Source: an uncultured Methylibium sp. (GTDB lineage Bacteria > Pseudomonadota > Gammaproteobacteria > Burkholderiales > Burkholderiaceae_C). From it: a stretch of DNA of 64,000 bases. This document shows, piece after piece, positions 1 to 64,000 of the stretch; position 1 is the stretch's first letter; every line of letters starts with the position of its first letter. A program made the position numbers and the translations under genes. Where the stretch lies: positions 44,270-108,269 of the forward strand of contig NZ_CADEFR010000007.1 of NCBI RefSeq assembly GCF_902826655.1, in the 5' to 3' direction. The notes below the pieces were generated by a model that was not told the DNA's origin, did no database searches, and worked only from the letters and a program-made list of their open reading frames with translations.

Positions 1-75
1 GAGCCTGGCGTAGGCGGCCAGCGCGTCGGGGTCGGAGATGGAGCGGTAGCAGGCGATCCAGTAGGCCTTGGGCAT
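1..75 (-). CDS. DUF1330-type small protein, N-terminal fragment
   Basis: Only the first 25 codons are inside the window; the gene continues past the left edge. The visible N-terminus (MPKAYWIACYRSI..., then DPDALAAYA) matches the start of DUF1330 proteins, small dimeric alpha/beta-barrel (NIPSNAP-like) proteins of unknown function, often encoded near catabolic genes. It lies 40 bp downstream of livF on the same strand and is probably the last visible gene of that operon. The identification rests on a short fragment, so it is moderate. Confidence 0.55.
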   Translation of the reverse strand, partial: MPKAYWIACYRSISDPDALAAYARL

Positions 76-115
76 GATGGTCTCGATCGATGAAGGAAGG
101 AACCGTGCGCGACTT

Positions 116-838
116 TCACACGGCGCAGTAGCGCTCCTGGATCTCGCGGTCGGCCAGCAGCGCGGCGGCGTCGCCATGATGGACCACGCGGCCCTGGTCG
201 ATGATGTAGGCGCGGTCGGACACCTTCAGCGCGCGCTCGACGTTCTGCTCGACCAGCAGCAGCGTCGTGCCCTGGCGCTTCATGCGCGCGAACAGCTCGA
301 ACATCTCGTCGACGAGGATGGGCATGATGCCCTCGCTCGGCTCGTCGAGCAGGATCATCCGCGGCCTGGCCATCATCGCGCGCGCGATGGCCAGCATCTG
401 CTGCTCGCCGCCGGACATCGAGCTGCCTTCCTGGTCCAGGCGCTCCTTCAACCGCGGAAAGGTCTCGGCGATCTCGTCGACACCGCGCTGCAGGTCCAGC
501 TTGCCCGCTCCGGACTTGGCCGCGATCAGGCCGAGCTGCAGGTTCTCGCGCACCGTCAGGCCCGGCACGATGCGGCGCTCCTCGGGCACATAGGCCAGGC
601 CGAAGTGGAAGCGCGTGTGCGCCGGTTCGGCCAGGAAGTCGCGGCCGTCGAACCGCGCGCTGCCGCCCCGCTTGCCGACCAGGCCCATCAGCGTGCGCAG
701 GGTCGTGGTCTTGCCGGCCCCGTTGCGACCCATCAGCGTGACGATCTCGCCCGCGTCGACGTGGAAGGACAAGTCCTGCACGACGTGGCTGCGGTCGTAC
801 CAGGCGTTCAGGCCTTCGACATCGAGGAGCGCCGTCAT
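116..838 (-). CDS. livF: Branched-chain amino acid-type ABC transporter, ATP-binding protein LivF
   Basis: This is one of the two cytoplasmic ATPases of a HAAT-family importer. The 240-residue product has a Walker A motif (GRNGAGKTT), the signature SGGEQQ and a Walker B ending LLDEPSEG, all in the usual places. The 'NGAGKTTTLRTLMGL' context is typical of LivF rather than LivG. The reading frame is open further upstream, but I chose the ATG that overlaps the livG stop by four bases, because the longer N-terminus is low-complexity and unrelated to the family. The substrate cannot be told from the ATPase. Confidence 0.93.
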   Translation of the reverse strand: MTALLDVEGLNAWYDRSHVVQDLSFHVDAGEIVTLMGRNGAGKTTTLRTLMGLVGKRGGSARFDGRDFLAEPAHTRFHFGLAYVPEERRIVPGLTVRENLQLGLIAAKSGAGKLDLQRGVDEIAETFPRLKERLDQEGSSMSGGEQQMLAIARAMMARPRMILLDEPSEGIMPILVDEMFELFARMKRQGTTLLLVEQNVERALKVSDRAYIIDQGRVVHHGDAAALLADREIQERYCAV

Positions 839-1584
839 GACCCCTGCCCCAGATAGACGCGCTTCACTTCGTCGTTGGCGCGGATCTCGGCCGGCGTGCC
901 CTCGGCCAGCAGCTCGCCGTGGTGCAGCACCACGAGCCGCTGGCACAGACCCATCACCAGCTTCATCTTGTGCTCGACCAGCACCACGGTGCGCTCCTCG
1001 GCCAGCCGCGCGATCAGGTCCATCATCACCGTGGTCTCCTCCGGCGACATGCCGGCGGTCGGCTCGTCCATCAGCAGCAGGCGCGGCTTGCTGGCCAGCG
1101 CCATCGCGATCTCGAGCGCGCGCTGCTGGCCGTGCGCCAGGTCGGCGGCGCGCTTGCCGCGTGCGTCGGCCAGTCCCACGCGCTCCAGCAGCGCCGCGGC
1201 GAAGTCCGACACCTCGCGCAGGGCGCTGCGCGGCCGCAGCAGCGCGAAGCGCGACACCGGCATCTGCGCGGCCACGCGCACGTTCTCGTGGGCGCTGAGC
1301 TGGCGGAACACGTTGGTGATCTGGAAGCTCTTGGCGATGCCGCTGCGCGCGTAGTCGTGCGGCTGCAGGTGCGTGATGTCGCGGCCCTCGAACAGCACGC
1401 GGCCGGTACTGGCCGGAAAGGCGCCGCTGATGACGTTGAAGAAGGTGCTCTTGCCCGCGCCGTTGGGGCCGATGATCGCGGTCAGCTGGCCGGCCGGGAA
1501 GGCCACCGTGACCTTGTTCAGCGCGGTGAAGGCACCGAAGCGCTTGCCGACGCCCTCCGTGGCGAGGATCGGTGCACCGCTCAT
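835..1584 (-). CDS. livG: Branched-chain amino acid-type ABC transporter, ATP-binding protein LivG
   Basis: This is the second ATPase of the importer, 249 residues. Walker A reads GPNGAGKST, followed by FFNVISG and the LivG-typical 'ARSGIAKSFQITNVF' stretch. Walker B ends in LLMDEPTAGMSPEET. The signature region is ADLAHGQQRALEIA, where the more usual L-S/A-x-G-x-Q is read as LAHGQQ; this is common in LivG. The start ATG overlaps the livM stop by four bases and the stop overlaps the livF start in the same way, so all three are probably translationally coupled. Confidence 0.93.
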   Translation of the reverse strand: MSGAPILATEGVGKRFGAFTALNKVTVAFPAGQLTAIIGPNGAGKSTFFNVISGAFPASTGRVLFEGRDITHLQPHDYARSGIAKSFQITNVFRQLSAHENVRVAAQMPVSRFALLRPRSALREVSDFAAALLERVGLADARGKRAADLAHGQQRALEIAMALASKPRLLLMDEPTAGMSPEETTVMMDLIARLAEERTVVLVEHKMKLVMGLCQRLVVLHHGELLAEGTPAEIRANDEVKRVYLGQGS

Positions 1585-2555
1585 GCCTTGCCTCCCCTGC
1601 CCGCCGCGCGCTCCAGCCAGTCCAGCGTCGAGCCCCAGATGCCGCGCGGGAAGAACAGCACGAAGACCATGAACACGATGCCGACCACCGCCATCCAGTA
1701 CTTGGTCATGTGGGTGACGATGTCCTCGAGGTACAGGAACACCGCCGCACCGACGAAGGGCCCGAAGAAGGTGCCCATGCCCCCCAGCAGGCACATCATC
1801 ACCGCCTGCCCGGACTGCAGGTAGTGCAGCGAGTCGATCGGCACGATCGACAGGTGCAGCGCGCGCAGCGTACCGGCCAGGCCGCAGACCGCCGCCGACA
1901 GCACGAAGGCCAGCAGCTTGGTGCGCGCGACGTCGTAGCCGCAGGCAGCGGCGCGCTTCTCGTTCTCGCGCACGGTCTCGATCACGGCCCCGAAGGGGCT
2001 GGCGAGGACGCGCGACACGAACCACAGCGCCAGCGCCACGAAGACCAGCATGAAGTAGTACTTGGCGACCGGGTTCAGCAGGTCGACCTTGAACACGCCG
2101 AAGTCGATCGCTTCGACCGAGACACCGCGCAGGCCGTTCTCGCCACCGGTCCAGCGCTCGGCCTTGTAGAAGGCGTAGTAGACGATCTGGCCCAGCGCCA
2201 GCGTGACCATCGAGAAGTAGATGCCGCGCGTGCGGATCGCCAGCAGGCCCAGCCCCAGGCCGGCGACGGCCGAGGCCGCGACGCCGATCGCGATGGCGGC
2301 CCACCACGACAGCCCCGCATGCACGATGGCGATGCCCGCGAGGTAGCTGCCGATGCCGAGGAAGGCCGCATGCCCGAAGGACAGCAGGCCGGTGTAGCCG
2401 AACAGCAGGTTGAAGCCCACCGCGTACAGGCCGAAGATCAGGATGTTGACCGCCAGCGCGTGGTAGGGCATCACCAGCGGGAACACCATCAGGAAGGCCA
2501 GCACCGCCAGCACCCGGTGGCGGGCGACGAGGTCGAGGACGTTGCGCAGGTTCAT
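1581..2555 (-). CDS. livM: Branched-chain amino acid-type ABC transporter permease LivM
   Basis: This is an integral membrane permease of 324 residues with many hydrophobic segments. It contains the LivM family landmark around 'GYTGLLSFGHAAFLGIGSY', the periplasm-proximal region conserved in LivM/LivH. It pairs with LivH to form the membrane channel. The gene lies between livH (7 bp gap) and livG (4-base overlap). The length is normal for the family. Confidence 0.93.
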   Translation of the reverse strand: MNLRNVLDLVARHRVLAVLAFLMVFPLVMPYHALAVNILIFGLYAVGFNLLFGYTGLLSFGHAAFLGIGSYLAGIAIVHAGLSWWAAIAIGVAASAVAGLGLGLLAIRTRGIYFSMVTLALGQIVYYAFYKAERWTGGENGLRGVSVEAIDFGVFKVDLLNPVAKYYFMLVFVALALWFVSRVLASPFGAVIETVRENEKRAAACGYDVARTKLLAFVLSAAVCGLAGTLRALHLSIVPIDSLHYLQSGQAVMMCLLGGMGTFFGPFVGAAVFLYLEDIVTHMTKYWMAVVGIVFMVFVLFFPRGIWGSTLDWLERAAGRGGKA

Positions 2556-2562
2556 CTCGGCC

Positions 2563-3447
2563 TCAACCCATCAAGCCGGCCTTGCCGAAGAACCCCTGCG
2601 GCCGCACCAGCAGCACCACGGCCATCAGCACGAAGATCGACAGCTCGGCCAGGTCCGGAGCGAACAGCGAGGTCATGCTGAACACGATGCCGACCAGCAG
2701 GCCCGCCACGACCGCGCCCGGCAACGAGCCCATGCCGCCGACCACGGTGACGACGAAGGACTCGGCCAGGATGGGGATGCCCATCTCCGGATTCACCGCG
2801 CGCGTCGGCGCCGCGAGCGCACCCGACAGCCCGGCGATCGCGGTGCCGATGCCGAACACCAGCAGCCACACCTTCGCCACGTCGATGCCGAGCACGCGCA
2901 CGATCTCGGGATCGCGAGCGCCGGCGCGGATGATCAGGCCGTAGCGCGTCTTCTCGATGAAGAGCCACAACGCGCCGATGACCAGGGCGGTGGCGAAGAT
3001 CAGGAACAGCCGGTAGGTCGGGAAGTAGCCGATGCCCAGGTTGGTCGCGCCGCGCAGCTCGGCCGGCGTGCTGGAGGGCATGCCCTCGATGCCGAACAGG
3101 AAACGCATCGCGTCGACCAGCACGTAGCCGAAGCCGAAGGTCAGCAGCAGCGGATAGTCGATGCCGCGGCCGTACAGCGGGCGCACCAGGAAGCGCTCGA
3201 GCACGAGGCCGATGCAGCCCACCACCAGCGGGGTCAGCACGAGGCTGAACCAGAAGCTGCCCGTCAGCCCGAGGAAATAGACCCCGAGGAAGGCGCCGAC
3301 CATGAAGAAGGCGCCGTGCGCGAAGTTGACGACGGTCAGCATGCCGAAGATCAGCGACAGGCCGATCGCCAGCAGCGCGTAGACCGAGCCCAGCGCGATG
3401 CCGGTCACCAGTTGCAGCGCGAGCAGGTTCGGGGTGATCTCACCCAT
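2563..3447 (-). CDS. livH: Branched-chain amino acid-type ABC transporter permease LivH
   Basis: This is the second permease, 294 residues. It has multiple transmembrane helices and the LivH motifs 'GSVYALLAIGLSLIFGM', 'NFAHGAFFMVGAF' and, near the C-terminus, 'VVGGMGSLPGAVVAGLLVG'. It is the first membrane gene after the binding-protein gene, with a 66-bp gap. HAAT permeases serve amino acids, urea, short-chain amides and aromatic acids, so the family alone does not fix the substrate. Confidence 0.93.
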   Translation of the reverse strand: MGEITPNLLALQLVTGIALGSVYALLAIGLSLIFGMLTVVNFAHGAFFMVGAFLGVYFLGLTGSFWFSLVLTPLVVGCIGLVLERFLVRPLYGRGIDYPLLLTFGFGYVLVDAMRFLFGIEGMPSSTPAELRGATNLGIGYFPTYRLFLIFATALVIGALWLFIEKTRYGLIIRAGARDPEIVRVLGIDVAKVWLLVFGIGTAIAGLSGALAAPTRAVNPEMGIPILAESFVVTVVGGMGSLPGAVVAGLLVGIVFSMTSLFAPDLAELSIFVLMAVVLLVRPQGFFGKAGLMG

Positions 3448-3513
3448 GCGGGCTCCTGACGGAAGGACGAAGGAGCCGGGCGCGGCAAGGCACCCGGCCG
3501 GCGGTGAAGGGCT

Positions 3514-4758
3514 TCAGGCGCTGACCTTGTGCCCCATCTCGTCGCAGCTGCGCAGGTTCTTCTCGTCGGCCGGCTCGATGGCCATCACGTTGAAGACGTC
3601 GTTCTTGTCCTTCATGCCCTTGGACTTGCTCTCGACGATGACCACCGACTGGATCGACTGGTGGTCGCACTTGCGGTACTGCTGCGGCCCCTTGTACCAG
3701 TCGTACTTGAGCTGGCGCAGCGCGATCGACACCGGCACCGAGTCGCTGGACTTGGCGTTCAGCACCGCCTGCAGCACGCTGCGGATGCCGGCATAGCCGA
3801 GCGCGCCGTAGTCGCTGGGCACCGCGCCGCCGTAAGCCTTGCGGAACTTGTCGTTGAAGGCCTTGGCGGACGGGATCTTGTCCTCCATGCCCCAGTAGTA
3901 GGACGTGCCGCCGCCGATGCCCTCGAAGGCCTCGGCGCCGCCGGCCAGCCGCGAGGTGAACAGCAGCACCGGCGTGATGATCTTGGTGCCCGACTTGATG
4001 CCGAAGTCGGTGGCCTGCTTGGCCGAGTTGACGAGGTCGCGGCCGAAGTTGCACAGCACCAGCACGTCGGGCTTGAGCGCCTGGATGCGCGGCAGGAAGG
4101 CCGAGTAGTCGGCCGTGCCCAGCGGATGGCGGATGTCGGCCAGCGTCTTCATGCCCAGCGCGTTGCCGGCCCGCTGGAAGCCGCGCACCATCTCGTGGCC
4201 GTAGGCGTAGTCGGCGGTCAGGTAGACCACGCCCTTGCCGGTCTTGGGGAAGTAGTAGCGCGCCACCGCACCGGCCGTGAGGTGCGGGTTCAGCGCCTCG
4301 TGGAAGGTGTACAGGCTCCAGTCCTTGGCCTCGTTGATCGCGTCGGACTGGCTGATCGAGTTGAAGATGATCTTGCGGTCGCGGCACACCGCGTTGATGG
4401 ACAGCTGGGTCGCGGCCGACAGCGAGCCGACGACGAAGTTCACCTTGTCCTTCTCGATCAGCTCGAGCGTGCGGGTCGCCGCCTCGCCGGGGTTGAGCTT
4501 GTCGTCGCGCACCAGCAGCTCGCACTTGCGGCCGTTGAAGCCGCCGGCCTCGTTCCATTCCTTCACCGCCAGTTCGGCGGCGCGCACCTGGTCCTGTGCC
4601 TCGGCCGAGAAGGCCCCGGTCAGCGGCACCGGAAAGCCGATCTTGATCGGCTCGCCGCTCTGCGCGCGCGCGATGTTGAACAGCATCGGGCTGGCGGCCG
4701 CAGCGGCGCCGGTCGCGATCAGCTGGCGGCGGCGACGGTTCGGGGAAGTCGTGCTCAT
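3514..4758 (-). CDS. ABC transporter periplasmic substrate-binding protein (LivK-like)
   Basis: This is a 414-residue type I periplasmic binding protein of the Peripla_BP_6 group. The N-terminus (RRRRQLIATGAAAAA...NIARAQ) is a signal peptide with an arginine-rich n-region, possibly Tat-dependent, cleaved after about residue 32. The mature start 'EPIKIGFPVPLTGAFS' is the standard opening of this family. Homologues near aromatic- and urea-degradation genes are common. Its position at the head of livHMGF and beside a ring-hydroxylating flavoprotein suggests it captures the substrate of the neighbouring catabolic enzymes. That link is inferred. Confidence 0.9.
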   Translation of the reverse strand: MSTTSPNRRRRQLIATGAAAAASPMLFNIARAQSGEPIKIGFPVPLTGAFSAEAQDQVRAAELAVKEWNEAGGFNGRKCELLVRDDKLNPGEAATRTLELIEKDKVNFVVGSLSAATQLSINAVCRDRKIIFNSISQSDAINEAKDWSLYTFHEALNPHLTAGAVARYYFPKTGKGVVYLTADYAYGHEMVRGFQRAGNALGMKTLADIRHPLGTADYSAFLPRIQALKPDVLVLCNFGRDLVNSAKQATDFGIKSGTKIITPVLLFTSRLAGGAEAFEGIGGGTSYYWGMEDKIPSAKAFNDKFRKAYGGAVPSDYGALGYAGIRSVLQAVLNAKSSDSVPVSIALRQLKYDWYKGPQQYRKCDHQSIQSVVIVESKSKGMKDKNDVFNVMAIEPADEKNLRSCDEMGHKVSA

Positions 4759-4818
4759 CTCGGGTCTCCTGTGGGCGGACGGTGTCGTCTCTGGGGTGGA
4801 TGATCGGGTTCGGGCGGC

Positions 4819-6054
4819 TCAGGCCGGCACCGGCGCGTCGCGCATGGCGGCCAGGTCGATCGCGGTTTCGCGCATCACGGTGCTGGCGTCGCGGGCCGTC
4901 TCGGCGGCGCCGCGCTCGGCGGCGCTGCCGCCCTGGGCCTGCATGTAGGCCCCGAGGCGGCGGCCGCGCTCGACCACCGCGCGGCCCGCGGGCAGCCGTT
5001 GCGACTCGTAGCGCTGCAGCGCCTGCGGCGTGGCGCCGAGTTCGGCGATCGCCGCGCAGAGCGCCAGCGCGTCGTCGCCGGCCTTGGTCACGCCCATGCC
5101 GACATGCGGCCGCGCCACGAAGGCCGCATCGCCCATCAGCGCGACGCGGCCGAAGGCCAGTTGCTGCGACATCAGGTCGTGGATCGGCTGCAGGAATGGC
5201 TGCGCGGTCTTCTCCAGCACCTCGGCCCACTGCGGCGCGAGCAGGTCGCGGGCCGCCTCGCGCATGCGCGCGACCTCGTGCCAGCTCACCTTGTGCGGCG
5301 GGATGCCGGCGGCGTGGTGCACGCCGTCGGCATCGGTCATCAGGCGCTTCAGCTCGACGGCCTCGTCGGCCGGGCGGTACCAGACGAAGTTGTAGCGCCG
5401 CTGGCCGCGCGCGGTCGCGTTGCCGGGGCCGGCGACGGGGTAGCCGATCATCTGCTCGCCGCGCGGCAGGCCGAAACCGAAGTGGTCGAACAGCGTGTCC
5501 AGCGTGCGCTGCGACAGCAGCCCTTCGTCGCAGACGCCGCGCCAGGCGACGTAGCCGGCGTACTCGGCCTGCGCCGCGGGCGCCAGCTGTGCGCGCACCG
5601 CGGAGCGGATGCCGTCGGAGGCGACCAGCAGGTCGGCCTCGAAGCGCTCGCCGCCGGCGCAGTGCACGCGCACGGCCTGCCCGTCCTGGTCGACCCGCGC
5701 GACGCTGCAGCCGCGCCGGTGGCGCTCGGCGGGCAGGGCCGCCAGCAGCAGGGCGTAGAGCCGGCTCCAGGACGTCAGCACCTGCGCATGGTCGCCGCTC
5801 GCCACGGTATCTCCCTGCGCATCCAGCACCACGCGCGAGGCGACGGCGACGCCCAGCGTCTCGTCGACCGTCACGCCGGCGGCGCGCAGGGCCGTCACCA
5901 GACCACGGTGCGTGACGATGCCGGCGCCGCGGCCGTCGAGCGAGGCGCTCGCCTTCTCGAGCACCGTCACGTCGTGCCCCGCGCGCAGCAGCACGTTGGC
6001 GGCCATCAGGCCACCGAGCGAGCCGCCGGCCACGAGAATGCGCGCAGCATGCAT
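4819..6054 (-). CDS. FAD-dependent monooxygenase, 2,6-dihydroxypyridine hydroxylase-like
   Basis: This is a class A flavoprotein aromatic hydroxylase of 411 residues. The N-terminal dinucleotide fold reads VAGGSLGGLMAA. A second FAD motif reads GRVALMGDAAFVARPH, followed by a GVTKAGDDA helix. Segments such as YAGYVAWRG, NFVWYRP and LMTDADG resemble my recollection of the nicotine-pathway 2,6-dihydroxypyridine 3-hydroxylase, more so than salicylate or 4-hydroxybenzoate hydroxylases. I chose the ATG six bases after the VOC gene stop; the frame stays open upstream only as antisense-like sequence. The specific substrate is unproven. A purine- or uric-acid-type monooxygenase (HpxO/TmuM-like) is the main alternative. 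Confidence 0.8.
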   Translation of the reverse strand: MHAARILVAGGSLGGLMAANVLLRAGHDVTVLEKASASLDGRGAGIVTHRGLVTALRAAGVTVDETLGVAVASRVVLDAQGDTVASGDHAQVLTSWSRLYALLLAALPAERHRRGCSVARVDQDGQAVRVHCAGGERFEADLLVASDGIRSAVRAQLAPAAQAEYAGYVAWRGVCDEGLLSQRTLDTLFDHFGFGLPRGEQMIGYPVAGPGNATARGQRRYNFVWYRPADEAVELKRLMTDADGVHHAAGIPPHKVSWHEVARMREAARDLLAPQWAEVLEKTAQPFLQPIHDLMSQQLAFGRVALMGDAAFVARPHVGMGVTKAGDDALALCAAIAELGATPQALQRYESQRLPAGRAVVERGRRLGAYMQAQGGSAAERGAAETARDASTVMRETAIDLAAMRDAPVPA

Positions 6055-6059
6055 CGCCG

Positions 6060-6503
6060 TCACGCCCTCGCGGCGTCCTCGATCGCCGGGTAGTTGAGTT
6101 CGATGACCACGCCGTTCGGGTCGTCGACGAAGACCTGATGCAGACCGAGGTTGGGCACGGTGCGCTCCCGGCGTGCCACGCCCAGACGTTCGAGCCGCTC
6201 GCGCATCGCCGCCAGCCCGGTGGCGAAGAAGGCGACATGGTCGATCGCGCCGCTGCCCTCGAGGCTCGCTTCGTCGCGGTCGCCGAGGTAGGCCTTCAGG
6301 CCCTCGGGGTCGTTGCGGTCGATGCCGATGATGTGGACCACCGAGTTGGCCCAGACCGAGGTGTCGCCCTCGTACAGCCACAGGCCCGGGAAGGCGAAGG
6401 CCGGACGCGGGCCGACCTTCAGGCCCAGCACGTCCTCGTAGAAGCGCCGGCAGGCGTCGAGGTCGGTCGAGCGGATCGAGTAGTGGTTCAGCGTCAATGC
6501 CAT
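6060..6503 (-). CDS. VOC (glyoxalase/bleomycin-resistance/dioxygenase) family protein
   Basis: This is a 147-residue single-domain vicinal-oxygen-chelate protein. The opening 'LNHYSIRSTDLDACRRFYEDVLGL' and the internal 'IDHVAFFATGL' segment give the paired beta-alpha-beta-beta-beta modules and candidate metal ligands (His near residue 7, His in DHVAF, Glu in VIELNYP). It is too short for a two-domain extradiol dioxygenase, so a lyase, isomerase or small dioxygenase role is more likely. It sits between the flavin monooxygenase and the TetR regulator on one strand and probably belongs to the same pathway. Confidence 0.82.
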   Translation of the reverse strand: MALTLNHYSIRSTDLDACRRFYEDVLGLKVGPRPAFAFPGLWLYEGDTSVWANSVVHIIGIDRNDPEGLKAYLGDRDEASLEGSGAIDHVAFFATGLAAMRERLERLGVARRERTVPNLGLHQVFVDDPNGVVIELNYPAIEDAARA

Positions 6504-6521
6504 CGTCGCTCCTTGCTGCGG

Positions 6522-7235
6522 TCAGGCCGCGCGCGCGAGCCGCGGCTTGTCGCCCGCCTGCTCCGCCAGCAACACGCCGGCCTGGGCCAGGTAGCCCTGC
6601 ACGCGGTCGCGGATGTAGGTCTCGACCAGCGGGCCGTCGCCCTCGCCGCGGTAGTGCTGCGCGTAGCACAGCGGCAGGATGCCGAGCTGGTAGATCAGGC
6701 CGCCGTGCAGGCCCATCAGCAGCGCCTCCTCGCGTGCCGAAGGCTTGCCGCGGCCGGTCAGGCCGTGGGCGCGCCGCGCCTCGCGCAGCACGCGCGGGAA
6801 CAGCCGTTCGCGCAGCAGGTCGAAGTAGCGCTGCGGGATCAGGCCGTCGCTCATGCCCGAGTACATGAAGATGCGCAGCCACTCGGGCGTGAGGATGGCG
6901 CGGAGGTATTCGCCGTAGAAGGCGCAGAGCTTGTCCTCGACGCCGCCCGGCCCGTCGAGCAACGCCTCCCAGCGCACGTCCCAGCGGTTGGCGATCACGG
7001 TCTCGTAGACACGCTCGATCAGCGCCTGCTTGGTCGGAAAGTAGTGGTACAGCAGCGCGTGGGTAACGCCGATCTCGGCGGCGAGCTCGCGCGTCTGCGC
7101 CTCCAGGCCGTGGCGCGCGAAGAAGTCGACCGCGCCGCGCAGGATCTGCTGCTCGCGGTCGGCCGCGCTCAGGCGCTGGCGGACCGGCGCACCGGCGGCC
7201 TGGCGGGGGGGGCGGGTTTTTGCTGTATTTACCAT
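6522..7235 (-). CDS. TetR/AcrR-family transcriptional regulator
   Basis: This is a 237-residue regulator. The N-terminal helix-turn-helix lies around residues 30-75 (ILRGAVDFFARHGLEAQ...IGVTHALLYHYFPTKQALIE), the canonical TetR_N signature. The rest is a divergent alpha-helical ligand-binding domain. I start it at the ATG giving MVNTAKTRPP; longer alternatives would run through the operator region. The start sits only a few bases from two overlapping palindromes, so autoregulation plus control of the divergent molybdenum hydroxylase operon is likely. The ligand is probably the pathway substrate or an intermediate (inference). Confidence 0.9.
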   Translation of the reverse strand: MVNTAKTRPPRQAAGAPVRQRLSAADREQQILRGAVDFFARHGLEAQTRELAAEIGVTHALLYHYFPTKQALIERVYETVIANRWDVRWEALLDGPGGVEDKLCAFYGEYLRAILTPEWLRIFMYSGMSDGLIPQRYFDLLRERLFPRVLREARRAHGLTGRGKPSAREEALLMGLHGGLIYQLGILPLCYAQHYRGEGDGPLVETYIRDRVQGYLAQAGVLLAEQAGDKPRLARAA

Positions 7236-7237
7236 TT

Positions 7238-7273
7238 GCTCAACACTGCGAACATTGTTGAGCGCTTGCTCAA
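7238..7273. promoter_or_regulatory. Overlapping palindromes, candidate TetR operator in the divergent promoter
   Basis: Two inverted repeats overlap. GCTCAACA at 7238-7245 pairs with TGTTGAGC at 7256-7263 (10-bp spacer). TTGAGC at 7258-7263 pairs with GCTCAA at 7268-7273 (4-bp centre, 16 bp overall). The half-site TTGAGC therefore occurs three times in 36 bp, the arrangement expected for two TetR dimers. The block lies 3 bp upstream of the TetR start and about 58 bp upstream of the hydroxylase operon. I see no convincing -35/-10 pair, so promoters are not marked. Confidence 0.75.
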
Positions 7274-7330
7274 TAGCGAGCATCCCGACAAACCCGCAGC
7301 GTCCCGACCGCCGCACTTCCGGAGCTCCCG

Positions 7331-8185
7331 ATGAAGGCCCCCTCATTCGACGTCGTGCGCGCCGCGTCGCTGCCGCAGGTCTTCGACCTGATGCGCCAGC
7401 ACGGCGACGGCGCGCGCCTGCTGGCCGGCGGACAGACGCTGATGGCGACGCTGAACATGCGGCTGTCGGAGCCGGCGCTGCTGATCGACATCAACGCGCT
7501 GGCCGAGCTGCGCGGCATCGCGGTCGCCGGCAAGCTGCTGCGCATCGGCGCGCTGACGACGCACACCGAGATCGAGGCATCGGCGCTGGTCGCGCAGCAC
7601 GCGCCGCTGCTGGCGCAGGCGGCCCCGCACATCGCGCACCGCGCGATCCGCAACCTGGGCACCTTCGGCGGCTCGCTGGCCTATGCAGACCCGGCGGCCG
7701 AGTGGCCGGCTTGCGTGCTGGCGCTCGACGCCACGCTGGTGCTGCGCAGCGCTACCGGCGAACGCAAGGTCGCCGCGCGCGACTTCTTCCAGGGCCTGTA
7801 CACCACCGCGCTGCGGCCCGACGAACTGCTGGCCGCCTGCGAAGTGCCGCTGCTCGCTCCCGACGAGCGCCAGAGCTTCGACGAACTGGCGCGCCGCCAT
7901 GGCGACTACGCGATCGCCGGCCTGGCGGCGCGCGCACTGTGGCGCGGCGGCAAGCTCTCGGACGTGAAGCTCGCCTTCCTCGGCCTCGAGGACCGGCCGG
8001 TGCGCGCACCCAGGACCGAGGCCCTGCTGCACGGCAAGGCGCCCGACGACGCGCTGCTGGCCGACGCCGAGCGCGCGCTGCGCGCCGAACTGCAGCCGAT
8101 GGGCGATCTGACCAACGGCCCCGACACCAAGCGCCAGCTCGCCGCGGTGCTGATGAAGCGCGCGCTGCGGCGGCTGAGCGCCTGA
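7331..8185 (+). CDS. Molybdenum hydroxylase FAD-binding subunit (CoxM/XdhB type)
   Basis: This is the medium subunit of a xanthine-dehydrogenase-family hydroxylase, 284 residues. It transfers electrons from the iron-sulfur subunit to an acceptor through FAD. The two family FAD motifs are present: LLAGGQTLMATLNMRL near residue 32 and RNLGTFGGSLAYADPAAEWPA near residue 107. It is the first gene of a three-gene operon, 13 bp before the [2Fe-2S] gene and divergent from the TetR regulator. Length and order (M-S-L) are normal for three-subunit enzymes of this family. Confidence 0.92.
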   Translation: MKAPSFDVVRAASLPQVFDLMRQHGDGARLLAGGQTLMATLNMRLSEPALLIDINALAELRGIAVAGKLLRIGALTTHTEIEASALVAQHAPLLAQAAPHIAHRAIRNLGTFGGSLAYADPAAEWPACVLALDATLVLRSATGERKVAARDFFQGLYTTALRPDELLAACEVPLLAPDERQSFDELARRHGDYAIAGLAARALWRGGKLSDVKLAFLGLEDRPVRAPRTEALLHGKAPDDALLADAERALRAELQPMGDLTNGPDTKRQLAAVLMKRALRRLSA

Positions 8186-8198
8186 ACGAGAGACGACG

Positions 8199-8711
8199 AT
8201 GGCCCACGACATCCCCCCGCGACGCATCCGCGTCGACATCAACGGCAGCCCGGTCACGCGCGAGGTCGAGCCGCGCCGCCACCTGGTCGACTTCCTGCGC
8301 GAGAGCTGCGGACTCAAGGGCGCCCACCTCGGCTGCGAGCACGGCGTCTGCGGCGCCTGCACGGTGCGGCTGGACGGCAAGATCGTGCGCGGCTGCCTGG
8401 TGCTGGCGGTGCAGGCCGACGGCCGACGGGTCGAGACGGTGGAGACGCCGACGCCGTCACCACGGCTGCGCGCCTTGCAGGACGCCTTCATCGCACGCAA
8501 CGCGCTGCAGTGCGGCTACTGCACCTCGGGCATGTTGATGGCCGCGCTGGAGCTGGTCGAGCAGCGCCCCGACGCCGGCCGCGAAGAGGTGCGCGGCTGG
8601 ATGAGCGGCAACTACTGCCGCTGCACCGGCTACCACGCGATCGTCGATGCGGTCTGCGACGTGCTGGCCTTGCAGAAGGCCGGCAAGCTCGGCGAGGAGG
8701 CCACCGCATGA
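8199..8711 (+). CDS. Molybdenum hydroxylase [2Fe-2S] subunit (CoxS/XdhC type)
   Basis: This is the small electron-transfer subunit, 170 residues, carrying two [2Fe-2S] clusters. The plant-type cluster is bound by C46, C51, C54 and C66 (GCEHGVCGACTV...GC). The second cluster is bound by C105, C108, C140 and C142 (QCGYCTSGM ... NYCRCTGYH). All eight cysteines are present, so the protein should be functional. Its stop overlaps the start of the large subunit by four bases, indicating translational coupling. Confidence 0.95.
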   Translation: MAHDIPPRRIRVDINGSPVTREVEPRRHLVDFLRESCGLKGAHLGCEHGVCGACTVRLDGKIVRGCLVLAVQADGRRVETVETPTPSPRLRALQDAFIARNALQCGYCTSGMLMAALELVEQRPDAGREEVRGWMSGNYCRCTGYHAIVDAVCDVLALQKAGKLGEEATA

Positions 8712-11125
8712 ACAGCCCCCGCGAAGCGCCCTTCGTCCGCGAGCTGGACGACGTCACCGAGGACCAGCGCCACATCGGCGAGTCGGTGCCGCGCGACGGC
8801 GTGCGCCGGCTGGTGCAGGGCCGCGGCCAGTACATCGACGACGTCGAGCTGCCGCGCATGGTGCATGTCGTGTACTGGCGCTCACCGGTCGCGCACATGC
8901 GCATCACCGGCATCGATGCGGCCGTGACGCGCAAGATGCCCGGCGTGGTCGGTGTCTTCACCGGCCCGGACCTGGCGCGCATCTGCAAGCCCTGGGTGGC
9001 GACGCTGGCCCACCTGGCCGGCATCAAGAGTGCGCCCGAGTACCCGCTGGCGATCGATCGCGCCGTCTGGCAGGGCGAGCCGGTGGTCGCGATCGCCGCC
9101 GAGACCCGCGTGCAGGCCGAGGACGCGCTGCAGCACCTGGTCGTCGACTGGGAAGAGCTGCCCGCGGTGGTCGACACCGAGACCGCGCTCGATGCGGCCA
9201 CCCCGGTGATCCACCCGGAGCTGGGCGACAACCTGTGCTTCGAGCGCAAGCTGAATGTCGGCGACGTCGACGCCGCCTTCGCGCGCGCCGACGCGGTGTT
9301 CGAGGAGACCTATGTCTTCGGCCGCCACACCGGGGTGACGCTGGAGCCGCGTTGCCAGATCGCCGACTGGAATCCGGGTCGCTGTTTGGCAGAGGGCAAG
9401 CTCACCGTCTGGCACAGCTTCCAGGCGCCGCACATGATGCAGGACCTCTACTGCCGCCAGTTCGACCTGAAGGAAGAGCAGGTCCGCGTGCTGTGCAAGG
9501 ACGTCGGCGGGAGCTTCGGCATCAAGGTGCACGCCTATCCCGACGACTTCGCGACGGTGGCGATCAGCCTGATCCTCGGCCGGCCGGTCAAGTTCGTCGC
9601 CGACCGGCTGGAGAGCTTCGTCTCCGACATCCACGCGCGCGAGCACCGCATCAAGGCGCGCATCGCTGCCACCCGGGACGGCGAGATCCTGGCCTTCGAG
9701 ATCGACGACCTCACCGGCATCGGCCCCTTCAGCATGTTCCCGCGCACCAGCGGCATCGAAGGCAACCAGGTCGTCAACCTGACCGGCGGACCCTACAAGC
9801 ACAAGGACTACCGCGCGGCACTGAAGGTCGTGTTCCAGAACAAGACCCCGACCTGCCAGTACCGCGGCGTCGGCCACCCGATCGCCTGCGCGGTGACCGA
9901 GGCGCTGGTCGACGGCGTGGCCGCCAAGATCGGCATGGACCCGCTGGCGATCCGGCTGAAGAACGTGATCCCGGACGACGCCTATCCGGCGACCGGTGCC
10001 TCCGGCATCAAGCTCGAGGTGCTGTCGCACGAGGCCTGCCTGGCCAAGGCGCGCGAGCTGTGCGGCTACGAGGCGCTGCGCGCCGAGCAGGCCACCCTGC
10101 GCGCCAAGGGCATCTACCGCGGCATCGGCCTCGCGACGGTGATCGAGCTGACCAACCCGAGCGCGGCCTTCTACGGCGTCGGCGGCGCGCGCATCGCGTC
10201 GCAGGACGGCGCGACGATGCGGCTCGAGCCGAGCGGCGCGGTCACGCTGCTGTCCAGCGTCGGCGAACAAGGCCAGGGCACCGAGGCCATCTACCTGCAG
10301 ATCGCGGCCGACGCGGTGGGCGTGGACATCGGCCGCGTGCGCGTGGTCACCAGCGACACCGATGTCACGCCCTATGGCGGCGGCACCTGGGCCAGCCGCG
10401 GCGCGGGCGTGGGCGGCGAGGCGGTGCTGCAGGCCGGGCTGGCGCTGCGCGCCAACATTCTGAAGACCGCGGCGGTGATCCTCCAGCGCGACGACGCGTC
10501 CGGCCTGATCCTGCGTCGCGGCGCGGTGCTCGACGAGAAGACCGGCGAAGAACTGCTGCCGCTGGCCGAGCTGGGCCGCATCGCCTACTTCCGCAGCGAC
10601 ACGCTGCCCAAGGACTACACGCCCGAGCTGATGGTCACGCGCCACTACGCGCAGCGCGACTACCCCTTCATCTTCACCAACGGCGTGCAGGTCAGCTACG
10701 TGGAGGTCGACGCCGACACCGGCTTCGTCAAGCTGCTGGGCCACTGGTGCGTGGAGGACTGCGGCCGCGTCATCAACCCGATGCTGGTGGACGAACAGAT
10801 GCGCGGCGCGATCGTGCAGGGCATCGGCGGCGTGCTGTTCGAGGAATGCCTGTACGACGAGCACGGCACGATGAAGAACGGCAGCATGGCCGACTACCTG
10901 GTGCCGATGGCTGCCGAGATGCCTGACATCGTCGTCGCGCATGTGCAGACACCGACCCGGAGCTCGCTGCTCGGCGCCAAGGGCGCCGGCGAGGCCGGCA
11001 CCGCCGGCGCGCCGGCCGCGGTGATGAATGCGATCAACGACGCGCTGGCGCCGCTGAACGCGCGCGTCGCCTCGCAGCCGATCACGCCCGAGAAGATCCT
11101 GCGGGCGCTGGGCAAGGTGGGCTGA
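8708..11125 (+). CDS. Molybdenum hydroxylase large (molybdopterin) subunit, not canonical CO dehydrogenase
   Basis: This is the catalytic subunit, 805 residues, expected to bind molybdopterin cytosine dinucleotide and hydroxylate a substrate carbon with water-derived oxygen. The loop that reads AYxCSFR in true CO dehydrogenase reads CQYRGVGHP here (about residues 383-391), closer to form II-like AYRGAGR, so CO oxidation is unlikely. The C-terminal catalytic glutamate motif GAKGAGEAGTAGAP is intact, with the Glu near residue 762. I start at the ATG overlapping the small-subunit stop; the frame is open further upstream. The substrate is unknown; an azaheterocycle is suggested by the flavin monooxygenase across the promoter. 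Confidence 0.9.
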   Translation: MNSPREAPFVRELDDVTEDQRHIGESVPRDGVRRLVQGRGQYIDDVELPRMVHVVYWRSPVAHMRITGIDAAVTRKMPGVVGVFTGPDLARICKPWVATLAHLAGIKSAPEYPLAIDRAVWQGEPVVAIAAETRVQAEDALQHLVVDWEELPAVVDTETALDAATPVIHPELGDNLCFERKLNVGDVDAAFARADAVFEETYVFGRHTGVTLEPRCQIADWNPGRCLAEGKLTVWHSFQAPHMMQDLYCRQFDLKEEQVRVLCKDVGGSFGIKVHAYPDDFATVAISLILGRPVKFVADRLESFVSDIHAREHRIKARIAATRDGEILAFEIDDLTGIGPFSMFPRTSGIEGNQVVNLTGGPYKHKDYRAALKVVFQNKTPTCQYRGVGHPIACAVTEALVDGVAAKIGMDPLAIRLKNVIPDDAYPATGASGIKLEVLSHEACLAKARELCGYEALRAEQATLRAKGIYRGIGLATVIELTNPSAAFYGVGGARIASQDGATMRLEPSGAVTLLSSVGEQGQGTEAIYLQIAADAVGVDIGRVRVVTSDTDVTPYGGGTWASRGAGVGGEAVLQAGLALRANILKTAAVILQRDDASGLILRRGAVLDEKTGEELLPLAELGRIAYFRSDTLPKDYTPELMVTRHYAQRDYPFIFTNGVQVSYVEVDADTGFVKLLGHWCVEDCGRVINPMLVDEQMRGAIVQGIGGVLFEECLYDEHGTMKNGSMADYLVPMAAEMPDIVVAHVQTPTRSSLLGAKGAGEAGTAGAPAAVMNAINDALAPLNARVASQPITPEKILRALGKVG

Positions 11126-11128
11126 GCG

Positions 11129-11950
11129 TCAGAGCACCCGGTGCGCCAGCGCCGGCAACTGCGCCCGGACCTGCGCGATCCTTTCGGCATCCAGCGTCGC
11201 CAGCACCACACCCTCGCCGTCCTCCTGGCGCACCGCCAGCACCTCGCCCCAGGGGCCGACGGCGAGGCTGTGGCCCCAGGTGCGACGGCCGTTCTCGTGG
11301 CGGCCGCCCTGCGCCGGCGCCAGCACGACGCACTGGTTCTCGACCGCGCGGGCGCGCAGCAGCAGCTCCCAGTGCGCCTGCCCGGTCGGGTGGGTGAAGG
11401 CGGCCGGCACGAGCAGCAGGTCGCAGGGCGGGGTCATCAGCGCGCGGTAGAGCTCGGGGAAGCGCAGGTCGTAGCAGATGCTCAGACCGACGCGCCAGCT
11501 GCGGCCGCTCCGGTCGGTGAGCGCAAAGGCCACGGGCTCGCTGCCGGCCTGCAGCGTGGCCGCCTCGTCGTAGCGCCGCTCGCCGTCGTCGAAGCGAAAG
11601 AGGTGGACCTTGTCGTAGCGCGCGACGCGGCCGCCGTGCGGCCCGAACACCAGCGTGGTGTTCAGCACGCGGTCGCTGCGGCCGGCGATGCGCAGCGGCA
11701 GCGTGCCGCCGGCCAGCCAGACGCGGTGCTCGCGCGCCATCGCGGCGAGCGCCTGCTGGATCGGGCCGTCGCCCTCGGCTTCGGCGTGGGCCAGCTTGTC
11801 GGTGTCGCGCAGGCCCATCAGGCAAAAGTACTCGGGCAGCGCGACCAGCTCCGCGCCGCCGGCGGCGGCCTCGCCGACCAGCGCGCGGGCGCGCGCCAGG
11901 TTCTGCGCCACCTCGGGCGTGGACACCATCTGCACGGCGGCGATCTTCAT
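11129..11950 (-). CDS. Carbon-nitrogen hydrolase (nitrilase superfamily, Nit2/omega-amidase-like)
   Basis: This is a cytosolic amidase-type hydrolase of 273 residues. The catalytic triad is visible: Glu in LVALPEYF, Lys in YDKVHLF and Cys in GLSICYDLRFPELY. The overall pattern fits the Nit/omega-amidase branch that hydrolyses deaminated glutathione or alpha-keto-acid amides, rather than true nitrilases. The start ATG overlaps the yhdP stop by four bases, so it is co-transcribed with yhdP, an arrangement I associate with Burkholderiales. It converges on the molybdenum hydroxylase operon with a 3-bp gap. Confidence 0.88.
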   Translation of the reverse strand: MKIAAVQMVSTPEVAQNLARARALVGEAAAGGAELVALPEYFCLMGLRDTDKLAHAEAEGDGPIQQALAAMAREHRVWLAGGTLPLRIAGRSDRVLNTTLVFGPHGGRVARYDKVHLFRFDDGERRYDEAATLQAGSEPVAFALTDRSGRSWRVGLSICYDLRFPELYRALMTPPCDLLLVPAAFTHPTGQAHWELLLRARAVENQCVVLAPAQGGRHENGRRTWGHSLAVGPWGEVLAVRQEDGEGVVLATLDAERIAQVRAQLPALAHRVL

Positions 11951-14900
11951 CGGTTCTCCTTCACGGGCGCGGCGGGCGCGGCGCTGGCCGCATCCGCGTT
12001 CGGCATCGCGTCGCCGAGTTTGCGCTCGACCCGGTCGACCTTGGGGTGCGCCCAGGGGCCGGTGACGCGGAACTCGCGCGTCCCGGCCTCGATCAGCGGC
12101 CGGCGCAGGAACAGCTGCGCGAGGAAGGAGCCGATGCCGACCGCCGGGTTGATCGCGGCCACGGCCAGCGAGGCAGTGCCGGCATTGATCTCCGGCACGA
12201 CCCAGACGCGCAGGTCCTGGGTCTCGCGGGCGATGTCGGCGCTGCCTTCCATCAGGACGACCGCCTGCACGCCGCGCATGCGCAGGTGGCGGGTGCTGGC
12301 CACGCCATCGGCGATGGCGACGTCGCCGCCGATGCCGTCGAACACGAAGCCCTGCTCGAACACGTCGCGGAAGTCCAGCAGCAGCCGGCGCGGCAGCGCC
12401 TGCAGGCTCAGCACGCCCAGCAGCTTGGCGATGCCCGGCTCGGCCTGCAGGAACTGCCCGCCCTCGAGCTCCACGTTGACCTGCCCGCCCAGGCTGGGCA
12501 GGTCGATCGACAGCGGCGATCCCAGCCAGCCGATCTGCCCGGACAGCCGCCCCTTGCCGCCGCGCACCACGCCGGCGTAGCCCAGCCGCGTCAGCAGCGC
12601 ACCGCTGTCGGCGATGTCGAGGCCGAAGTCCATCACCGCGCGGCGACGCGCGCCGCCGCCGGCCGTCGCCGGCGCCCATTGGCCGGTGGCGTTGAACTGG
12701 GCCTCGGGCGTGACGAGCCGGAACTTGCCGAGTCGCCACTCGCGCGCCGACTCCGCACCCGGATCGGCCGCGCGGTTCTGCGCCTCGATCTCGACGCGGC
12801 CCAGGCGCTTGCCGTTCAGGTCGAGGTCCTCGACGACGATGTCGAGCGCCGGCACGCTGGTCGGCGAGGCCTGCTCGAGCAGGCTGCTGACCGCGTCGGC
12901 CTCGCTCTTGGGCAGCGACAGCCGCGCGAGCCGCGCATAGACGCGGCCGGCCGCCTCGCCGCTGCGCGTGCCGGGCGGCCGGTATTCGGCATAGCCGTTC
13001 AGCTCCGCGGCGTCGAGGTTGGCGCGCCACAGGCCTTCGTCGCCGGGACCGCCGCGCGACAGGCCGACCACGACCCGGTTCAGGCGCCGCCCGCCGCCGA
13101 TGAACTCCTGCACGCGCAGCGCCAGCGTGCCCGGCGCGTAGCCGCTGTCGCCGCCGGGCCCGCCCCAGCTTTCGGCGATGCGCTGCCAGGCATCGACGTC
13201 GAGCCGGGCGAGATTGACGTTCGCCGCGACGCCCTCGGCGGGCTGCGGCATGCTGTCCTGCACGCCGATGCCGCCGCGGAGCACGCGCGCACCGTCGGCG
13301 GTCAGCTCGCGCGTCCATGTGGCCTGCAGCAGGCGAGCGCCGTCGGCGCCGAGCTCGACGCGCAGCTGGTCGCGCGCCGGCCCGACGCCCCCGTCGGCCA
13401 GCAGGCTGGCCTGCACGCGCAGCGGCAGCGGCTGCTCGGCGGTCTTGCGCAGCGGTGCCGGCAGGTCGAGCCCCAGGCCGACGAGGTTGCTGCTGAACTG
13501 CCACTCGGCCTGGCCACGCACGAAGCCGAGCGCGAGCCGGTAGGTCGTCTGTCCGCTGAACTGCGCGGCCGCCCGCGACAGCGCGCCCAGCTCGCCGGCA
13601 CGGCGCAGGCCCTCGGCGCTGGCGCTGCCCTGCACGTTGAAGCGCAGGTTGCCGTCGGCCTGGCTGCCGCCGTCGAAGGCGGCCTCGCCGCCCAGCACGC
13701 GGGCGCTGCCGCCGGCGAGCGTGAAGCTGCGCTCGGTGAAGGCGATGCGCGCCTTCGCGCCCGCGAGCATCGGCAGCTCCGGCCGCAGCTTCAGGTCGTT
13801 GCCGGCCAACGCCAGGCTGCCGCGCACTGTGGTGTCGCGGCTGTGGTGCAGAGGGATGCTCAGGGCCAGCTGCAGGTCGACCGGCGCCTGGGCCGGGCCC
13901 GTGCCGACCTGGGACAGTGCGCCGCCGATCCAGCCGCCGATCGGCGTGGCGTCGACGAAGCGCAGCGCATCGGCCAGCGGGCCGCGGCCCCCGCCCTCGA
14001 TCGTCAGCGCGGCCTCGTGCCCCAGCTCGCGGATCCCGCCCTGCACGCGCTGGACCTCGAAGCTGCCGCTGCCGACGCTGCCGAGCCGCCCCTGGACCTT
14101 GTTGAGCGCCATCGAGCGCCGGTCGAACACCAGCTCGCCCTTGACGTCGGTGAAGGCCGGCCAGGGGCGCCCGCGCGCCTCGGGCTCGCCGTTCCAGTCG
14201 GGGTCGCCCGGCACGAAGGCGAAGCGCACGCCTTCCAGCTGCGCGGCGATGCGGAACTCGCCCGAGGGCGGCGGCTTGAGGCCGGGCTTGGCATTCGCCT
14301 TTGGGTCGCCGGCCTTGTCGCCCGCCTTGTCACCGAACGGAAAGTCGCGCAGGTTGCCCCGCACCTTGAAGTCGACCGCGCTCGCGTGGCCGGCCTGCAC
14401 GGCACGCTCCACGTAGCGACGCGCGTCGGCCGACACGCCCAGCGGCAGGTAGCGCGCGACGCGGGTCGCCTCGGCGCGGTCGAGCCGGCCGCTCAGGTCC
14501 AGCGTGCCGGGCAGGCGGCCGCTGCCATCGGCGCGCGGCGGCGCGGTCGACCAGGTGGCGTCGAACTGGCCGGCCGTGTCGGCGTTGGCGAAGCGCAGCT
14601 CCCGGGCGCGCAGCTCGACCCGCGGCGGCGCACCGTCGCCGCCGGCGTCGATGCGCCAGGCCAGGTTGCCGCCCAGGCTGTCGAGCGCGATGCGCGGCAG
14701 CTCGAACACGCCGGGGAAGTCGAGGGCCCCGTCCTTCATCGCGACGCGGGCTTCGCCACCGGCCTCGGTCGCGTTGAAGTCGATGTCGACGCCCTGCACG
14801 CCCGGGCGACCGATCGGCGGCGACGAGGCCGTGGCCTCGGGCGCACTCGCCGCCGCGGACTGCGGCGCGAGGCTGAGGCCGCGCAGGCTCGCCTGCACGC

Positions 14901-16275
14901 GATAGCGCCGCGGCTGCGCCGGCGGGCCCTCCCAGCGCGCCTCGACCTGGCTGGCGATGCCGCCCGGGGCCAGGTCCGCGACCCGCGTCCTCAACGGCGC
15001 GCCGATCCAGGCCGCCGGCAGTCGTTCGGTCACCTGGGCCAGCAAGGCGAGGTCGAGCCGCCCGGCCTTGAACTCGCCGCCCGCCGCCGCGCCGTCGGCG
15101 CCGACGCGCCAGCGCAGGTCGGCGTCGCCGGCCGGCCAGCCGAGGCCATCGGCGGTGGTGAAGCTGAAGCCGCGGGCCTGCAGTTCGCCGCCGTCGCGGG
15201 CGTCGAAGCGGCCGCTGAGGCGACCGCCGATCTGCGAGAACGCGAGCGGCTCGGTGTCCGCGGCCAGCTTGAGAACGACGTCGCGCAGCGCCATGTCCAC
15301 CGTCGCGGCGACCGGCTCGGCGTCGCGGACCTCGACCCAGGCACGCAGCGCGCCGGCGCCGCGGCTCAGGTCATAGGGCAGGTCGATCGCCTGGCGCAGG
15401 GGTTCGATGTCGGTGTCCGGCAAGTCGGCGTAGAGCGTGCCGCGCCAGCGCCGCCACTCGCCCGGCCGGGCCAGCAGGCCGCTGGCGCGCTCGCCGGCCG
15501 CGCCCAGCAGCGGCTGCACGAAGCGACCGCGCAGCGAGATGCGCTCGCCCCAGGCCGCCGGCGGCGTGGCGTCGAGCCGCAGCTCGTGCCGGCGCACGCC
15601 GTTGCGCACGACCAGGTCGACGGCGCTCAGCGCCAGCGGCGGCGCGCCGCGCAACTCGTCGGTCCACACCAGCGTGCCGTTGCGGATCGCGAACTCGTGC
15701 TGGCTGAAGAACCAGTCGGCCGCACTGCCGTCGCCGGGCCCGGCCGAGGTCGCGAGGCCCGCGACCCAGATCCGGCCGGCCGCGTCGCGGCGCAGCTCGA
15801 GCCGCGCGCCGTCGATCAGCAGCTGCTCGAAGCGCAGGCGCCAGCGACCGTCCCAGCCGGGCAGCAGCGACGCCGGCGACAACGCCACCTGAACGGTGGG
15901 CAGGCGCAGCGCTTCGCGCGCTGCGGCGTCGGCGGGTTCGCCAGGCCGCGGCGCCTCGAGCAGCACCACGTCGTGCAGGGTCAGCCCGCGCGCCCAGTGC
16001 CACGCAGCGCCGCCGTTCGTGACTTCGATCGCACCGATGCGCACCGGCACCCCCAATGCCTGAGTGGCGCGCTTCTCCAAGTCGGGGCGCCAGTGCTCGA
16101 TCCGCGGCAGAATCGCGGCCACGAGAAGGAGCCAGGCCGCGACCACGATGCTCGCGACGAGCAGCAGACCCGCCAGGGACCACCGCCACACCCTGCCCCA
16201 GCCGCTGCGTCGGCGCGGCATGCCGGCGGCCAGGCCGGCGGGGGCCACGGTGACTGGAGGTGGGATGGACGGCAT
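11947..16275 (-). CDS. yhdP: YhdP family AsmA-like envelope protein (phospholipid transport)
   Basis: This is a 1442-residue inner-membrane-anchored protein of the YhdP/AsmA-like group. An N-terminal transmembrane helix lies around residues 28-52 (WSLAGLLLVASIVVAAWLLL), followed by a very long beta-rich periplasmic region and a conserved C-terminal domain (INPAVGIGSFLAQLFLRRPL, then EFRVTGPWAHPKV). In E. coli, YhdP, TamB and YdbH are redundant bridges that move phospholipids to the outer membrane. Length is slightly above E. coli YhdP. It is the first gene of a two-gene operon with the amidase and is divergent from glnE. Confidence 0.9.
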   Translation of the reverse strand: MPSIPPPVTVAPAGLAAGMPRRRSGWGRVWRWSLAGLLLVASIVVAAWLLLVAAILPRIEHWRPDLEKRATQALGVPVRIGAIEVTNGGAAWHWARGLTLHDVVLLEAPRPGEPADAAAREALRLPTVQVALSPASLLPGWDGRWRLRFEQLLIDGARLELRRDAAGRIWVAGLATSAGPGDGSAADWFFSQHEFAIRNGTLVWTDELRGAPPLALSAVDLVVRNGVRRHELRLDATPPAAWGERISLRGRFVQPLLGAAGERASGLLARPGEWRRWRGTLYADLPDTDIEPLRQAIDLPYDLSRGAGALRAWVEVRDAEPVAATVDMALRDVVLKLAADTEPLAFSQIGGRLSGRFDARDGGELQARGFSFTTADGLGWPAGDADLRWRVGADGAAAGGEFKAGRLDLALLAQVTERLPAAWIGAPLRTRVADLAPGGIASQVEARWEGPPAQPRRYRVQASLRGLSLAPQSAAASAPEATASSPPIGRPGVQGVDIDFNATEAGGEARVAMKDGALDFPGVFELPRIALDSLGGNLAWRIDAGGDGAPPRVELRARELRFANADTAGQFDATWSTAPPRADGSGRLPGTLDLSGRLDRAEATRVARYLPLGVSADARRYVERAVQAGHASAVDFKVRGNLRDFPFGDKAGDKAGDPKANAKPGLKPPPSGEFRIAAQLEGVRFAFVPGDPDWNGEPEARGRPWPAFTDVKGELVFDRRSMALNKVQGRLGSVGSGSFEVQRVQGGIRELGHEAALTIEGGGRGPLADALRFVDATPIGGWIGGALSQVGTGPAQAPVDLQLALSIPLHHSRDTTVRGSLALAGNDLKLRPELPMLAGAKARIAFTERSFTLAGGSARVLGGEAAFDGGSQADGNLRFNVQGSASAEGLRRAGELGALSRAAAQFSGQTTYRLALGFVRGQAEWQFSSNLVGLGLDLPAPLRKTAEQPLPLRVQASLLADGGVGPARDQLRVELGADGARLLQATWTRELTADGARVLRGGIGVQDSMPQPAEGVAANVNLARLDVDAWQRIAESWGGPGGDSGYAPGTLALRVQEFIGGGRRLNRVVVGLSRGGPGDEGLWRANLDAAELNGYAEYRPPGTRSGEAAGRVYARLARLSLPKSEADAVSSLLEQASPTSVPALDIVVEDLDLNGKRLGRVEIEAQNRAADPGAESAREWRLGKFRLVTPEAQFNATGQWAPATAGGGARRRAVMDFGLDIADSGALLTRLGYAGVVRGGKGRLSGQIGWLGSPLSIDLPSLGGQVNVELEGGQFLQAEPGIAKLLGVLSLQALPRRLLLDFRDVFEQGFVFDGIGGDVAIADGVASTRHLRMRGVQAVVLMEGSADIARETQDLRVWVVPEINAGTASLAVAAINPAVGIGSFLAQLFLRRPLIEAGTREFRVTGPWAHPKVDRVERKLGDAMPNADAASAAPAAPVKENR

Positions 16276-16410
16276 CGGTCGGTGGGATATCGGTAACGCA
16301 GCGCAGCCGCAGGCGCCGGGAGAACGCCGGCCCGGGCCGCAGGGTCGAGCGCTCGGCGTCGACTCGCAGCGTCGGCGCGCGGCACCCTAGCACAGACTGG
16401 AACGGCCGCG

Positions 16411-19176
16411 ATGCGTTCCCCCGTTGACACGGCCTGCACGAACGGCGCGCTGCACTCGCGCTTCGTGCAGCGCATCCGCCGCCGCTATGCCGATGCGCTG
16501 ACGCTGCTCGGGCCCGGCGTGCCGGCCCGCGAAGCGATCGACGCGCTGATCGACGCGCTGGTCGCCGGCGGCCAGCCACTGCCGGCCGCGCTGCGCGTCG
16601 CGCGGCACGTGGTGATCGAGCGCCTGGCGGTGCTGGACGTTGAGCAGCAGGCGCCGCTCGAGGCCGTGACGCGCACGATGAGCGAGCTGGCCGAAGTGAC
16701 GCTCGACCGCGCCCTGGCCGCCGCCTTCGCCGAGCAGGACGCGAGGCACGGCGCTCCCTTGAAGCCGGACGGACGGCGCTCGGCCTTCTGGGTCGTCGGC
16801 ATGGGCAAGCTGGGCGCGCACGAGCTCAACGTGTCGTCCGACATCGACCTGATCTACGTCTACGAGGACGACGTGCCGACCGCCGGTCGCGCCGACGGCC
16901 AGGGCGTGATCAGCGCGCACGAGTACTTCAGCCAGGTCGCGCGCTCGCTGTACGCGCTGATCGGCGACGTCACCGACGACGGCCAGGTGTTCCGCGTCGA
17001 CCTGGCGCTGCGACCCAACGGCAACTCCGGGCCGGCGGTCGTGAGCCTGGCGATGCTCGAGGAGTACTTCCTCGTGCAGGGCCGCGAGTGGGAACGCTTC
17101 GCATGGCTCAAGAGCCGCGTCGTCGCGCCCGCCGCGGCGATGACCAGCGGCGAGGCGCTGCCGCTGCGCGACCTCGTCGTTGCCTTCGTTTACCGCCGTT
17201 ACCTCGACTACGGCGTGTTCGAGGGCCTGCGTCAGCTGCACCGCAAGATCCGCGAAGAGGCGGCGAAGCGCGCCGCCGGGCGGCCCGAGCGCGCCAACGA
17301 CGTGAAGCTCTCGCGCGGCGGCATCCGCGAGATCGAGTTCATCGTGCAGCTGCTGCAGGTCGTGCGGGGCGGCCAGTTCCCCGAGCTGCGCACGCGCTCG
17401 ACGCTGAAGGCGCTGGACCGGCTCGTCGCCGTCGGCGTGATGAAGCCCGAGACCGCCGTGCGGCTGGCCGAGGCCTACCGCTTCCTGCGCCAGGTCGAGC
17501 ACCGCATCCAGTACCTCGACGACCGCCAGACCCACCTGCTGCCGACCGAGGACGCCGACCTGGCGTGGATCGGCCGGTCGATGCGTCTGGAATGCAACGC
17601 CGACGCCTGCGAGCTGCTGGACCGCCTGTGCGGGCACCGCGAGTTCGTCGCCACCGAGTTCGACGCGCTGCTCCACGACGGCCGCAGTGGCAGTGCCCCC
17701 GAGGGTTGCCGCAACTGCGGCGGGCCGCCGCCGGCACTGGACAGCGAAGCCTTCCTCGAGCGGCTGCCGCCCGAAGTCGCCGAACGCGTGCGCCACTTCG
17801 CGGCCGGCCCCAAGGTGGCGATGCTGCGCGACGAGACGCGCACGCGGCTGGCCAAGCTGATCGGTCGCGCGGCGATGCTGTCGGACGAGCTGCCGGCCGG
17901 GCCGGCCGAGCCGCAGCAGGCGGTGCTGCGCTTCATCGACTGGATCGAGCCGCTGCTGCGCCGCGAGAGCTACCTCGCGCTGCTGGCCGAGCGGCCCGAG
18001 GTGCTGGGGCGCCTGCTGCGTCTGCTGGGGCTGGCCAAGTGGCCGATGCGCTACCTGATGCGCCACCCCGGCGTGATCGACGAACTGGCCGACGCCCGCG
18101 CGCTGCAGGGCCGCTTCGACCGCGTCGCCTTCCTGCGCGACCTGAACGAGCGCCACAGCGCCTGGACGCGCGGCGGCCAGGCCGACGAGGAGGCGCTGCT
18201 CGACACGCTGCGCCGCGCCCACCACGCCGAGGTCTTCCGCACGCTGGTGCGCGACGTCGAGGGCCAGCTGACGGTCGAGCAGGTCGCCGACGACCTGTCG
18301 GCGCTGGCCGACGCCACGCTGGACTGCACGATCCGCTGGGCGTGGCAGCACCTGAAGCAGCGCCACCGCGAGGCCCCGCGCCTGGCCGTCGTGGCCTACG
18401 GCAAGCTGGGCGGCAAGGAACTGGGCTACGGCTCGGACCTGGACGTCGTCTTCCTCTACGACGATGCCGACGAGGCCGATCCCGACAAGGCGGCCGAGGT
18501 CTATGCCGCCTTCGTACGCAAGCTGATCACCTGGCTGACCCTGCGCACGGCCGCGGGCGACCTGTTCGACATCGACACGGCGCTGCGACCCAACGGCAAC
18601 TCGGGGCTGCTGGTCACCTCGATCGGCGCGTTCGAGCGCTACCAGGCCGGCCGCGGCAGCAACACGGCGTGGACCTGGGAGCACCAGGCCATCACGCGGG
18701 CCCGCTGGTGCGCGGGCGATGCCACGCTGGCGCCGCGCGTCGAGGCGGCGCGCCGCGGCGTACTGGCGGCGGTGCGGGATCCCGATGCACTGCGCCAGGA
18801 AGTGAGCGCGATGCGCGAGCGCGTCCGCGCGGCGCACCCCGCGCCGCGTCGCGACGGGCAGCTGCTGTTCGACGTGAAGCACGGCGAGGGCGGCATGATG
18901 GATGTCGAGTTCGCGGTGCAGGTCCTGGTGCTGGCGCACAGCGCACGGCACGCCGGGCTGCGCGACGACATCGGCAACATCGCGCTGCTGCGCCTGGCCG
19001 AGCAGCTGTCGCTGCTGCCGGCGGGCGTCGGCAATGCCGCCGCCGACGCCTACCGCGAGCTGCGCCGGGCCCAGCACCGCGCACGGCTCGACGAGGCGCC
19101 GACGCAGTTCGACGTGCAGGCCTTCGCCGCCGAGCGCGCGGCGGTGCAGGCGCTGAGCCGTGCCGTCTTCGGCTGA
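16411..19176 (+). CDS. glnE: Bifunctional glutamine synthetase adenylyltransferase/adenylyl-removing enzyme
   Basis: This enzyme controls glutamine synthetase by adding AMP to it or removing it in response to PII. The 921-residue product has the duplicated nucleotidyltransferase architecture. The N-terminal adenylyl-removing domain carries GMGKLGAHELNVSSDIDLIY. The C-terminal adenylyl transferase domain carries AYGKLGGKELGYGSDLDVVF. The acidic metal-binding pairs are present in both halves, so both activities should be retained. The stop is overlapped by the GTG start of the next gene. Confidence 0.96.
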   Translation: MRSPVDTACTNGALHSRFVQRIRRRYADALTLLGPGVPAREAIDALIDALVAGGQPLPAALRVARHVVIERLAVLDVEQQAPLEAVTRTMSELAEVTLDRALAAAFAEQDARHGAPLKPDGRRSAFWVVGMGKLGAHELNVSSDIDLIYVYEDDVPTAGRADGQGVISAHEYFSQVARSLYALIGDVTDDGQVFRVDLALRPNGNSGPAVVSLAMLEEYFLVQGREWERFAWLKSRVVAPAAAMTSGEALPLRDLVVAFVYRRYLDYGVFEGLRQLHRKIREEAAKRAAGRPERANDVKLSRGGIREIEFIVQLLQVVRGGQFPELRTRSTLKALDRLVAVGVMKPETAVRLAEAYRFLRQVEHRIQYLDDRQTHLLPTEDADLAWIGRSMRLECNADACELLDRLCGHREFVATEFDALLHDGRSGSAPEGCRNCGGPPPALDSEAFLERLPPEVAERVRHFAAGPKVAMLRDETRTRLAKLIGRAAMLSDELPAGPAEPQQAVLRFIDWIEPLLRRESYLALLAERPEVLGRLLRLLGLAKWPMRYLMRHPGVIDELADARALQGRFDRVAFLRDLNERHSAWTRGGQADEEALLDTLRRAHHAEVFRTLVRDVEGQLTVEQVADDLSALADATLDCTIRWAWQHLKQRHREAPRLAVVAYGKLGGKELGYGSDLDVVFLYDDADEADPDKAAEVYAAFVRKLITWLTLRTAAGDLFDIDTALRPNGNSGLLVTSIGAFERYQAGRGSNTAWTWEHQAITRARWCAGDATLAPRVEAARRGVLAAVRDPDALRQEVSAMRERVRAAHPAPRRDGQLLFDVKHGEGGMMDVEFAVQVLVLAHSARHAGLRDDIGNIALLRLAEQLSLLPAGVGNAAADAYRELRRAQHRARLDEAPTQFDVQAFAAERAAVQALSRAVFG

Positions 19177-19762
19177 GTCGCGACGGCTCGGAAGCATCGC
19201 CTGGTGCGCGGTCGGCGCCCTGCTGGCACTGCCGGCCCTGGGGGTCTTCGACAGCGCGACCGCGGCCCGCACGCTGTCTTGGGATCCGGCGCTCTGGTGG
19301 GATCAGCCGTGGCGCTGGTGGAGTGCCGCCTGGGTGCACCTGAGCAGGTTGCACCTGCTGGCCAACCTGAGCGGTGCGGTGCTGGTGGTCGCACTCGGCG
19401 TGACCGCCCGGCTGCCGGTGCGCGCCGCGGTCGCCTGGGCGCTGGCCTGGCCGGCGACGCACCTGGGCCTGCTGGCGATGCCGGAGCTGACGCGCTACGG
19501 CGGACTGTCGGGCGTGCTGCACGCCGGCGTCGCGGTGGCGGCCACGGCGATGCTGCTGCGGTCCGCGCGCGGCGAGCGCCTGCTCGGCGGAGCGATCGCC
19601 GCCGTGGTGGTCGTCAAGCTGCTCGCTGAAGCGCCGTGGCGCGGCCCGCTGCAGCAGCCCGACGGCTGGGACATCGCGGTGGCGCCGCTGGCGCATGCGA
19701 CCGGCGCGCTGGCCGGCACCGCGCTGGCACTGGTCTGCCTGCTGCCCGGCCGGCGCCGCTAA
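19160..19762 (+). CDS. Rhombosortase-like rhomboid intramembrane serine protease
   Basis: This is a polytopic membrane protein of 200 residues. It has the rhomboid core: WVHLSRLHLLAN (H60, H65, N69), the serine motif YGGLSGVLH (S117) and the helix-6 histidine in LAHATGALAG (H179). The GGLSGVLH form is characteristic of rhombosortases, which cleave the C-terminal GlyGly-CTERM sorting tail of exported proteins. The GTG start overlaps the glnE 3' end by 17 bp. No protein in this window has a convincing GlyGly-CTERM tail, so the substrate would be elsewhere. A generic rhomboid is the alternative. Confidence 0.78.
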   Translation: MPSSAESRRLGSIAWCAVGALLALPALGVFDSATAARTLSWDPALWWDQPWRWWSAAWVHLSRLHLLANLSGAVLVVALGVTARLPVRAAVAWALAWPATHLGLLAMPELTRYGGLSGVLHAGVAVAATAMLLRSARGERLLGGAIAAVVVVKLLAEAPWRGPLQQPDGWDIAVAPLAHATGALAGTALALVCLLPGRRR

Positions 19763-20247
19763 TGGCGGATGCGTCGCACCAGCGCGGTGGTCGAGTAGCC
19801 GTCGACGAAGGGCAGCGCCAGCGAGCGGCCGCCCCAGCTGCGCACCAGCGCGGTCTCGGCCAGCGTCTCCATGTCGTAGTCGCCGCCCTTCACGTAGATG
19901 TCGGGGCGCACGAGACGCAGCAGCTCGACCGGCGTCGCCTCATCGAAGAGCGTGACCAGGCTGACGCTCTCGAGCGCCGCGAGCACCACGGCGCGATCGG
20001 CCTCGGCATTGAGCGGCCGGTCCGGGCCCTTGCCGAGACCACGCGCCGAGGTGTCGCTGTTCAGGCCGATCACCAGGCTCGCGCCCAGCGCGCGCGCCTG
20101 GGCGAGATAGCTGACGTGGCCGCGGTGCAGCAGGTCGAACACCCCGTTGGTGAAGACCAGCGGCCGCGGCAGCACCGCCAGCCGCGCCGCCAGCGCCTCG
20201 CGCGGGCAGAGCTTGTCGTAGAAGGCCGGCCACTCCATGTCACGCAT
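19759..20247 (-). CDS. rfaE2: D-glycero-beta-D-manno-heptose 1-phosphate adenylyltransferase (stand-alone)
   Basis: This enzyme makes ADP-heptose for the LPS inner core. The 162-residue product is a single cytidylyltransferase-like domain with the nucleotide motif TNGVFDLLHRGHVSYLAQA and the conserved YVKGGDYD segment. The kinase half found in bifunctional HldE is absent, as in many Betaproteobacteria where the two activities are separate genes. Two ATGs three codons apart are possible starts (MRDMEW or MEW); I chose the first. It converges on the rhombosortase gene with overlapping stops. Confidence 0.9.
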   Translation of the reverse strand: MRDMEWPAFYDKLCPREALAARLAVLPRPLVFTNGVFDLLHRGHVSYLAQARALGASLVIGLNSDTSARGLGKGPDRPLNAEADRAVVLAALESVSLVTLFDEATPVELLRLVRPDIYVKGGDYDMETLAETALVRSWGGRSLALPFVDGYSTTALVRRIRH

Positions 20248-20318
20248 TGTCGCGTCTGCGGCAGCCAGCGAGCGCCCCGGCCTTCTAGACTGCGGCACCC
20301 GACGAAGGAGCGCTCTCG

Positions 20319-20966
20319 ATGATCACGCTGTGCGGCTTTGCGCTGTCCAACTACTACAACAAGGTCAAGCTGGTCCTGCTGGAGAAGGGCGTTCCCTTCG
20401 AGGAGAAGCTGGTCAAGACCGGTGGCGGCGCCGACGTGCTGGCCTGCTCGCCGCTCGGCAAGATCCCCTACCTGGAGACGCCCGACGGGCCGCTCGCCGA
20501 GAGCGCGGTGATCATCGACTGGCTCGAACTCACCTACCCGAACCCGCCGCTGGTGCCGGCCGACCCGTGGCAGGCGGCGAAGGTCCGGGAACTGAACACC
20601 TTCCTGGAACTGCACCTGGAGTTGTCGGTGCGCCAGCTCTATCCGCAGGCCTTCTTCAACTCGCCGCTGCCGGAGAAGTACCTCGAGCGCGTGCGGCCGC
20701 AGGTCGAGAAGGCGATCGCTGCCACGAAGCAGCTGTCGCGCTTCGCGCCGTACGTGGCCGGCGAGCAGTTCACGCTGGCGGACTGCGCGGCCTACGTGCA
20801 CCTGCCGCTGGCCGCGCTGGCCACGCGGGCGATCTACGGGCAGGACCTGGTCGCCGAGGCAGGTATCGACTGGAAGTCCTACGTGCGCCTGATCGAGCAG
20901 CGCCCGAGCGCCCAGCGCGTCGCGGCCGACCGCAAGGCCAACCAGGTGCCGCTCAAGTCGGTCTGA
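20319..20966 (+). CDS. Glutathione S-transferase family protein
   Basis: This is a cytosolic GST-fold protein of 215 residues. The thioredoxin-like N-terminal domain (ITLCGFALSNYYNKVKLVL) contains the cis-proline GSH-binding motif GKIPYLETPDG and the ESAVIIDWLE helix. The C-terminal helical domain carries the QFTLADCAAYVHL hallmark. The catalytic N-terminal residue is probably Ser10 or the adjacent Asn-Tyr pair. A good ribosome-binding site (GAAGGAG) lies upstream of the ATG. The substrate is not predictable. It diverges from rfaE2. Confidence 0.9.
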   Translation: MITLCGFALSNYYNKVKLVLLEKGVPFEEKLVKTGGGADVLACSPLGKIPYLETPDGPLAESAVIIDWLELTYPNPPLVPADPWQAAKVRELNTFLELHLELSVRQLYPQAFFNSPLPEKYLERVRPQVEKAIAATKQLSRFAPYVAGEQFTLADCAAYVHLPLAALATRAIYGQDLVAEAGIDWKSYVRLIEQRPSAQRVAADRKANQVPLKSV

Positions 20967-20978
20967 TCGGCGGGCGGA

Positions 20979-21854
20979 TCAGGCCGGCTGGGCGCCGGGC
21001 TGTTGCCCACCCTGCGCAGCTGCAGCGAGCTGCTGCGCCAGTTCCTTGCGGTAGCGATTGAGCTCCTGCACGCTGGCGAAGCTGCGCTCCATCAGCAGGC
21101 TGAGGTTGTGCAGGATGCGCTCGACGACCTTGTTCTCCCAGACCGCGTCGAACTGGATCTGCTTGTCCAGCCAGGCCTCGAGCCACTCGGGGTTGGGCAG
21201 GCGCGACTGGATGGTGTCGCGCGGGAACAGCTTGGTGTTGACGTGCAGGTTGGTCGGGTGCAGTGCCTGCGCCGTGCGGCGCGCGCTGGCCATCAGCACG
21301 CCGACCTTGGTGAAGGCGGCCTTGGCCTCGTCGCCGAACTTCTGCATCGCGCGCTTCATGTAGCGCAGGTAGGCGCCGCCGTGGCGGGCCTCGTCGCGGG
21401 CCAGGGTCTCGTAGATCGCCTTGATGACCGGCTCGGTGTGCCATTCGGCCGCGCGGCGGTACCAGTGGTTGAGGCGGATCTCGCCGCAGAAATGCAGCAT
21501 CAGGGTCTCGAGCGCGGGCGCAGGGTCGAACTCGAAGCGCACTTCGTGCAGCTCGGCTTCGGTCGGCACGAACTCGGGCCGGAAGCGACGCAGGTACTCC
21601 ATCAGCACGAGCGAATGCTTCTGCTCCTCGAAGAACCAGACGCTCATGAAGGCCGAGAAGTCGCTGTCGTCCTTGTTGTCACGCAGGAACATCTCGGTGG
21701 CCGGCAACGCCGCCCACTCGGTGATGGCGTTCATCTTGATCGTCGTCGCCTGCTCGTCGGACAGGCGATCGCCGTCGAACGCGGCCCAAGGAATGTCCTT
21801 GTCCATGTTCCAGCGCACCGATTCGAGTTGCTTGAAGAGTTCGGGGTAAAGCAT
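20979..21854 (-). CDS. Ferritin-like diiron protein, acyl-ACP desaturase-like
   Basis: This is a 291-residue all-helical protein with two carboxylate-histidine signatures of a diiron site, FFEEQKHS and ARDEARHGG, about 80 residues apart. This is the pattern of the type 2 fatty acid desaturase/ferritin-like superfamily. It could desaturate acyl chains or oxidise another substrate with O2; the family is not well characterised. The chosen ATG (MLYPELFK) follows a good -10 box; an upstream in-frame start would run through the promoter palindrome. It ends next to the GST gene and lies beside the CarH-type regulator. Confidence 0.75.
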   Translation of the reverse strand: MLYPELFKQLESVRWNMDKDIPWAAFDGDRLSDEQATTIKMNAITEWAALPATEMFLRDNKDDSDFSAFMSVWFFEEQKHSLVLMEYLRRFRPEFVPTEAELHEVRFEFDPAPALETLMLHFCGEIRLNHWYRRAAEWHTEPVIKAIYETLARDEARHGGAYLRYMKRAMQKFGDEAKAAFTKVGVLMASARRTAQALHPTNLHVNTKLFPRDTIQSRLPNPEWLEAWLDKQIQFDAVWENKVVERILHNLSLLMERSFASVQELNRYRKELAQQLAAAAQGGQQPGAQPA

Positions 21855-21879
21855 GACGGCCCCTCGTTGAGCTGAAATG

Positions 21880-21913
21880 ATTGTAGGTGGCGGTCGTGAC
21901 AGCACCGTCACGA
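21880..21913 (-). promoter_or_regulatory. Promoter with inverted repeat upstream of the diiron protein gene
   Basis: On the minus strand TACAAT (21880-21885) is a good -10 hexamer about 25 bp before the start codon. A perfect inverted repeat, TCGTGAC at 21894-21900 and GTCACGA at 21907-21913 with a 6-bp spacer, occupies the expected -35 region. No clear -35 hexamer is present at 16-18 bp, consistent with an activator site or a repressor operator. The cognate regulator is unknown; a CarH-type protein is encoded immediately upstream. Confidence 0.5.
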
Positions 21914-21981
21914 ATTCGCCGGCGGCCCTTCGGTACGCGCGAGCACGAGGCACAGATGCGGCGAGCCGGCCTCGCAGCGCC

Positions 21982-22920
21982 TCAGCTGCGCTCGGTCCGC
22001 CAGCGCTGCACCTCGTCCCCGATCTGCTCGAGCGACGCCAGGGCGGTCACCCCCGGGACCGGCCGGCGATGCAGCACCGGCGCACTGCCACCGGCCCAGA
22101 TCTCGACCGATCGCGGCAGCTTCTCGCGCAGTTCCATCAGGCCTTCGGTCACGGCCCCCGGCGACAGCACCGAGGTGAAGCTCAGCGCCACGATGTCGGC
22201 GCGCTGTGCCGTGGCGGCCAGCACGATGTCCCAGGCCGGCGTCTGGACGCCGAGGCTGATGCTGCGGCAGCCCTCGAGAAGCAGCAACGACTCGGCCATC
22301 AGCAGGCCGATGCCGTGCGGCTCGCTCGGGAAGGTCGTCAGCAGCACCCGCGGCCGGTTCGCCGCGGCCGGCAAGGGGATGCTGGCGATGGCATTGCGCA
22401 GCAGCGCCTGGATCGACTCCGTGTACAGGTGCTCCTCGAAGATCTCGAGATGGCCGCGCATCCACGTGTCGCCGACCAGCGTATTCAAGGGCGAGACGAG
22501 GTCGATCACGAACCGTCCGAGGCCCAGCTGCAACTGGGCCTGCTGCAACTGGCGACGCAGGGCCTCCACATCATGAGCACGGATCAGGTCGATGTAGGGA
22601 CGCAGGTCGGGCTTGGCCCGGTTGCTGCCGACCACCGCGTCGGCGACGCCGAGGCTGCTGTCGCGCAGGCGCTCCAGCTCGGCGATCGACTGCGACACGA
22701 TGCGGCCCGGCCGGTGGCCGGCGTCCATCAGTCGCTTGATGATGCGCAGCTTCTCGACCTGCTCCAGCGGATAGGCCCGCTCGGTCAGGCCGTCGCGTTG
22801 CGGCACCGGGAAGCCGTAGCGGCGTTCCCAGACCCGCAGCGTGTCCTTGGTCAGGCCGGTGTCGCGCTCGACGGCAGCGATCGACAAGGTGATCGGTCGC
22901 ATCTGGTTCGACTCGCTCAC
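21982..22920 (-). CDS. MerR-family regulator with cobalamin-binding domain (CarH/LitR-type B12 photoreceptor)
   Basis: This is predicted to be an adenosylcobalamin-dependent light-sensing repressor. The N-terminal MerR helix-turn-helix (TGLTKDTLRVWERRYGFPVPQR) lies in the first 50 residues. The helical-bundle segment TWMRGHLEIFEEHLY matches W-x9-EH exactly, the upper-ligand signature of CarH photoreceptors. The Rossmann-type B12 domain has SEPHGIG, where His is the expected lower cobalt ligand (about residue 202). I prefer the GTG start preceded by GAGGT (312 residues) over the ATG six codons later. It is divergent from a peroxidase and lipid-modification operon whose promoter carries repeats. 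Confidence 0.9.
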   Translation of the reverse strand: MSESNQMRPITLSIAAVERDTGLTKDTLRVWERRYGFPVPQRDGLTERAYPLEQVEKLRIIKRLMDAGHRPGRIVSQSIAELERLRDSSLGVADAVVGSNRAKPDLRPYIDLIRAHDVEALRRQLQQAQLQLGLGRFVIDLVSPLNTLVGDTWMRGHLEIFEEHLYTESIQALLRNAIASIPLPAAANRPRVLLTTFPSEPHGIGLLMAESLLLLEGCRSISLGVQTPAWDIVLAATAQRADIVALSFTSVLSPGAVTEGLMELREKLPRSVEIWAGGSAPVLHRRPVPGVTALASLEQIGDEVQRWRTERS

Positions 22921-22944
22921 GGCAGACCTCGCTCGAAACGATAC

Positions 22945-23026
22945 GGACAAACCATTGGCGCCTAACCTCGATCTGTGGACAAACAGTTGAACATCAACGA
23001 TTTGAAGACTAGCATTCATGTTAGTC
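22945..23026. promoter_or_regulatory. Divergent control region: direct repeats, palindrome and sigma70-like promoter
   Basis: GGACAAAC-N2-TTG occurs twice in the same orientation, at 22945-22957 and 22977-22989. The repeats are 32 bp apart, about three helical turns. Downstream is a 20-bp imperfect palindrome at 23007-23026 (GACTAGCAT-TC-ATGTTAGTC, one mismatched pair). A plausible promoter, TTGAAC at 22987 and TAGCAT at 23010 with a 17-bp spacer, has its -10 inside the palindrome and its -35 overlapping the second direct repeat. This is where the divergent CarH-type repressor would be expected to bind. Binding is inferred. Confidence 0.65.
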
Positions 23027-23064
23027 CATCTTTTGACCCAGACAAATACCCGGAGTCCGCCACC

Positions 23065-23646
23065 ATGAATCCGAGCCTTTGCCGTGTCTCGCCTGCCAGC
23101 TGGCTGCGACTGCTGTGTCTCGCGGCGTTTGCGCTGGGCGCGCCGGCCGCGCAGGCCGCCGGTTGCCCGACCCTGCTCGACCGCACCGTGCCCCGGCTGC
23201 AGGACGAGAAGCCCCAGAACCTGTGTCAGTACGCCGGCAAGGTGGTCGTCATCGTCAACACCGCCAGCTATTGCGGCTTCACCTCGCAGTACAAGGGCCT
23301 GGAAGCGCTGCACGCGCGCTATCAGCCACGTGGCCTGGTCGTGCTGGGCTTCCCGTCGAACGACTTCGGCTCGCAGGAGCCCGGGAGCAACCAGGACATT
23401 GCGGCGTTCTGCGAGAACACCTTCGGCGTCAAGTTCCCGATGTTCGCCAAGAGCACGGTCAAGGGCAGCGCCAGCAGCCCGCTCTACGCCGAACTGGCCA
23501 AACGCACCGGCAAGACACCCGGCTGGAACTTCCACAAGTACATCGTCAGCCGTGACGGCCAGACCGTGCTCAGCTTCCCGAGCAACGTCGACCCGCAGGA
23601 TCAGCGCCTGGTCAGCGAGCTTGAAAAACTGCTTGATTCAAAGTAG
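23065..23646 (+). CDS. Exported glutathione peroxidase-family protein
   Basis: This is a thiol peroxidase of the GPx family, 193 residues, expected to reduce lipid or hydrogen peroxides in the periplasm. An N-terminal signal peptide (LRLLCLAAFALGAPAAQA) ends near residue 31. The active site NTASYCGFTSQY has cysteine, not selenocysteine, at C70. The catalytic Gln (GSQEPGSN) and Trp (GWNFHKYIV) are present. The frame is open 30 codons upstream from a GTG, but the signal peptide decides for this ATG. It is the first gene read from the CarH-type control region, suggesting induction under photo-oxidative stress. Confidence 0.88.
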   Translation: MNPSLCRVSPASWLRLLCLAAFALGAPAAQAAGCPTLLDRTVPRLQDEKPQNLCQYAGKVVVIVNTASYCGFTSQYKGLEALHARYQPRGLVVLGFPSNDFGSQEPGSNQDIAAFCENTFGVKFPMFAKSTVKGSASSPLYAELAKRTGKTPGWNFHKYIVSRDGQTVLSFPSNVDPQDQRLVSELEKLLDSK

Positions 23647-23662
23647 AACTTGTCGGTATATT
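23633..23662 (+). promoter_or_regulatory. Possible second promoter at the end of the peroxidase gene
   Basis: TTGATT (23633-23638) and TATATT (23657-23662) are separated by 18 bp in an unusually AT-rich patch of this GC-rich region. The hexamers resemble sigma70 boxes. They would drive the downstream FAD-oxidoreductase operon from a leader of more than 300 bases. The sequence AAAGACTGATTAGTTC just downstream loosely echoes the AGACT...AGT of the upstream palindrome. Confidence 0.45.
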
Positions 23663-24008
23663 AAAGACTGATTAGTTCACATCGCGCCATGCATCCGGTT
23701 CCCCTTCGGCTCAAGGCCCATCGTCCCGTCGCACCGGATTGCAAGCCGTTGCATTCGCGAAGGGAACAAGTTGTGAGCCGTTCGGTCAGACCTGTCGTCA
23801 GCATCGAGGAAGGCCCGGCAAGCTCGGTCTGCCACCCCTTCCAAGACGGCCGACAACAGTTTCTGCAGCGAAGCCTCCCCGTTCTGCGGGCTGCAATCCC
23901 GGAGCGGCTTTCCTCCTCCTCCCTCCCTCCCTCCTTCGTTCCGGGGCGCTTCGCTGCACTTCCTTTGCCGCCCACCGCGGGCCTCGAGCCGGCCGGCTCG
24001 GTCGGGCG
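23663..24008 (+). other. Long untranslated stretch before the lipid-modification operon
   Basis: About 345 bases separate the possible promoter from the oxidoreductase start. The stretch has a pyrimidine-rich run at 23911-23935 (repeats of TCC, then CCCT). It also contains an open frame of 107 codons from an ATG at 23689 whose stop overlaps the oxidoreductase start. That frame has no signal, domain or ribosome-binding site I recognise, so I treat the stretch as a leader. No convincing terminator is present, so read-through from the peroxidase gene is possible. Confidence 0.4.
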
Positions 24009-25322
24009 ATGACGATGCGGCGCGTCGCTGTCATCGGATCGGGCATTTCGGGGCTGTCCGCCGCCTACGCGCTCAGCGCGCCGGCAGAGCGTGACGCCTT
24101 CGACGTCACGCTGTTCGAAGCGGCCGACTACTTCGGTGGCCATACCCACACCGTCGACGTGACGCTGCCCGGTCCACGCGGCCAGGTGACTCACGGTGTC
24201 GACACCGGCTTCCTCGTCTTCAACCACCGCACCTATCCGCAGCTGCTGCGGTTGTTCGGCGAGCTGTCGGTCGACACCGCGGCGTCGGACATGTCGTTCT
24301 CGGTCAAGCTGCCGGACGAAGACCTCGAGTGGAGCGGCAGCGACCTCAACACGGTGTTCGCGCAGCGCGGCAACGTGCTGCGGCCGCGCTTCTGGCGGAT
24401 GCTGGGCGACATCCTGCGCTTCAACCGCATCACCTCGGCGATCGCCGCGCGCGGCGAGGAGACGCAACTGTCGCAGCCGATCGCCGACTTCCTGGCCGAG
24501 CGAGGCTTCGGCAACGAATTCCGCGACTGGTACTTCCTGCCGATGATCGGCTGCATCTGGTCGTGCCCGACCGACCAGATGCTGCGCTTTCCGGTCGCGA
24601 CGATGATCCGCTTCTGCCACAACCATGGCCTGATCCAGATCACGAACCGGCCGCAGTGGCACACCGTTCGCGGCGGCGCCCGTCACTACGTCGACAAGAT
24701 GCTGGCGCGCCTGCCCGGCGCGCGCCTGTCGACCCCGGTGCGCCGCGTCAGCCGCGGCCCCGGCGGCGCCACGGTCACCACCGACCACGGGAGCCAGCAC
24801 TTCGACGAAGTCGTGTTCGCCTGCCACAGCGACCAGGCGCTGGCGTTGCTGGCCGACCCCTCGCCGCGCGAGGCCGAGCTGCTGGGCGCGATCCGCTACC
24901 ACGCGAACCGCGCCGTGCTGCACACCGACGCGTCGGTGCTGCCGAAGCGCAAGCTCGCCTGGGCTGCGTGGAACTACGAGCGCGCGAGCAGCGACTCCCG
25001 CGAGCAGGCGGCGGTGTGCCTGCACTACCTGATGAACCGGCTGCAGCCGCTGCCCTTCGAGCAGGCGGTCGTGGTCTCGCTGAATCCGACGCGCGAGCCG
25101 GCTGCCGGCTCGGTGCTCGGCGACTACGACTACGCCCACCCGGTATTCGATCTGGCAGCCACGCGCGCCCAGCAGCAGCTGCCGCAGATCCAGGGACAGC
25201 ACCACAGCTGGTTCTGCGGTGCCTGGACCGGCTACGGCTTCCACGAGGACGGCATGAAGTCCGGCCTCGCGGTCGCGCAGGCCCTGCGCGCCACCGCCCC
25301 GGCCGAGCGCCGCGCCGCATGA
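24009..25322 (+). CDS. FAD-dependent amine-oxidase-like oxidoreductase
   Basis: This is a flavoprotein of 437 residues. The N-terminal dinucleotide motif is VIGSGISGLSAAYAL, followed by the FEAADYFGGHTHT loop and GVDTGFLVFNHRTYPQL. These are typical of the NAD(P)-binding/amine oxidase-like proteins found with DUF1365 and cyclopropane-synthase genes. In Rhodobacter sphaeroides a homologous flavoprotein in the sigma-E/ChrR singlet-oxygen regulon is linked to methylated and furan fatty acid formation. The stop overlaps the next start by four bases. I chose the ATG giving MTMRRVAVIG; a second ATG two codons on is equally possible. Confidence 0.85.
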   Translation: MTMRRVAVIGSGISGLSAAYALSAPAERDAFDVTLFEAADYFGGHTHTVDVTLPGPRGQVTHGVDTGFLVFNHRTYPQLLRLFGELSVDTAASDMSFSVKLPDEDLEWSGSDLNTVFAQRGNVLRPRFWRMLGDILRFNRITSAIAARGEETQLSQPIADFLAERGFGNEFRDWYFLPMIGCIWSCPTDQMLRFPVATMIRFCHNHGLIQITNRPQWHTVRGGARHYVDKMLARLPGARLSTPVRRVSRGPGGATVTTDHGSQHFDEVVFACHSDQALALLADPSPREAELLGAIRYHANRAVLHTDASVLPKRKLAWAAWNYERASSDSREQAAVCLHYLMNRLQPLPFEQAVVVSLNPTREPAAGSVLGDYDYAHPVFDLAATRAQQQLPQIQGQHHSWFCGAWTGYGFHEDGMKSGLAVAQALRATAPAERRAA

Positions 25323-26122
25323 GTGCCACCCCGGCACGGCCGCTGATCGGCTTCGGCACGGTGCGCCACACGCGCCTGCGGCCGGCGCGTCATGCCTTCG
25401 CGTACCCGACCTATTTCCTGATGCTGCCGCTGCGCAGCCTGCGGCGGCAACCCTCGCCCGCGCTCACTCGCAATCGCTTTGGACTGATCGCCTTCCACGA
25501 CGTCGATCACGGCGATGGCCGCGCCGATGCGCTGGCCTGGCTCGACGAGCTGCTGGCCGGCGAAGGTATCGCCGACGCGCGCGGCGAGGTCTGGCTCCAG
25601 ACCTACCCGCGCGTGCTGGGCTATGTCTTCAAGCCGGTGAGCTTCTGGTACGCGCACCGCGAGGACGGCTCGCTCGCCGCCATCGTCGCCGAAGTCAACA
25701 ACACCTTCGGCGAGCGCCACTGCTACCTGCTGCACGGCGACGGCGTGGCCTGGGGCCGCGAGCTGCTGGCCGCCAAGGTGTTCCACGTCTCGCCGTTCTG
25801 CGCGATCGAGGGTCGCTACCGCTTCCGCTTCCTGCGCACCGCGCATCCGTCGGCGGCCGCGCTGCGTAGCCACCCGCAGGCGATCGAGCAGGTGATCGCC
25901 CGCGTCGACCACGACGACCGGCTCGGCCCGCTGCTGCAGACCAGCGTCGGCGGCGCGCTGCAACCGCTGACCGCGGCCAGCGTGCGGCGGGCCTTCTGGG
26001 GCATGCCGCTGATGAGCTTCGGCGTGGTCGCGCGCATCCACTGGCAGGCGCTTCGGCTGTGGCTCAAGCGCGTGCCGTTCTTCAACAAGCCGCTCGCACC
26101 GCACACCTTCGTCAGCCGCTGA
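25319..26122 (+). CDS. DUF1365 family protein
   Basis: This is a 267-residue protein of unknown biochemical function. The opening LIGFGTVRHTRLRPARHAFAYPTYFLML and the conserved YPRVLGYVFKPVSFWYAHR ... EVNNTFGERHCYLL segment are DUF1365 hallmarks. Members are almost always encoded between an FAD oxidoreductase and a cyclopropane-fatty-acid-synthase-like gene, as here. They are thought to participate in lipid modification under oxidative stress. It overlaps the preceding gene by four bases and is 18 bp from the next. Confidence 0.92.
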   Translation: MSATPARPLIGFGTVRHTRLRPARHAFAYPTYFLMLPLRSLRRQPSPALTRNRFGLIAFHDVDHGDGRADALAWLDELLAGEGIADARGEVWLQTYPRVLGYVFKPVSFWYAHREDGSLAAIVAEVNNTFGERHCYLLHGDGVAWGRELLAAKVFHVSPFCAIEGRYRFRFLRTAHPSAAALRSHPQAIEQVIARVDHDDRLGPLLQTSVGGALQPLTAASVRRAFWGMPLMSFGVVARIHWQALRLWLKRVPFFNKPLAPHTFVSR

Positions 26123-26140
26123 ACCCTCGACGACCGACCG

Positions 26141-27388
26141 ATGAACACCAGCACCCCCTCCGCCCTCGCCCGCGGTTTCGAGCGCGCGGCGCTGCCCCCT
26201 TCGGCCCCGCCGGCCGCCCGCGCGGTGTTCGGTCTGCTGGGCCGCCTGCGGCACGGCCAGCTCGACGTGCAGTTGCCCGACGGCAGCACCGCCCGCTTCG
26301 GTCAGCTGCACGAGGGCAGCGACGTGCGCGCCGCCATCCGCCTGCGCAACTGGAAGGTCTGCGGCGCCGCACTGCGCAGCGGCGACATCGGCTTCGCGGA
26401 GACCTACATCGACGGCGACTGGAGCACGCCGGACCTGTCGGCGCTGCTGAAGCTCTTCGTGGCCAACCGCGACGAGATCGAGTCGGTCGTCTACGGCAGC
26501 TGGTGGGGCGCGCTGCTGTACCGCGCCCGCCACCTGCTGAACCGCAACTCGCGCACGGGCAGCCGCAAGAACATCCATGCGCATTACGACCTCGGCAACG
26601 CGTTCTACCGGCTCTGGCTCGACGAGACGATGAGCTACTCCAGCGCCTGGTTCGATGGTGACCTCGCGCGCGACACCGCCGCCGGCCAGCACGCCAAGAT
26701 CCGGCGCGCGCTGGACGAGGCCGGCGTGGCGCCAGGCAGCCGCGTGCTCGAGATCGGCTGCGGCTGGGGCGGCGTGGCCGAGGTGGCGGCCCGCGAGCGG
26801 CGCGCCCATGTCACCGGCGTCACGCTCTCGGCCGAGCAGCTCGAGTACGCCCGCCGCCGCTTGCAGGACGCCGGGCTCGCCGACCTGGCCGACCTGCGCT
26901 TCCAGGACTACCGCGACATCGCCGACGAGCCCTACGATGCGATCGTCTCGATCGAGATGTTCGAGGCCGTGGGACGCGAGTACTGGGACGGCTTCTTCGA
27001 CACGCTGCGGACCCGCCTCAAGCCGGGCGGCCGCGCGTGCGTCCAGAGCATCACCATCCGCGACGACCTCTTCGAGCGCTACGTCCGCAGCACCGACTTC
27101 ATCCAGCAGTACATCTTCCCGGGCGGCCTGCTGCCGAGCATCGGCGCGTTCGAGGCGGCCGCGCGCAAGGCCGGGCTCGAGGTCGAGCGACGCCTGTGCT
27201 TCGGCCCCGACTATGCCGAGACCCTGCGCCGCTGGCGCGATCGCTTCATGGGCGAGGAGGCGCAGGTGCGCAAGCTCGGCTTCGACACCCGCTTCATCCG
27301 CATCTGGGAGTTCTACCTCGCGTACTGCGAGGCTGCCTTCGCGGCGGGCAACACCGACGTCGTGCAGTTCACGCTGCGCCGACCCTGA
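26141..27388 (+). CDS. Cyclopropane-fatty-acyl-phospholipid synthase-like SAM methyltransferase
   Basis: This is a 415-residue methyltransferase predicted to act on unsaturated acyl chains of membrane phospholipids. The SAM-binding motif VLEIGCGWGG lies near residue 202, preceded by HYDLGNAFYRLWLDETMSYSSAWF, the conserved CFA-synthase region. The C-terminal FYLAYCEAAFA holds a cysteine at a position comparable to the essential one in E. coli Cfa. It could form cyclopropane rings. Given the flavoprotein and DUF1365 neighbours it may instead methylate the chain as in the furan-fatty-acid pathway. The reaction is therefore left open. Confidence 0.88.
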   Translation: MNTSTPSALARGFERAALPPSAPPAARAVFGLLGRLRHGQLDVQLPDGSTARFGQLHEGSDVRAAIRLRNWKVCGAALRSGDIGFAETYIDGDWSTPDLSALLKLFVANRDEIESVVYGSWWGALLYRARHLLNRNSRTGSRKNIHAHYDLGNAFYRLWLDETMSYSSAWFDGDLARDTAAGQHAKIRRALDEAGVAPGSRVLEIGCGWGGVAEVAARERRAHVTGVTLSAEQLEYARRRLQDAGLADLADLRFQDYRDIADEPYDAIVSIEMFEAVGREYWDGFFDTLRTRLKPGGRACVQSITIRDDLFERYVRSTDFIQQYIFPGGLLPSIGAFEAAARKAGLEVERRLCFGPDYAETLRRWRDRFMGEEAQVRKLGFDTRFIRIWEFYLAYCEAAFAAGNTDVVQFTLRRP

Positions 27389-27396
27389 GGTCCGCC

Positions 27397-27969
27397 ATGC
27401 GCCGCCGCGACGGGCTGGGCCTCCTGGCAGCGACGGCGCTGGCCGCGGCGCTGCCTGCTGCGCGCGCGCAGTCGGCGGCCAGGCCGCCCGCCGAGGTGCT
27501 GGCCGAGCTGCCCGAGGCGCGGCTGCAGGGCAGCGGCCGCCTGCGCTACTTCGGACTGCACATCTACGACGCGCGGCTCTGGGTCGGACCGGGCTACCCG
27601 CGCGAGGCGCCGGCCCGCGAGGACTACGCGGCGCATCCGCTGGCGCTGGAGCTCGAGTACGCGCGATCGCTGGACGGCGCCAAGATCGCCGAGCGCTCGA
27701 TCGAGGAGATGGACCGCGCCGGCAAGCTGGCGGCCGCACAGGCCCAGGCCTGGCTGGACTTCATGAAGGCCGCCTTTCCGGACGTGCGCGCCGGCACCCG
27801 CCTGACCGGCGTGCAGCGCCCTGGCGAATCGGCGCGCTTCCATGTCGACGGCAAGCCGGGCCGCGAACTGCGCGATGCGGAGTTCGCGCGGCGCTTCTTC
27901 GGCATCTGGCTCGGGCCGCAGACCTCGCAGCCGGCGCTGCGGCTGGCCTTGCTCGGGGGCGGCGCTTGA
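27397..27969 (+). CDS. Exported chalcone isomerase-like protein
   Basis: This is a 190-residue protein with an arginine-led signal peptide (MRRRDGLGLLAATALAAALPAARA). The mature part resembles the chalcone-isomerase-like fold seen in bacterial periplasmic proteins and plant fatty-acid-binding CHI-like proteins, with GSGRLRYFGLHIYDARLWV near the start and a FFGIWLGPQTSQPALR end. A fatty-acid-binding role would fit the operon. Catalytic chalcone isomerase activity is not implied. The stop overlaps a TTG start of the MFS gene. Confidence 0.75.
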   Translation: MRRRDGLGLLAATALAAALPAARAQSAARPPAEVLAELPEARLQGSGRLRYFGLHIYDARLWVGPGYPREAPAREDYAAHPLALELEYARSLDGAKIAERSIEEMDRAGKLAAAQAQAWLDFMKAAFPDVRAGTRLTGVQRPGESARFHVDGKPGRELRDAEFARRFFGIWLGPQTSQPALRLALLGGGA

Positions 27970-29240
27970 AGACCGCGACCACGGGCGGCCTGGCGTCGGC
28001 TTCGGCGGGCTTGCGCTATGGCGCGCTCGGGCTGCCGCTGGCCTTCGTCGCGCTGCCGCTCTACGTCGTGCTGCCCAACCACTACGCGGCGCAGTTCGGC
28101 GTGCCGCTGGCGGCCCTCGGGGCCGTGCTGCTGGGCGCGCGGCTGCTCGACGCCTTCGCCGATCCGCTGATCGGCCGCTGGGTCGACCGGCTGTTCGCGC
28201 GCGGCGCGCTGGGCGTGTGGTGGGCGGCGGCCATCGCCGCGCTGGCGCTGGCGCTGGGCTTTCGCGCCTTGTTCTTCCCGTGCGTCAGCGGCAGCGCGGC
28301 GCTGCTGTGGTGGTGCGCCATCGGCCTGGCCTTCACCTACCTCGCCTACAGCGTGATGTCGGTCGTGCACCAGGCCTGGGGCGCGCGCCTGGGCGGCGAC
28401 GAAGGCGGCCGCGCGCGCGTGGTCGCGTGGCGCGAGGGCGCCGCGCTGGTCGGCGTGCTGGTCGCGAGCGTGCTGCCTTCGCTCGCCGGCCTGCAAGTGG
28501 CCACGCTGGTCTTCGCGGGGCTGCTGGCGCTGGGCTTATGGCTGCTGCGCGGCGCGCCGCGGCCGGCCGTCGAGCCCGGCCCGGGCGGGGACGCGGCGCT
28601 GTGGCTGCCCTTCGAGGTCAGCGCATTCCGACGCCTGCTGGCGATCTTCGTCGTCAACGGCATCGCCAGTGCCGTGCCGGCCACGCTGGTCCTGTTCTTC
28701 ATCCGCGATCGCCTGCAGGCGCCGAACTGGGAGCCGGCCTTCCTGGCGGCCTACTTCGCCGCCGGCGCGGCATCGATTCCGCTGTGGGTGCGCGCCGTGT
28801 CGCGCTTCGGTCTTGCCGCCAGCTGGCTGGCAGGCATGGCGCTGGCGATCGTCACCTTCGGCTGGGCTGCGACGCTCGGCGCGGGCGACACGCTGGGCTT
28901 CCTGGCGGTGTGCATCGCCAGCGGCACGGCGCTCGGGGCCGATCTGGCACTGCCCGGTGCCCTGCTCGCCGGCGTGATCCAGCGCGCCGGCCACGGCGGT
29001 CGCAGCGAGGGCGCCTACTTCGGCTGGTGGAACTTCGCCACCAAGCTCAATCTCGCGATCGCCGCCGGGCTGGCCCTGCCGCTGCTGTCGGCCATCGGCT
29101 ACGAGAGCGGGGCTCGCGACGCCGACGCCCTGCGTGCCCTGACGATCGGCTACTGCCTGCTGCCCTGCGTGCTCAAGCTCTTCGCCGCACTGCTGCTCTG
29201 GGTCCTGTGGCTGCGGCCACCCACGCTGGAAGGACGATGA
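27966..29240 (+). CDS. MFS transporter (glycoside-pentoside-hexuronide/MFS_2-like)
   Basis: This is a polytopic inner-membrane carrier of 424 residues with about 12 hydrophobic segments. The loop DAFADPLIGRWVDRLF is the GPH/MFS_2 signature between helices 2 and 3. The start is inferred as TTG (MKTATTGG), overlapping the preceding stop; no ATG or GTG lies at a sensible place. In related stress operons such carriers are uncharacterised; lipid or lysophospholipid movement is one possibility. Its stop overlaps the start of the lipoprotein gene. Confidence 0.85.
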   Translation: MKTATTGGLASASAGLRYGALGLPLAFVALPLYVVLPNHYAAQFGVPLAALGAVLLGARLLDAFADPLIGRWVDRLFARGALGVWWAAAIAALALALGFRALFFPCVSGSAALLWWCAIGLAFTYLAYSVMSVVHQAWGARLGGDEGGRARVVAWREGAALVGVLVASVLPSLAGLQVATLVFAGLLALGLWLLRGAPRPAVEPGPGGDAALWLPFEVSAFRRLLAIFVVNGIASAVPATLVLFFIRDRLQAPNWEPAFLAAYFAAGAASIPLWVRAVSRFGLAASWLAGMALAIVTFGWAATLGAGDTLGFLAVCIASGTALGADLALPGALLAGVIQRAGHGGRSEGAYFGWWNFATKLNLAIAAGLALPLLSAIGYESGARDADALRALTIGYCLLPCVLKLFAALLLWVLWLRPPTLEGR

Positions 29241-29776
29241 TGAAACGACGCCTGCTGCTGGCTGCGACGGCCACCGCCACCCTCGGCGCCCTGGCCGGCT
29301 GCGCCTCACCGACGGTGGCCGACTACGCCACCGAGAAGCCGACCCTCGACCTGGCGCGCTACTTCAACGGCACGCTCGACGCGCACGGCGTCTTCACCGA
29401 CCGCTCCGGCAAGGTCGTCAAGCGCTTCACCGTCGTGATGAAGTGCAGCTGGCAGGGCAACGAGGGCGTGCTCGACGAGGACTTCCTCTACAGCGACGGC
29501 AGCACGCAGAAGCGCGTCTGGCGCCTGAAGAAGCTGGGCAACGGCCGCTACAGCGGCACCGCCGACGACGTCGCAGGCGTCGCCGAAGGCCAGGAGGCCG
29601 GCAACGCCTTCAACTGGCGCTACACCCTCAAGCTGCCGGTCGACGGCAAGGTCTACGACGTGCAGTTCGACGACTGGATGTACCTGATGGACGATCGCGT
29701 GATGCTGAACAAGGCCACGATGAGCAAGTTCGGCGTGCGGCTCGGCGAGGTCACGCTGTCCTTCTACAGGCGCTGA
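29237..29776 (+). CDS. DUF3833 family lipoprotein
   Basis: This is a 179-residue predicted lipoprotein. The signal peptide RRLLLAATATATLGALAGC ends with a good lipobox (LAG|C). The mature part is a small beta-rich domain with the conserved ARYFNGTLDAHGVFTDRSGK opening and DDWMYLMDDRVMLNKATMSKFG end of DUF3833. Members co-occur with CFA-like and DUF1365 genes. Two adjacent ATG codons are possible starts. The function is unknown; the location should be outer- or inner-membrane periplasmic face. Confidence 0.88.
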   Translation: MMKRRLLLAATATATLGALAGCASPTVADYATEKPTLDLARYFNGTLDAHGVFTDRSGKVVKRFTVVMKCSWQGNEGVLDEDFLYSDGSTQKRVWRLKKLGNGRYSGTADDVAGVAEGQEAGNAFNWRYTLKLPVDGKVYDVQFDDWMYLMDDRVMLNKATMSKFGVRLGEVTLSFYRR

Positions 29777-29779
29777 GCG

Positions 29780-30553
29780 ATGGCCCTGAATCCCAAGCTC
29801 GACGACTGGAGCGGCCGCGTGGCCTGGCTGGTCGGTGCGTCCACCGGCATCGGCCGTGCCACCGCGTCGGCGCTGCATGCACGCGGTGCCAGCGTCGTCG
29901 TGTCGGCCCGCAACACCCGGGCGCTCGACGCCTTCGTGCAGGCCCACCCCGGCAGCCGTGCCGTGCCCATCGATGCCGGCGATCGCGAGTCGGTGCGCGC
30001 CGCCGCGCTGCAGGCCCTGGCCGTCGGCGGGCGGCTGGACCTGGTCGTCTACAGCGCGGGCCGCTACAAGGCGCAGAGGGCGACCGCCTTCGACCTGGAC
30101 GAGATGCTGCGCCACCAGCAGGTCAACTACGTTGGCGCGCTGCACGTGATCGACGCCGTGCTGCCGACCCTGCTGAAGCAGCAGGCCGGGCACCTGAGCC
30201 TGATCGGCAGCGTGGCCGGCTACCGCGGCTTGCCGAACTCGCTGGCCTACGGACCGACCAAGGCGGCATTGATCAACCTAGCGCAAACGCTCTACCTCGA
30301 TCTCAGCGAACGCGGGCTCGGCGTGTCCATCGTCAACCCGGGCTTCGTCGAGACACCGCTGACGGCACAGAACGAGTTCCACATGCCGGCGCTGCTGACG
30401 CCGGAGCAGGCGGCCGACGCCATCCTCGCCGGCTGGCGCAAGGGCGAGTTCGAGATCCACTTCCCGAAGCGCTTCACCCTGTGGCTCAAGGCGCTCGGCC
30501 ACCTCAACGACGCGCTCTACTTCCGTGCCGTGCGACGCGCGACGGGACTGTGA
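29780..30553 (+). CDS. Short-chain dehydrogenase/reductase
   Basis: This is a classical SDR of 257 residues using NAD(P)H. The cofactor motif GASTGIG lies at residues 19-25. The catalytic set is complete: S144, Y157 and K161 (GSVAGYRG ... YGPTK). The C-terminus, EIHFPKRFTLWLKALGHL, resembles SDRs found in photoreceptor/ChrR-type stress operons. The physiological substrate is unknown; an acyl-chain carbonyl or hydroxyl would fit the operon. It is 3 bp after the lipoprotein gene and shares one base with the next start. Confidence 0.88.
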   Translation: MALNPKLDDWSGRVAWLVGASTGIGRATASALHARGASVVVSARNTRALDAFVQAHPGSRAVPIDAGDRESVRAAALQALAVGGRLDLVVYSAGRYKAQRATAFDLDEMLRHQQVNYVGALHVIDAVLPTLLKQQAGHLSLIGSVAGYRGLPNSLAYGPTKAALINLAQTLYLDLSERGLGVSIVNPGFVETPLTAQNEFHMPALLTPEQAADAILAGWRKGEFEIHFPKRFTLWLKALGHLNDALYFRAVRRATGL

Positions 30554-30996
30554 TGCCCGCGACCACGAGCCACGACGCGCGCGTGCGACGCGTCATCGAG
30601 CGCTTCGAGACGCTGCAGCGCGACGACGTGGCGCGGCTCGGCGAGATCTACGCCGAGGATGCGCGCTTCAAGGATCCGTTCAACGAGGTGCAGGGGCTGG
30701 CGGCGGTACAGCGGGTGTTCACCCACATGTTCGATGCGCTGGACGATCCGCGCTTCGTCGTGAACGAAGCCCTCGTTCAGGGCGATCAGTGCTTCCTCGT
30801 CTGGGACTTCCTGTTCCGCTTCAAGCGCCATTCGCGCGAACCGCAGACGATCCGAGGCGGCTCGCACCTGCGCTTCGCGGCCGACGGCCGCATCGCCCTG
30901 CACCGCGACTATTGGGACGCCGCCGAGGAGCTGTACGAGAAGCTGCCGGCCATCGGCGCGCTGATGCGCTGGCTCAAGCGCCGCGCCAACGACTGA
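30553..30996 (+). CDS. NTF2-like (SnoaL-like) protein
   Basis: This is a small alpha+beta barrel protein of 147 residues with the NTF2 pattern IERFETLQRDDVARLGEIYAEDARFKDPFNEVQG and a conserved HRDYWDAAEELYEKLP segment. Such proteins are cyclases, isomerases or ligand binders and occur next to SDR genes in CarH/LitR- and ChrR-controlled operons. It is the last gene of the block, overlapping the SDR stop by one base. No specific reaction can be assigned. Confidence 0.85.
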   Translation: MPATTSHDARVRRVIERFETLQRDDVARLGEIYAEDARFKDPFNEVQGLAAVQRVFTHMFDALDDPRFVVNEALVQGDQCFLVWDFLFRFKRHSREPQTIRGGSHLRFAADGRIALHRDYWDAAEELYEKLPAIGALMRWLKRRAND

Positions 30997-31015
30997 GCCT
31001 GGCGGGGCGGCTCAG
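30993..31015. terminator. Perfect inverted repeat between converging genes
   Basis: CTGAGCC at 30993-30999 and GGCTCAG at 31009-31015 form a 7-bp stem with a 9-base loop spanning both stop codons (NTF2-like and corA). There is no T-tract, so a factor-independent terminator is not assured. Part of the symmetry follows from facing TGA stops, but the GCC/GGC extension does not. Confidence 0.4.
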
Positions 31016-31971
31016 AGCCAGCCCTTGCGCCGGAAGTACCAGAACGGCGTTGCGACACTGACGACCATCAGGCCGATCGCGAACGGATAGCCCAGGCCCC
31101 AGTCGAGTTCGGGCATCACCTTGAAGTTCATGCCGTAGATGCTGGCGATCAGCGTCGGCGGCAGCAGCGCCACGCTGGCCACCGAGAAGAGCTTGATGAT
31201 CTTGTTCTGGTTGATGTTGATGAAGCCGACCGTGGCGTCCATCAGGAAGTTGATTTTCTCGAAGAGGAAGGCGGTGTGCGAATCCAGGGAGTCGATGTCG
31301 CGCAGGATCTGGCGCGCCTCCTCGAACTGCTCGGCGGCCAGCAGGCGGCTGCGCATCATGAAGCTGACCGCGCGCCGTGTGTCCATCACGTTGCGGCGGA
31401 TGCGGCCGTTCAGGTCCTCCTGCCGCGCGATCGCGGCCAGCACCTCGGCGGCCGTCTGGTCGTTGACCTCGGCCTGCAGCACCTGCGTGGAGACTTTCTC
31501 GAGCTCGTCGTAGATGCCCTCGAGCGAGTCGGCCGAATACTCGGCGTCGGCGTCGTAGAGCTTGAGCAGCACGTCCTTCGCATCCTCGATCAACGCCGGC
31601 GTGCGGCGCGCCCGCAGTCGCAGCAGGCGAAACACCGGCAGGTCCTCGGCGTGCACCGAATACAGCACCTTGTCACGCAGCACGAAGGCCACGCGCACGT
31701 TGCGCGGCGTCGCGTCGTCGTGGATCAGAAAGTCCGACCGGATATGCAGCTCGCCGTTGTCTTCCTCGTAGAAGCGGGCCGACTCTTCCAGATCATCGTC
31801 GACGATGTTGTCCGGGATCGCCAGGCCGAAGCGTCCGCTGATCCACCCGATCTCCTCGGGCGTCGGCGCTTCGAGGTCGACCCACACCGGCAGGGCGTGA
31901 GCCAAGGCGGCCGCGCTGGTGATCTCTTCCTGGAAGAGCCGCCCGTTGACGAGCGTGAAGACATTCAGCAT
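31012..31971 (-). CDS. corA: Magnesium/cobalt transporter CorA
   Basis: This is a pentameric Mg2+/Co2+ channel of 319 residues. A large N-terminal cytoplasmic funnel domain is followed by two C-terminal transmembrane helices. The selectivity motif YGMN is present in the loop after the first helix (SIYGMNFKVMPE), and the protein ends in the basic FRRKGWL. The chosen ATG (MLNVFTLVNGR) is preferred over an upstream ATG because it matches the family start. It is transcribed toward the light-response operon. Confidence 0.95.
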   Translation of the reverse strand: MLNVFTLVNGRLFQEEITSAAALAHALPVWVDLEAPTPEEIGWISGRFGLAIPDNIVDDDLEESARFYEEDNGELHIRSDFLIHDDATPRNVRVAFVLRDKVLYSVHAEDLPVFRLLRLRARRTPALIEDAKDVLLKLYDADAEYSADSLEGIYDELEKVSTQVLQAEVNDQTAAEVLAAIARQEDLNGRIRRNVMDTRRAVSFMMRSRLLAAEQFEEARQILRDIDSLDSHTAFLFEKINFLMDATVGFININQNKIIKLFSVASVALLPPTLIASIYGMNFKVMPELDWGLGYPFAIGLMVVSVATPFWYFRRKGWL

Positions 31972-32341
31972 GCGAACTCCGACAACCGGGCGGGCGCACG
32001 GCACCGCGAGGGCGGACTCGGGATCGATCGGCGAGGCCGCTGGAAAGTGAGATCGGGGACCGTCTCACTCCCGGCGAGGCGCGCGTCAGGCCGACGCGGC
32101 GGGCAGTTGGAGTGGACGGTCACCGAGAGGGGGTGCTGTCCAACAGGGACTCCGTCTATGCAACCAAAACATTATGGCACCCGGACCCGCGAGCCGGCGG
32201 CCCGCAGGCCCCCGGACGAGGTCGGTCATCGGCTTGTCAGGCCGGGTGCGGGGGCGCACACTGGCTCGCACGCCGGGCGGTCCGCGACCGTGGTGGGCGC
32301 CGGCGGCGGCCCCTCCCCTCTACCCAGTGAAAGGCGGAACC
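31972..32341. other. Intergenic region between corA and hpf
   Basis: This 370-bp divergent region carries no gene I can support. GTGAGA at 32047-32052 pairs with TCTCAC at 32063-32068, extended inward by CGG/CCG with one bulged base. This is a good stem-loop that would lie in the corA leader if transcription starts beyond it. CATTAT at 32170-32175 is a possible -10 for hpf but lacks a convincing -35. In many Proteobacteria rpoN precedes hpf; here it does not. Confidence 0.5.
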
Positions 32342-32686
32342 ATGAATCTGACGATCAGCGGACACCATCTCGAAGTGACGCCTTCCCTGCGAGAGTATGT
32401 GCTTACAAAACTGGACCGCGTCACCCGACATTTCGATCAGGTGGTCGACATCAACGTGCTGCTGAGCGTCGAGAAGCAGAAGGAGAAGGAGCGGCGACAG
32501 AAGGCCGAAGTGAACCTGCATGTGAAGGGCAAGGACATCTTCGTCGAGTCGGCCCACGAAGACCTGTACGCGGCGATCGATGAGCTGATGGACAAGCTCG
32601 ATCGCCAGGTGTGCCGGCACAAGGACCGGCTCCAGGATCACCACCACGCGTCGGCCAAACGACTCGACGCGACAGACCTGCAGTGA
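32342..32686 (+). CDS. hpf: Ribosome hibernation promoting factor (short HPF/RaiA family)
   Basis: This ribosome-binding stress protein has 114 residues, the short form. The beta-alpha-beta-beta-beta-alpha domain starts [20 protein letters not shown]. It contains the basic helix [14 protein letters not shown] and ends in a His-rich tail (DHHHAS). The gene sits upstream of ptsN and hprK, the usual nitrogen-PTS neighbourhood. A strong intrinsic terminator follows within 30 bp, so it can be transcribed alone. Confidence 0.95.
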
Positions 32687-32711
32687 ATCGGCCCCCGGTC
32701 GATGGGAACGA

Positions 32712-32732
32712 GCGGCCTTCGGGCCGCTTTTT
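32712..32732 (+). terminator. Rho-independent terminator after hpf
   Basis: A GCGGCC stem pairs with GGCCGC across a TTCG tetraloop and is followed by five T residues. Stem stability, loop and T-tract are all those of a strong intrinsic terminator. It separates hpf from ptsN. Confidence 0.9.
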
Positions 32733-32830
32733 CGTGCCTCCCGACGGTGCGTCGTTGCCAGACTGCAACCCGAGCCACCGTATTGCGGGGAATGGAGTCC
32801 ACGCTCGACTCGCGGTGGCAAGGCCCTTCC

Positions 32831-32836
32831 TATAAT
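32831..32836 (+). promoter_or_regulatory. -10 element upstream of ptsN
   Basis: A perfect TATAAT followed by an AT-rich TTTT lies 61 bp before the ptsN ATG and downstream of the hpf terminator. The best -35 candidate, TCGACT at 32805-32810, is 20 bp away, longer than optimal. The -10 is the strongest match to sigma70 consensus I noticed in the window. Confidence 0.6.
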
Positions 32837-32896
32837 TTTGGGACTCCCGAAGCGAAGCGTCGGCCAAGGCTTTGCCGAAACCGGCGCGCAGATGCG

Positions 32897-33367
32897 ATGA
32901 ATCGTCTCTCCGCCATCCTGCCCGTCGACAACGTGATGGTGGACGCGGATGCCACCAGCAAGAAGCGGGTCTTCGAGCAGGCGGGCCTGCTGTTCGAGAA
33001 CCGCCACGCGATCGCGCGAGCCACGGTCACGGACAACCTGTTCGCCCGCGAGCGGCTCGGCTCCACCGGGCTGGGGCACGGCGTCGCGATCCCGCACGGC
33101 CGCATCAAGGGTCTCAAGAATCCGCTGGCAGCGGTGATCCGGCTGCAGCAGCCGATCGGCTTCGATGCGCCGGACGACGAGCCGGTGTCGCTGCTGATCT
33201 TCCTGCTGGTGCCGGAAGCGGCGACCCAACGCCACCTCGAGATCCTGTCCGAGATCGCCGAACTGCTGAGCGACCGCAGCCTGCGCGACAAGCTCAAGAC
33301 CGAGCCGTCCGCCACGAAGCTGCACGAACTGATCGCCAGCTGGGAACCGCTGAAGTCGGTCGCTTGA
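32897..33367 (+). CDS. ptsN: Nitrogen PTS EIIA component PtsN
   Basis: This phosphoryl acceptor of the regulatory nitrogen PTS has 156 residues. The phosphorylation site is the histidine in GVAIPHGRI (H67), in the conserved EIIA(Fru/Ntr) context. PtsN links nitrogen and carbon status to potassium transport and other processes. It has its own promoter signal and is followed 59 bp later by hprK, matching the betaproteobacterial hpf-ptsN-hprK order. Confidence 0.95.
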   Translation: MNRLSAILPVDNVMVDADATSKKRVFEQAGLLFENRHAIARATVTDNLFARERLGSTGLGHGVAIPHGRIKGLKNPLAAVIRLQQPIGFDAPDDEPVSLLIFLLVPEAATQRHLEILSEIAELLSDRSLRDKLKTEPSATKLHELIASWEPLKSVA

Positions 33368-33426
33368 GCGCCGCGGCGCCCGCGCGTGCGTCGCTGCATA
33401 ACGGCTAGCGCGATCCGAAGCGACCC

Positions 33427-34383
33427 ATGAAGCCCACCGTCATCAGCGCCGAGGCGCTGTTCGAGGCGCACCGCAGCGCGCTCAACTGGGAGTGGCTGGC
33501 CGGTCATGCCCATCCCGAGCGCCGCTTCGACGAGATCGCGGTGCGCGACGCCCAGTCGGCGGCCGATCTGGTCGGCTACCTCAACTACATCCACCCCTAC
33601 CGGGTGCAGATCGTCGGCCGGCGCGAGGTGCGCTACCTCACCGACTCGTCGCCCGAGGATCAGGAACGCCGCATCTCGCGCATCGTGACACTCGAGCCGC
33701 CGGTGCTGATCGTCGCCGACCAGCAGACGCCACCGGACCGGCTGGTCGCGATGTGCGAGCGCGCCGACATTCCGCTGTTCGTCACCGAGGAATCCGCCGG
33801 CCACGTGATCGACGTGCTGCGTGCCCACCTGAGCCAGCACTTCGCCGACCGCACGACGCGCCACGGCGTCTTCATGGACATCCTCGGCCTGGGCGTGCTG
33901 CTCACCGGCGAGTCCGGTCTCGGCAAGAGCGAACTCGGCCTCGAGCTGATTTCGCGCGGGCACGGCCTGGTGGCCGACGACGCGGTGGATCTCTACCGCG
34001 TCTCGCAGACCGCGATCGAGGGCCGCTGCCCTGATCTGCTGCTGAACCTGCTGGAAGTGCGCGGCATCGGCCTGCTCGACATCAAGGCCATCTTCGGCGA
34101 GACGGCCGTACGCCGGAAGATGCGCCTGAAGCTCATCGTCCACCTGGTGCGCAAGGAGACGATGGAGCGCGAGTTCGAGCGCCTGCCCTACGAGCCGCTC
34201 TATGAAGACGTGCTCGACGTCCCGGTGCGCAAGGCGGTGATCGCGGTCGATGCCGGCCGCAACCTGGCGGTGCTGGTCGAAGCAGCGGTGCGCAACACCA
34301 TCCTGCAGCTGCGCGGCATCGACACCTACAAGGAGTTCATCGCGCGCCACCGCGTCGCGATGGAAGGCGACGAGCCGGCCTGA
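33427..34383 (+). CDS. hprK: HPr kinase/phosphorylase
   Basis: This enzyme phosphorylates or dephosphorylates HPr (or NPr) on serine. The 318-residue protein has the P-loop GESGLGKS at residues 161-168. It also has the HPrK signature [23 protein letters not shown]. The N-terminal regulatory domain is intact. In Betaproteobacteria it works with an incomplete PTS as a regulatory device. It converges on fur with an 18-bp gap. Confidence 0.95.
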
Positions 34384-34401
34384 CCCGACGGCCGGGCCGC
34401 G

Positions 34402-34836
34402 CTACTTGCGCGCCGGCCGATGCGGGCAGTCCTTCTTGATGCAGTTGGCGTACAGCGACAGCGCGTGCTCCTGCAGCGAGAAGCCGCGCGTCTGGGCCAC
34501 CAGGCGCTGACGCGCCTCGATCTCGGCGTCGAAGAACTCCTCGACCCGCCCACAGTCCAGGCACACCAGATGGTCGTGGTGCTGGCCCTCGTTGAGCTCG
34601 AACACCGACTTGCCGGACTCGAAGTGGTTGCGCGACAGGATGCCCGCCTGCTCGAACTGCATCAGCACACGGTAGACCGTCGCCAGACCGATGTCCGAGT
34701 GCTCGGCCAGCAGGGTCTTGTAGACATCCTCGGCCGTCAGGTGTCGCACGGCCGACGTCTGGAACACCTCCAGGATCTTGATGCGCGGCAGCGTGGCCTT
34801 CAATCCGCTGCTCTTCAGGTCGTCGGCATGGCTCAT
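34402..34836 (-). CDS. fur: Ferric uptake regulator Fur
   Basis: This is an iron-responsive repressor of 144 residues. The winged-helix domain contains [11 protein letters not shown] and [18 protein letters not shown]. The dimerisation domain has the metal-binding [16 protein letters not shown] and a C-terminal Cys pair (CIKKDC). The divergent bamE neighbour is a standard fur context in Betaproteobacteria. Sequence and context point to Fur proper rather than Zur or PerR. Confidence 0.96.
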
Positions 34837-34958
34837 CGGCGGGTCCTCGGGGCCCGAGGGGCTCCACTAGAATTGCACCGATCATATCGAGCCCGGGCTG
34901 CCCGCCGCGGGTGTTCGCCGCGCCAGGCGCGGCAGCCAGCCCCGCCCCCCGACCCGCC
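34837..34958. promoter_or_regulatory. Divergent fur/bamE promoter region
   Basis: TAGAAT at 34868-34873 is a reasonable plus-strand -10 for bamE. The AT-rich ATCATATCGA just downstream could serve either direction. No -35 stands out and I see no clear Fur box. Confidence 0.4.
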
Positions 34959-35501
34959 ATGCGTCCCGTGCACCTCGTCCGCTTCCTGGCCTTGACGGCC
35001 GCCGGGCTGCTCGCTGGCTGCGGCTCGCTGCAGTCGACCGACAGCCTGTTCGGCCTCGTCACCCCGTACCGCATCGAGGTCGTCCAGGGCAACGTGGTGA
35101 CCAAGGAGATGGCGGCCGTCATCAAGCCCGGCATGAGCCGCGCCGAGGTGCGCGACGTGCTGGGCTCGCCGCTGCTGACCGACATCTTCCATGCCGACCG
35201 CTGGGACTACGTCTTCACGATCCGGCGCCAGGGCGCGGCCTACCAGCAGCGCCGCGTGACCGTGCTGTTCGAGGGCGAAGGCCTCAAGTCCTTCGAGGCC
35301 GACGAGTTGCCGAGCGAGCGCGAGTTCGTGGTCTCCATCGACACCCGCAAGACCCAGGCTCGCAGCGTCCCCACGCTGGCGCTGAACGACGAGCAGCTCA
35401 AGGCCCTGCCGCTGCCCGCCAAGCCCGCGACGGCGACCCCCGCCGCCACGAGCGAACCCCAGGGTCCGGCGCGCAGCTACCCGCCGCTGGAGCCGCAGTG
35501 A
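34959..35501 (+). CDS. bamE: Outer membrane assembly lipoprotein BamE
   Basis: This is a small subunit of the beta-barrel assembly machine, 180 residues. The signal peptide ends at a lipobox (LLAG|C) near residue 20. The SmpA/OmlA domain follows ([23 protein letters not shown] ... [13 protein letters not shown]). A proline- and alanine-rich C-terminal tail extends beyond the E. coli length, usual for Burkholderiales. I chose the ATG just before the signal peptide. The stop overlaps the GTG start of dapB. Confidence 0.94.
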
Positions 35502-36340
35502 CGACCGCCGTGGGCGGCGCGGCTCGCCGACGCGTGGCCATCACCGGCGCCTCGGGTCGCATGGGGCGCATGCTGATCGAGGCCATCCTCGCGACGGACG
35601 ACTGCGTGCTGGCCGCCGCGCTGGACCTGCCCGGCAACCCGGCCCTCGGCCAGGATGCCGCGGCCTTCCTGGGCCAGACCAGCGGCGTGGCGATCAGCGC
35701 CGACCTGCACGCTGCGCTGTCGCAGGCCGACGTGCTCATCGATTTCACGCGGCCCGAGGGCACGCTCGCCCACCTGCGTGCCTGCCGCGAACTCGGCGTT
35801 CAGCTCGTGATCGGCACGACCGGCTTCGACGCCGCCGGCAAGGCCGAGATCGCCGCCGCCGCCGAGCAGGTCGCGATCGTGATGGCGCCCAACATGAGCG
35901 TCGGGGTCAATGTCGTGCTGCAGCTGCTGTCGACGGCCGCCAAGGCGCTGGCGGAGGGCTACGACATCGAGATCATCGAAGCTCACCACCGCCACAAGGT
36001 CGATGCGCCGAGCGGCACCGCGCTGAAGATGGGCGAGGTCGTCGCCGCCGCGCTCGGCCGCGACCTGAAGGACTGCGCGGTCTACGGTCGCGACGGCGTG
36101 ACCGGCGAGCGCGATCCGTCGACCATCGGCTTCGCCACCGTGCGCGGCGGCGACATCGTCGGCGACCACACGGTGCTGTTCGCCGGCACCGGCGAGCGCA
36201 TCGAGATCACGCACAAGTCCTCGAGCCGTGCGACCTACGCGCAAGGCAGCCTGCGCGCCGTGCGCTTCCTCGCCGGTCGTCGGACCGGCCTGTACGGCAT
36301 GGACGCCGTGCTGGGTCTGCCGGCGGCGCAGCCGGCCTGA
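35498..36340 (+). CDS. dapB: 4-hydroxy-tetrahydrodipicolinate reductase
   Basis: This enzyme reduces the heterocyclic lysine/diaminopimelate intermediate with NAD(P)H. The 280-residue protein has the Rossmann motif [11 protein letters not shown] near residue 15. The catalytic/substrate-binding segment [19 protein letters not shown] is intact. The GTG start overlaps the bamE stop (GTGA). The bamE-dapB linkage is conserved in Betaproteobacteria. Confidence 0.96.
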
Positions 36341-36349
36341 GCGCTCGCC

Positions 36350-37018
<669 letters not shown>

Positions 37019-37020
37019 GC

Positions 37021-37452
<432 letters not shown>

Positions 37453-37526
37453 GCCCGCGCGCCCGCGGGCCGCACCCTAGAATCCGGCCAGCCTTTCGAG
37501 ACGGCAGTTCCACTGCCGCAGCCTGC
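37453..37526 (+). promoter_or_regulatory. leuS promoter and leader hairpins
   Basis: A GC-rich inverted repeat (GCCCGCG at 37453-37459, CGCGGGC at 37464-37470) follows the exbD stop without a T-tract. TAGAAT at 37478-37483 is a reasonable -10. Between it and the leuS ATG is a second perfect hairpin, CGGCAGT (37502-37508) and ACTGCCG (37512-37518) with a 3-base loop. It ends 8 bases before the start codon, close enough to affect ribosome binding. Confidence 0.5.
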
Positions 37527-40186
<2,660 letters not shown>

Positions 40187-40187
<1 letters not shown>

Positions 40188-40693
40188 TGCCGCTGCACCG
40201 CCGCCGCGCCCTGCAGCTCGCGGCCGCGGCATGGGTTGCGCAGCTGGCGGCCTGCGGCTTCCAGCTGCGCCGCCCGCCGACGCTCGCCTTCGCGAGCGTG
40301 CAGCTGGTCGGTTTTCCGCAGCGCTCGCCCTTCACCGAGCAGTTGAAGCGCGCCATCGAGGCCAGCGGCAGCACCCGCGTCGTCGAGTCGCCGGCGCAGG
40401 CCCAGGTGGTGCTCGAGGCGCTGGAGGACGTGCGCGACAAGTCGGTCGCCGCGCAGACTGCCGCCGGGCAGGTGCGCGAGTTCACGCTGCGCACGCGGCT
40501 CCGGTTCCGGCTGCGCACGCCGGCCGGCCGGGTGCTGATCCGCGACACCGAGTTGCTGCTGAGCCGCGACATGAGCTACAACGAGAGCAACGCCCTCGCC
40601 AAGGAGCAGGAGGAAGCGATGCTCTACCGCGGCATGCAGAGCGACATCGTCGACCAGGTGATGCGCCAGCTGGCGGCCGTGCCGCCGCTCTGA
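40187..40693 (+). CDS. lptE: LPS assembly lipoprotein LptE
   Basis: This outer-membrane lipoprotein plugs the LptD barrel for LPS export. It has 168 residues with an arginine-led signal (LHRRRALQLAAAAWVAQLAAC) ending in a lipobox. The mature start CGFQLRRP is the LptE signature. The C-terminal YNESNALAKEQEEAMLYRGMQSDIVDQ is conserved. The start codon shares one base with the leuS stop. Its partner lptD is also in this window, in the lptD-surA-rsmA operon. Confidence 0.93.
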
Positions 40694-40709
40694 GCCCTGC
40701 CGCCACCGC

Positions 40710-41789
40710 ATGCAGCTCAAGCCCGACCAGCTCGCCGCGCACCTGCAGAAGGGCCTGAAGCCGCTTTACACGCTGCACGGCGACGAGCCGCTGCTGGCCC
40801 TGGAGGCCGCCGATGCGATCCGTGCCGCCGCACGCAGCGCCGGCCACACCGAGCGCGAGGTCCATCACGTCGCCGGCGCGCACTTCGACTGGAGCTCCCT
40901 GCTGGGCGCCGCCAGCTCGATGAGCCTGTTCGCCGAGGCCAAGATCGTCGAGATCCGCATCCCTTCGGGCAAGCCCGGCAAGGACGGCTCGCAGGCGCTG
41001 CAGCACTACTGCGAGCACCTGCCCGAAGGCGTCGTCACGCTGGTCACGCTGCCGCGGCTGGACCGCCAGCAGTCCACCAGTGCCTGGTTCGGTGCGCTCG
41101 ATGTCGCCGGGGTGACACTGCGGCTCGATCCGGTCGAGCGCGCTGCGCTGCCGCAGTGGCTGGCGCAGCGCCTCAAGGCCCAGGGGCAGCGCGTCGCCGA
41201 GGGCGAGGAAGGGCAGCGCACGCTGGCCTTCTTCGCCGACCGCGTCGAGGGCAACCTGCTCGCGGCCCAGCAGGAACTGACCAAGCTCGGCCTGCTCTAC
41301 CCGCCCGGCGCGCTGAGCCTCGAGCAGGTCGAGGCCGCGGTGCTGAACGTGGCGCGCTACAGCGTCTTCAAGCTCGGCGAGGCGGTGCTGGCCGGCCAGG
41401 TGCCGCGGGTGCTGCGCATGCTGGAGGGCCTGCGCGCCGAGGGCGAGGCGGCCGTGCTCGTGCACTGGACGCTGGCCGAGGACATCCGGGCGCTCAAGCG
41501 CTGCAAGGATGCCGTCGCCGGAGGCAAGCCGCTGCCGATGGCGCTGCGCGAAAACCGAATCTGGGGCGCGAAGGAAAGGCTGTTCGAGCGCGCCCTGCCG
41601 CTGCTGACGGCCGGCACGCTGGAGCATCTGCTCGCCGCCGCGCATGTCTGCGACGGCCTGGTGAAGGGCCTGAAGCACCCGCAGTGGCCGACCGACCCCT
41701 GGGCCGGGCTGCAGCGCCTGGCCTTGCAGCTTGCCGCGCCGATGCAGCCGGCCGGCGGCGGGAGCCGTCGCCTCGTGCTGCAGGCCTAG
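40710..41789 (+). CDS. holA: DNA polymerase III delta subunit
   Basis: This subunit of the clamp loader opens the beta clamp. The 359-residue protein has the HolA opening (LYTLHGDEPLLALEAADAIR) and the collar-domain segment RYSVFKLGEAVLAGQVPRVLRMLEGL. The leuS-lptE-holA order is widespread in Betaproteobacteria and Gammaproteobacteria. Length is normal. Confidence 0.95.
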   Translation: MQLKPDQLAAHLQKGLKPLYTLHGDEPLLALEAADAIRAAARSAGHTEREVHHVAGAHFDWSSLLGAASSMSLFAEAKIVEIRIPSGKPGKDGSQALQHYCEHLPEGVVTLVTLPRLDRQQSTSAWFGALDVAGVTLRLDPVERAALPQWLAQRLKAQGQRVAEGEEGQRTLAFFADRVEGNLLAAQQELTKLGLLYPPGALSLEQVEAAVLNVARYSVFKLGEAVLAGQVPRVLRMLEGLRAEGEAAVLVHWTLAEDIRALKRCKDAVAGGKPLPMALRENRIWGAKERLFERALPLLTAGTLEHLLAAAHVCDGLVKGLKHPQWPTDPWAGLQRLALQLAAPMQPAGGGSRRLVLQA

Positions 41790-41927
41790 GGCCCGTCGAC
41801 GCGACCCGACGGGACGGGGAAGGCACGAGTGTGCGATTTGCGCGTGGTATTCGTGCAGGAATGCGGGCCGCCGCGGATCCCCCTGATCGACACTGCGTGG
41901 AGATTGCCGCGATCATCGCGTTCATGC

Positions 41928-41945
41928 GGGCCGCTACAGCGGCCC
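41928..41945 (+). terminator. Hairpin after holA / in the leader of the cupredoxin gene
   Basis: GGGCCGCT and AGCGGCCC form a perfect 8-bp stem with a 2-base centre. It is followed by GTCTCCTTGTC, not a full T-tract. It could end holA transcription weakly or act as a leader structure, since the next start codon is 12 bases downstream. Confidence 0.4.
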
Positions 41946-41956
41946 GTCTCCTTGTC

Positions 41957-42595
41957 ATGAGACCCATGCAGCTGATCCTGCCCCGTCCCCGTCGTTTCGG
42001 CCTGCTCGCCGCGCTGTGTGCGCTGGGCGGGTCGGCCATTCCGGCGATCCCGTCGCAGGCGGTGCCGCTGACGGTGATCGTCAACGACGAGAACGGCCAG
42101 CCGCTCGCCAATGCCGTCGTCAGCATCCAGGTGCAGGGCGCCGCGGCCCGGGCCGCCACCAGCGCGCGTGCCGAGCTGGCCCAGCGCGGCAAGCGTTTCG
42201 TCCCCTCGGTGCTGGTGGTGCAGACCGGCACGGCCGTGCAGTTCCCGAACTTCGACACGGTGCGCCACCACGTCTATTCGTTCTCGCAGGTGAAGACCTT
42301 CGAGCTCAAGCTCTATGCCGGCACGCCTACGGCGCCGATCGTGTTCGACAAGGCGGGGACCGCCATCCTCGGCTGCAACATCCACGACAAGATGTCCGCC
42401 CACGTGCGCGTGGTCGACACGCCCTACTTCGCCACCACCGACGCCAATGGCCGCGCACAGATCGACCTGCCGCCCGGCGAGCACACGCTCTCGACCTGGC
42501 ATCCGGGCCTGGCGGCCGAACTGCCGGCGCCGAGCCAGCCGGTTCGCATCGGCAGCGACGCGGCCAAGTTGACAGTCCGCCTGAAGGCCTCGTGA
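41957..42595 (+). CDS. Exported cupredoxin-like protein (methylamine utilization-type)
   Basis: This is a 212-residue exported protein with a signal peptide ending near PSQA. An Ig-like N-terminal part (VNDENGQPLANAVVSIQVQG) precedes a plastocyanin-like domain. The likely type 1 copper ligands are a His in VRHHVYSF, and Cys, His and Met in LGCNIHDKM. Similar proteins are annotated as methylamine utilization proteins and are commonly paired with a GGDEF-EAL gene, as here 1 bp downstream. It may carry copper or electrons to a sensor; this is inferred. Starts at 41924 or 41966 are also possible. Confidence 0.75.
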   Translation: MRPMQLILPRPRRFGLLAALCALGGSAIPAIPSQAVPLTVIVNDENGQPLANAVVSIQVQGAAARAATSARAELAQRGKRFVPSVLVVQTGTAVQFPNFDTVRHHVYSFSQVKTFELKLYAGTPTAPIVFDKAGTAILGCNIHDKMSAHVRVVDTPYFATTDANGRAQIDLPPGEHTLSTWHPGLAAELPAPSQPVRIGSDAAKLTVRLKAS

Positions 42596-42596
42596 C

Positions 42597-45056
42597 ATGG
42601 CCTTGCCGGCCTTCCTGTCGCCGAAGAGCCTGCAGTTCCGGATCGTCGCGCTCTTCCTCGGCCTGCTGCTGGTGGTGCAGGTCGCCAGCCTGCTGCTGAT
42701 CGGCAACAGCATCAACGTCAACGCGCGCGCCTCGGTGAACGCCGAACTGCGCACCGGCGAGCGCGTGTTCGAGCGCCTGCTGGCACAGAACGCCAGCCAG
42801 CTGACCGACGCCTCGCGCCTGCTGGCCGCCGACTTCGGCTTCCGCGCGGCGGTGGCCAGCAACGACGGCGCCACGCTGGTGTCGGCCCTGGCCAACCAGG
42901 GCGAGCGCATCGGCGCCAACCTCGCCCTCTTCACCGACGCGCAGTTCCGCCTGAAGGCGGCGACGCGCGAGGGGGCCGACCGCTTCCTGCCGGCGCTGAC
43001 GCGCGCGGCCACCGCCCCCGCCACCGACACCGCGCCGAAGCTGGTGCTGCAGGACGGCCAGGCCTACCAGCTGGTCGCCGTGCCGGTGAAGGCGCCGTTG
43101 ACGATCGGCTGGGTCGGTATGGGGTTCCGCGTCGAGGCGCCGCTGCTGCGCGAGATGCGGCAGCTGTCGTCGATCGAGGTCGCCCTGATCCGCCAGCGCG
43201 AGGACTCGGGACGCTGGGAAGTCATCCAGTCCACGCTCGGCGCCGACGCCGTCGAGGCCTTCACCGCCAGCTGGCTGCGCGCTCGCACCGCTGCGGGCGC
43301 CGGCGACGCCGCCGTCAGCGATCGCAACCTCAAGCTGGACCTCGTGGCCACCGGCCCGAACGCGCTGAGCGGCCAGGTGCTGGCGCGCGAGATGCTGCTC
43401 GGGCGCGACGGCGACCGGCAGACCGTCGCGGTGCTGATGCGCTCGCTCGACGAGGCCACCGCGCCCTACCAGCGCCTGCAGTACATCCTGCTGGCCTTCA
43501 CGCTTCTGGCGATCGCCGTGTTCGCGGTCGGCAGCGTGCTGACCGCCCAGCGCATCACGACGCCGCTGCGCGCGCTGACGCGTTCGGCCGGCCGGCTGGG
43601 CCAGGGCCACTACGAGGCGCCGGTGCGCGTCAAGGGCGGCGGCGACGAGATCGACGAACTGGCGCGGACCTTCGAGGCCATGCGCCAGGCGGTGCGCGAG
43701 CGCGAACGCGAGGTCAACCGCCTGGCCTACGAGGACGGCCTGACCCAGCTGCCCAATCGCGAGCGCTTCCGCGCCGACCTGCGCGAGGCGCTCGACGAAG
43801 CACGGGAAGAGCGAACCCAGTTCGCCGTGCTGATGCTGGACCTCGACCGCTTCAAGCATGTCAACGACGTGCTCGGCCACCGCTTCGGCGACCGCCTGCT
43901 GCGCCAGGTGGCGTTGCGGCTGGCGCGTGAGGTGCGCCCCAGCAGCGACGTGCTGGCCCGCCTCGGCGGCGACGAGTTCGCGCTGCTGCTGCCCGGTGCC
44001 GACACCGACATGGCGCGCGATGTGGCGCAACGCATCCTGCGGTCCTTCGAGCAGCCGATCACGCTGGACGACCACACGGTCGACCTCGGGGCCGGCATCG
44101 GCATCGCCTGCCACCCGGCGCACGGCCGCGAGGCCGACCTGCTGCTGGCCCATGCCGAAGTCGCGATGTACGCTGCCAAGCAGCGCCAGCTCGGTGTCGT
44201 CGTCTACGACCCGGTGCTCGACAGCGCCAGCGATGCCTCGCTCTCGCTGCTGAGCGAGCTGCGCGTCGCGGTCGAGCAGCAGCAGCTGCGCCTCTACCTG
44301 CAGCCCAAGATCGCCCTGGCCTCCGGCGCGGTGATCGGTGCCGAGGCGCTGGTGCGCTGGCAGCACCCGACGCGCGGCTTGGTGCCGCCCGCCAAGTTCA
44401 TCCCCTTCGCCGAGCAGACCGGCTTCATCCGCGTGCTGAGCGCCTGGATGGTGGAGCGCAGCGCGCAGTTGCTGCGCCAGCTCAACGGCGGCGGCACGAC
44501 GCTGAAGCTGTCGGTCAACCTGTCGACGCGCGACCTGCTCGACCAGGACCTGCCGGGCAAGCTGCAGCGCCTGCTCGAGACCCAGGCCATCGACCCGCGC
44601 ACGCTGTGCCTCGAGATCACCGAGAGCGCGATCATGGACGACCCGCAGCGCGCCTTGCAGACGCTGGAGCGCCTGCACGGCCAGGGCCTGCGCCTGTCGA
44701 TCGACGACTTCGGCACCGGCTACTCGTCGCTGGCCTACCTGAAGCGCCTGCCGGTGCACGAGCTGAAGATCGACCAGAGCTTCGTGATGAACATGGAGCG
44801 CGATCTGGACGACGCGAAGATCGTGCGGTCCACGGTCGACCTCGCGCACAACCTGGGCCTCAACGTCGTGGCCGAGGGCATCGAGACGCCCAAGGCCTGG
44901 AAGATGCTGCAGGCGCTCGGCTGCGACGAGGCGCAGGGCTACTACGTCGCCAAGCCCATGCCCGAGGCGCTGTTCGCCGGCTGGATCCGCGACTGGACGG
45001 CGCCGCAGCTGCAGTCGGTGCGGCTGGACTCGGGCTTCAGCCGGCTCGCGACCTGA
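42597..45056 (+). CDS. Membrane-bound GGDEF-EAL cyclic-di-GMP protein with HAMP domain
   Basis: This is an 819-residue signalling protein. Two transmembrane helices (near residues 10-35 and 295-315) flank a periplasmic double-Cache-like sensor, followed by HAMP, GGDEF and EAL. The diguanylate cyclase motif is intact (ARLGGDEFALLL, near residue 457), but the inhibitory RxxD I-site reads PSSD. The phosphodiesterase set is intact: EALVRW near residue 582, EITESAIM, DDFGTGYSSL and VVAEGIET. It could have both activities. The cupredoxin-like protein one base upstream may feed its periplasmic sensor. Confidence 0.92.
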   Translation: MALPAFLSPKSLQFRIVALFLGLLLVVQVASLLLIGNSINVNARASVNAELRTGERVFERLLAQNASQLTDASRLLAADFGFRAAVASNDGATLVSALANQGERIGANLALFTDAQFRLKAATREGADRFLPALTRAATAPATDTAPKLVLQDGQAYQLVAVPVKAPLTIGWVGMGFRVEAPLLREMRQLSSIEVALIRQREDSGRWEVIQSTLGADAVEAFTASWLRARTAAGAGDAAVSDRNLKLDLVATGPNALSGQVLAREMLLGRDGDRQTVAVLMRSLDEATAPYQRLQYILLAFTLLAIAVFAVGSVLTAQRITTPLRALTRSAGRLGQGHYEAPVRVKGGGDEIDELARTFEAMRQAVREREREVNRLAYEDGLTQLPNRERFRADLREALDEAREERTQFAVLMLDLDRFKHVNDVLGHRFGDRLLRQVALRLAREVRPSSDVLARLGGDEFALLLPGADTDMARDVAQRILRSFEQPITLDDHTVDLGAGIGIACHPAHGREADLLLAHAEVAMYAAKQRQLGVVVYDPVLDSASDASLSLLSELRVAVEQQQLRLYLQPKIALASGAVIGAEALVRWQHPTRGLVPPAKFIPFAEQTGFIRVLSAWMVERSAQLLRQLNGGGTTLKLSVNLSTRDLLDQDLPGKLQRLLETQAIDPRTLCLEITESAIMDDPQRALQTLERLHGQGLRLSIDDFGTGYSSLAYLKRLPVHELKIDQSFVMNMERDLDDAKIVRSTVDLAHNLGLNVVAEGIETPKAWKMLQALGCDEAQGYYVAKPMPEALFAGWIRDWTAPQLQSVRLDSGFSRLAT

Positions 45057-45076
45057 CCGGCCGCGCCGCCGTGCCG

Positions 45077-45430
<354 letters not shown>

Positions 45431-45437
45431 GGCGGCG

Positions 45438-46361
45438 TCAGTAGCCGCGCGCGCGATCCACCAGGTGCGCGAGCGGGCGCCCGTCGCGCAGCGCGCGCAG
45501 GTTGTCGGCCACGACCCGGGCGGCGCTGCGTGGATCGGTCTGCGCAGCGGCATGCGGCAGCACCACCACGCGCGGATGCGACCAGAACGGGTGGCCGGGC
45601 GGCAGCGGTTCGGTCGCGAACACGTCGAGGACCGCCTGCCGCAGGTGGCCCGCATCGAGCGCCGCCAGCAGGTCGGCCTCGACCACATGCGCGCCGCGCG
45701 CGAGGTTGACGAAGCCGGCCCGCGGCTTCATGCGGGCCAGGCGCGCCGCATCGAAGAGCCGGTGCGTCGCCGGCGTCAGTGGCAGCAGGTTCACGACCAC
45801 GTCGGCCTGCGCCAGCACGCCGTCGAGGGTTGCGTCGCCCGCGTGGGTCTCGACGCCGTCCAGCGCCTGCGGCCGCGCACTCCAGCCCAGCACGCGATAG
45901 CCCTGGGCCGCGATGCGCAGCGCCGCGGTCCGCCCCATCTGGCCGAGGCCCAGCACGGCGACGGTCGTCTCATCGGCGCGTCGCTGCGCATGCGGCGACC
46001 AGCGCCCTTCGCGCTGCAGACGGGCATAGCGGAAGCTGCCGCGGTGCAGGGACAGCACCGCCCACAGCGCGGTCTCGGCCATCGCCGCGTTCATCGCCGG
46101 ATCGACCATGCGGGCGACCGGCACGCCCGGCGGCAGGGCCGGGTCGGCCAGCAGGCGCTCGACCCCGGCCCACAGCGACTGGACCAGCCGCAGGCGCGGC
46201 AGTCCGGCCAGGGCCCCGGCCGACGGGTTGGCCACGATGGCGACATCGACCTCGCCGTCGTCGGCCTCGACGAGGCGCTCGCCCGGCAAGGCCTGCAAGA
46301 GCGCCGGGCGCCACTGCGCCCAGTCCGAGGTGTCGAAGTCGCAGGCGAGCAGGACGCTCAC
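45438..46361 (-). CDS. D-isomer 2-hydroxyacid dehydrogenase (glyoxylate/hydroxypyruvate reductase A-like)
   Basis: This is an NAD(P)H-dependent reductase of 307 residues. The cofactor-binding motif is VLGLGQMGRTAALR. The family signature NLARGAHVVEADLL and the catalytic His in VVLPHAAAQTDP are present. The short N-terminal domain and LPHAAAQTDPRSAARV ending fit the GhrA group. The GTG start overlaps the pncC stop by four bases. It is the last gene of a thiL-pgpA-pncC group and converges on the atpE-like gene. Confidence 0.88.
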   Translation of the reverse strand: MSVLLACDFDTSDWAQWRPALLQALPGERLVEADDGEVDVAIVANPSAGALAGLPRLRLVQSLWAGVERLLADPALPPGVPVARMVDPAMNAAMAETALWAVLSLHRGSFRYARLQREGRWSPHAQRRADETTVAVLGLGQMGRTAALRIAAQGYRVLGWSARPQALDGVETHAGDATLDGVLAQADVVVNLLPLTPATHRLFDAARLARMKPRAGFVNLARGAHVVEADLLAALDAGHLRQAVLDVFATEPLPPGHPFWSHPRVVVLPHAAAQTDPRSAARVVADNLRALRDGRPLAHLVDRARGY

Positions 46362-46840
46362 GGTGCTTCGGCGGCCTCGATCAGGCGCTGCAGCGCGTGC
46401 CGCACCGTCTGGCCGCGCACCGCGGCGCGGTCGCCGCCGAACTGCAGGCGCTCGGCCAGTGTCGGCCGGCCCGCCACCGCCAGCCCGACCCACACGGTGC
46501 CGACCGGCTTGTCGGCGCTGCCGCCGCCGGGGCCGGCGATGCCGGTGACGCTGAGCGAGATCTCGGCATGCGCGTGGCGCAGCGCCCCCTCGGCCATCGC
46601 GCGCGCGACCTCGTCGCTGACGGCGCCGTGCGCCGCGATCAGCGGCTCGGGCACGCCCAGCAGCTCGGACTTGGCTTCGTTGCTGTAGGTGACGAAGCCG
46701 CGCTCGAACCAGTCGCTCGAGCCGGCGATGCCGGTGCAGGCCGCCGCCAGCAGGCCGCCGGTGCAGCTCTCGGCGGTGGCGAGCCGCCACCCCCGCGTGC
46801 GCAAGGCCGCAGCCAGGCGGGCCACCAGGGGTTCGTTCAT
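46358..46840 (-). CDS. pncC: Nicotinamide-nucleotide amidohydrolase (CinA C-terminal type)
   Basis: This enzyme hydrolyses NMN to NaMN in pyridine nucleotide recycling. The 160-residue protein is the stand-alone CinA C-terminal domain with TAESCTGGLLAAACTGIAGSS and the active-site loop SVTGIAGPGGGSADKPVGTVW. The N-terminal MoaB-like domain of full CinA is absent, which is normal for PncC. Its stop overlaps the hydroxyacid dehydrogenase start and it follows pgpA by 16 bp. Confidence 0.93.
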   Translation of the reverse strand: MNEPLVARLAAALRTRGWRLATAESCTGGLLAAACTGIAGSSDWFERGFVTYSNEAKSELLGVPEPLIAAHGAVSDEVARAMAEGALRHAHAEISLSVTGIAGPGGGSADKPVGTVWVGLAVAGRPTLAERLQFGGDRAAVRGQTVRHALQRLIEAAEAP

Positions 46841-46856
46841 GCGCCGCGCTCCCTCG

Positions 46857-47414
46857 TCAGCCGCCCGAGCGCCACAGCGCGATCAGCAGCAGCACGCACA
46901 GCGCCGCGACCGCGTCGTCGAACAGGATGCCGAAGCCCTGGGCCCAGCCGATGCTGCTGCCGGGCCGGCGACGCTTGAAGAGCGCGTCGGCCCAGGCGAC
47001 CGGGCCGGGCTTGGCGGCGTCGAAGCAGCGGAACAGCACGAAGGCCAGCAGCTGCCCGAAGAAGCCGGTCGGCATCACCAGCCACAGCACGGCCCAGAAG
47101 GCCAGCACCTCGTCCCAGACGATGGCGCCCGGATCGGCGGTGGCGAGGTGGCGCGCGGTGACGGTGCAGGCCCACCAGCCGACGGCCGTGCCGGCGAGCA
47201 GCAGCAGGCCCCATTGCGCGTCGTCGAGCCAGCGGTCGAGCACGATGAAGCTGAGCCAGGCCCACAGCGTGCCGACCGTGCCCGGTGCGACCGGGCTCAG
47301 GCCGGCGCCGAAGCCGAGCGCGATCGCGTGCGCCGGATGAGCCAGCAGGAAGCGCGCGCTGACGCGGCGCGGCGCGCCGGCGGCAAGCGGCGACGGGGCG
47401 GGCGTGGCGTCCAT
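46857..47414 (-). CDS. pgpA: Phosphatidylglycerophosphatase A
   Basis: This enzyme removes phosphate from phosphatidylglycerol phosphate in the inner membrane. The 185-residue protein has several hydrophobic helices and the PgpA motifs GLSPVAPGTVGTLWA and DPGAIVWDEVLAFW, which hold the catalytic acidic residues. The ATG chosen is 4 bp after the thiL stop; upstream in-frame starts would lie inside thiL. The thiL-pgpA-pncC order is typical of Betaproteobacteria and Gammaproteobacteria. Confidence 0.94.
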   Translation of the reverse strand: MDATPAPSPLAAGAPRRVSARFLLAHPAHAIALGFGAGLSPVAPGTVGTLWAWLSFIVLDRWLDDAQWGLLLLAGTAVGWWACTVTARHLATADPGAIVWDEVLAFWAVLWLVMPTGFFGQLLAFVLFRCFDAAKPGPVAWADALFKRRRPGSSIGWAQGFGILFDDAVAALCVLLLIALWRSGG

Positions 47415-47418
47415 GGCC

Positions 47419-48399
47419 TCAATCACGGAAATGGTCGAACGAGGTCCAGGCGTCGTCGAGACGCCGGCCGCTGCCGTCCGTGACCTGCAGCGCGGCACCG
47501 GCCTCGACGCGGCCGATGCGCGTCACCGCGACACCGGCGCCGCGCGCGGCGGCCAGCACCACGTCGCGATTCGCGGGCGGCGCGGTGAAGACCAGCTCGT
47601 AGTCGTCGCCACCCGACAGCGTGCACAGTCGTTGCAGCGGCGCCGGCTGGGCCGCGAGGTCGGCACTGCGCGGGATCGCGTCGGCGTCGATGACGACACC
47701 GACGCCGGACCGGCGCAGCAGGTGCGACAGGTCGCCGAGCAGGCCGTCGGACACGTCGATGGCGGCGCTGGCGACGCCGCGCAGCGCCAGGCCCAGCGCG
47801 ACGCGCGGCTCGGGGCATTCCATCGCCCGGCGCACGCGCTCGAGGGCCTCGCCCGGCAGCGCGATGCGGCCGCGGAAGACCTCGAGGGCCAGCCGCGCGT
47901 CGCCGACACCCCCACCGATCGCGTGACTCACCCACACGTCGTCGCCGGGCTGCGCGCCGCTGCGCAGGATCGCCCCACCGGCCGGGACCTCGCCGAACAC
48001 GGTGATCGACAGGTTCAGCGGGCCGGCGGTCGTGTCGCCGCCGACCAGCCGGCAGCCGTGCGCATCGGCCAGCGCGTAGAGACCGCTCGACAAGCCCTCG
48101 AGCCAGGCCTCGTCGACGCGCGGCAGCGACAGCGCCAGCACGCACGCCAGCGGCCGGGCGCCGCAGGCCGCGAGATCGCTCAGGTTGACGGCCAGCGCCT
48201 TGTGCCCGAGCCGCGCCGGATCGACGGTCGGGAGGAAGTGCCGCCCCTCGACCAGCATGTCCGTCGACACCGCGAGCTGCATGCCGGGCCGCGTCGCCAG
48301 CACCGCGCAATCGTCGCCGGGCCCGACCGCCACGCCCTCACTCGTGCCGCGGTGGCGCGAGAAGTAGCGTGCGATCAGGTCGAACTCGCCCAGGCCCAT
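47419..48399 (-). CDS. thiL: Thiamine-monophosphate kinase
   Basis: This enzyme phosphorylates thiamine monophosphate to the active cofactor. The 326-residue protein opens with GEFDLIARYF and has the ATP/Mg motif VGPGDDCAVL. It continues with STDMLVEGRHF, the PurM-like KALAVNLSDLAACGA and the late LSGGDDYELVF. All family landmarks are intact. The frame stays open far upstream as antisense-like sequence, so the start at MGLGEF is chosen from the family. Confidence 0.95.
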   Translation of the reverse strand: MGLGEFDLIARYFSRHRGTSEGVAVGPGDDCAVLATRPGMQLAVSTDMLVEGRHFLPTVDPARLGHKALAVNLSDLAACGARPLACVLALSLPRVDEAWLEGLSSGLYALADAHGCRLVGGDTTAGPLNLSITVFGEVPAGGAILRSGAQPGDDVWVSHAIGGGVGDARLALEVFRGRIALPGEALERVRRAMECPEPRVALGLALRGVASAAIDVSDGLLGDLSHLLRRSGVGVVIDADAIPRSADLAAQPAPLQRLCTLSGGDDYELVFTAPPANRDVVLAAARGAGVAVTRIGRVEAGAALQVTDGSGRRLDDAWTSFDHFRD

Positions 48400-48425
48400 G
48401 CGGTCGATTGTCGCCGCCGGTGGCG

Positions 48426-49070
48426 TCAGCCGATGTGTCGCAGCACGTTGGCCAGCTCGACGGCCGACTTGACGCCCATCTTCTCGAAGACGCGCGCGCG
48501 GTGGACCTCGACCGTGCGCACGCTGATCGCCAGCGCATCGGCGATCAGCTTGTTCGGGCGCCCGTCGACGACCAGCTGCATCACCTCGCGTTCGCGCTCG
48601 GTCAGCTCGGCCAGGCGGCGCTGCAGCAGCTTGCGCTCGCGGCGCGCCTCGAGAGCCGCGCGACTGGCCGCCAGCGCGCGCTCGATCCGGTCGACCAGCG
48701 CGTTGTCGGAGAAGGGCTTCTCGACGAAGTCGAAGGCGCCGCGCTGGATCGCCGCGACCGCGGTCGGCACGTCGCCGTGGCCGGTGAGGAAGATCACCGG
48801 CAGCACCGGCAGCACGCGCCGCTCGACCAGGCGCTCGAAGAGCTGCAGGCCGCTCATGCCGCCGGGCATGCGCATGTCCAGCAGCACGCAGCCCGGCGCC
48901 CCGAGGATCGCGTCGCCGGACGCGTCGAGCATGGCCTCGAAGGCCTCGGCCGATGCGTGCGGCTCGGCCAGCAAGCGGCGCGTGCGCAGCAGCCAGGCCA
49001 GCGCCTCGCGCACCGGCGCCTCGTCGTCGACGACGTGGACCACCGGCAAACCCAGCGGAGCAGTGCTCAT
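48426..49070 (-). CDS. FixJ/DctR-type response regulator
   Basis: This is a two-domain transcription factor of 214 residues. The receiver domain has the acidic pair DDE near residue 15, the phospho-acceptor D65 (LLDMRMPG) and K118 (VEKPFS). The C-terminal LuxR-type helix-turn-helix lies around residues 150-214 (LTEREREVMQLVVDGRPNKLIA). It overlaps the kinase gene stop by four bases, so the two form a two-component pair. The style matches DctR regulators of C4-dicarboxylate use. Confidence 0.92.
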   Translation of the reverse strand: MSTAPLGLPVVHVVDDEAPVREALAWLLRTRRLLAEPHASAEAFEAMLDASGDAILGAPGCVLLDMRMPGGMSGLQLFERLVERRVLPVLPVIFLTGHGDVPTAVAAIQRGAFDFVEKPFSDNALVDRIERALAASRAALEARRERKLLQRRLAELTEREREVMQLVVDGRPNKLIADALAISVRTVEVHRARVFEKMGVKSAVELANVLRHIG

Positions 49071-51115
49071 GACGCAGCCTCCCGATCGACGATCGCGGCG
49101 AGCTCGGCGGGCGCGCGCGGCAGGCTGAAGTCGAAGCGCGTGCCGAGGACCTGCCCCTTCGCGTCGCGCAGGGTGCTGAAGTCGAGCGCACCGCCATGCT
49201 GCTCGATCACCGTGCGGCACAGGCTGAGTCCCAGGCCCATGCCTTCGCTCTTGGTCGTGAAGAAGGGCGTGAACAGCTTGGTCGCGACCTCGGGCGCGAT
49301 GCCCGGCCCGCGGTCGGTGACGCTCAGGTGCACCCAGGCGCCGCGCGCGCTGGCGCCCAGGGTCACGACGCGTTCGGACGGCGGCACGCCCTCCATCGCC
49401 TGGATGGCGTTGCGCGTCAGGTTCAGCAGCACCTGCTCGACCATCGTGCGGTCGCAGGCCACCCGGGGCGCCGGGTCGCCGAGCAGCAGCTCGATGCGCG
49501 CCGCGCTCTTGCGGGCTTGCAGTCGCAGCAGCGGCAGCACGCCTTCGACGAGCTGGTCGCAGCCGAGCTGCTCGCGGCTCTGCTCGCGGCGCCGCACGAA
49601 GTCGTGGACGCTCTTGATGACGCGGCCGGCACGCTCGGCCTGCTCGGCGATGCGCCGGGTGGCGTCGCGGATCATCGCGATGCTGGGGCTCGCGTCGGAC
49701 AGCAGGTTCAGCGAGCCGCTGGCGTAGCTGGCGATCGCGGCCAGCGGCTGGTTGAGCTCGTGGCTGAGCAGCGAGGCCATCTCGCCGACCGAGGCCAGGC
49801 GCGCGGTGGCCTGGAGCTGCTCCTGCTGCTGGCGCGACAGCTCCTCGACACGGCGTTGCGCGCTCAGGTCGAGCACGGCGCTCATCCAGCCGCTCTGGCG
49901 GCCGTCGGCGGCGATCAGCGGCGCCTCGAAGATGAGCACCGGGAAGCGTTCGCCGCCGGCGCGCATGAAGGTGGTCTCGTGGCCCTCGCGCTGCTCGTGC
50001 GCCGGGACGCCGCGCTCCAGCCGCTGCGCATGGCGCGCCTCGTAGGCCGCGCGCATCTCGGGCGGCCAGTAGGGCGGCACGGTCTGGCCGACCAGCTGCT
50101 CGGCGCCGAAGCCGACCATCGCACAGAAGGCCGGGTTCACGTAGGTGATGCGGCCCTGCAGGTCGCGCGCGCGCAGGCCGGTGACCAGCGAGTCCTCCAT
50201 CGCCCGGCGCAGCGCCAGCTCGTCGGCCAGGCGGGACTCGGCGGCGGCCCGGCGGCGCACGTCGTGCACCAGCAGCGCCACCACCGCCGCGAGCGCCAGC
50301 GACAGGCCCAGCACCAGCGCGGTGGTCAGGTTGGGGATGAGCCGCGGCGCCTGGCCGGCGCTGTCGACGCGCAGCGCCAGCGTGACGCCCGGCAGGTCGA
50401 CCAGGCGCTCGGCGACGTAGACGCCGGCGCCGCGCGGCAGGCCGGCGCGGACCAGGCGCGTGCCGTCGCCCTCGACGAAGGACAGTTCATGGGTGCGCGC
50501 CAGCTCGGGCGACACGGCCTCCTCGATCACCAGGCCGAGCGCCAGCGTTGCGGCCATCGTGCCCTGCCCACCGCCGACGGGGCCGATCGGCAGGCACACG
50601 TCGATCACCTCGACGCCCAGGCCGCCGGGCTGGGGCACGAAATAGCTGCGCGACCAGGTCGGCGACGCGGTGCGCTGCGCGGCGGCACAGGCGACCTGGG
50701 TGTCGAGCTCGATCTGGTCGCGCGGCAGGCTGCTGAACAGCGGCCCGCCGTAGGGCGACTCGGCCGCGGTCTCGATCGTGCCGGCGGCGCGGCGCCATTC
50801 GATGCGCAGCAGCTCGCGGCGCGCCCGCAGCAGGTCGGCGGCGTCGCTGCGCCATTGCGCCGGCGGCGGGTCGTTCCACAGCAGGGCCTGCAGGCGCTGC
50901 TGGTCCCGCGCGAACAGCTGGCGCACGTCGGCGGCGGCCGAGGCGGCGGCCAGCTCGGCGCGCTCCTGCTCCTGGCCGTGCTCGTAGCGCAGCGTGAAGA
51001 CCAGCAGCAGCGTCTGCGCAACGCCCAGCAGCATCACCAGCAGCGCCCAGGGCAGCACGCGGCGCCAGGGCGTCGCGGGCGATCCGGGCATCGGCGTGCG
51101 GGGAGCGTCGGCCAT
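49067..51115 (-). CDS. PAS-containing sensor histidine kinase, DctS/DctB-like
   Basis: This is a membrane sensor kinase of 682 residues. Two transmembrane helices (near residues 18-40 and 275-298) enclose a periplasmic sensor of about 230 residues, followed by PAS, HisKA and HATPase domains. The phospho-acceptor is in SHELNQPLAAIASYA near residue 452. The N box (NLTRNAIQAMEG) and G boxes (DRGPGIAPEV, GMGLGLSL) are intact. The architecture and the adjacent malic enzyme fit a C4-dicarboxylate sensor. I chose the ATG giving MADAPRTP. Confidence 0.9.
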   Translation of the reverse strand: MADAPRTPMPGSPATPWRRVLPWALLVMLLGVAQTLLLVFTLRYEHGQEQERAELAAASAAADVRQLFARDQQRLQALLWNDPPPAQWRSDAADLLRARRELLRIEWRRAAGTIETAAESPYGGPLFSSLPRDQIELDTQVACAAAQRTASPTWSRSYFVPQPGGLGVEVIDVCLPIGPVGGGQGTMAATLALGLVIEEAVSPELARTHELSFVEGDGTRLVRAGLPRGAGVYVAERLVDLPGVTLALRVDSAGQAPRLIPNLTTALVLGLSLALAAVVALLVHDVRRRAAAESRLADELALRRAMEDSLVTGLRARDLQGRITYVNPAFCAMVGFGAEQLVGQTVPPYWPPEMRAAYEARHAQRLERGVPAHEQREGHETTFMRAGGERFPVLIFEAPLIAADGRQSGWMSAVLDLSAQRRVEELSRQQQEQLQATARLASVGEMASLLSHELNQPLAAIASYASGSLNLLSDASPSIAMIRDATRRIAEQAERAGRVIKSVHDFVRRREQSREQLGCDQLVEGVLPLLRLQARKSAARIELLLGDPAPRVACDRTMVEQVLLNLTRNAIQAMEGVPPSERVVTLGASARGAWVHLSVTDRGPGIAPEVATKLFTPFFTTKSEGMGLGLSLCRTVIEQHGGALDFSTLRDAKGQVLGTRFDFSLPRAPAELAAIVDREAAS

Positions 51116-51154
51116 GGTCGGAGTATTGGGACCCTGCGCGCAAAGGAGATACGC

Positions 51155-51212
51155 AGTTTCGCGCATGGCCGCCGCGCTGCGGCTTTGAAACACTGCCCGC
51201 CTGCGCGAAACT
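51155..51212. promoter_or_regulatory. 11-bp inverted repeat between the two-component genes and malic enzyme
   Basis: AGTTTCGCGCA at 51155-51165 and TGCGCGAAACT at 51202-51212 are exact reverse complements separated by 36 bp. A related TGCGCGCAAA lies around 51135. The block fills most of the 142-bp divergent region, so it could bind the FixJ-type regulator encoded on one side and control both directions. No clear sigma70 hexamers were found. Confidence 0.6.
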
Positions 51213-51257
51213 CATCGCGTCGGCGCGGTGCCCGCGCCCGTCACCGAAGGTCAGACC

Positions 51258-53552
51258 ATGCCCACCTACGAAGAGAGACGTGCCGAGCTGCGCAAGCAGG
51301 CGCTCGAGTACCACGAGTTCCCGACCCCGGGCAAGATCGCGATCGCGGCGACCAAGCAGCTGATCAACCAGCGCGACCTGGCCCTGGCCTATTCGCCCGG
51401 CGTGGCCGCCGCTTGCGAAGAGATCGTTGCCGACCCCGTCAACGCCTACCGCTACACCTCGCGCGGCAACCTGGTGGCCGTGGTCACCAACGGCACGGCA
51501 GTGCTGGGCCTGGGCAACATCGGCCCGCTGGCCTCCAAGCCGGTGATGGAAGGCAAGGGGGTGCTGTTCAAGAAGTTCGCCGGGATCGACGTCTTCGACC
51601 TCGAGCTCAACGAAAACGACCTCGACAAGCTGGTCGACTGCATCGCCGCGCTGGAGCCGACCTTCGGCGGCATCAACCTCGAGGACATCAAGGCGCCGGA
51701 CTGCTTCTACGTCGAGCGCAAGCTGCGCGAGCGGATGAAGATCCCGGTCTTCCACGACGACCAGCACGGCACGGCCATCGTCGTCGGCGCGGCGCTGATC
51801 AATGGACTCAAGGTCGTCGGCAAGGACATCCGCGAGGTCAAGCTCGTGACGTCGGGCGCCGGCGCCGCCGCCCTGGCCTGCCTGAACCTGCTGATCAAGC
51901 TGGGCCTGCCGCGCCAGAACATCTGGGTCACCGACCTGGCCGGCGTGGTCTACGAGGGCCGCACCGAGCTGATGGACCCGGACAAGGCCGAGTTCGCCCA
52001 GCCCACCGCGCACCGCACCCTGGCCGAGGCGGTGGCCGGCGCCGACGTGTTCCTGGGCCTGTCGGCGGGCGGCGTGCTGCGGCCCGAGATGGTCGCGAAG
52101 ATGGCGAAGAAGCCGCTGATCTTCGCGCTGGCCAACCCGACGCCGGAGATCATGCCCGAGGAGGTGAAGTCGGTGCGCGACGACGCCGTCATGGCGACCG
52201 GCCGCACGGACTACCCGAACCAGGTCAACAACGTCCTGTGCTTCCCCTACATCTTCCGCGGGGCGCTGGATTCGGGCGCGACCACGATCACGGTGGAGAT
52301 GGAGATCGCCGCGGTGCACGCGATCGCCGAGCTGGCGCAGGCCGAGCAGAGCGAGGTGGTCGCTGCCGCCTATGCCGGGGCGACGCTGTCCTTCGGCGCC
52401 GAGTACCTGATCCCCAAGCCCTTCGATCCGCGCTTGATGATGAAGATCGCGCCAGCGGTGGCCCGCGCCGCCGCCGAGTCGGGCGTGGCCACGCGGCCGG
52501 TCAAGGACTTCGACCTCTACCGCGAGAAGCTGCAGGCCTTCGTCTATGCGTCCGGCACGACGATGAAGCCGATCTTCAACGTCGCCAAGCGCGCCAAGAA
52601 CAAGCGCGTCGCCTTCGCCGAGGGCGAGGAAGAGCGCGTGCTGCGCGCGGTGCAGGTGGTGGTCGACGAGGGGCTGGCGCATCCGACCCTGGTCGGGCGG
52701 CCCGCGGTGATCGCCCAGCGCGCCGAGCGTTTCGGCCTGCGGCTGGTGGCAGGGCGCGACTACGAGGTCGTCAACGTCGAGAACGACCACCGCTATCGCG
52801 ACTACTGGCAGACCTACCACCGGCTGATGGCCCGCAAGGGCGTCACCCAGCAGTTCGCCAAGATCGAGATGCGGCGTCGCCTGACGCTGATCGGCGCCAT
52901 GCTGCTGCACAAGGGCGAGGTCGACGGCATGCTGTGCGGCACCTGGGGCACGACCAGCACGCACCTGGCCTTCGTCGACCAGGTGATCGGCTTGCGCCCC
53001 GGCGCGAAAACCTACGCCTGCATGAACGGCCTGATCCTGCCCGGCCGCCAGGTCATGCTGGTCGACACCCACGTCAACTACGACCCGAGCGCCGAGCAGC
53101 TCGCAGAGATCACGGTCATGGCCGCCGAGGAGATGAAGCGCTTCGGGCTGGTGCCCAAGGCCGCGCTGCTGAGCCACTCCAATTTCGGCTCCAGCAACCA
53201 GCCGTCGGCGCTGAAGATGCGCGACGCGCTGGCATTGGTGAAGGAGCGCGCGCCCTGGCTCGAGGTCGACGGCGAGATGCACGGCGACACGGCGCTGGAC
53301 CCGGCTCAGCGGGCGTCGCAGATCCCGGACAGCAGCCTGACCGGCGAGGCCAACCTGCTGGTGCTGCCGAACATCGACGCCGCCAACATCTCGTACAACC
53401 TGTTGAAAACCGCCGCCGGCGGCGGTATCGCGATCGGCCCGGTGCTGCTGGGGGCCGCCAAGCCCGTCCACATCCTGACCCCGTCGGCGACGGTTCGGCG
53501 GATCGTCAACATGACAGCGCTGACGGTGGCCGACATCAACGCCTTGCGCTAG
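51258..53552 (+). CDS. maeB: NADP-dependent malic enzyme with phosphotransacetylase-like C-terminal domain
   Basis: This enzyme decarboxylates malate to pyruvate with NADP. The 764-residue protein has an N-terminal malic domain ([16 protein letters not shown], then [12 protein letters not shown]), a Rossmann motif ([16 protein letters not shown]) and a C-terminal phosphotransacetylase-like half from about residue 430. This is the large MaeB type in which the C-terminal part has a regulatory role. A ribosome-binding site (GAAGG) precedes the ATG. Its divergent partner is a DctS/DctR-like system. Confidence 0.95.
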
Positions 53553-53621
53553 CCCCGCGCCATGGCACGAGTCCACGGATGTCGCCGACCAAGGTCCAAG
53601 AAAAGCCAGTCCTTCTGGCGG

Positions 53622-53713
53622 AGTTTGCGCACGCAAACTTGAGGCTTAAAGCCCTGCCGGGTTGCTGAAATTTGAGGCAAACCCTTGAGGTTTGCGCCCC
53701 GTCTCGGTACCAT
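53622..53713 (+). promoter_or_regulatory. Promoter with palindromes upstream of the RNase gene
   Basis: TTGAGG (53685-53690) and TACCAT (53708-53713) are separated by the ideal 17 bp and sit 28 bp before the GTG start. A perfect inverted repeat, GCAAACC (53677-53683) and GGTTTGC (53689-53695), covers the -35. A second palindrome, AGTTTGCG (53622-53629) and CGCAAACT (53632-53639), lies about 45 bp upstream. The shared GCAAAC/GTTTGC half-sites suggest one regulator. Confidence 0.65.
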
Positions 53714-53740
53714 ACGGGCTTCGAATTTCAGGGATAACCC

Positions 53741-54160
53741 GTGGTCTTCACCGGTCGGTCACACCGGGGTTCTGCCTGGCGTCTCGGGACTGTCACCTTG
53801 CTGGCAGCGACTGTCGCAGTCGCTGCCCTGTGGGGCCCGACAGCCTCGGCGAAGGACAGCAACCGAGCGGCCGGCACGGTGTCGTTGTCGACACTGCCGC
53901 AGGAGGCTCAGGCCACCCAGCGGCTGATCCAGGTCGGCGGGCCCTTCCCCTATTCGAAAGACGGCACCGTGTTCGGGAATCGGGAGCGCCTGCTCCCGAA
54001 TCGCAGCCGCGGCTACTACCGCGAGTACACGGTCCGCACGCCAGGGTCTCGCGATCGGGGGGCCCGGCGGATCGTGTGTGGTGGGGCACAGCGCACCACA
54101 CCCGATGCCTGTTATTACACCGACGATCACTACGCGAGCTTCCGCCTCATCGCGCAGTGA
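53741..54160 (+). CDS. Secreted guanyl-specific ribonuclease, RNase Sa/barnase-type
   Basis: This is a small exported RNase of 139 residues. A signal peptide (VTLLAATVAVAALWGPTASA) ends near residue 37. The mature domain follows the RNase Sa pattern: LPQEAQATQRLI, GGPFPYSKDGTVFGNRE, GYYREYTVRTPGSRDRGARRI and TDDHYASFRLI. The catalytic residues are E95, R110 and H130. Two cysteines (C113, C124) may form a disulfide. It should cleave RNA 3' of guanosine and be toxic inside the cell. It starts with GTG. A barstar-family inhibitor is encoded 37 bp downstream. Confidence 0.9.
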   Translation: MVFTGRSHRGSAWRLGTVTLLAATVAVAALWGPTASAKDSNRAAGTVSLSTLPQEAQATQRLIQVGGPFPYSKDGTVFGNRERLLPNRSRGYYREYTVRTPGSRDRGARRIVCGGAQRTTPDACYYTDDHYASFRLIAQ

Positions 54161-54197
54161 GATCCGCCACCAACAAGGAACGAGGGGGAACTCGACC

Positions 54198-54596
54198 ATG
54201 ATGCCGCTGCAGACAGTCCGCCCCAACATCGTGCAGGCCATCCGCGCGTTCCGCGTGGAGGACCTGCAACTCGCCGCGCAAGACCTCGGCCAGCACTTCC
54301 TGTATGCGAACCTGGGCAATGCCCAGTCCAAGCAGGACGTGCTCGAGGGCATTGCCGATGCCTTCATGTTCCCCAGCCACTTCGGCAAGAACCTCGACGC
54401 CCTGTTCGACTGCATGACCGACCTCGTGCACAAGTCGGGCAGCCAGCCGGGTTTCGTCGTCGTGCTGGAGCAGTTGCCCGACAACCCCAAGTTCGATCGC
54501 GAAGCCCGCGAGCAGTTGCTCGACGTCTTCCGTGACGCTGCAGACTTCTGGGGGGAACGAAAGATACCCTTCAGGTGCTTCTATTCTTTTCAGTAG
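54198..54596 (+). CDS. Barstar-family ribonuclease inhibitor
   Basis: This is a cytoplasmic inhibitor of 132 residues that protects the producer from its RNase. The barstar signature is clear: LEGIADAFMFPSHFGKNLDALFDCMTDL, where the acidic helix is expected to plug the RNase active site. A flexible N-terminal stretch of about 30 residues is longer than in Bacillus barstar. A purine-rich ribosome-binding site (GAGGGGGAA) precedes two adjacent ATGs. Adjacency to the RNase indicates a toxin-immunity pair. Confidence 0.92.
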   Translation: MMPLQTVRPNIVQAIRAFRVEDLQLAAQDLGQHFLYANLGNAQSKQDVLEGIADAFMFPSHFGKNLDALFDCMTDLVHKSGSQPGFVVVLEQLPDNPKFDREAREQLLDVFRDAADFWGERKIPFRCFYSFQ

Positions 54597-54631
54597 CCCG
54601 CTCCCCGGAACTCGGGCAGGGAGAGCGGGTA

Positions 54632-54745
54632 GTGGAAGCCCAGAACGACACCAAGCCGGCCAAGGTGCCAGCCGGCACGATCAGCGTGCAGCTGCCCTTC
54701 ATGAGCAGCGCCTTCGACACCGCCGGCTGGCTGGTCGCGGCCTGA
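54632..54745 (+). CDS. Possible small protein downstream of barstar
   Basis: A 37-codon frame starts at GTG, about 10 bases after GGGAGAG, and ends 22 bp before a strong terminator. The predicted peptide (MEAQNDTKPAKVPAGTI..., ending FDTAGWLVAA) has a charged start and a mildly hydrophobic end. It matches nothing I recognise. Placement between barstar and the terminator suggests a third gene of the unit or a remnant; chance cannot be excluded in sequence this GC-rich. Confidence 0.35.
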   Translation: MEAQNDTKPAKVPAGTISVQLPFMSSAFDTAGWLVAA

Positions 54746-54767
54746 CGACGTCGCGCTGACGGAACGA

Positions 54768-54790
54768 CGGGCCCTGCGGGGCCCGTTTTT
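54768..54790 (+). terminator. Rho-independent terminator of the RNase-barstar unit
   Basis: CGGGCCC and GGGCCCG form a 7-bp GC stem with a TGCG loop, followed by five T residues. It ends the plus-strand unit and abuts the rsmA stop codon on the other strand. Confidence 0.9.
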
Positions 54791-55569
54791 CATGCGGCGT
54801 CGGCTGCCAGTGCGACGTACTCCGCGACCGGCACCTCCTCGGCACGCCGCTGGACGTCGAAGGCGCCGCCGTAGCCGCGTGCCTCGAGCCAGCGCCCGAG
54901 CGTGTGCCGCAGCAGCTTGCGTCGCTGCGAGAAGGCGACGGTCACCAGTTCCCCCAGCAGCAGCGGATCGATCGCCGGGCCGCCCGCGGCGGGTAGCGGC
55001 TGCATGCGAACCACCGCCGAGTCGACCCGCGGCGGCGGCTCGAAGGCCTCGGGCGGTACGTCCAGCACCGACTCGATGTCGTAGCGCCACTGCAGCATCA
55101 CCGACAGCCGCCCGTAGTCCTTGCAGCCCGGCGATGCCGCCATGCGCTCGACCACTTCCTTCTGCAGCATGAAGTGCTGGTCCTCGACCTGCCCGGCCAC
55201 CGGCAGCAGGTGAAAGAGGATGGGCGTGGAAATGTTGTACGGCAGGTTGCCGACCACCCGCAGCGGCGCGCCGGCCGACGTGGCCAGCGCCGCGAAGTCG
55301 ACCTGCAGCACGTCGGCCTCGATGACCTGGAGCTCGGGCCGCTTGCGCAGCCGCGCGGCGAGGTCGCGGTCGAGCTCGATGACGGTCAGACGCCCGCAGC
55401 GGGCCACCAGGGGATCGGTCATCGCGCCGAGGCCGGGCCCGATCTCCACGAGCGGCTGGCCGGGCCGGGGATCGATCGCCGAGACGATGCGCTCGACCAG
55501 GGCGGTGTCGGTCAGGAAATGCTGCCCGAACCGCTTGCGCGGGGCGTGATGCCCCCCGGCCTTCGTCAC
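54790..55569 (-). CDS. rsmA: 16S rRNA (adenine1518/1519-N6) dimethyltransferase
   Basis: This is the KsgA methyltransferase that dimethylates two adjacent adenines near the 3' end of 16S rRNA. The 259-residue protein has RKRFGQHFL at the start, the SAM motif [14 protein letters not shown] and the catalytic NLPY in [15 protein letters not shown]. The GTG start overlaps the surA stop by four bases, the usual lptD-surA-rsmA linkage. In E. coli pdxA lies between surA and rsmA; here it does not. Confidence 0.95.
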
Positions 55570-56888
55570 TGCGGCGGCTCGCGCATCTCGACGTAGGCCC
55601 GCGCCCGCACTTCGCGCGCCCAGTCGGCATAGGCGCCCTCGAACCGCTGTTCGCGCAGTACGTTGCGGGCGATCTCGCGTTGCTGCTTGCGGTCGACCGG
55701 GATGTTGCGACGTTCCAGCACCTGGATCAGGTGCACGCCGAAGCGCGACACCACCGGCTCGGACAGCTGGTTCAGCGCCAGCGCCTTCATCGCCGTCTCG
55801 AACTCGGGCACGAACTGCCCGGGCGAGGCCCAACCCAGCTCGCCGCCCTGCGGCGCGCTGCCGTCCTCGGAGTTCTCGCGCGCCAACTGGCCGAAGCTGG
55901 CGCGGCCGGACTCGACCTGCTGCCGCAGCTCGCGCAGCCGTGCGATCGCCGCCTGCTGGCTCAGCTGGGCCGACGGCCGCAGCAGGATGTGGCGCGCGCG
56001 GGTCTGCTGCACCAGCATGCCGCCGTCGCGACGCTCCAGCACCTTCAGCACGTGGAAGCCGGCCCCGGAGCGCAGCACCTGCGGCACGACCGTGCCGCCG
56101 CGCAGGTCGCGCACCGACTCGGCGAACAGGTCGGGCAGGCGGTCCAGCGACCTCATCCCGAGCGCCCCGCCCTGCTCCTTGGGGCCGTTCGACAGCTCGG
56201 CGACGATGCGCGCGAAGTCCTCGCCACCGCGCGCCCGCTCGAGCGCCTTCTCGGCCACCTGCCGGCGCTGGGCCACGTCGGCGTCGCTGGCGCCCTCGGG
56301 CACCGCGACCAGCACCTGCGCGACGTTGAACTCGGCTGGCGCGATGCCGCTGGCCCGGCTGGCCAGCAGCGACTCGACCTCGGCATCGCTGATCTTGATC
56401 CGGCTCTGCACCTCGCGCTCGCGGATGCGTTCGACCAGCATCTGGTCGCGCAGGTTGTTGCGGAAGCGCGCGAAGTCGATGCCGTCGGCCTGCAGGCGCT
56501 GCCGCAGCTCGGCCAGCGAGATGCGGTTCTGCAGCGCGACGTTGTTGACGGTGCGGTCAAGCTCGGGGTCCTCGATGCGCAGGCCGCTGTCGCGTGCCGC
56601 GCTGAGCTGGGCGCGCTCCTCGATCATCGTGTCGAGCACCTGGCGGCGCAGCTCGTCCTCGGCCGGCAGCGTGCGCCCGCTCTGGGCCGCTTCGCGCCGC
56701 ACCGACACCAGCCGCTGCTGCACCTCGGCGTTGGTCACCAGCTCGCGATCGACGACGGCGACGATGTAGTCGGCCGAGCGCGGCAGGCTGCGGGCGGCCT
56801 GGGCCAGCGCAGCAGTAGCCGGCACGGCCAGGGACAGGCACAGGGCCAGGCGGCCACAGGCTCGCAGGGGACGGGCGATCGACGGCAT
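55566..56888 (-). CDS. surA: Periplasmic chaperone/peptidyl-prolyl isomerase SurA
   Basis: This protein escorts outer-membrane proteins through the periplasm. The 440-residue product has a signal peptide ([15 protein letters not shown]), an N-terminal chaperone domain beginning [20 protein letters not shown], and two parvulin domains. The first is centred on [13 protein letters not shown]...EQGGALG and the second on [10 protein letters not shown]...APQGGELGW. It lies 11 bp downstream of lptD and overlaps rsmA. Confidence 0.95.
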
Positions 56889-56899
56889 CTTGGGGCGGC

Positions 56900-59338
56900 T
56901 CAGGGGCTCGACAGGGCCGGGGCGACGACGGGACTGTCGTCGCGCAGCAGGCGGTAACCGGGGATATTGTCCCTCAGCACCCTCAGGGGGTTGGAACCGA
57001 GGCGCGAGAGCCCGACCAGTTCCAGTTGCAGCAGCAGTCGGGTGGTCGCCTCGCTGCGGCCGGTGGACAGCCGCTCGGCGACGATGCGACCGATCCAGCA
57101 GCCGCTGTCGTACTCGAAGCCGACGATGGAGTCGGTGATGCGCGAGTCGCGCCGGCTGTAGTTGATGCGCCCCACGCTGTACCAGGCGCCGGGGCAGCCG
57201 GTCGGGGCCGCGGCGCGCCCGCCGCGCGACACGCCGTCCAGCGCCAGCGCGTCGCGGGCCTCGACGGCCGCCGCGTTCTCGCGCGCCGCGCCATTGAGCG
57301 GCCACTGCCAGCCGAGCTCGAGCTGCTCGCTGGCGTTGCGCGTGTAGCGGTAGGTCGCGTTGATGGTGCGGAAGGGACCGGGCGAGTAGCGCGCGCCGAG
57401 GATGGAGCGCACCGTGCGGCTGATGTCGGCGTTGTACTGCAGCGTGCCGTCCAGCGACCAGTGCGGGATCAGGCTGGTGCCGCCCAGCAGCAGCAGGTCC
57501 GACCAGCGCTGCGTCACCGGCATGCCGTCGGGCGTGATGCGCTGCGGCCGCAGCAGCAGCCGCTGCGCCAGGCCCAGCCGCAGCGCCTCGGCACCGGTCC
57601 GGCGATCGAGGAAGCGCGTCGTCACGCCGGCGGTCAGCTGGTTCGCGTCGGAGACGCGATCGACGCCCGAGAAGGCGTTGTCCGCGTAGATCGACGTGAA
57701 GTTGAAGTCGTTGCCGGCGCTGTCGAAGTTGGGCAGGCCGGTCTGGTCGCGGTAGGGCGTGTTGACGTAGAGCAGCCGCGGCTCCAGGGTCTGCGTCAGC
57801 GCGCGACCGAAGGCCGTGCTGTCGCGCTCGAAGATCCACGCGCTGTCCAGCGCCACCGTGGGGATCACGCGCGTGCTGCGCGTGCGCCCGTCGGCGAGCG
57901 GCTGCTCGAGGTCGTAGCTGGCCGCGTTGAACGACAGCCGCGGCGTCAGCGTCCAGCCCTCGGCGCCGATCGGCGACCACGGGCGCGCCAGCGAGCCCAG
58001 CGCGTGCACGCGGTCGCCGCGCTGCAGGCTGCGATCGTCGTTGGTGAAGCGGTTGGCTTCGGTCTCCCAGGACCACTCGAACCCGCCCTGCGCGCCGCGC
58101 TGGCGCACGCCGACCTGGGGCTCGCGCTGGTAGGGCGCGACGATGCGACTGGTCGGGTCGATGTCCTGCAGCACCTGCCAGCGCCGCACGCCCCCGTAGA
58201 CCAGCGTGTCGCCCCAGTGGCTGTCGAAGCGCCGCCGAACGTAGCCGTCGGTCGGCAGCAGGCGCGGTGTGAGGCTCGGCAGGCGGTGCGAGAAGTCCTT
58301 CCAGTAGTCGTCGTCGGACGCCCGCTGCAGCGCCAGCCCGTAGTCGACGAGGCCGACGCCGGGGCCGTCCCAGCGCGCCTCGTGGCCGAGGTTCAGCGAC
58401 CAGCGCGAGCGGTTCGCCACGCGATCGTCGGGCAGCATGTAGGTCTGCACCACGCCCTGGTAGCCGGGCTCGAGGTAGCGGAACTCGGTGCCGAGCGCCG
58501 CGCCGCGCCGCGTCAGCACGGTGGGCGTCAGCGTGGCGTCGCGGTTGGGTGCGATGTCCCAGTAGTAAGGCGCCGCCACTTCGACGCCGCTCTTGTTGTC
58601 GATGTTGAAGCTGGGCGGCAGCCAGCCGGACTTGCGCTTGTCCGACAGCGGGAAGCTCAACGTCGGTGCCGCGAGGATGGGCACGCCATAGAAGCGCAGC
58701 ACCGCGCCTTCGGCCCGGCCTTCGTCGGCGGCGGTGTCGAGGACGACGCGGTCGGTGCTCAGGAACCAGGCCGGATCGGGCGCCGGGCAGCTGGTGTAGG
58801 TCGCGCCGTAGGCGATGCCGCGGGACTCGTCGAGGAAGTCGAAGCGCTGCGCGCTGCCGCCGGCGTTGGTGCGGCCGAAGTGGTAGCTCGGCTCGAGGAA
58901 GTAGCCCTCGAAGCGCTGCACCTTCAGCTGCAGTTCCGGACCACGGAAGGTGTTGCCGCCGCGCTCGATCTCGACGTTGCCGGTAGCGCGGGCGATGTCG
59001 CCGGCCTGACGGTACTCGATGCGATCGGCCTTCATCGTCAGCGGCCCGCGCTTGAAGCGCACCGAGCCCTCGGCGATGGTCTCGAGGTCGGGGCGGCCGA
59101 ACAGGCGATCGGCCTCGATGACCACGGGCTCGCCGGACTCGTCGCCCTTGAGCGTCGGGACGAAGCGCGCTGCGGCATCGGGCGGCAGTCGCAGACCCGG
59201 GCCTTCGGCGCCGGCCTGCGCCAGCGCGCTCGCGGACCAGGCCCCCGCATGCGCCGCGAACAAGGCCCCCACCACCGGTCGCAAGGGCCACGTGCGGCCC
59301 CGGGGCGGGGCGGGCAGGGCGCGATCGTAGGTCGGCAC
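56900..59338 (-). CDS. lptD: LPS assembly outer membrane protein LptD
   Basis: This is the beta-barrel that inserts LPS into the outer leaflet, about 812 residues. After a signal peptide (RPVVGALFAAHAGAWSASALAQA) comes the OstA-like N-terminal domain (VVIEADRLFGRPD ... GNVEIERGGNTFRG) and the large C-terminal barrel (GVPILAAPTLSFPLSDKRKSGWLPP). Cysteines such as the one in SCPAPDP and CPGAW/CWIG near the end may supply the required disulfides. The start is uncertain: I use a GTG just before the signal peptide; another GTG lies 13 codons upstream and the frame is open farther. Confidence 0.92.
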   Translation of the reverse strand: MPTYDRALPAPPRGRTWPLRPVVGALFAAHAGAWSASALAQAGAEGPGLRLPPDAAARFVPTLKGDESGEPVVIEADRLFGRPDLETIAEGSVRFKRGPLTMKADRIEYRQAGDIARATGNVEIERGGNTFRGPELQLKVQRFEGYFLEPSYHFGRTNAGGSAQRFDFLDESRGIAYGATYTSCPAPDPAWFLSTDRVVLDTAADEGRAEGAVLRFYGVPILAAPTLSFPLSDKRKSGWLPPSFNIDNKSGVEVAAPYYWDIAPNRDATLTPTVLTRRGAALGTEFRYLEPGYQGVVQTYMLPDDRVANRSRWSLNLGHEARWDGPGVGLVDYGLALQRASDDDYWKDFSHRLPSLTPRLLPTDGYVRRRFDSHWGDTLVYGGVRRWQVLQDIDPTSRIVAPYQREPQVGVRQRGAQGGFEWSWETEANRFTNDDRSLQRGDRVHALGSLARPWSPIGAEGWTLTPRLSFNAASYDLEQPLADGRTRSTRVIPTVALDSAWIFERDSTAFGRALTQTLEPRLLYVNTPYRDQTGLPNFDSAGNDFNFTSIYADNAFSGVDRVSDANQLTAGVTTRFLDRRTGAEALRLGLAQRLLLRPQRITPDGMPVTQRWSDLLLLGGTSLIPHWSLDGTLQYNADISRTVRSILGARYSPGPFRTINATYRYTRNASEQLELGWQWPLNGAARENAAAVEARDALALDGVSRGGRAAAPTGCPGAWYSVGRINYSRRDSRITDSIVGFEYDSGCWIGRIVAERLSTGRSEATTRLLLQLELVGLSRLGSNPLRVLRDNIPGYRLLRDDSPVVAPALSSP

Positions 59339-59474
59339 GGGCGTGGCGGGATGAGGAGGGACGCGCCGTGCGGTCACTGCCGCAGGCAGCGCCACCGCGG
59401 CGCCGGCAGGCAGATGCGGTTTGTAGAATCGATTATTCCACGCGGTCCCGCGTCCGCTGCTGCGGCCAACCCCG

Positions 59475-60566
59475 GTGCCGCCGCCTTCCTCCCCTCTGTC
59501 GCCCGCCATCTTGAACGCCACGATCCGCTGGGCCGACCCGGCCCGCGAGCAGGCCTTCGTCGCCTGGCTCGCCGCGCAGAGTGCGCGCCACGCGCTCGAT
59601 CCCGGCAGCCTCCGTCCGGCCAGCGCCGATGCGAGCTTTCGCCGCTACTTCCGCATCGACGGCCGCGACGGCTCGCGCATCGTGATGGACGCGCCGCCGA
59701 CGCACGAGGACTGCCGCCCCTTCGTGCAGGTCGCGGGCCTGCTGCGCGGCGCAGGACTGAACGCGCCCGCACTGCTGGACTGGGACGAGGCGCACGGCTT
59801 CCTGCTGCTGGGCGACCTCGGCGCGACGACCTACCTGCAAGCCCTGACCGGCGGGCCGGCGGCGCTGACGCCGGCCGAGGCCTCGCCGCTCTACCTGGCG
59901 GCGCTCGACACGCTGGTCCGGCTGCAGGGCATCGCCGCGGCCGGCCAGGTGCCGGCCTACGATCGCGCGCTGCTGCAGCGCGAGCTCGACCTCTTTCCCG
60001 ACTGGTACGTCGCGCGCCATTGTGGTCAGGTGCTGGACGATGCCGAGCGCACGCAGCTCGCGCGCAGCTTCGACCGCATCCTCGACGTCTGCACGGCACA
60101 GTCCGCCGTGCTGGTGCATCGCGACTACCACTCGCGCAACCTGATGGTGGCCGCCGACGGCGGCCCGCCCGGCGTGCTCGACTTCCAGGACGCGGTCTGG
60201 GGCCCGGTCGCCTACGACCTCGTCTCGCTGCTGCGCGATGCCTACATCGAGTGGGACGAGGAAGTGCAGATCGACTGGGCCGTGCGCTACTGGGAGCGTG
60301 CCCGCAAGGCCGGCGTGCCGGTGGCAGCGGACTTCGGCGACTTCTGGCGCGACTTCGAGTGGATGGGCCTGCAGCGCCACCTGAAGGTGCTGGGCATCTT
60401 CGCGCGCCTGTACCACCGCGACGGCAAGGACGGCTACCTGAAGGACCTGCCGCTGGTGTGGCGCTACGCGCACCGCGTCGCCACGCGCTACAACGGCCTG
60501 GGCGGGCTGGCGCAGCTGCTCGAGCGCCTGGCCGGCACGCAGCGCGAGGCCGGCTACACGTTCTGA
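59475..60566 (+). CDS. Aminoglycoside phosphotransferase-family sugar kinase (AmgK-like)
   Basis: This is a kinase-like protein of 363 residues. The APH-type catalytic loop is VLVHRDYHSRNLMVA, and the metal-binding PGVLDFQDAVWGPVAYDLVSLLRDAY follows. The family next to lptD is AmgK, an anomeric N-acetylmuramate/N-acetylglucosamine kinase of peptidoglycan recycling, not an antibiotic-resistance enzyme. AmgK normally works with the nucleotidyltransferase MurU, which is not the next gene here. The start may be this GTG or a TTG 12 codons downstream (MNATIRWADP). It is divergent from lptD. Confidence 0.85.
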   Translation: MPPPSSPLSPAILNATIRWADPAREQAFVAWLAAQSARHALDPGSLRPASADASFRRYFRIDGRDGSRIVMDAPPTHEDCRPFVQVAGLLRGAGLNAPALLDWDEAHGFLLLGDLGATTYLQALTGGPAALTPAEASPLYLAALDTLVRLQGIAAAGQVPAYDRALLQRELDLFPDWYVARHCGQVLDDAERTQLARSFDRILDVCTAQSAVLVHRDYHSRNLMVAADGGPPGVLDFQDAVWGPVAYDLVSLLRDAYIEWDEEVQIDWAVRYWERARKAGVPVAADFGDFWRDFEWMGLQRHLKVLGIFARLYHRDGKDGYLKDLPLVWRYAHRVATRYNGLGGLAQLLERLAGTQREAGYTF

Positions 60567-61537
60567 GGCGCCCCCGGGCAGGCCGGCGTCGCGCAACCGG
60601 CGGCCTGCAGCCACGGGTCCTGGTCCTCGCCGCCGAAGGTCTCGATCAGGAAGTCGACGAAAGCGCGAGTGCGCGTCGGGATGTGCTTGCGCGTCGGCAT
60701 CGCCGCCCACAGCGTCGCGCTCCACAGGTGCCACTCCGGCAGCACGCGCTCGAGCGCATGCTCGAGCAGCGCGTCCTCGATGACGAAGCTCGGCAGCCCG
60801 GCGATGCCCAGACCGGCCAGCGCGGCCGCGTACATCGTGTCGATGTGCGAGGTGCTCAGCAGCGGATGCGGCCGGTCGGTGGTGTAGGTCTCGCCGCCCG
60901 GCTCGTCGTCGCCCCAGGGGCCGCGGAAGAACTCGATGCCGCGCTGCAGCTCGGCGAAGGGCGGCAGGATGGGCCGGTGCGTGGCGAGGTCGCGCGGATG
61001 CTGCGGCCGGCCGTGGCGCTCCAGGTATTCAGGCGCCGCACAGGTGATCACTTCCGACCGCGCCAGACGCCGCGCGACGAACTCGCCCTCCAGCGGCTTG
61101 CGCACCGACAGGATGGACACGTCGTAGCTCTCGTCGACGGTCTCGACGGCACCGGGCGCAGCGATCTCGATCGACACCTGCGGGTACTTGGCGAAGAAGC
61201 GCGGCAGGTGCTTGGCCAGCTGGTGCACGGCCAGCGCCGGCGAGGTCAGCACCCGCAGGTGGCCGCGCGGTTCCTGCACGGCCGAGCTGGTCAGCGCCTC
61301 GGACTCGTCGATGTCGGCCAGGATGCGCCGCACCTTGTCGAGATAGGCCTCGCCGATCTCGGTCAGCGCGAGACGGCGCGTCGTGCGGTTGATGAGGCGC
61401 GCGCCTAGGTGGTCCTCGAGCTCGGCGACGAGCCGCGTCACCGCCGCCGGCGACAGGCGCAGGGCGGTGGCCGCGCCGTTGAAGCTGCCGGCGTCGATCA
61501 CGCCGGCGAACACCCGCATCGCTCGCAACTGGTCCAT
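60554..61537 (-). CDS. LysR-family transcriptional regulator
   Basis: This is a 327-residue regulator. The N-terminal winged helix (FAGVIDAGSFNGAATALRLSPAAVTRLVAELEDHLGARLINRTTR) is typical of LysR proteins. The C-terminal effector domain ends in a basic PTRKHIPTRTRAFVDFL, seen in the CrgA/AaeR-like subgroup. It overlaps the kinase 3' end by 13 bp in convergent orientation and is divergent from rsmE, which is unlikely to be its target. The effector is unknown. Confidence 0.9.
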   Translation of the reverse strand: MDQLRAMRVFAGVIDAGSFNGAATALRLSPAAVTRLVAELEDHLGARLINRTTRRLALTEIGEAYLDKVRRILADIDESEALTSSAVQEPRGHLRVLTSPALAVHQLAKHLPRFFAKYPQVSIEIAAPGAVETVDESYDVSILSVRKPLEGEFVARRLARSEVITCAAPEYLERHGRPQHPRDLATHRPILPPFAELQRGIEFFRGPWGDDEPGGETYTTDRPHPLLSTSHIDTMYAAALAGLGIAGLPSFVIEDALLEHALERVLPEWHLWSATLWAAMPTRKHIPTRTRAFVDFLIETFGGEDQDPWLQAAGCATPACPGAPQNV

Positions 61538-61588
61538 GCCGCGATGATGCCGCGAAGCGGCGTGCCCGGCGGCCTGGGGCACACTCGG

Positions 61589-62353
61589 ATGTCCTCGCCG
61601 CCCCTGCCGCCCGTGCCCCGTTTCCACGTCGACCTGCCGCTCGCCCCCGGGCTCGAGGCGGCGCTGCCCCCGCCGGTCGCGCGCCATGTCCAGGTGCTGC
61701 GGCTGCAGCCCGGCGCCGCGATCACGCTGTTCGACGGACGCGGCAGCGACTGGGCGGCCGACGTGCTGCGCATCGGCCGCAGCGAGGTGACGGTGCGCGT
61801 CGGCGAGGCCTCGCCGGCCAGCCAGGTCGAGCTGCCGCTGGCCGTCACGCTGGCGGTCGGCATGCCGGCCAACGAACGCATGGACTGGCTGGTCGAGAAG
61901 GCCACCGAACTGGGCGTGCACGCGATCCAGCCGCTGGTCTGCGAGCGGTCGGTGCTGCGCCTGAGCGGCGAGCGCGCCGAGCGCAAGCTCGCGCACTGGC
62001 GCGGCGTTGCGGCGGCTGCCTGCGAGCAGTGCGGCCGCAGCCGCTTGCCATTGCTGGAGCCCGTGCTGCCCTTCGATGCCTGGCACACCGCCTTCGCGAG
62101 CGGGTCCGTCGCCACCGGCTTCGTCCTGAGCCTGGGGGCCGCCACGCAGCCCTACTGCGAGGCGCTCAAGCCGGCGTTGCACGCGGGCCGTGGCCTGCTC
62201 TTCCTCAGCGGTCCCGAAGGCGGGCTCAGCCCCGCCGAGGACGCCGCAGCCCGCACGGCCGGCCTGCTGCCGGTGACGCTGGGCCCGCGCATCCTGCGCG
62301 CCGAGACCGCCCCGCTGACGGCGCTGGCGGCGATCGCGGCGCTGTTCGCCTGA
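61589..62353 (+). CDS. rsmE: 16S rRNA (uracil1498-N3) methyltransferase
   Basis: This SPOUT-class methyltransferase modifies U1498 of 16S rRNA. The 254-residue protein has an N-terminal PUA-like domain (RFHVDLPL ... HVQVLRLQPG) and the C-terminal knot. The knot motifs are KATELGVHAIQPLVCERS, FLSGPEGGLSPAED and LGPRILRAETAPLTAL. The ATG chosen is slightly upstream of the family core; a GTG nine codons on is an alternative. Confidence 0.94.
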   Translation: MSSPPLPPVPRFHVDLPLAPGLEAALPPPVARHVQVLRLQPGAAITLFDGRGSDWAADVLRIGRSEVTVRVGEASPASQVELPLAVTLAVGMPANERMDWLVEKATELGVHAIQPLVCERSVLRLSGERAERKLAHWRGVAAAACEQCGRSRLPLLEPVLPFDAWHTAFASGSVATGFVLSLGAATQPYCEALKPALHAGRGLLFLSGPEGGLSPAEDAAARTAGLLPVTLGPRILRAETAPLTALAAIAALFA

Positions 62354-62372
62354 GCCGCGCTGGCCCGCGACC

Positions 62373-62401
62373 CTGTCAGGGCTGACAGTGGTGACCGTCA
62401 C
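62373..62401. promoter_or_regulatory. Tandem palindromes upstream of the YidB-like gene
   Basis: CTGTCA-GGGC-TGACAG at 62373-62388 is a perfect 6-bp-arm palindrome. Three bases later GTGAC-C-GTCAC at 62391-62401 is a second one. They share GTCA/TGAC half-sites. They may be operators for the downstream gene or a weak terminator of rsmE; there is no T-tract. Confidence 0.45.
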
Positions 62402-62450
62402 ACGCGGCCCGCACAATGGGCTGCTCGGATCCCCCTTCTAGGAGACTGCC

Positions 62451-62873
62451 ATGGGCTTGTTGGACTCGGTCATCGGCGCCCTCGGGGGCGCCCAGGGAGG
62501 CCAGGGTGGCGGCCAGGGCGACGCCCTGCAAGCCATCATCGCGATGCTGGCGCAGGGCAACGGGCCAGGCGGCGGCGGGCTCGGCGGCCTGATGCAGCAG
62601 TTCCAGCAGGGCGGGCTGGGCGACCTGGTCGCCTCATGGGTCGGCACAGGCCAGAACCTGCCGGTCTCGCCCGGTCAATTGCAGGACGTGCTGGGCAGCG
62701 ACATGCTGGCGCAGTTCGCGCAGCAGCTGGGGCTGTCGCAAGGCCAGGCTGCTGACCAGTTGTCGCAGCTGCTGCCGCAGGTGGTGGACCGGCTCACGCC
62801 CAACGGCCAGCTGCCCGATGCCGGCGGGCTGGGCGATCTGGGCAGCGTGCTCGAGCGCTTCAGCAGACCCTGA
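62451..62873 (+). CDS. YidB-like DUF937 family protein
   Basis: This is a 140-residue protein of unknown function. A glycine/glutamine-rich N-terminal half (GALGGAQGGQGGGQGD) precedes the conserved DUF937 core GTGQNLPVSPGQLQDVLGSDMLAQFAQQLGLS and LSQLLPQVVDRLTPNGQLP. No signal peptide is visible, so it is likely cytoplasmic. It has a good ribosome-binding site (TAGGAGA) and stands alone between rsmE and the atp operon. Confidence 0.88.
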   Translation: MGLLDSVIGALGGAQGGQGGGQGDALQAIIAMLAQGNGPGGGGLGGLMQQFQQGGLGDLVASWVGTGQNLPVSPGQLQDVLGSDMLAQFAQQLGLSQGQAADQLSQLLPQVVDRLTPNGQLPDAGGLGDLGSVLERFSRP

Positions 62874-62902
62874 TGCCCCACCCCCGTTGCGGCTGCGCCG
62901 CT

Positions 62903-62957
62903 CCCCCTCCAGGGGGCGCCGCTGGCGGACCGGCGAAGCCGGTTCCGCGGCGGCTGC
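62903..62957. repeat. Compound hairpin element between yidB-like gene and atpC
   Basis: CCCCCT-CC-AGGGGG (62903-62916) is followed by ACCGGC-GAA-GCCGGT (62929-62943). The latter is flanked by CGGA/TCCG and an outer GCCGC/GCGGC pair, so a long stem is possible. It sits between converging genes, where a bidirectional terminator or a REP-like repeat would be expected. Similar CCCCCT...AGGGGG units are common between genes in Burkholderiales, as I recall. No second copy was noticed in this window. Confidence 0.5.
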
Positions 62958-62975
62958 TGGGTTGACCCTCGCCGC

Positions 62976-63392
62976 CTACTTCTTGCGGAACTTGCGCAGC
63001 GCCGCCAGTTGCGCCGCCAGCGACAGCAACTCGTTCTGGATCGCGGCCTGGTCGAGTTCGCTCTTGGCGTTCTTGAGCGCCTCTTCGGCCGCCTTCTTCG
63101 CCTCCATCGCCTTGGCCTCGTCGAGGTCGGCGCCGCGGATCGCGGTGTCGGCCAGCACCGTCACGCGATCCGGCTGGACCTCGAGGATGCCGCCGGCCAC
63201 GAACACGAACTCTTCCTGGCCGTTGTCGGCGCGCTCGACGCGCACCGCGCCCGGCTTGATGCGCGTGATCAGCGGCGTGTGACGCGGATAGATGCCGAGC
63301 TCACCCATCTCGCCGGGCAGCGCAACGAACTTCGCCTCGCCCGAGAAGATCGAGGCTTCGGCCGAGACGACGTCGACGTGGATGGTTGCCAT
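62976..63392 (-). CDS. atpC: F-type ATP synthase epsilon subunit
   Basis: This is the central-stalk epsilon subunit, 138 residues. The N-terminal beta-sandwich opens [38 protein letters not shown], the family signature. A C-terminal helical hairpin follows ([18 protein letters not shown]), which can inhibit ATP hydrolysis. It is the last gene of the atp operon, 18 bp after atpD. Confidence 0.96.
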
Positions 63393-63410
63393 CAGGATGC
63401 TCCGCGCCGC

Positions 63411-64000
<590 letters not shown>

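Follow-up and report, generated by a model that had tools for sequence, protein, structure and literature searches.

A MerR-type B12-binding regulator related to CarH and LitR stands divergent from an operon whose most likely output, judged by the domains of its enzymes, is furan fatty acid synthesis, and it probably keeps this lipid gene set shut in the dark. The locus lies in a 64,000-nucleotide stretch of DNA from an uncultured Methylibium sp. (the window). We propose, with a probability of about 0.62 for the model as a whole, that the AdoCbl-bound regulator would repress the operon in the dark through paired palindromes and release it in the light, and that an internal sigma-E-type promoter would serve a structured RNA together with the lipid genes. 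The gene set, the recurrence of the pair, the association of the operators with the regulator, the covariation of the RNA and the promoter consensus in relatives are computed results; dark repression, light as the signal and the furan product are what we infer.

Gene content of the locus

The block described in the first-pass annotation, a regulator and a gene series running from a glutathione peroxidase to an NTF2-like protein, was found in place, and Pfam agrees with every gene that had been named. The features are as follows.

20979..21854, minus strand: ferritin-like diiron protein, acyl-desaturase/AurF-like (Pfam FA_desaturase_2 6.6e-8; AurF 8.4e-7, slightly below its Pfam cut-off)
21982..22902, minus strand: MerR-type B12-binding regulator, CarH/LitR-like, 306 aa (Pfam; alignment with CarH structures)
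22970..22982, no strand: predicted operator site 1, degenerate, GATCTGTGGACAA (right half only)
22987..23015, plus strand: weak sigma-70-like promoter, TTGAAC-N17-TAGCAT (8/12 positions matched)
23033..23045, no strand: predicted operator site 2, intact, TTGACCCAGACAA (palindrome match)
23065..23646, plus strand: glutathione peroxidase, gpx (Pfam GSHPx 3.7e-35)
23763..23790, plus strand: sigma-E-type promoter-like sequence, GGAACAA-N16-TCAGA, with a degenerate -35 (consensus in relatives)
23858..23978, plus strand: structured RNA (104.3 bits with a covariation model built from 45 sequences, the window's copy among them)
24009..25322, plus strand: FAD-dependent oxidoreductase, UfaD-like (Pfam Amino_oxidase 4e-21)
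25319..26122, plus strand: DUF1365 protein, UfaO-like (Pfam DUF1365 8.7e-78)
26141..27388, plus strand: CFA-family SAM methyltransferase, UfaM-like (Pfam CMAS 9.8e-83)
27397..27969, plus strand: chalcone isomerase-like (CHI) protein (Pfam Chalcone_3 3.6e-12)
27966..29240, plus strand: MFS_2 transporter (Pfam MFS_2 6.9e-47)
29240..29776, plus strand: DUF3833 protein (Pfam DUF3833 1.9e-72)
29780..30553, plus strand: short-chain dehydrogenase, SDR (Pfam adh_short 1.1e-36)
30553..30996, plus strand: SnoaL/NTF2-like protein (Pfam SnoaL_2 2.5e-21)

The overlapping starts reported earlier are present at FAD/DUF1365, CHI/MFS, MFS/DUF3833 and SDR/NTF2, but gpx and the FAD gene are separated by about 360 bases, a gap that contains the structured RNA and the promoter-like sequence. 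The FAD gene has alternative starts at 24009 and 24015, and the N-terminus of the peroxidase is signal-peptide-like when judged by eye.

By domain, a SAM methylase, an FAD desaturase and a DUF1365 oxygenase occur together in the operon. In Rhodobacter, UfaD, UfaO (the DUF1365 protein) and UfaM make methylated furan fatty acid, and the domains of the pathway enzymes are named in the same paper (PMC7380195; this and the other PMC articles are cited from excerpts). The window enzymes correspond to this set by domains and gene order, the Rhodobacter proteins being likened by description, which makes furan fatty acids the likely product. The RpoE/ChrR regulon of Rhodobacter (ufaM; RSP1091-1087) has the same enzyme set by domains, but is run by an ECF sigma factor and the anti-sigma factor ChrR, unlike the window operon with its B12-binding regulator (excerpt of PMC7380195). 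PF12973, the one ChrR model used, has no match in the genome.

The ferritin-like diiron gene lies downstream of the regulator gene in the same direction. The AF2 model of its product has a pLDDT of 78.4, and its top Foldseek match is ivy acyl-ACP desaturase (E 4.8e-4, TM 0.57, rmsd 14.6). The model of the DUF1365 protein is good (pLDDT 91.6), and a comparison with the PDB gave no fold match at E <= 0.001.

Recurrence of the regulator-operon pair

The first-pass annotation had raised the question whether this gene order recurs across Burkholderiales. Of 120 genomes sampled evenly from the order (our own among them; counts made by hand from two tables), 36 have the regulator, and in 24 of these it stands divergent from a DUF1365 gene that lies within about 3.4 kb. 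Against the model, the other 12 have no divergent DUF1365 gene, and 13 of the 44 DUF1365 genomes in the sample have no regulator. Among relatives with at least 1.7 kb of upstream sequence, a UfaD-like FAD gene is divergent from the regulator in 75 of 77, the exceptions being loci L010 and L081. Other neighbours are less constant: gpx is divergent from the regulator in 38/80 loci, and the ferritin-like diiron gene adjoins the regulator in 45/80 and lies at the operon end in 16/80. The photolyase-related DPRP gene is found in 18/80 regulator loci and FolE2 in 12/80.

A like enzyme cassette adjoins three kinds of regulator, that is, LitR-like, sigma/ChrR (in Phyllobacterium and Azospirillum) and TetR-like, and would thus represent a natural case of regulator exchange.

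Operators and the sigma-70-like promoter

The predicted operator is the palindrome TTGTC-N3-GACAA, of which two copies, spaced by about 63 bp, usually flank a promoter. This distance corresponds to six helical turns, so both predicted sites would lie on one face of the DNA. A pair spaced at 61-65 bp occurs in 47/80 loci, against a mean of 0.6 and a maximum of 4 in shuffled sequences. In 30 of 79 loci an exact palindrome lies no more than 300 bp from the start of the regulator gene, as against 2 sites in 1.23 Mb in the rest of the same loci. When sequences left out of the motif definition were searched with at most one mismatch allowed, the palindrome was detected upstream of 16/22 divergent regulators and at 6/15 other regulator copies (shuffles 1.7%), the remaining 9 of these 15 non-divergent copies having none at this level. 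DUF1365 operons from regulator-less genomes carry it, again with at most one mismatch, in 1/13 cases (shuffles 7/65). The palindrome follows the regulator, not the operon, and its position at the promoter supports direct control of the divergent operon, as the first-pass annotation had suggested.

Some features of the window itself weigh against the model. Only site 2 is intact, whereas site 1, 63 bp before it, keeps one half; the sigma-70-like promoter between the two sites is weak, and the -35 of the sigma-E-like sequence is degenerate. The sigma-70-like promoter was placed by reference to relatives, its 8/12 score is a hand count, and a promoter scan with a threshold of 9/12 did not list it. 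The pattern TTGHCHNRGACAA has two matches in the whole genome, window site 2 and a site before a LuxR-type frame, on which ground an extended LitR regulon was rejected for this genome; the vicinity of both photolyase genes holds no operator match with fewer than two mismatches.

The CarH proteins of Thermus, Bacillus and Myxococcus control carotenoid genes through 11-bp direct repeats of the form nnnnTnnACAn (excerpt of PMC9304148). Tandem repeats of this kind were rejected as the operator here: conservation at +11 is at most 0.25 bits, the conserved positions being confined to the 13-15 bp palindrome, within which TnnACA occurs. Another related system is the Pseudomonas class II LitR/short-LOV regulon (PplR1, PmlR1/PmlR2), in which a LitR/CarH-family repressor lies beside a light-induced ufaM cluster, the regulon genes being phrB, ufaM, an FAD oxidoreductase, an SDR and folE (excerpt of PMC9758184). 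There too the operator sites are two, at -35 and between the transcript start and the ATG, but they read TGTACA-N12-TGTACA, as against TTGTC-N3-GACAA here, Pseudomonas being likened by description (PMC9758184). None of the words TGTACA, TATACA and TGTATA occurs in six leaders of 260 bases each from four loci without the regulator (L107-L110).

The regulator

The regulator has the Pfam domains MerR_1, B12-binding_2 and B12-binding. The MerR HTH (46.4 bits) and the four-helix B12-binding_2 domain (26.9 bits) exceed their Pfam cut-offs, and the Rossmann B12-binding domain (PF02310) scores 30.2 bits against a cut-off of 32.1, the protein being alignable with CarH structures through this domain. 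It resembles the CarH proteins of Thermus, Bacillus and Myxococcus in combining a MerR HTH with two B12 domains, of which the Rossmann one is probable here, and in keeping the equivalents of W131, E141, H142 and H177, which are W147, E157, H158 and H196. The W-x9-EH motif noted in the first pass is exact, and its His-containing cobalamin motif is E194-x-H196, which aligns with the cobalamin His of the CarH structures. Among 81 proteins the W, E157 and the cobalamin His are each conserved in 81/81 and H158 in 80/81. Three of the four SignatureFinder motifs (GxxW, EH, GxxH and GxxxP; excerpt of PMC11796333) are present, the last as G218-x3-P222, whereas GxxH has become SxxH; its Gly is found in 40/81 proteins. 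AdoCbl binding is accordingly a prediction from these residues, and the genome has three adenosyltransferase (PF01923) matches, which we count in favour of an AdoCbl-based model.

The earlier description of the protein as CarH-type stands in so far as it is B12-domain CarH/LitR-like with its contacts kept. Where the label fails is at the light-state ligand His132 of CarH, which is Met148 in the window protein and is replaced in 81/81 proteins, and at the NCBIfam CarH equivalog NF052513, for which the score is 106.8 bits against a cut-off of 400. Thus, unlike those CarH proteins, the window system has palindromes and lipid genes and lacks His132, and release from DNA would have to use a route other than bis-His ligation.

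The loss of His132 could signify the loss of the photoswitch itself, such that the regulator senses AdoCbl, or the state of cobalamin or redox, in place of light, binding the palindromes with AdoCbl and leaving them without it. Consistent with this, the H132A variant of Thermus CarH is mostly still tetrameric in the light (excerpt of PMC10442372, which also mentions an earlier report of the opposite behaviour), so light release is not guaranteed for the window regulator. We nevertheless consider AdoCbl sensing unlikely, since 80 or 81 of the 81 proteins retain each of the remaining AdoCbl contacts, and CtMerR, which has Arg at the His132 position, lost its adenosyl group in a light-exposed structure and is ranked by its authors among new photoreceptors (excerpt of PMC11796333). 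The photolyase-family and FolE2 neighbours and the light-induced Pseudomonas counterpart (PMC9758184) also point to light.

A second alternative, which we rate as decidedly improbable, is that the regulator is just the DNA-binding partner of a LOV or BLUF photoreceptor and cobalamin plays no part. In Pseudomonas mendocina the partner of class II LitR is indeed a short LOV protein (excerpt of PMC9758184), and in Comamonas endophytica a relative has a BLUF gene at a distance of about 3 kb. However, class II LitR as described there has the four-helix B12 domain only, unlike the window protein, which probably has both domains, and the cobalamin His is kept in 81/81 proteins. Judged by its sequence, the regulator is a B12-domain variant of the Pseudomonas class II LitR-type control over like genes. 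The titles and abstract openings of the matches listed in our literature search mention no furan fatty acid operon under a B12-domain LitR.

A structured RNA and a sigma-E-type promoter within the operon

The RNA between gpx and the FAD gene folds into an outer stem and two hairpins, the first small and the second with a CCUCC-rich loop of 30 nt that is unpaired in both model and alignment. It is present in 48/81 sources, with 94.8% of cells paired and two-sided changes at 19 of 23 pairs, far above both controls. It occurs in 1/27 regulator/operon regions from the wider order and is limited to near relatives. Six further matches to the model (11.8-18.1 bits, E 0.003-0.37; L097, L098, L103, L106 and L108) were taken as chance because they are not at the expected place.

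The element resembles the anti-Shine-Dalgarno-loop small RNAs alpha-r14/NfeR1 and cuckoo in having CCUCCUCCC in unpaired loops while the stem sequence varies, but those RNAs have three hairpins each with the motif, against one CU-rich loop on a branched stem here (excerpt of PMC10746234). Unlike them, it lies within a lipid operon behind a sigma-E-type promoter, and a comparison of window positions 22900-24100 with Rfam gave no hit up to E 1. CcsR is a further small RNA of the anti-Shine-Dalgarno-loop kind. No description of the window element appears in the titles and abstract openings of the literature matches listed, and we regard it as a candidate new RNA family.

In relatives the RNA is preceded, inside the operon, by GGAACTT-N16-TCNGA, which we take to be a sigma-E consensus. 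The strict form GGAACT[TC]-N16-TCN[CG]A is found in 20/46 copies (0.03 expected); a spacer of 17 gave 2 matches, 12 gave 1, and the other spacers from 13 to 20 none. The window copy, GGAACAA-N16-TCAGA, is outside the 20 strict matches, and the use of sigma-E at this promoter is a prediction. The first-pass annotation saw neither a photolyase gene nor an ECF pair, which is true of the window, although two matches to photolyase families (PF03441, PF04244) lie outside it in the genome. The absence of ECF control that this implied does not extend to the family, given the internal promoter of its relatives.

An alternative is that the RNA acts in cis on the FAD gene, as its leader or attenuator, and is no separate regulatory RNA. 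The leader reading is a serious contender, if not the one we would back: 45 of 47 copies are followed by an FAD match, and in 44 the element ends 9-82 bases short of it; behind 15/47 copies stands a terminator-like hairpin (20/235 in shuffles), and T-rich sequence lies behind the outer stem. Against it, the element has its own conserved sigma-E-type promoter, and in L081, where the analysis found no lipid gene, it sits behind the regulator. Loci with and without the element differ little in how often a Shine-Dalgarno-like motif lies near the FAD start (22/45 with it, 13/30 without), and a role of the RNA in masking the FAD ribosome-binding site is likewise unsupported.

It is very unlikely that the element belongs instead to a gene for a small protein, coupled to that for the FAD enzyme, with incidental pairing. 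A frame at 23689-24012 with the motif SSSSLPPSF is open through many copies, its stop overlapping the FAD start in the window; loop lengths are 27 or 30, most other alignment gaps are 3 or 6, and variation peaks at codon position 3 both in the loop (0.11, 0.19 and 0.24 for positions 1-3) and in other unpaired columns (0.39, 0.50, 0.53). Yet the whole element has hardly any third-position excess (0.34, 0.36, 0.38), the stems vary most at position 1 (0.44, 0.31, 0.32), and the covariation far exceeds both controls, so that a protein-coding stretch is not favoured.

Proposed mechanism and genomic context

In the mechanism that we propose, the AdoCbl-bound CarH/LitR-like regulator would sit in the dark on the two palindromes bracketing the sigma-70 promoter, keeping the operon off. 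Light would break the Co-C bond, the regulator would let go, and glutathione peroxidase would be made, followed by UfaD, UfaO and UfaM and the accessory proteins. These three enzymes would convert cis-vaccenate of phospholipids to a methylated furan fatty acid, which would probably scavenge oxidants generated by light. The internal sigma-E-type promoter would produce the folded CCUCC-loop RNA and, by read-through, the lipid genes, so that the same genes would answer both to light, via B12, and to envelope stress. That light is the signal is suggested only by association, through the DPRP and FolE2 neighbours and the Pseudomonas counterpart operon, which is induced by light (excerpt of PMC9758184).

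Most of what is known of B12 photoreceptors concerns the control of carotenoids (excerpt of PMC9758184). If the model is true, they govern membrane-lipid chemistry too, in a divergent pair carried by 24/120 sampled genomes of the order, and a switch without the bis-His light state at its usual place would imply another way of DNA release. The RNA behind its sigma-E-type promoter may also link envelope stress, light and translation. A bolder and more tentative version, which we hold to be possible at somewhat worse than even odds, is a light-and-envelope-stress hub, in which sigma-E and an AdoCbl photoreceptor that lacks His132 and uses a new operator design would together drive furan-lipid synthesis and a regulatory RNA of an undescribed family, its CCUCC loop pairing with the ribosome-binding sites of other mRNAs; one switch would then alter membrane chemistry and translation together.

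The genome has two Photo_RC matches, read as pufL and pufM. The organism was not called a phototroph because no match exceeded the bchL cut-off, BchH had no match and the pufL frame seems truncated at its start. Rubrivivax strains carry the regulator-operon arrangement, and in Eleftheria an exact palindrome pair, 62 bp apart, precedes a fasciclin gene beside a relative.

Gene order and recurrence

The regulator lies on a 108 kb contig of a 4.2 Mb genome in 142 contigs, and the genes around it are arranged as follows.

20979-21854, minus strand: ferritin-like diiron protein, directly 3′ of the regulator
21982-22902, minus strand: MerR-type, B12-binding CarH/LitR-like regulator
Plus strand, in order: gpx, FAD oxidoreductase (UfaD-like), DUF1365 (UfaO-like, 25319-26122), CFA-type methyltransferase (UfaM-like), chalcone isomerase-like (CHI), MFS, DUF3833, SDR, SnoaL/NTF2-like

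The first-pass annotation had described a block of genes with overlapping starts. This holds from the FAD gene onward, where stops and starts overlap (FAD/DUF1365, CHI/MFS, MFS/DUF3833 and SDR/NTF2) and the genes are therefore read as one operon, but not for gpx and FAD, which are separated by about 360 bases. The promoter scan lists TTGATT-N18-TATATT at 23633-23662, over the end of gpx (0.1 expected in shuffles). Across loci the diiron gene is found next to the regulator in some cases and at the end of the operon in others; in most loci no neighbouring gene reaches higher identities (73-91% for the diiron gene in the 27 aligned).

Recurrence was followed in a set of 80 relatives chosen by regulator similarity, a biased set that comprises the best 80 of at least 546 confirmed stretches. 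Within it, the FAD gene is divergent in 75 of the 77 relatives having at least 1.7 kb upstream, and the 47 with at least 9.9 kb carry FAD and DUF1365 in every case, CFA in 46, MFS, DUF3833 and SDR in 45 each, CHI in 44, NTF2 in 42 and gpx in 23. The survey across the order that had been proposed at first pass bears the arrangement out: among 120 evenly drawn genomes, the regulator is found in 36 (E <= 1e-40), the DUF1365 gene in 44 (E <= 1e-30) and both in 31, and a divergent regulator/DUF1365 pair occurs in 24 of the 120. By hand count these 24 of the 36 regulator-bearing genomes, own genome included, have the two genes on one contig, on opposite strands and within about 3.4 kb; in three further genomes both are on one strand and no more than 5 kb apart, and in the remaining nine the regulator has neither kind of neighbour. 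Azoarcus sp. KH32C (Rhodocyclales) has the arrangement as well, on a plasmid and with a 46% identical regulator. Four other plasmid relatives exceed 40% identity, and in the three examined (Comamonas, Eleftheria and one Caballeronia replicon) no operon lies beside the regulator.

Similar cassettes adjoin other kinds of regulator. In Phyllobacterium (FAD, DUF1365, photolyase) and in Azospirillum the neighbours are a sigma factor and ChrR; the Caballeronia cassette adjoins a sigma/anti-sigma pair, and the one in Cupriavidus a TetR-type gene. ChrR (PF12973) has no match in the own genome.

A predicted paired operator assigned to the regulator

Alignment of the 67 copies whose left half contains GTC showed a single, sharply bounded conserved intergenic motif, TTTGTCCTGGACAAA, its flanks being near noise level. 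Of 79 loci (from the best 80 of at least 546, one with less than 150 bp upstream being left out), 30 have the exact palindrome TTGTC-N3-GACAA no more than 300 bp from the regulator start; the remaining 1.23 Mb of the 79 loci hold only two such sites. With up to one mismatch it is found in 61/80 upstream regions, the window included (shuffles 0.6%), and a second copy, approximately TTGMMYARGACAA, follows 61-65 bp further in 47/80 (shuffles mean 0.6, maximum 4). In many loci -35- and -10-like sequences lie between the paired copies.

Independent sequences were also searched with up to one mismatch. Sixteen of the 22 regions upstream of divergent regulators have the motif (one of 23 was left out for sharing sequence with the first set), and so do 6 of the 15 other regulator copies, the rate in shuffles of the two sets being 1.7%; the 3 kb upstream of DUF1365 operons from regulator-less genomes held it in 1/13 (shuffles 7/65). 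The palindrome copies of Azoarcus are 74 bp apart, the Comamonas relative has one exact and one two-mismatch palindrome 21 bp apart, and the Caballeronia replicon has one copy with one mismatch. Because relatives with other neighbours carry the motif, whereas DUF1365 operons lacking the regulator rarely do, the palindrome is, on sequence grounds, assigned to the regulator. The spacing places the two sites on the same DNA face, which suggests that a dimer of dimers may bridge them.

In the window, site 2 is intact and site 1 retains the right half only; the sigma-70 match between them is weak (8/12) and absent from the promoter-scan list. The sequence TTGHCHNRGACAA is matched twice in the own genome, once in the window. 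The other match, at locus L096 (contig C11, 21080-21092), lies 45 bases before a LuxR-type regulator frame, named by eye. In Eleftheria terrae, two exact palindromes 62 bp apart separate a regulator relative from a fasciclin-domain gene (L106:10403-10861), which is a predicted further target of this regulator type.

A CarH-like regulator without the His132 ligand

The nearest relatives of the regulator among the matches listed are from Methylibium, Rivibacter, Aquariibacter, Ideonella and Rubrivivax, and the own genome has no second match to it. In a PDB search it aligns with CarH across the HTH and both B12 domains. In an alignment of the window protein with its 80 relatives (the best 80 of at least 546), W147, E157, E194, H196 and Gly218 are conserved in 81/81, and H158 and Pro222 in 80/81. 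The residue after the Trp, equivalent to Thermus His132, is Met (27 proteins), Ala (24), Leu (14), Ile (9), Ser (3), Thr (2) or Val (2), and in none of these 81 proteins is it His. In Thermus CarH, His132 forms the bis-His light state, and the account in PMC10442372 has the H132A variant still mostly tetrameric in light, although an earlier report said the opposite. CtMerR, described in PMC11796333, has Arg at this place and lacks the adenosyl group in its light-exposed structure; its authors rank it among new photoreceptors. The GxxH signature reads SxxH, and the regulator reaches 106.8 bits with the NCBIfam CarH model, whose cut-off is 400. We would therefore say, from sequence, that the regulator works like CarH, without classing it as CarH under strict models. 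PF01923 adenosyltransferase has three matches in the own genome, so AdoCbl could probably be made from a corrinoid in the source organism.

The photolyase-related DPRP gene occurs in 18/80 and FolE2 in 12/80 regulator loci (best 80 of at least 546). As described in PMC9758184, the counterpart in Pseudomonas mendocina, which is controlled by class II LitR together with a LOV protein, responds to light, ufaM rising 25- to 33-fold and phrB 27- to 33-fold; it likewise has one operator site at -35 and one past the transcript start, but the site sequence reported there differs from that in the window. By association and analogy, light may be the signal for the regulator loci. In pairing a regulator of this family with the operon, the system varies a LitR logic that is already known.

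The operon resembles, by domains alone, the Rhodobacter Ufa set, in which the SAM methylase UfaM, the FAD-type UfaD and the DUF1365 protein UfaO were reported to be enough for a methylated furan fatty acid, the remaining three genes of that operon having no visible effect on it in the account of PMC7380195. The predicted model of the window DUF1365 protein is good (pLDDT 91.6) and has no match among PDB folds at E <= 0.001; the fold of UfaO may thus be one not seen before.

A structured RNA with a putative second promoter

The gap between gpx and FAD contains the run CTTTCCTCCTCCTCCCTCCCTCCCTCCTTC within a hairpin, and relatives have a like shape with different stem letters. The element has an outer stem of 10 bp, a small hairpin and a second hairpin, whose 9-bp stem closes a CU-rich loop of 27-30 nt that carries CCUCC. 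Across a 45-copy alignment, standard pairs fill 94.8% of cells (shuffles 78.9%), two-sided changes occur in 19 of 23 pairs (shuffles 11.3) and the covariation score is 0.576 (shuffles 0.263; slid alignment at most 0.161). Single-sequence folding is less telling (z -2.6 for the window, -1.0 to -6.0 for six other copies).

A covariance model built from 45 of 48 copies finds the element in 48/81 sources, with one strong match each, upstream of FAD, and two extra matches below 15 bits; of the loci outside the model (L019, L062 and L064), L062 scores 45 bits and L064 38 bits. Thirty FAD-bearing loci are without it. Of 27 regulator/operon regions from the wider order a single one has it (90.4 bits; its genome is of the same family), and all 13 regulator-less operons lack it; it is therefore lineage-limited. 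Rfam has no match for it.

Less probably, the element is coding, as part of a 107-codon open frame (23689-24012) that crosses it in the window and whose stop overlaps the FAD start; the coding signature of this frame is ambiguous. It may also be an attenuator of the FAD gene, a match to which follows it at all loci except L081 and L031. As a structured RNA it may, by analogy, act in trans, like the anti-Shine-Dalgarno loop RNAs described in PMC10746234. Locus L081 has a copy (7071-7190) together with the regulator and a one-mismatch operator, but tblastn found no lipid genes in 7.6 kb upstream.

Of 46 copies (L062 and L064 left out), 32 have GGAAC at 50-110 nt ahead of the element (shuffles mean 2.7, maximum 8). 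With the copies aligned at this word, conservation is highest in two blocks separated by 16 nt, GGAACTT and TCNNA, which we take to be the classical sigma-E consensus. The strict form GGAACT[TC]-N16-TCN[CG]A is present in 20/46 copies, against 0.03 expected from its rate elsewhere in the loci, and other spacers from 12 to 20 give 0 to 2 copies. The window version, GGAACAA-N16-TCAGA (23763-23790), keeps the spacing and the -10 and has lost the end of the -35. Rubrivivax gelatinosus DSM 1709 and R. benzoatilyticus JA2 (L024, L022) each have the regulator, an operator pair spaced by 63 bp, the sigma-E-type sequence, the RNA and the operon, though gpx is missing from both.

Proposed mechanism

In the dark, the AdoCbl-bound regulator would occupy the two sites around the promoter and keep the operon off; in light it would be released and the operon expressed; under stress, sigma-E would transcribe the RNA and the lipid genes. 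Three features go beyond the ordinary: how the operator is built, the missing His132, and an RNA with a candidate promoter of its own.

Other observations in the genome

On contig C3 of the own genome, a stretch (C3:111000-119000) has frames that resemble pufL (apparently cut at its start), pufM, tetraheme pufC and heme oxygenase, all named by eye except Photo_RC. The own genome gives neither a bchL match above cut-off nor any match to BchH; possible readings are missing contigs, contamination or that the frames are remnants. The same contig carries a RiPP-like pair, in which an MbnB/TglH/ChrH-type enzyme adjoins a DUF2063 protein (L097:9311-10950).
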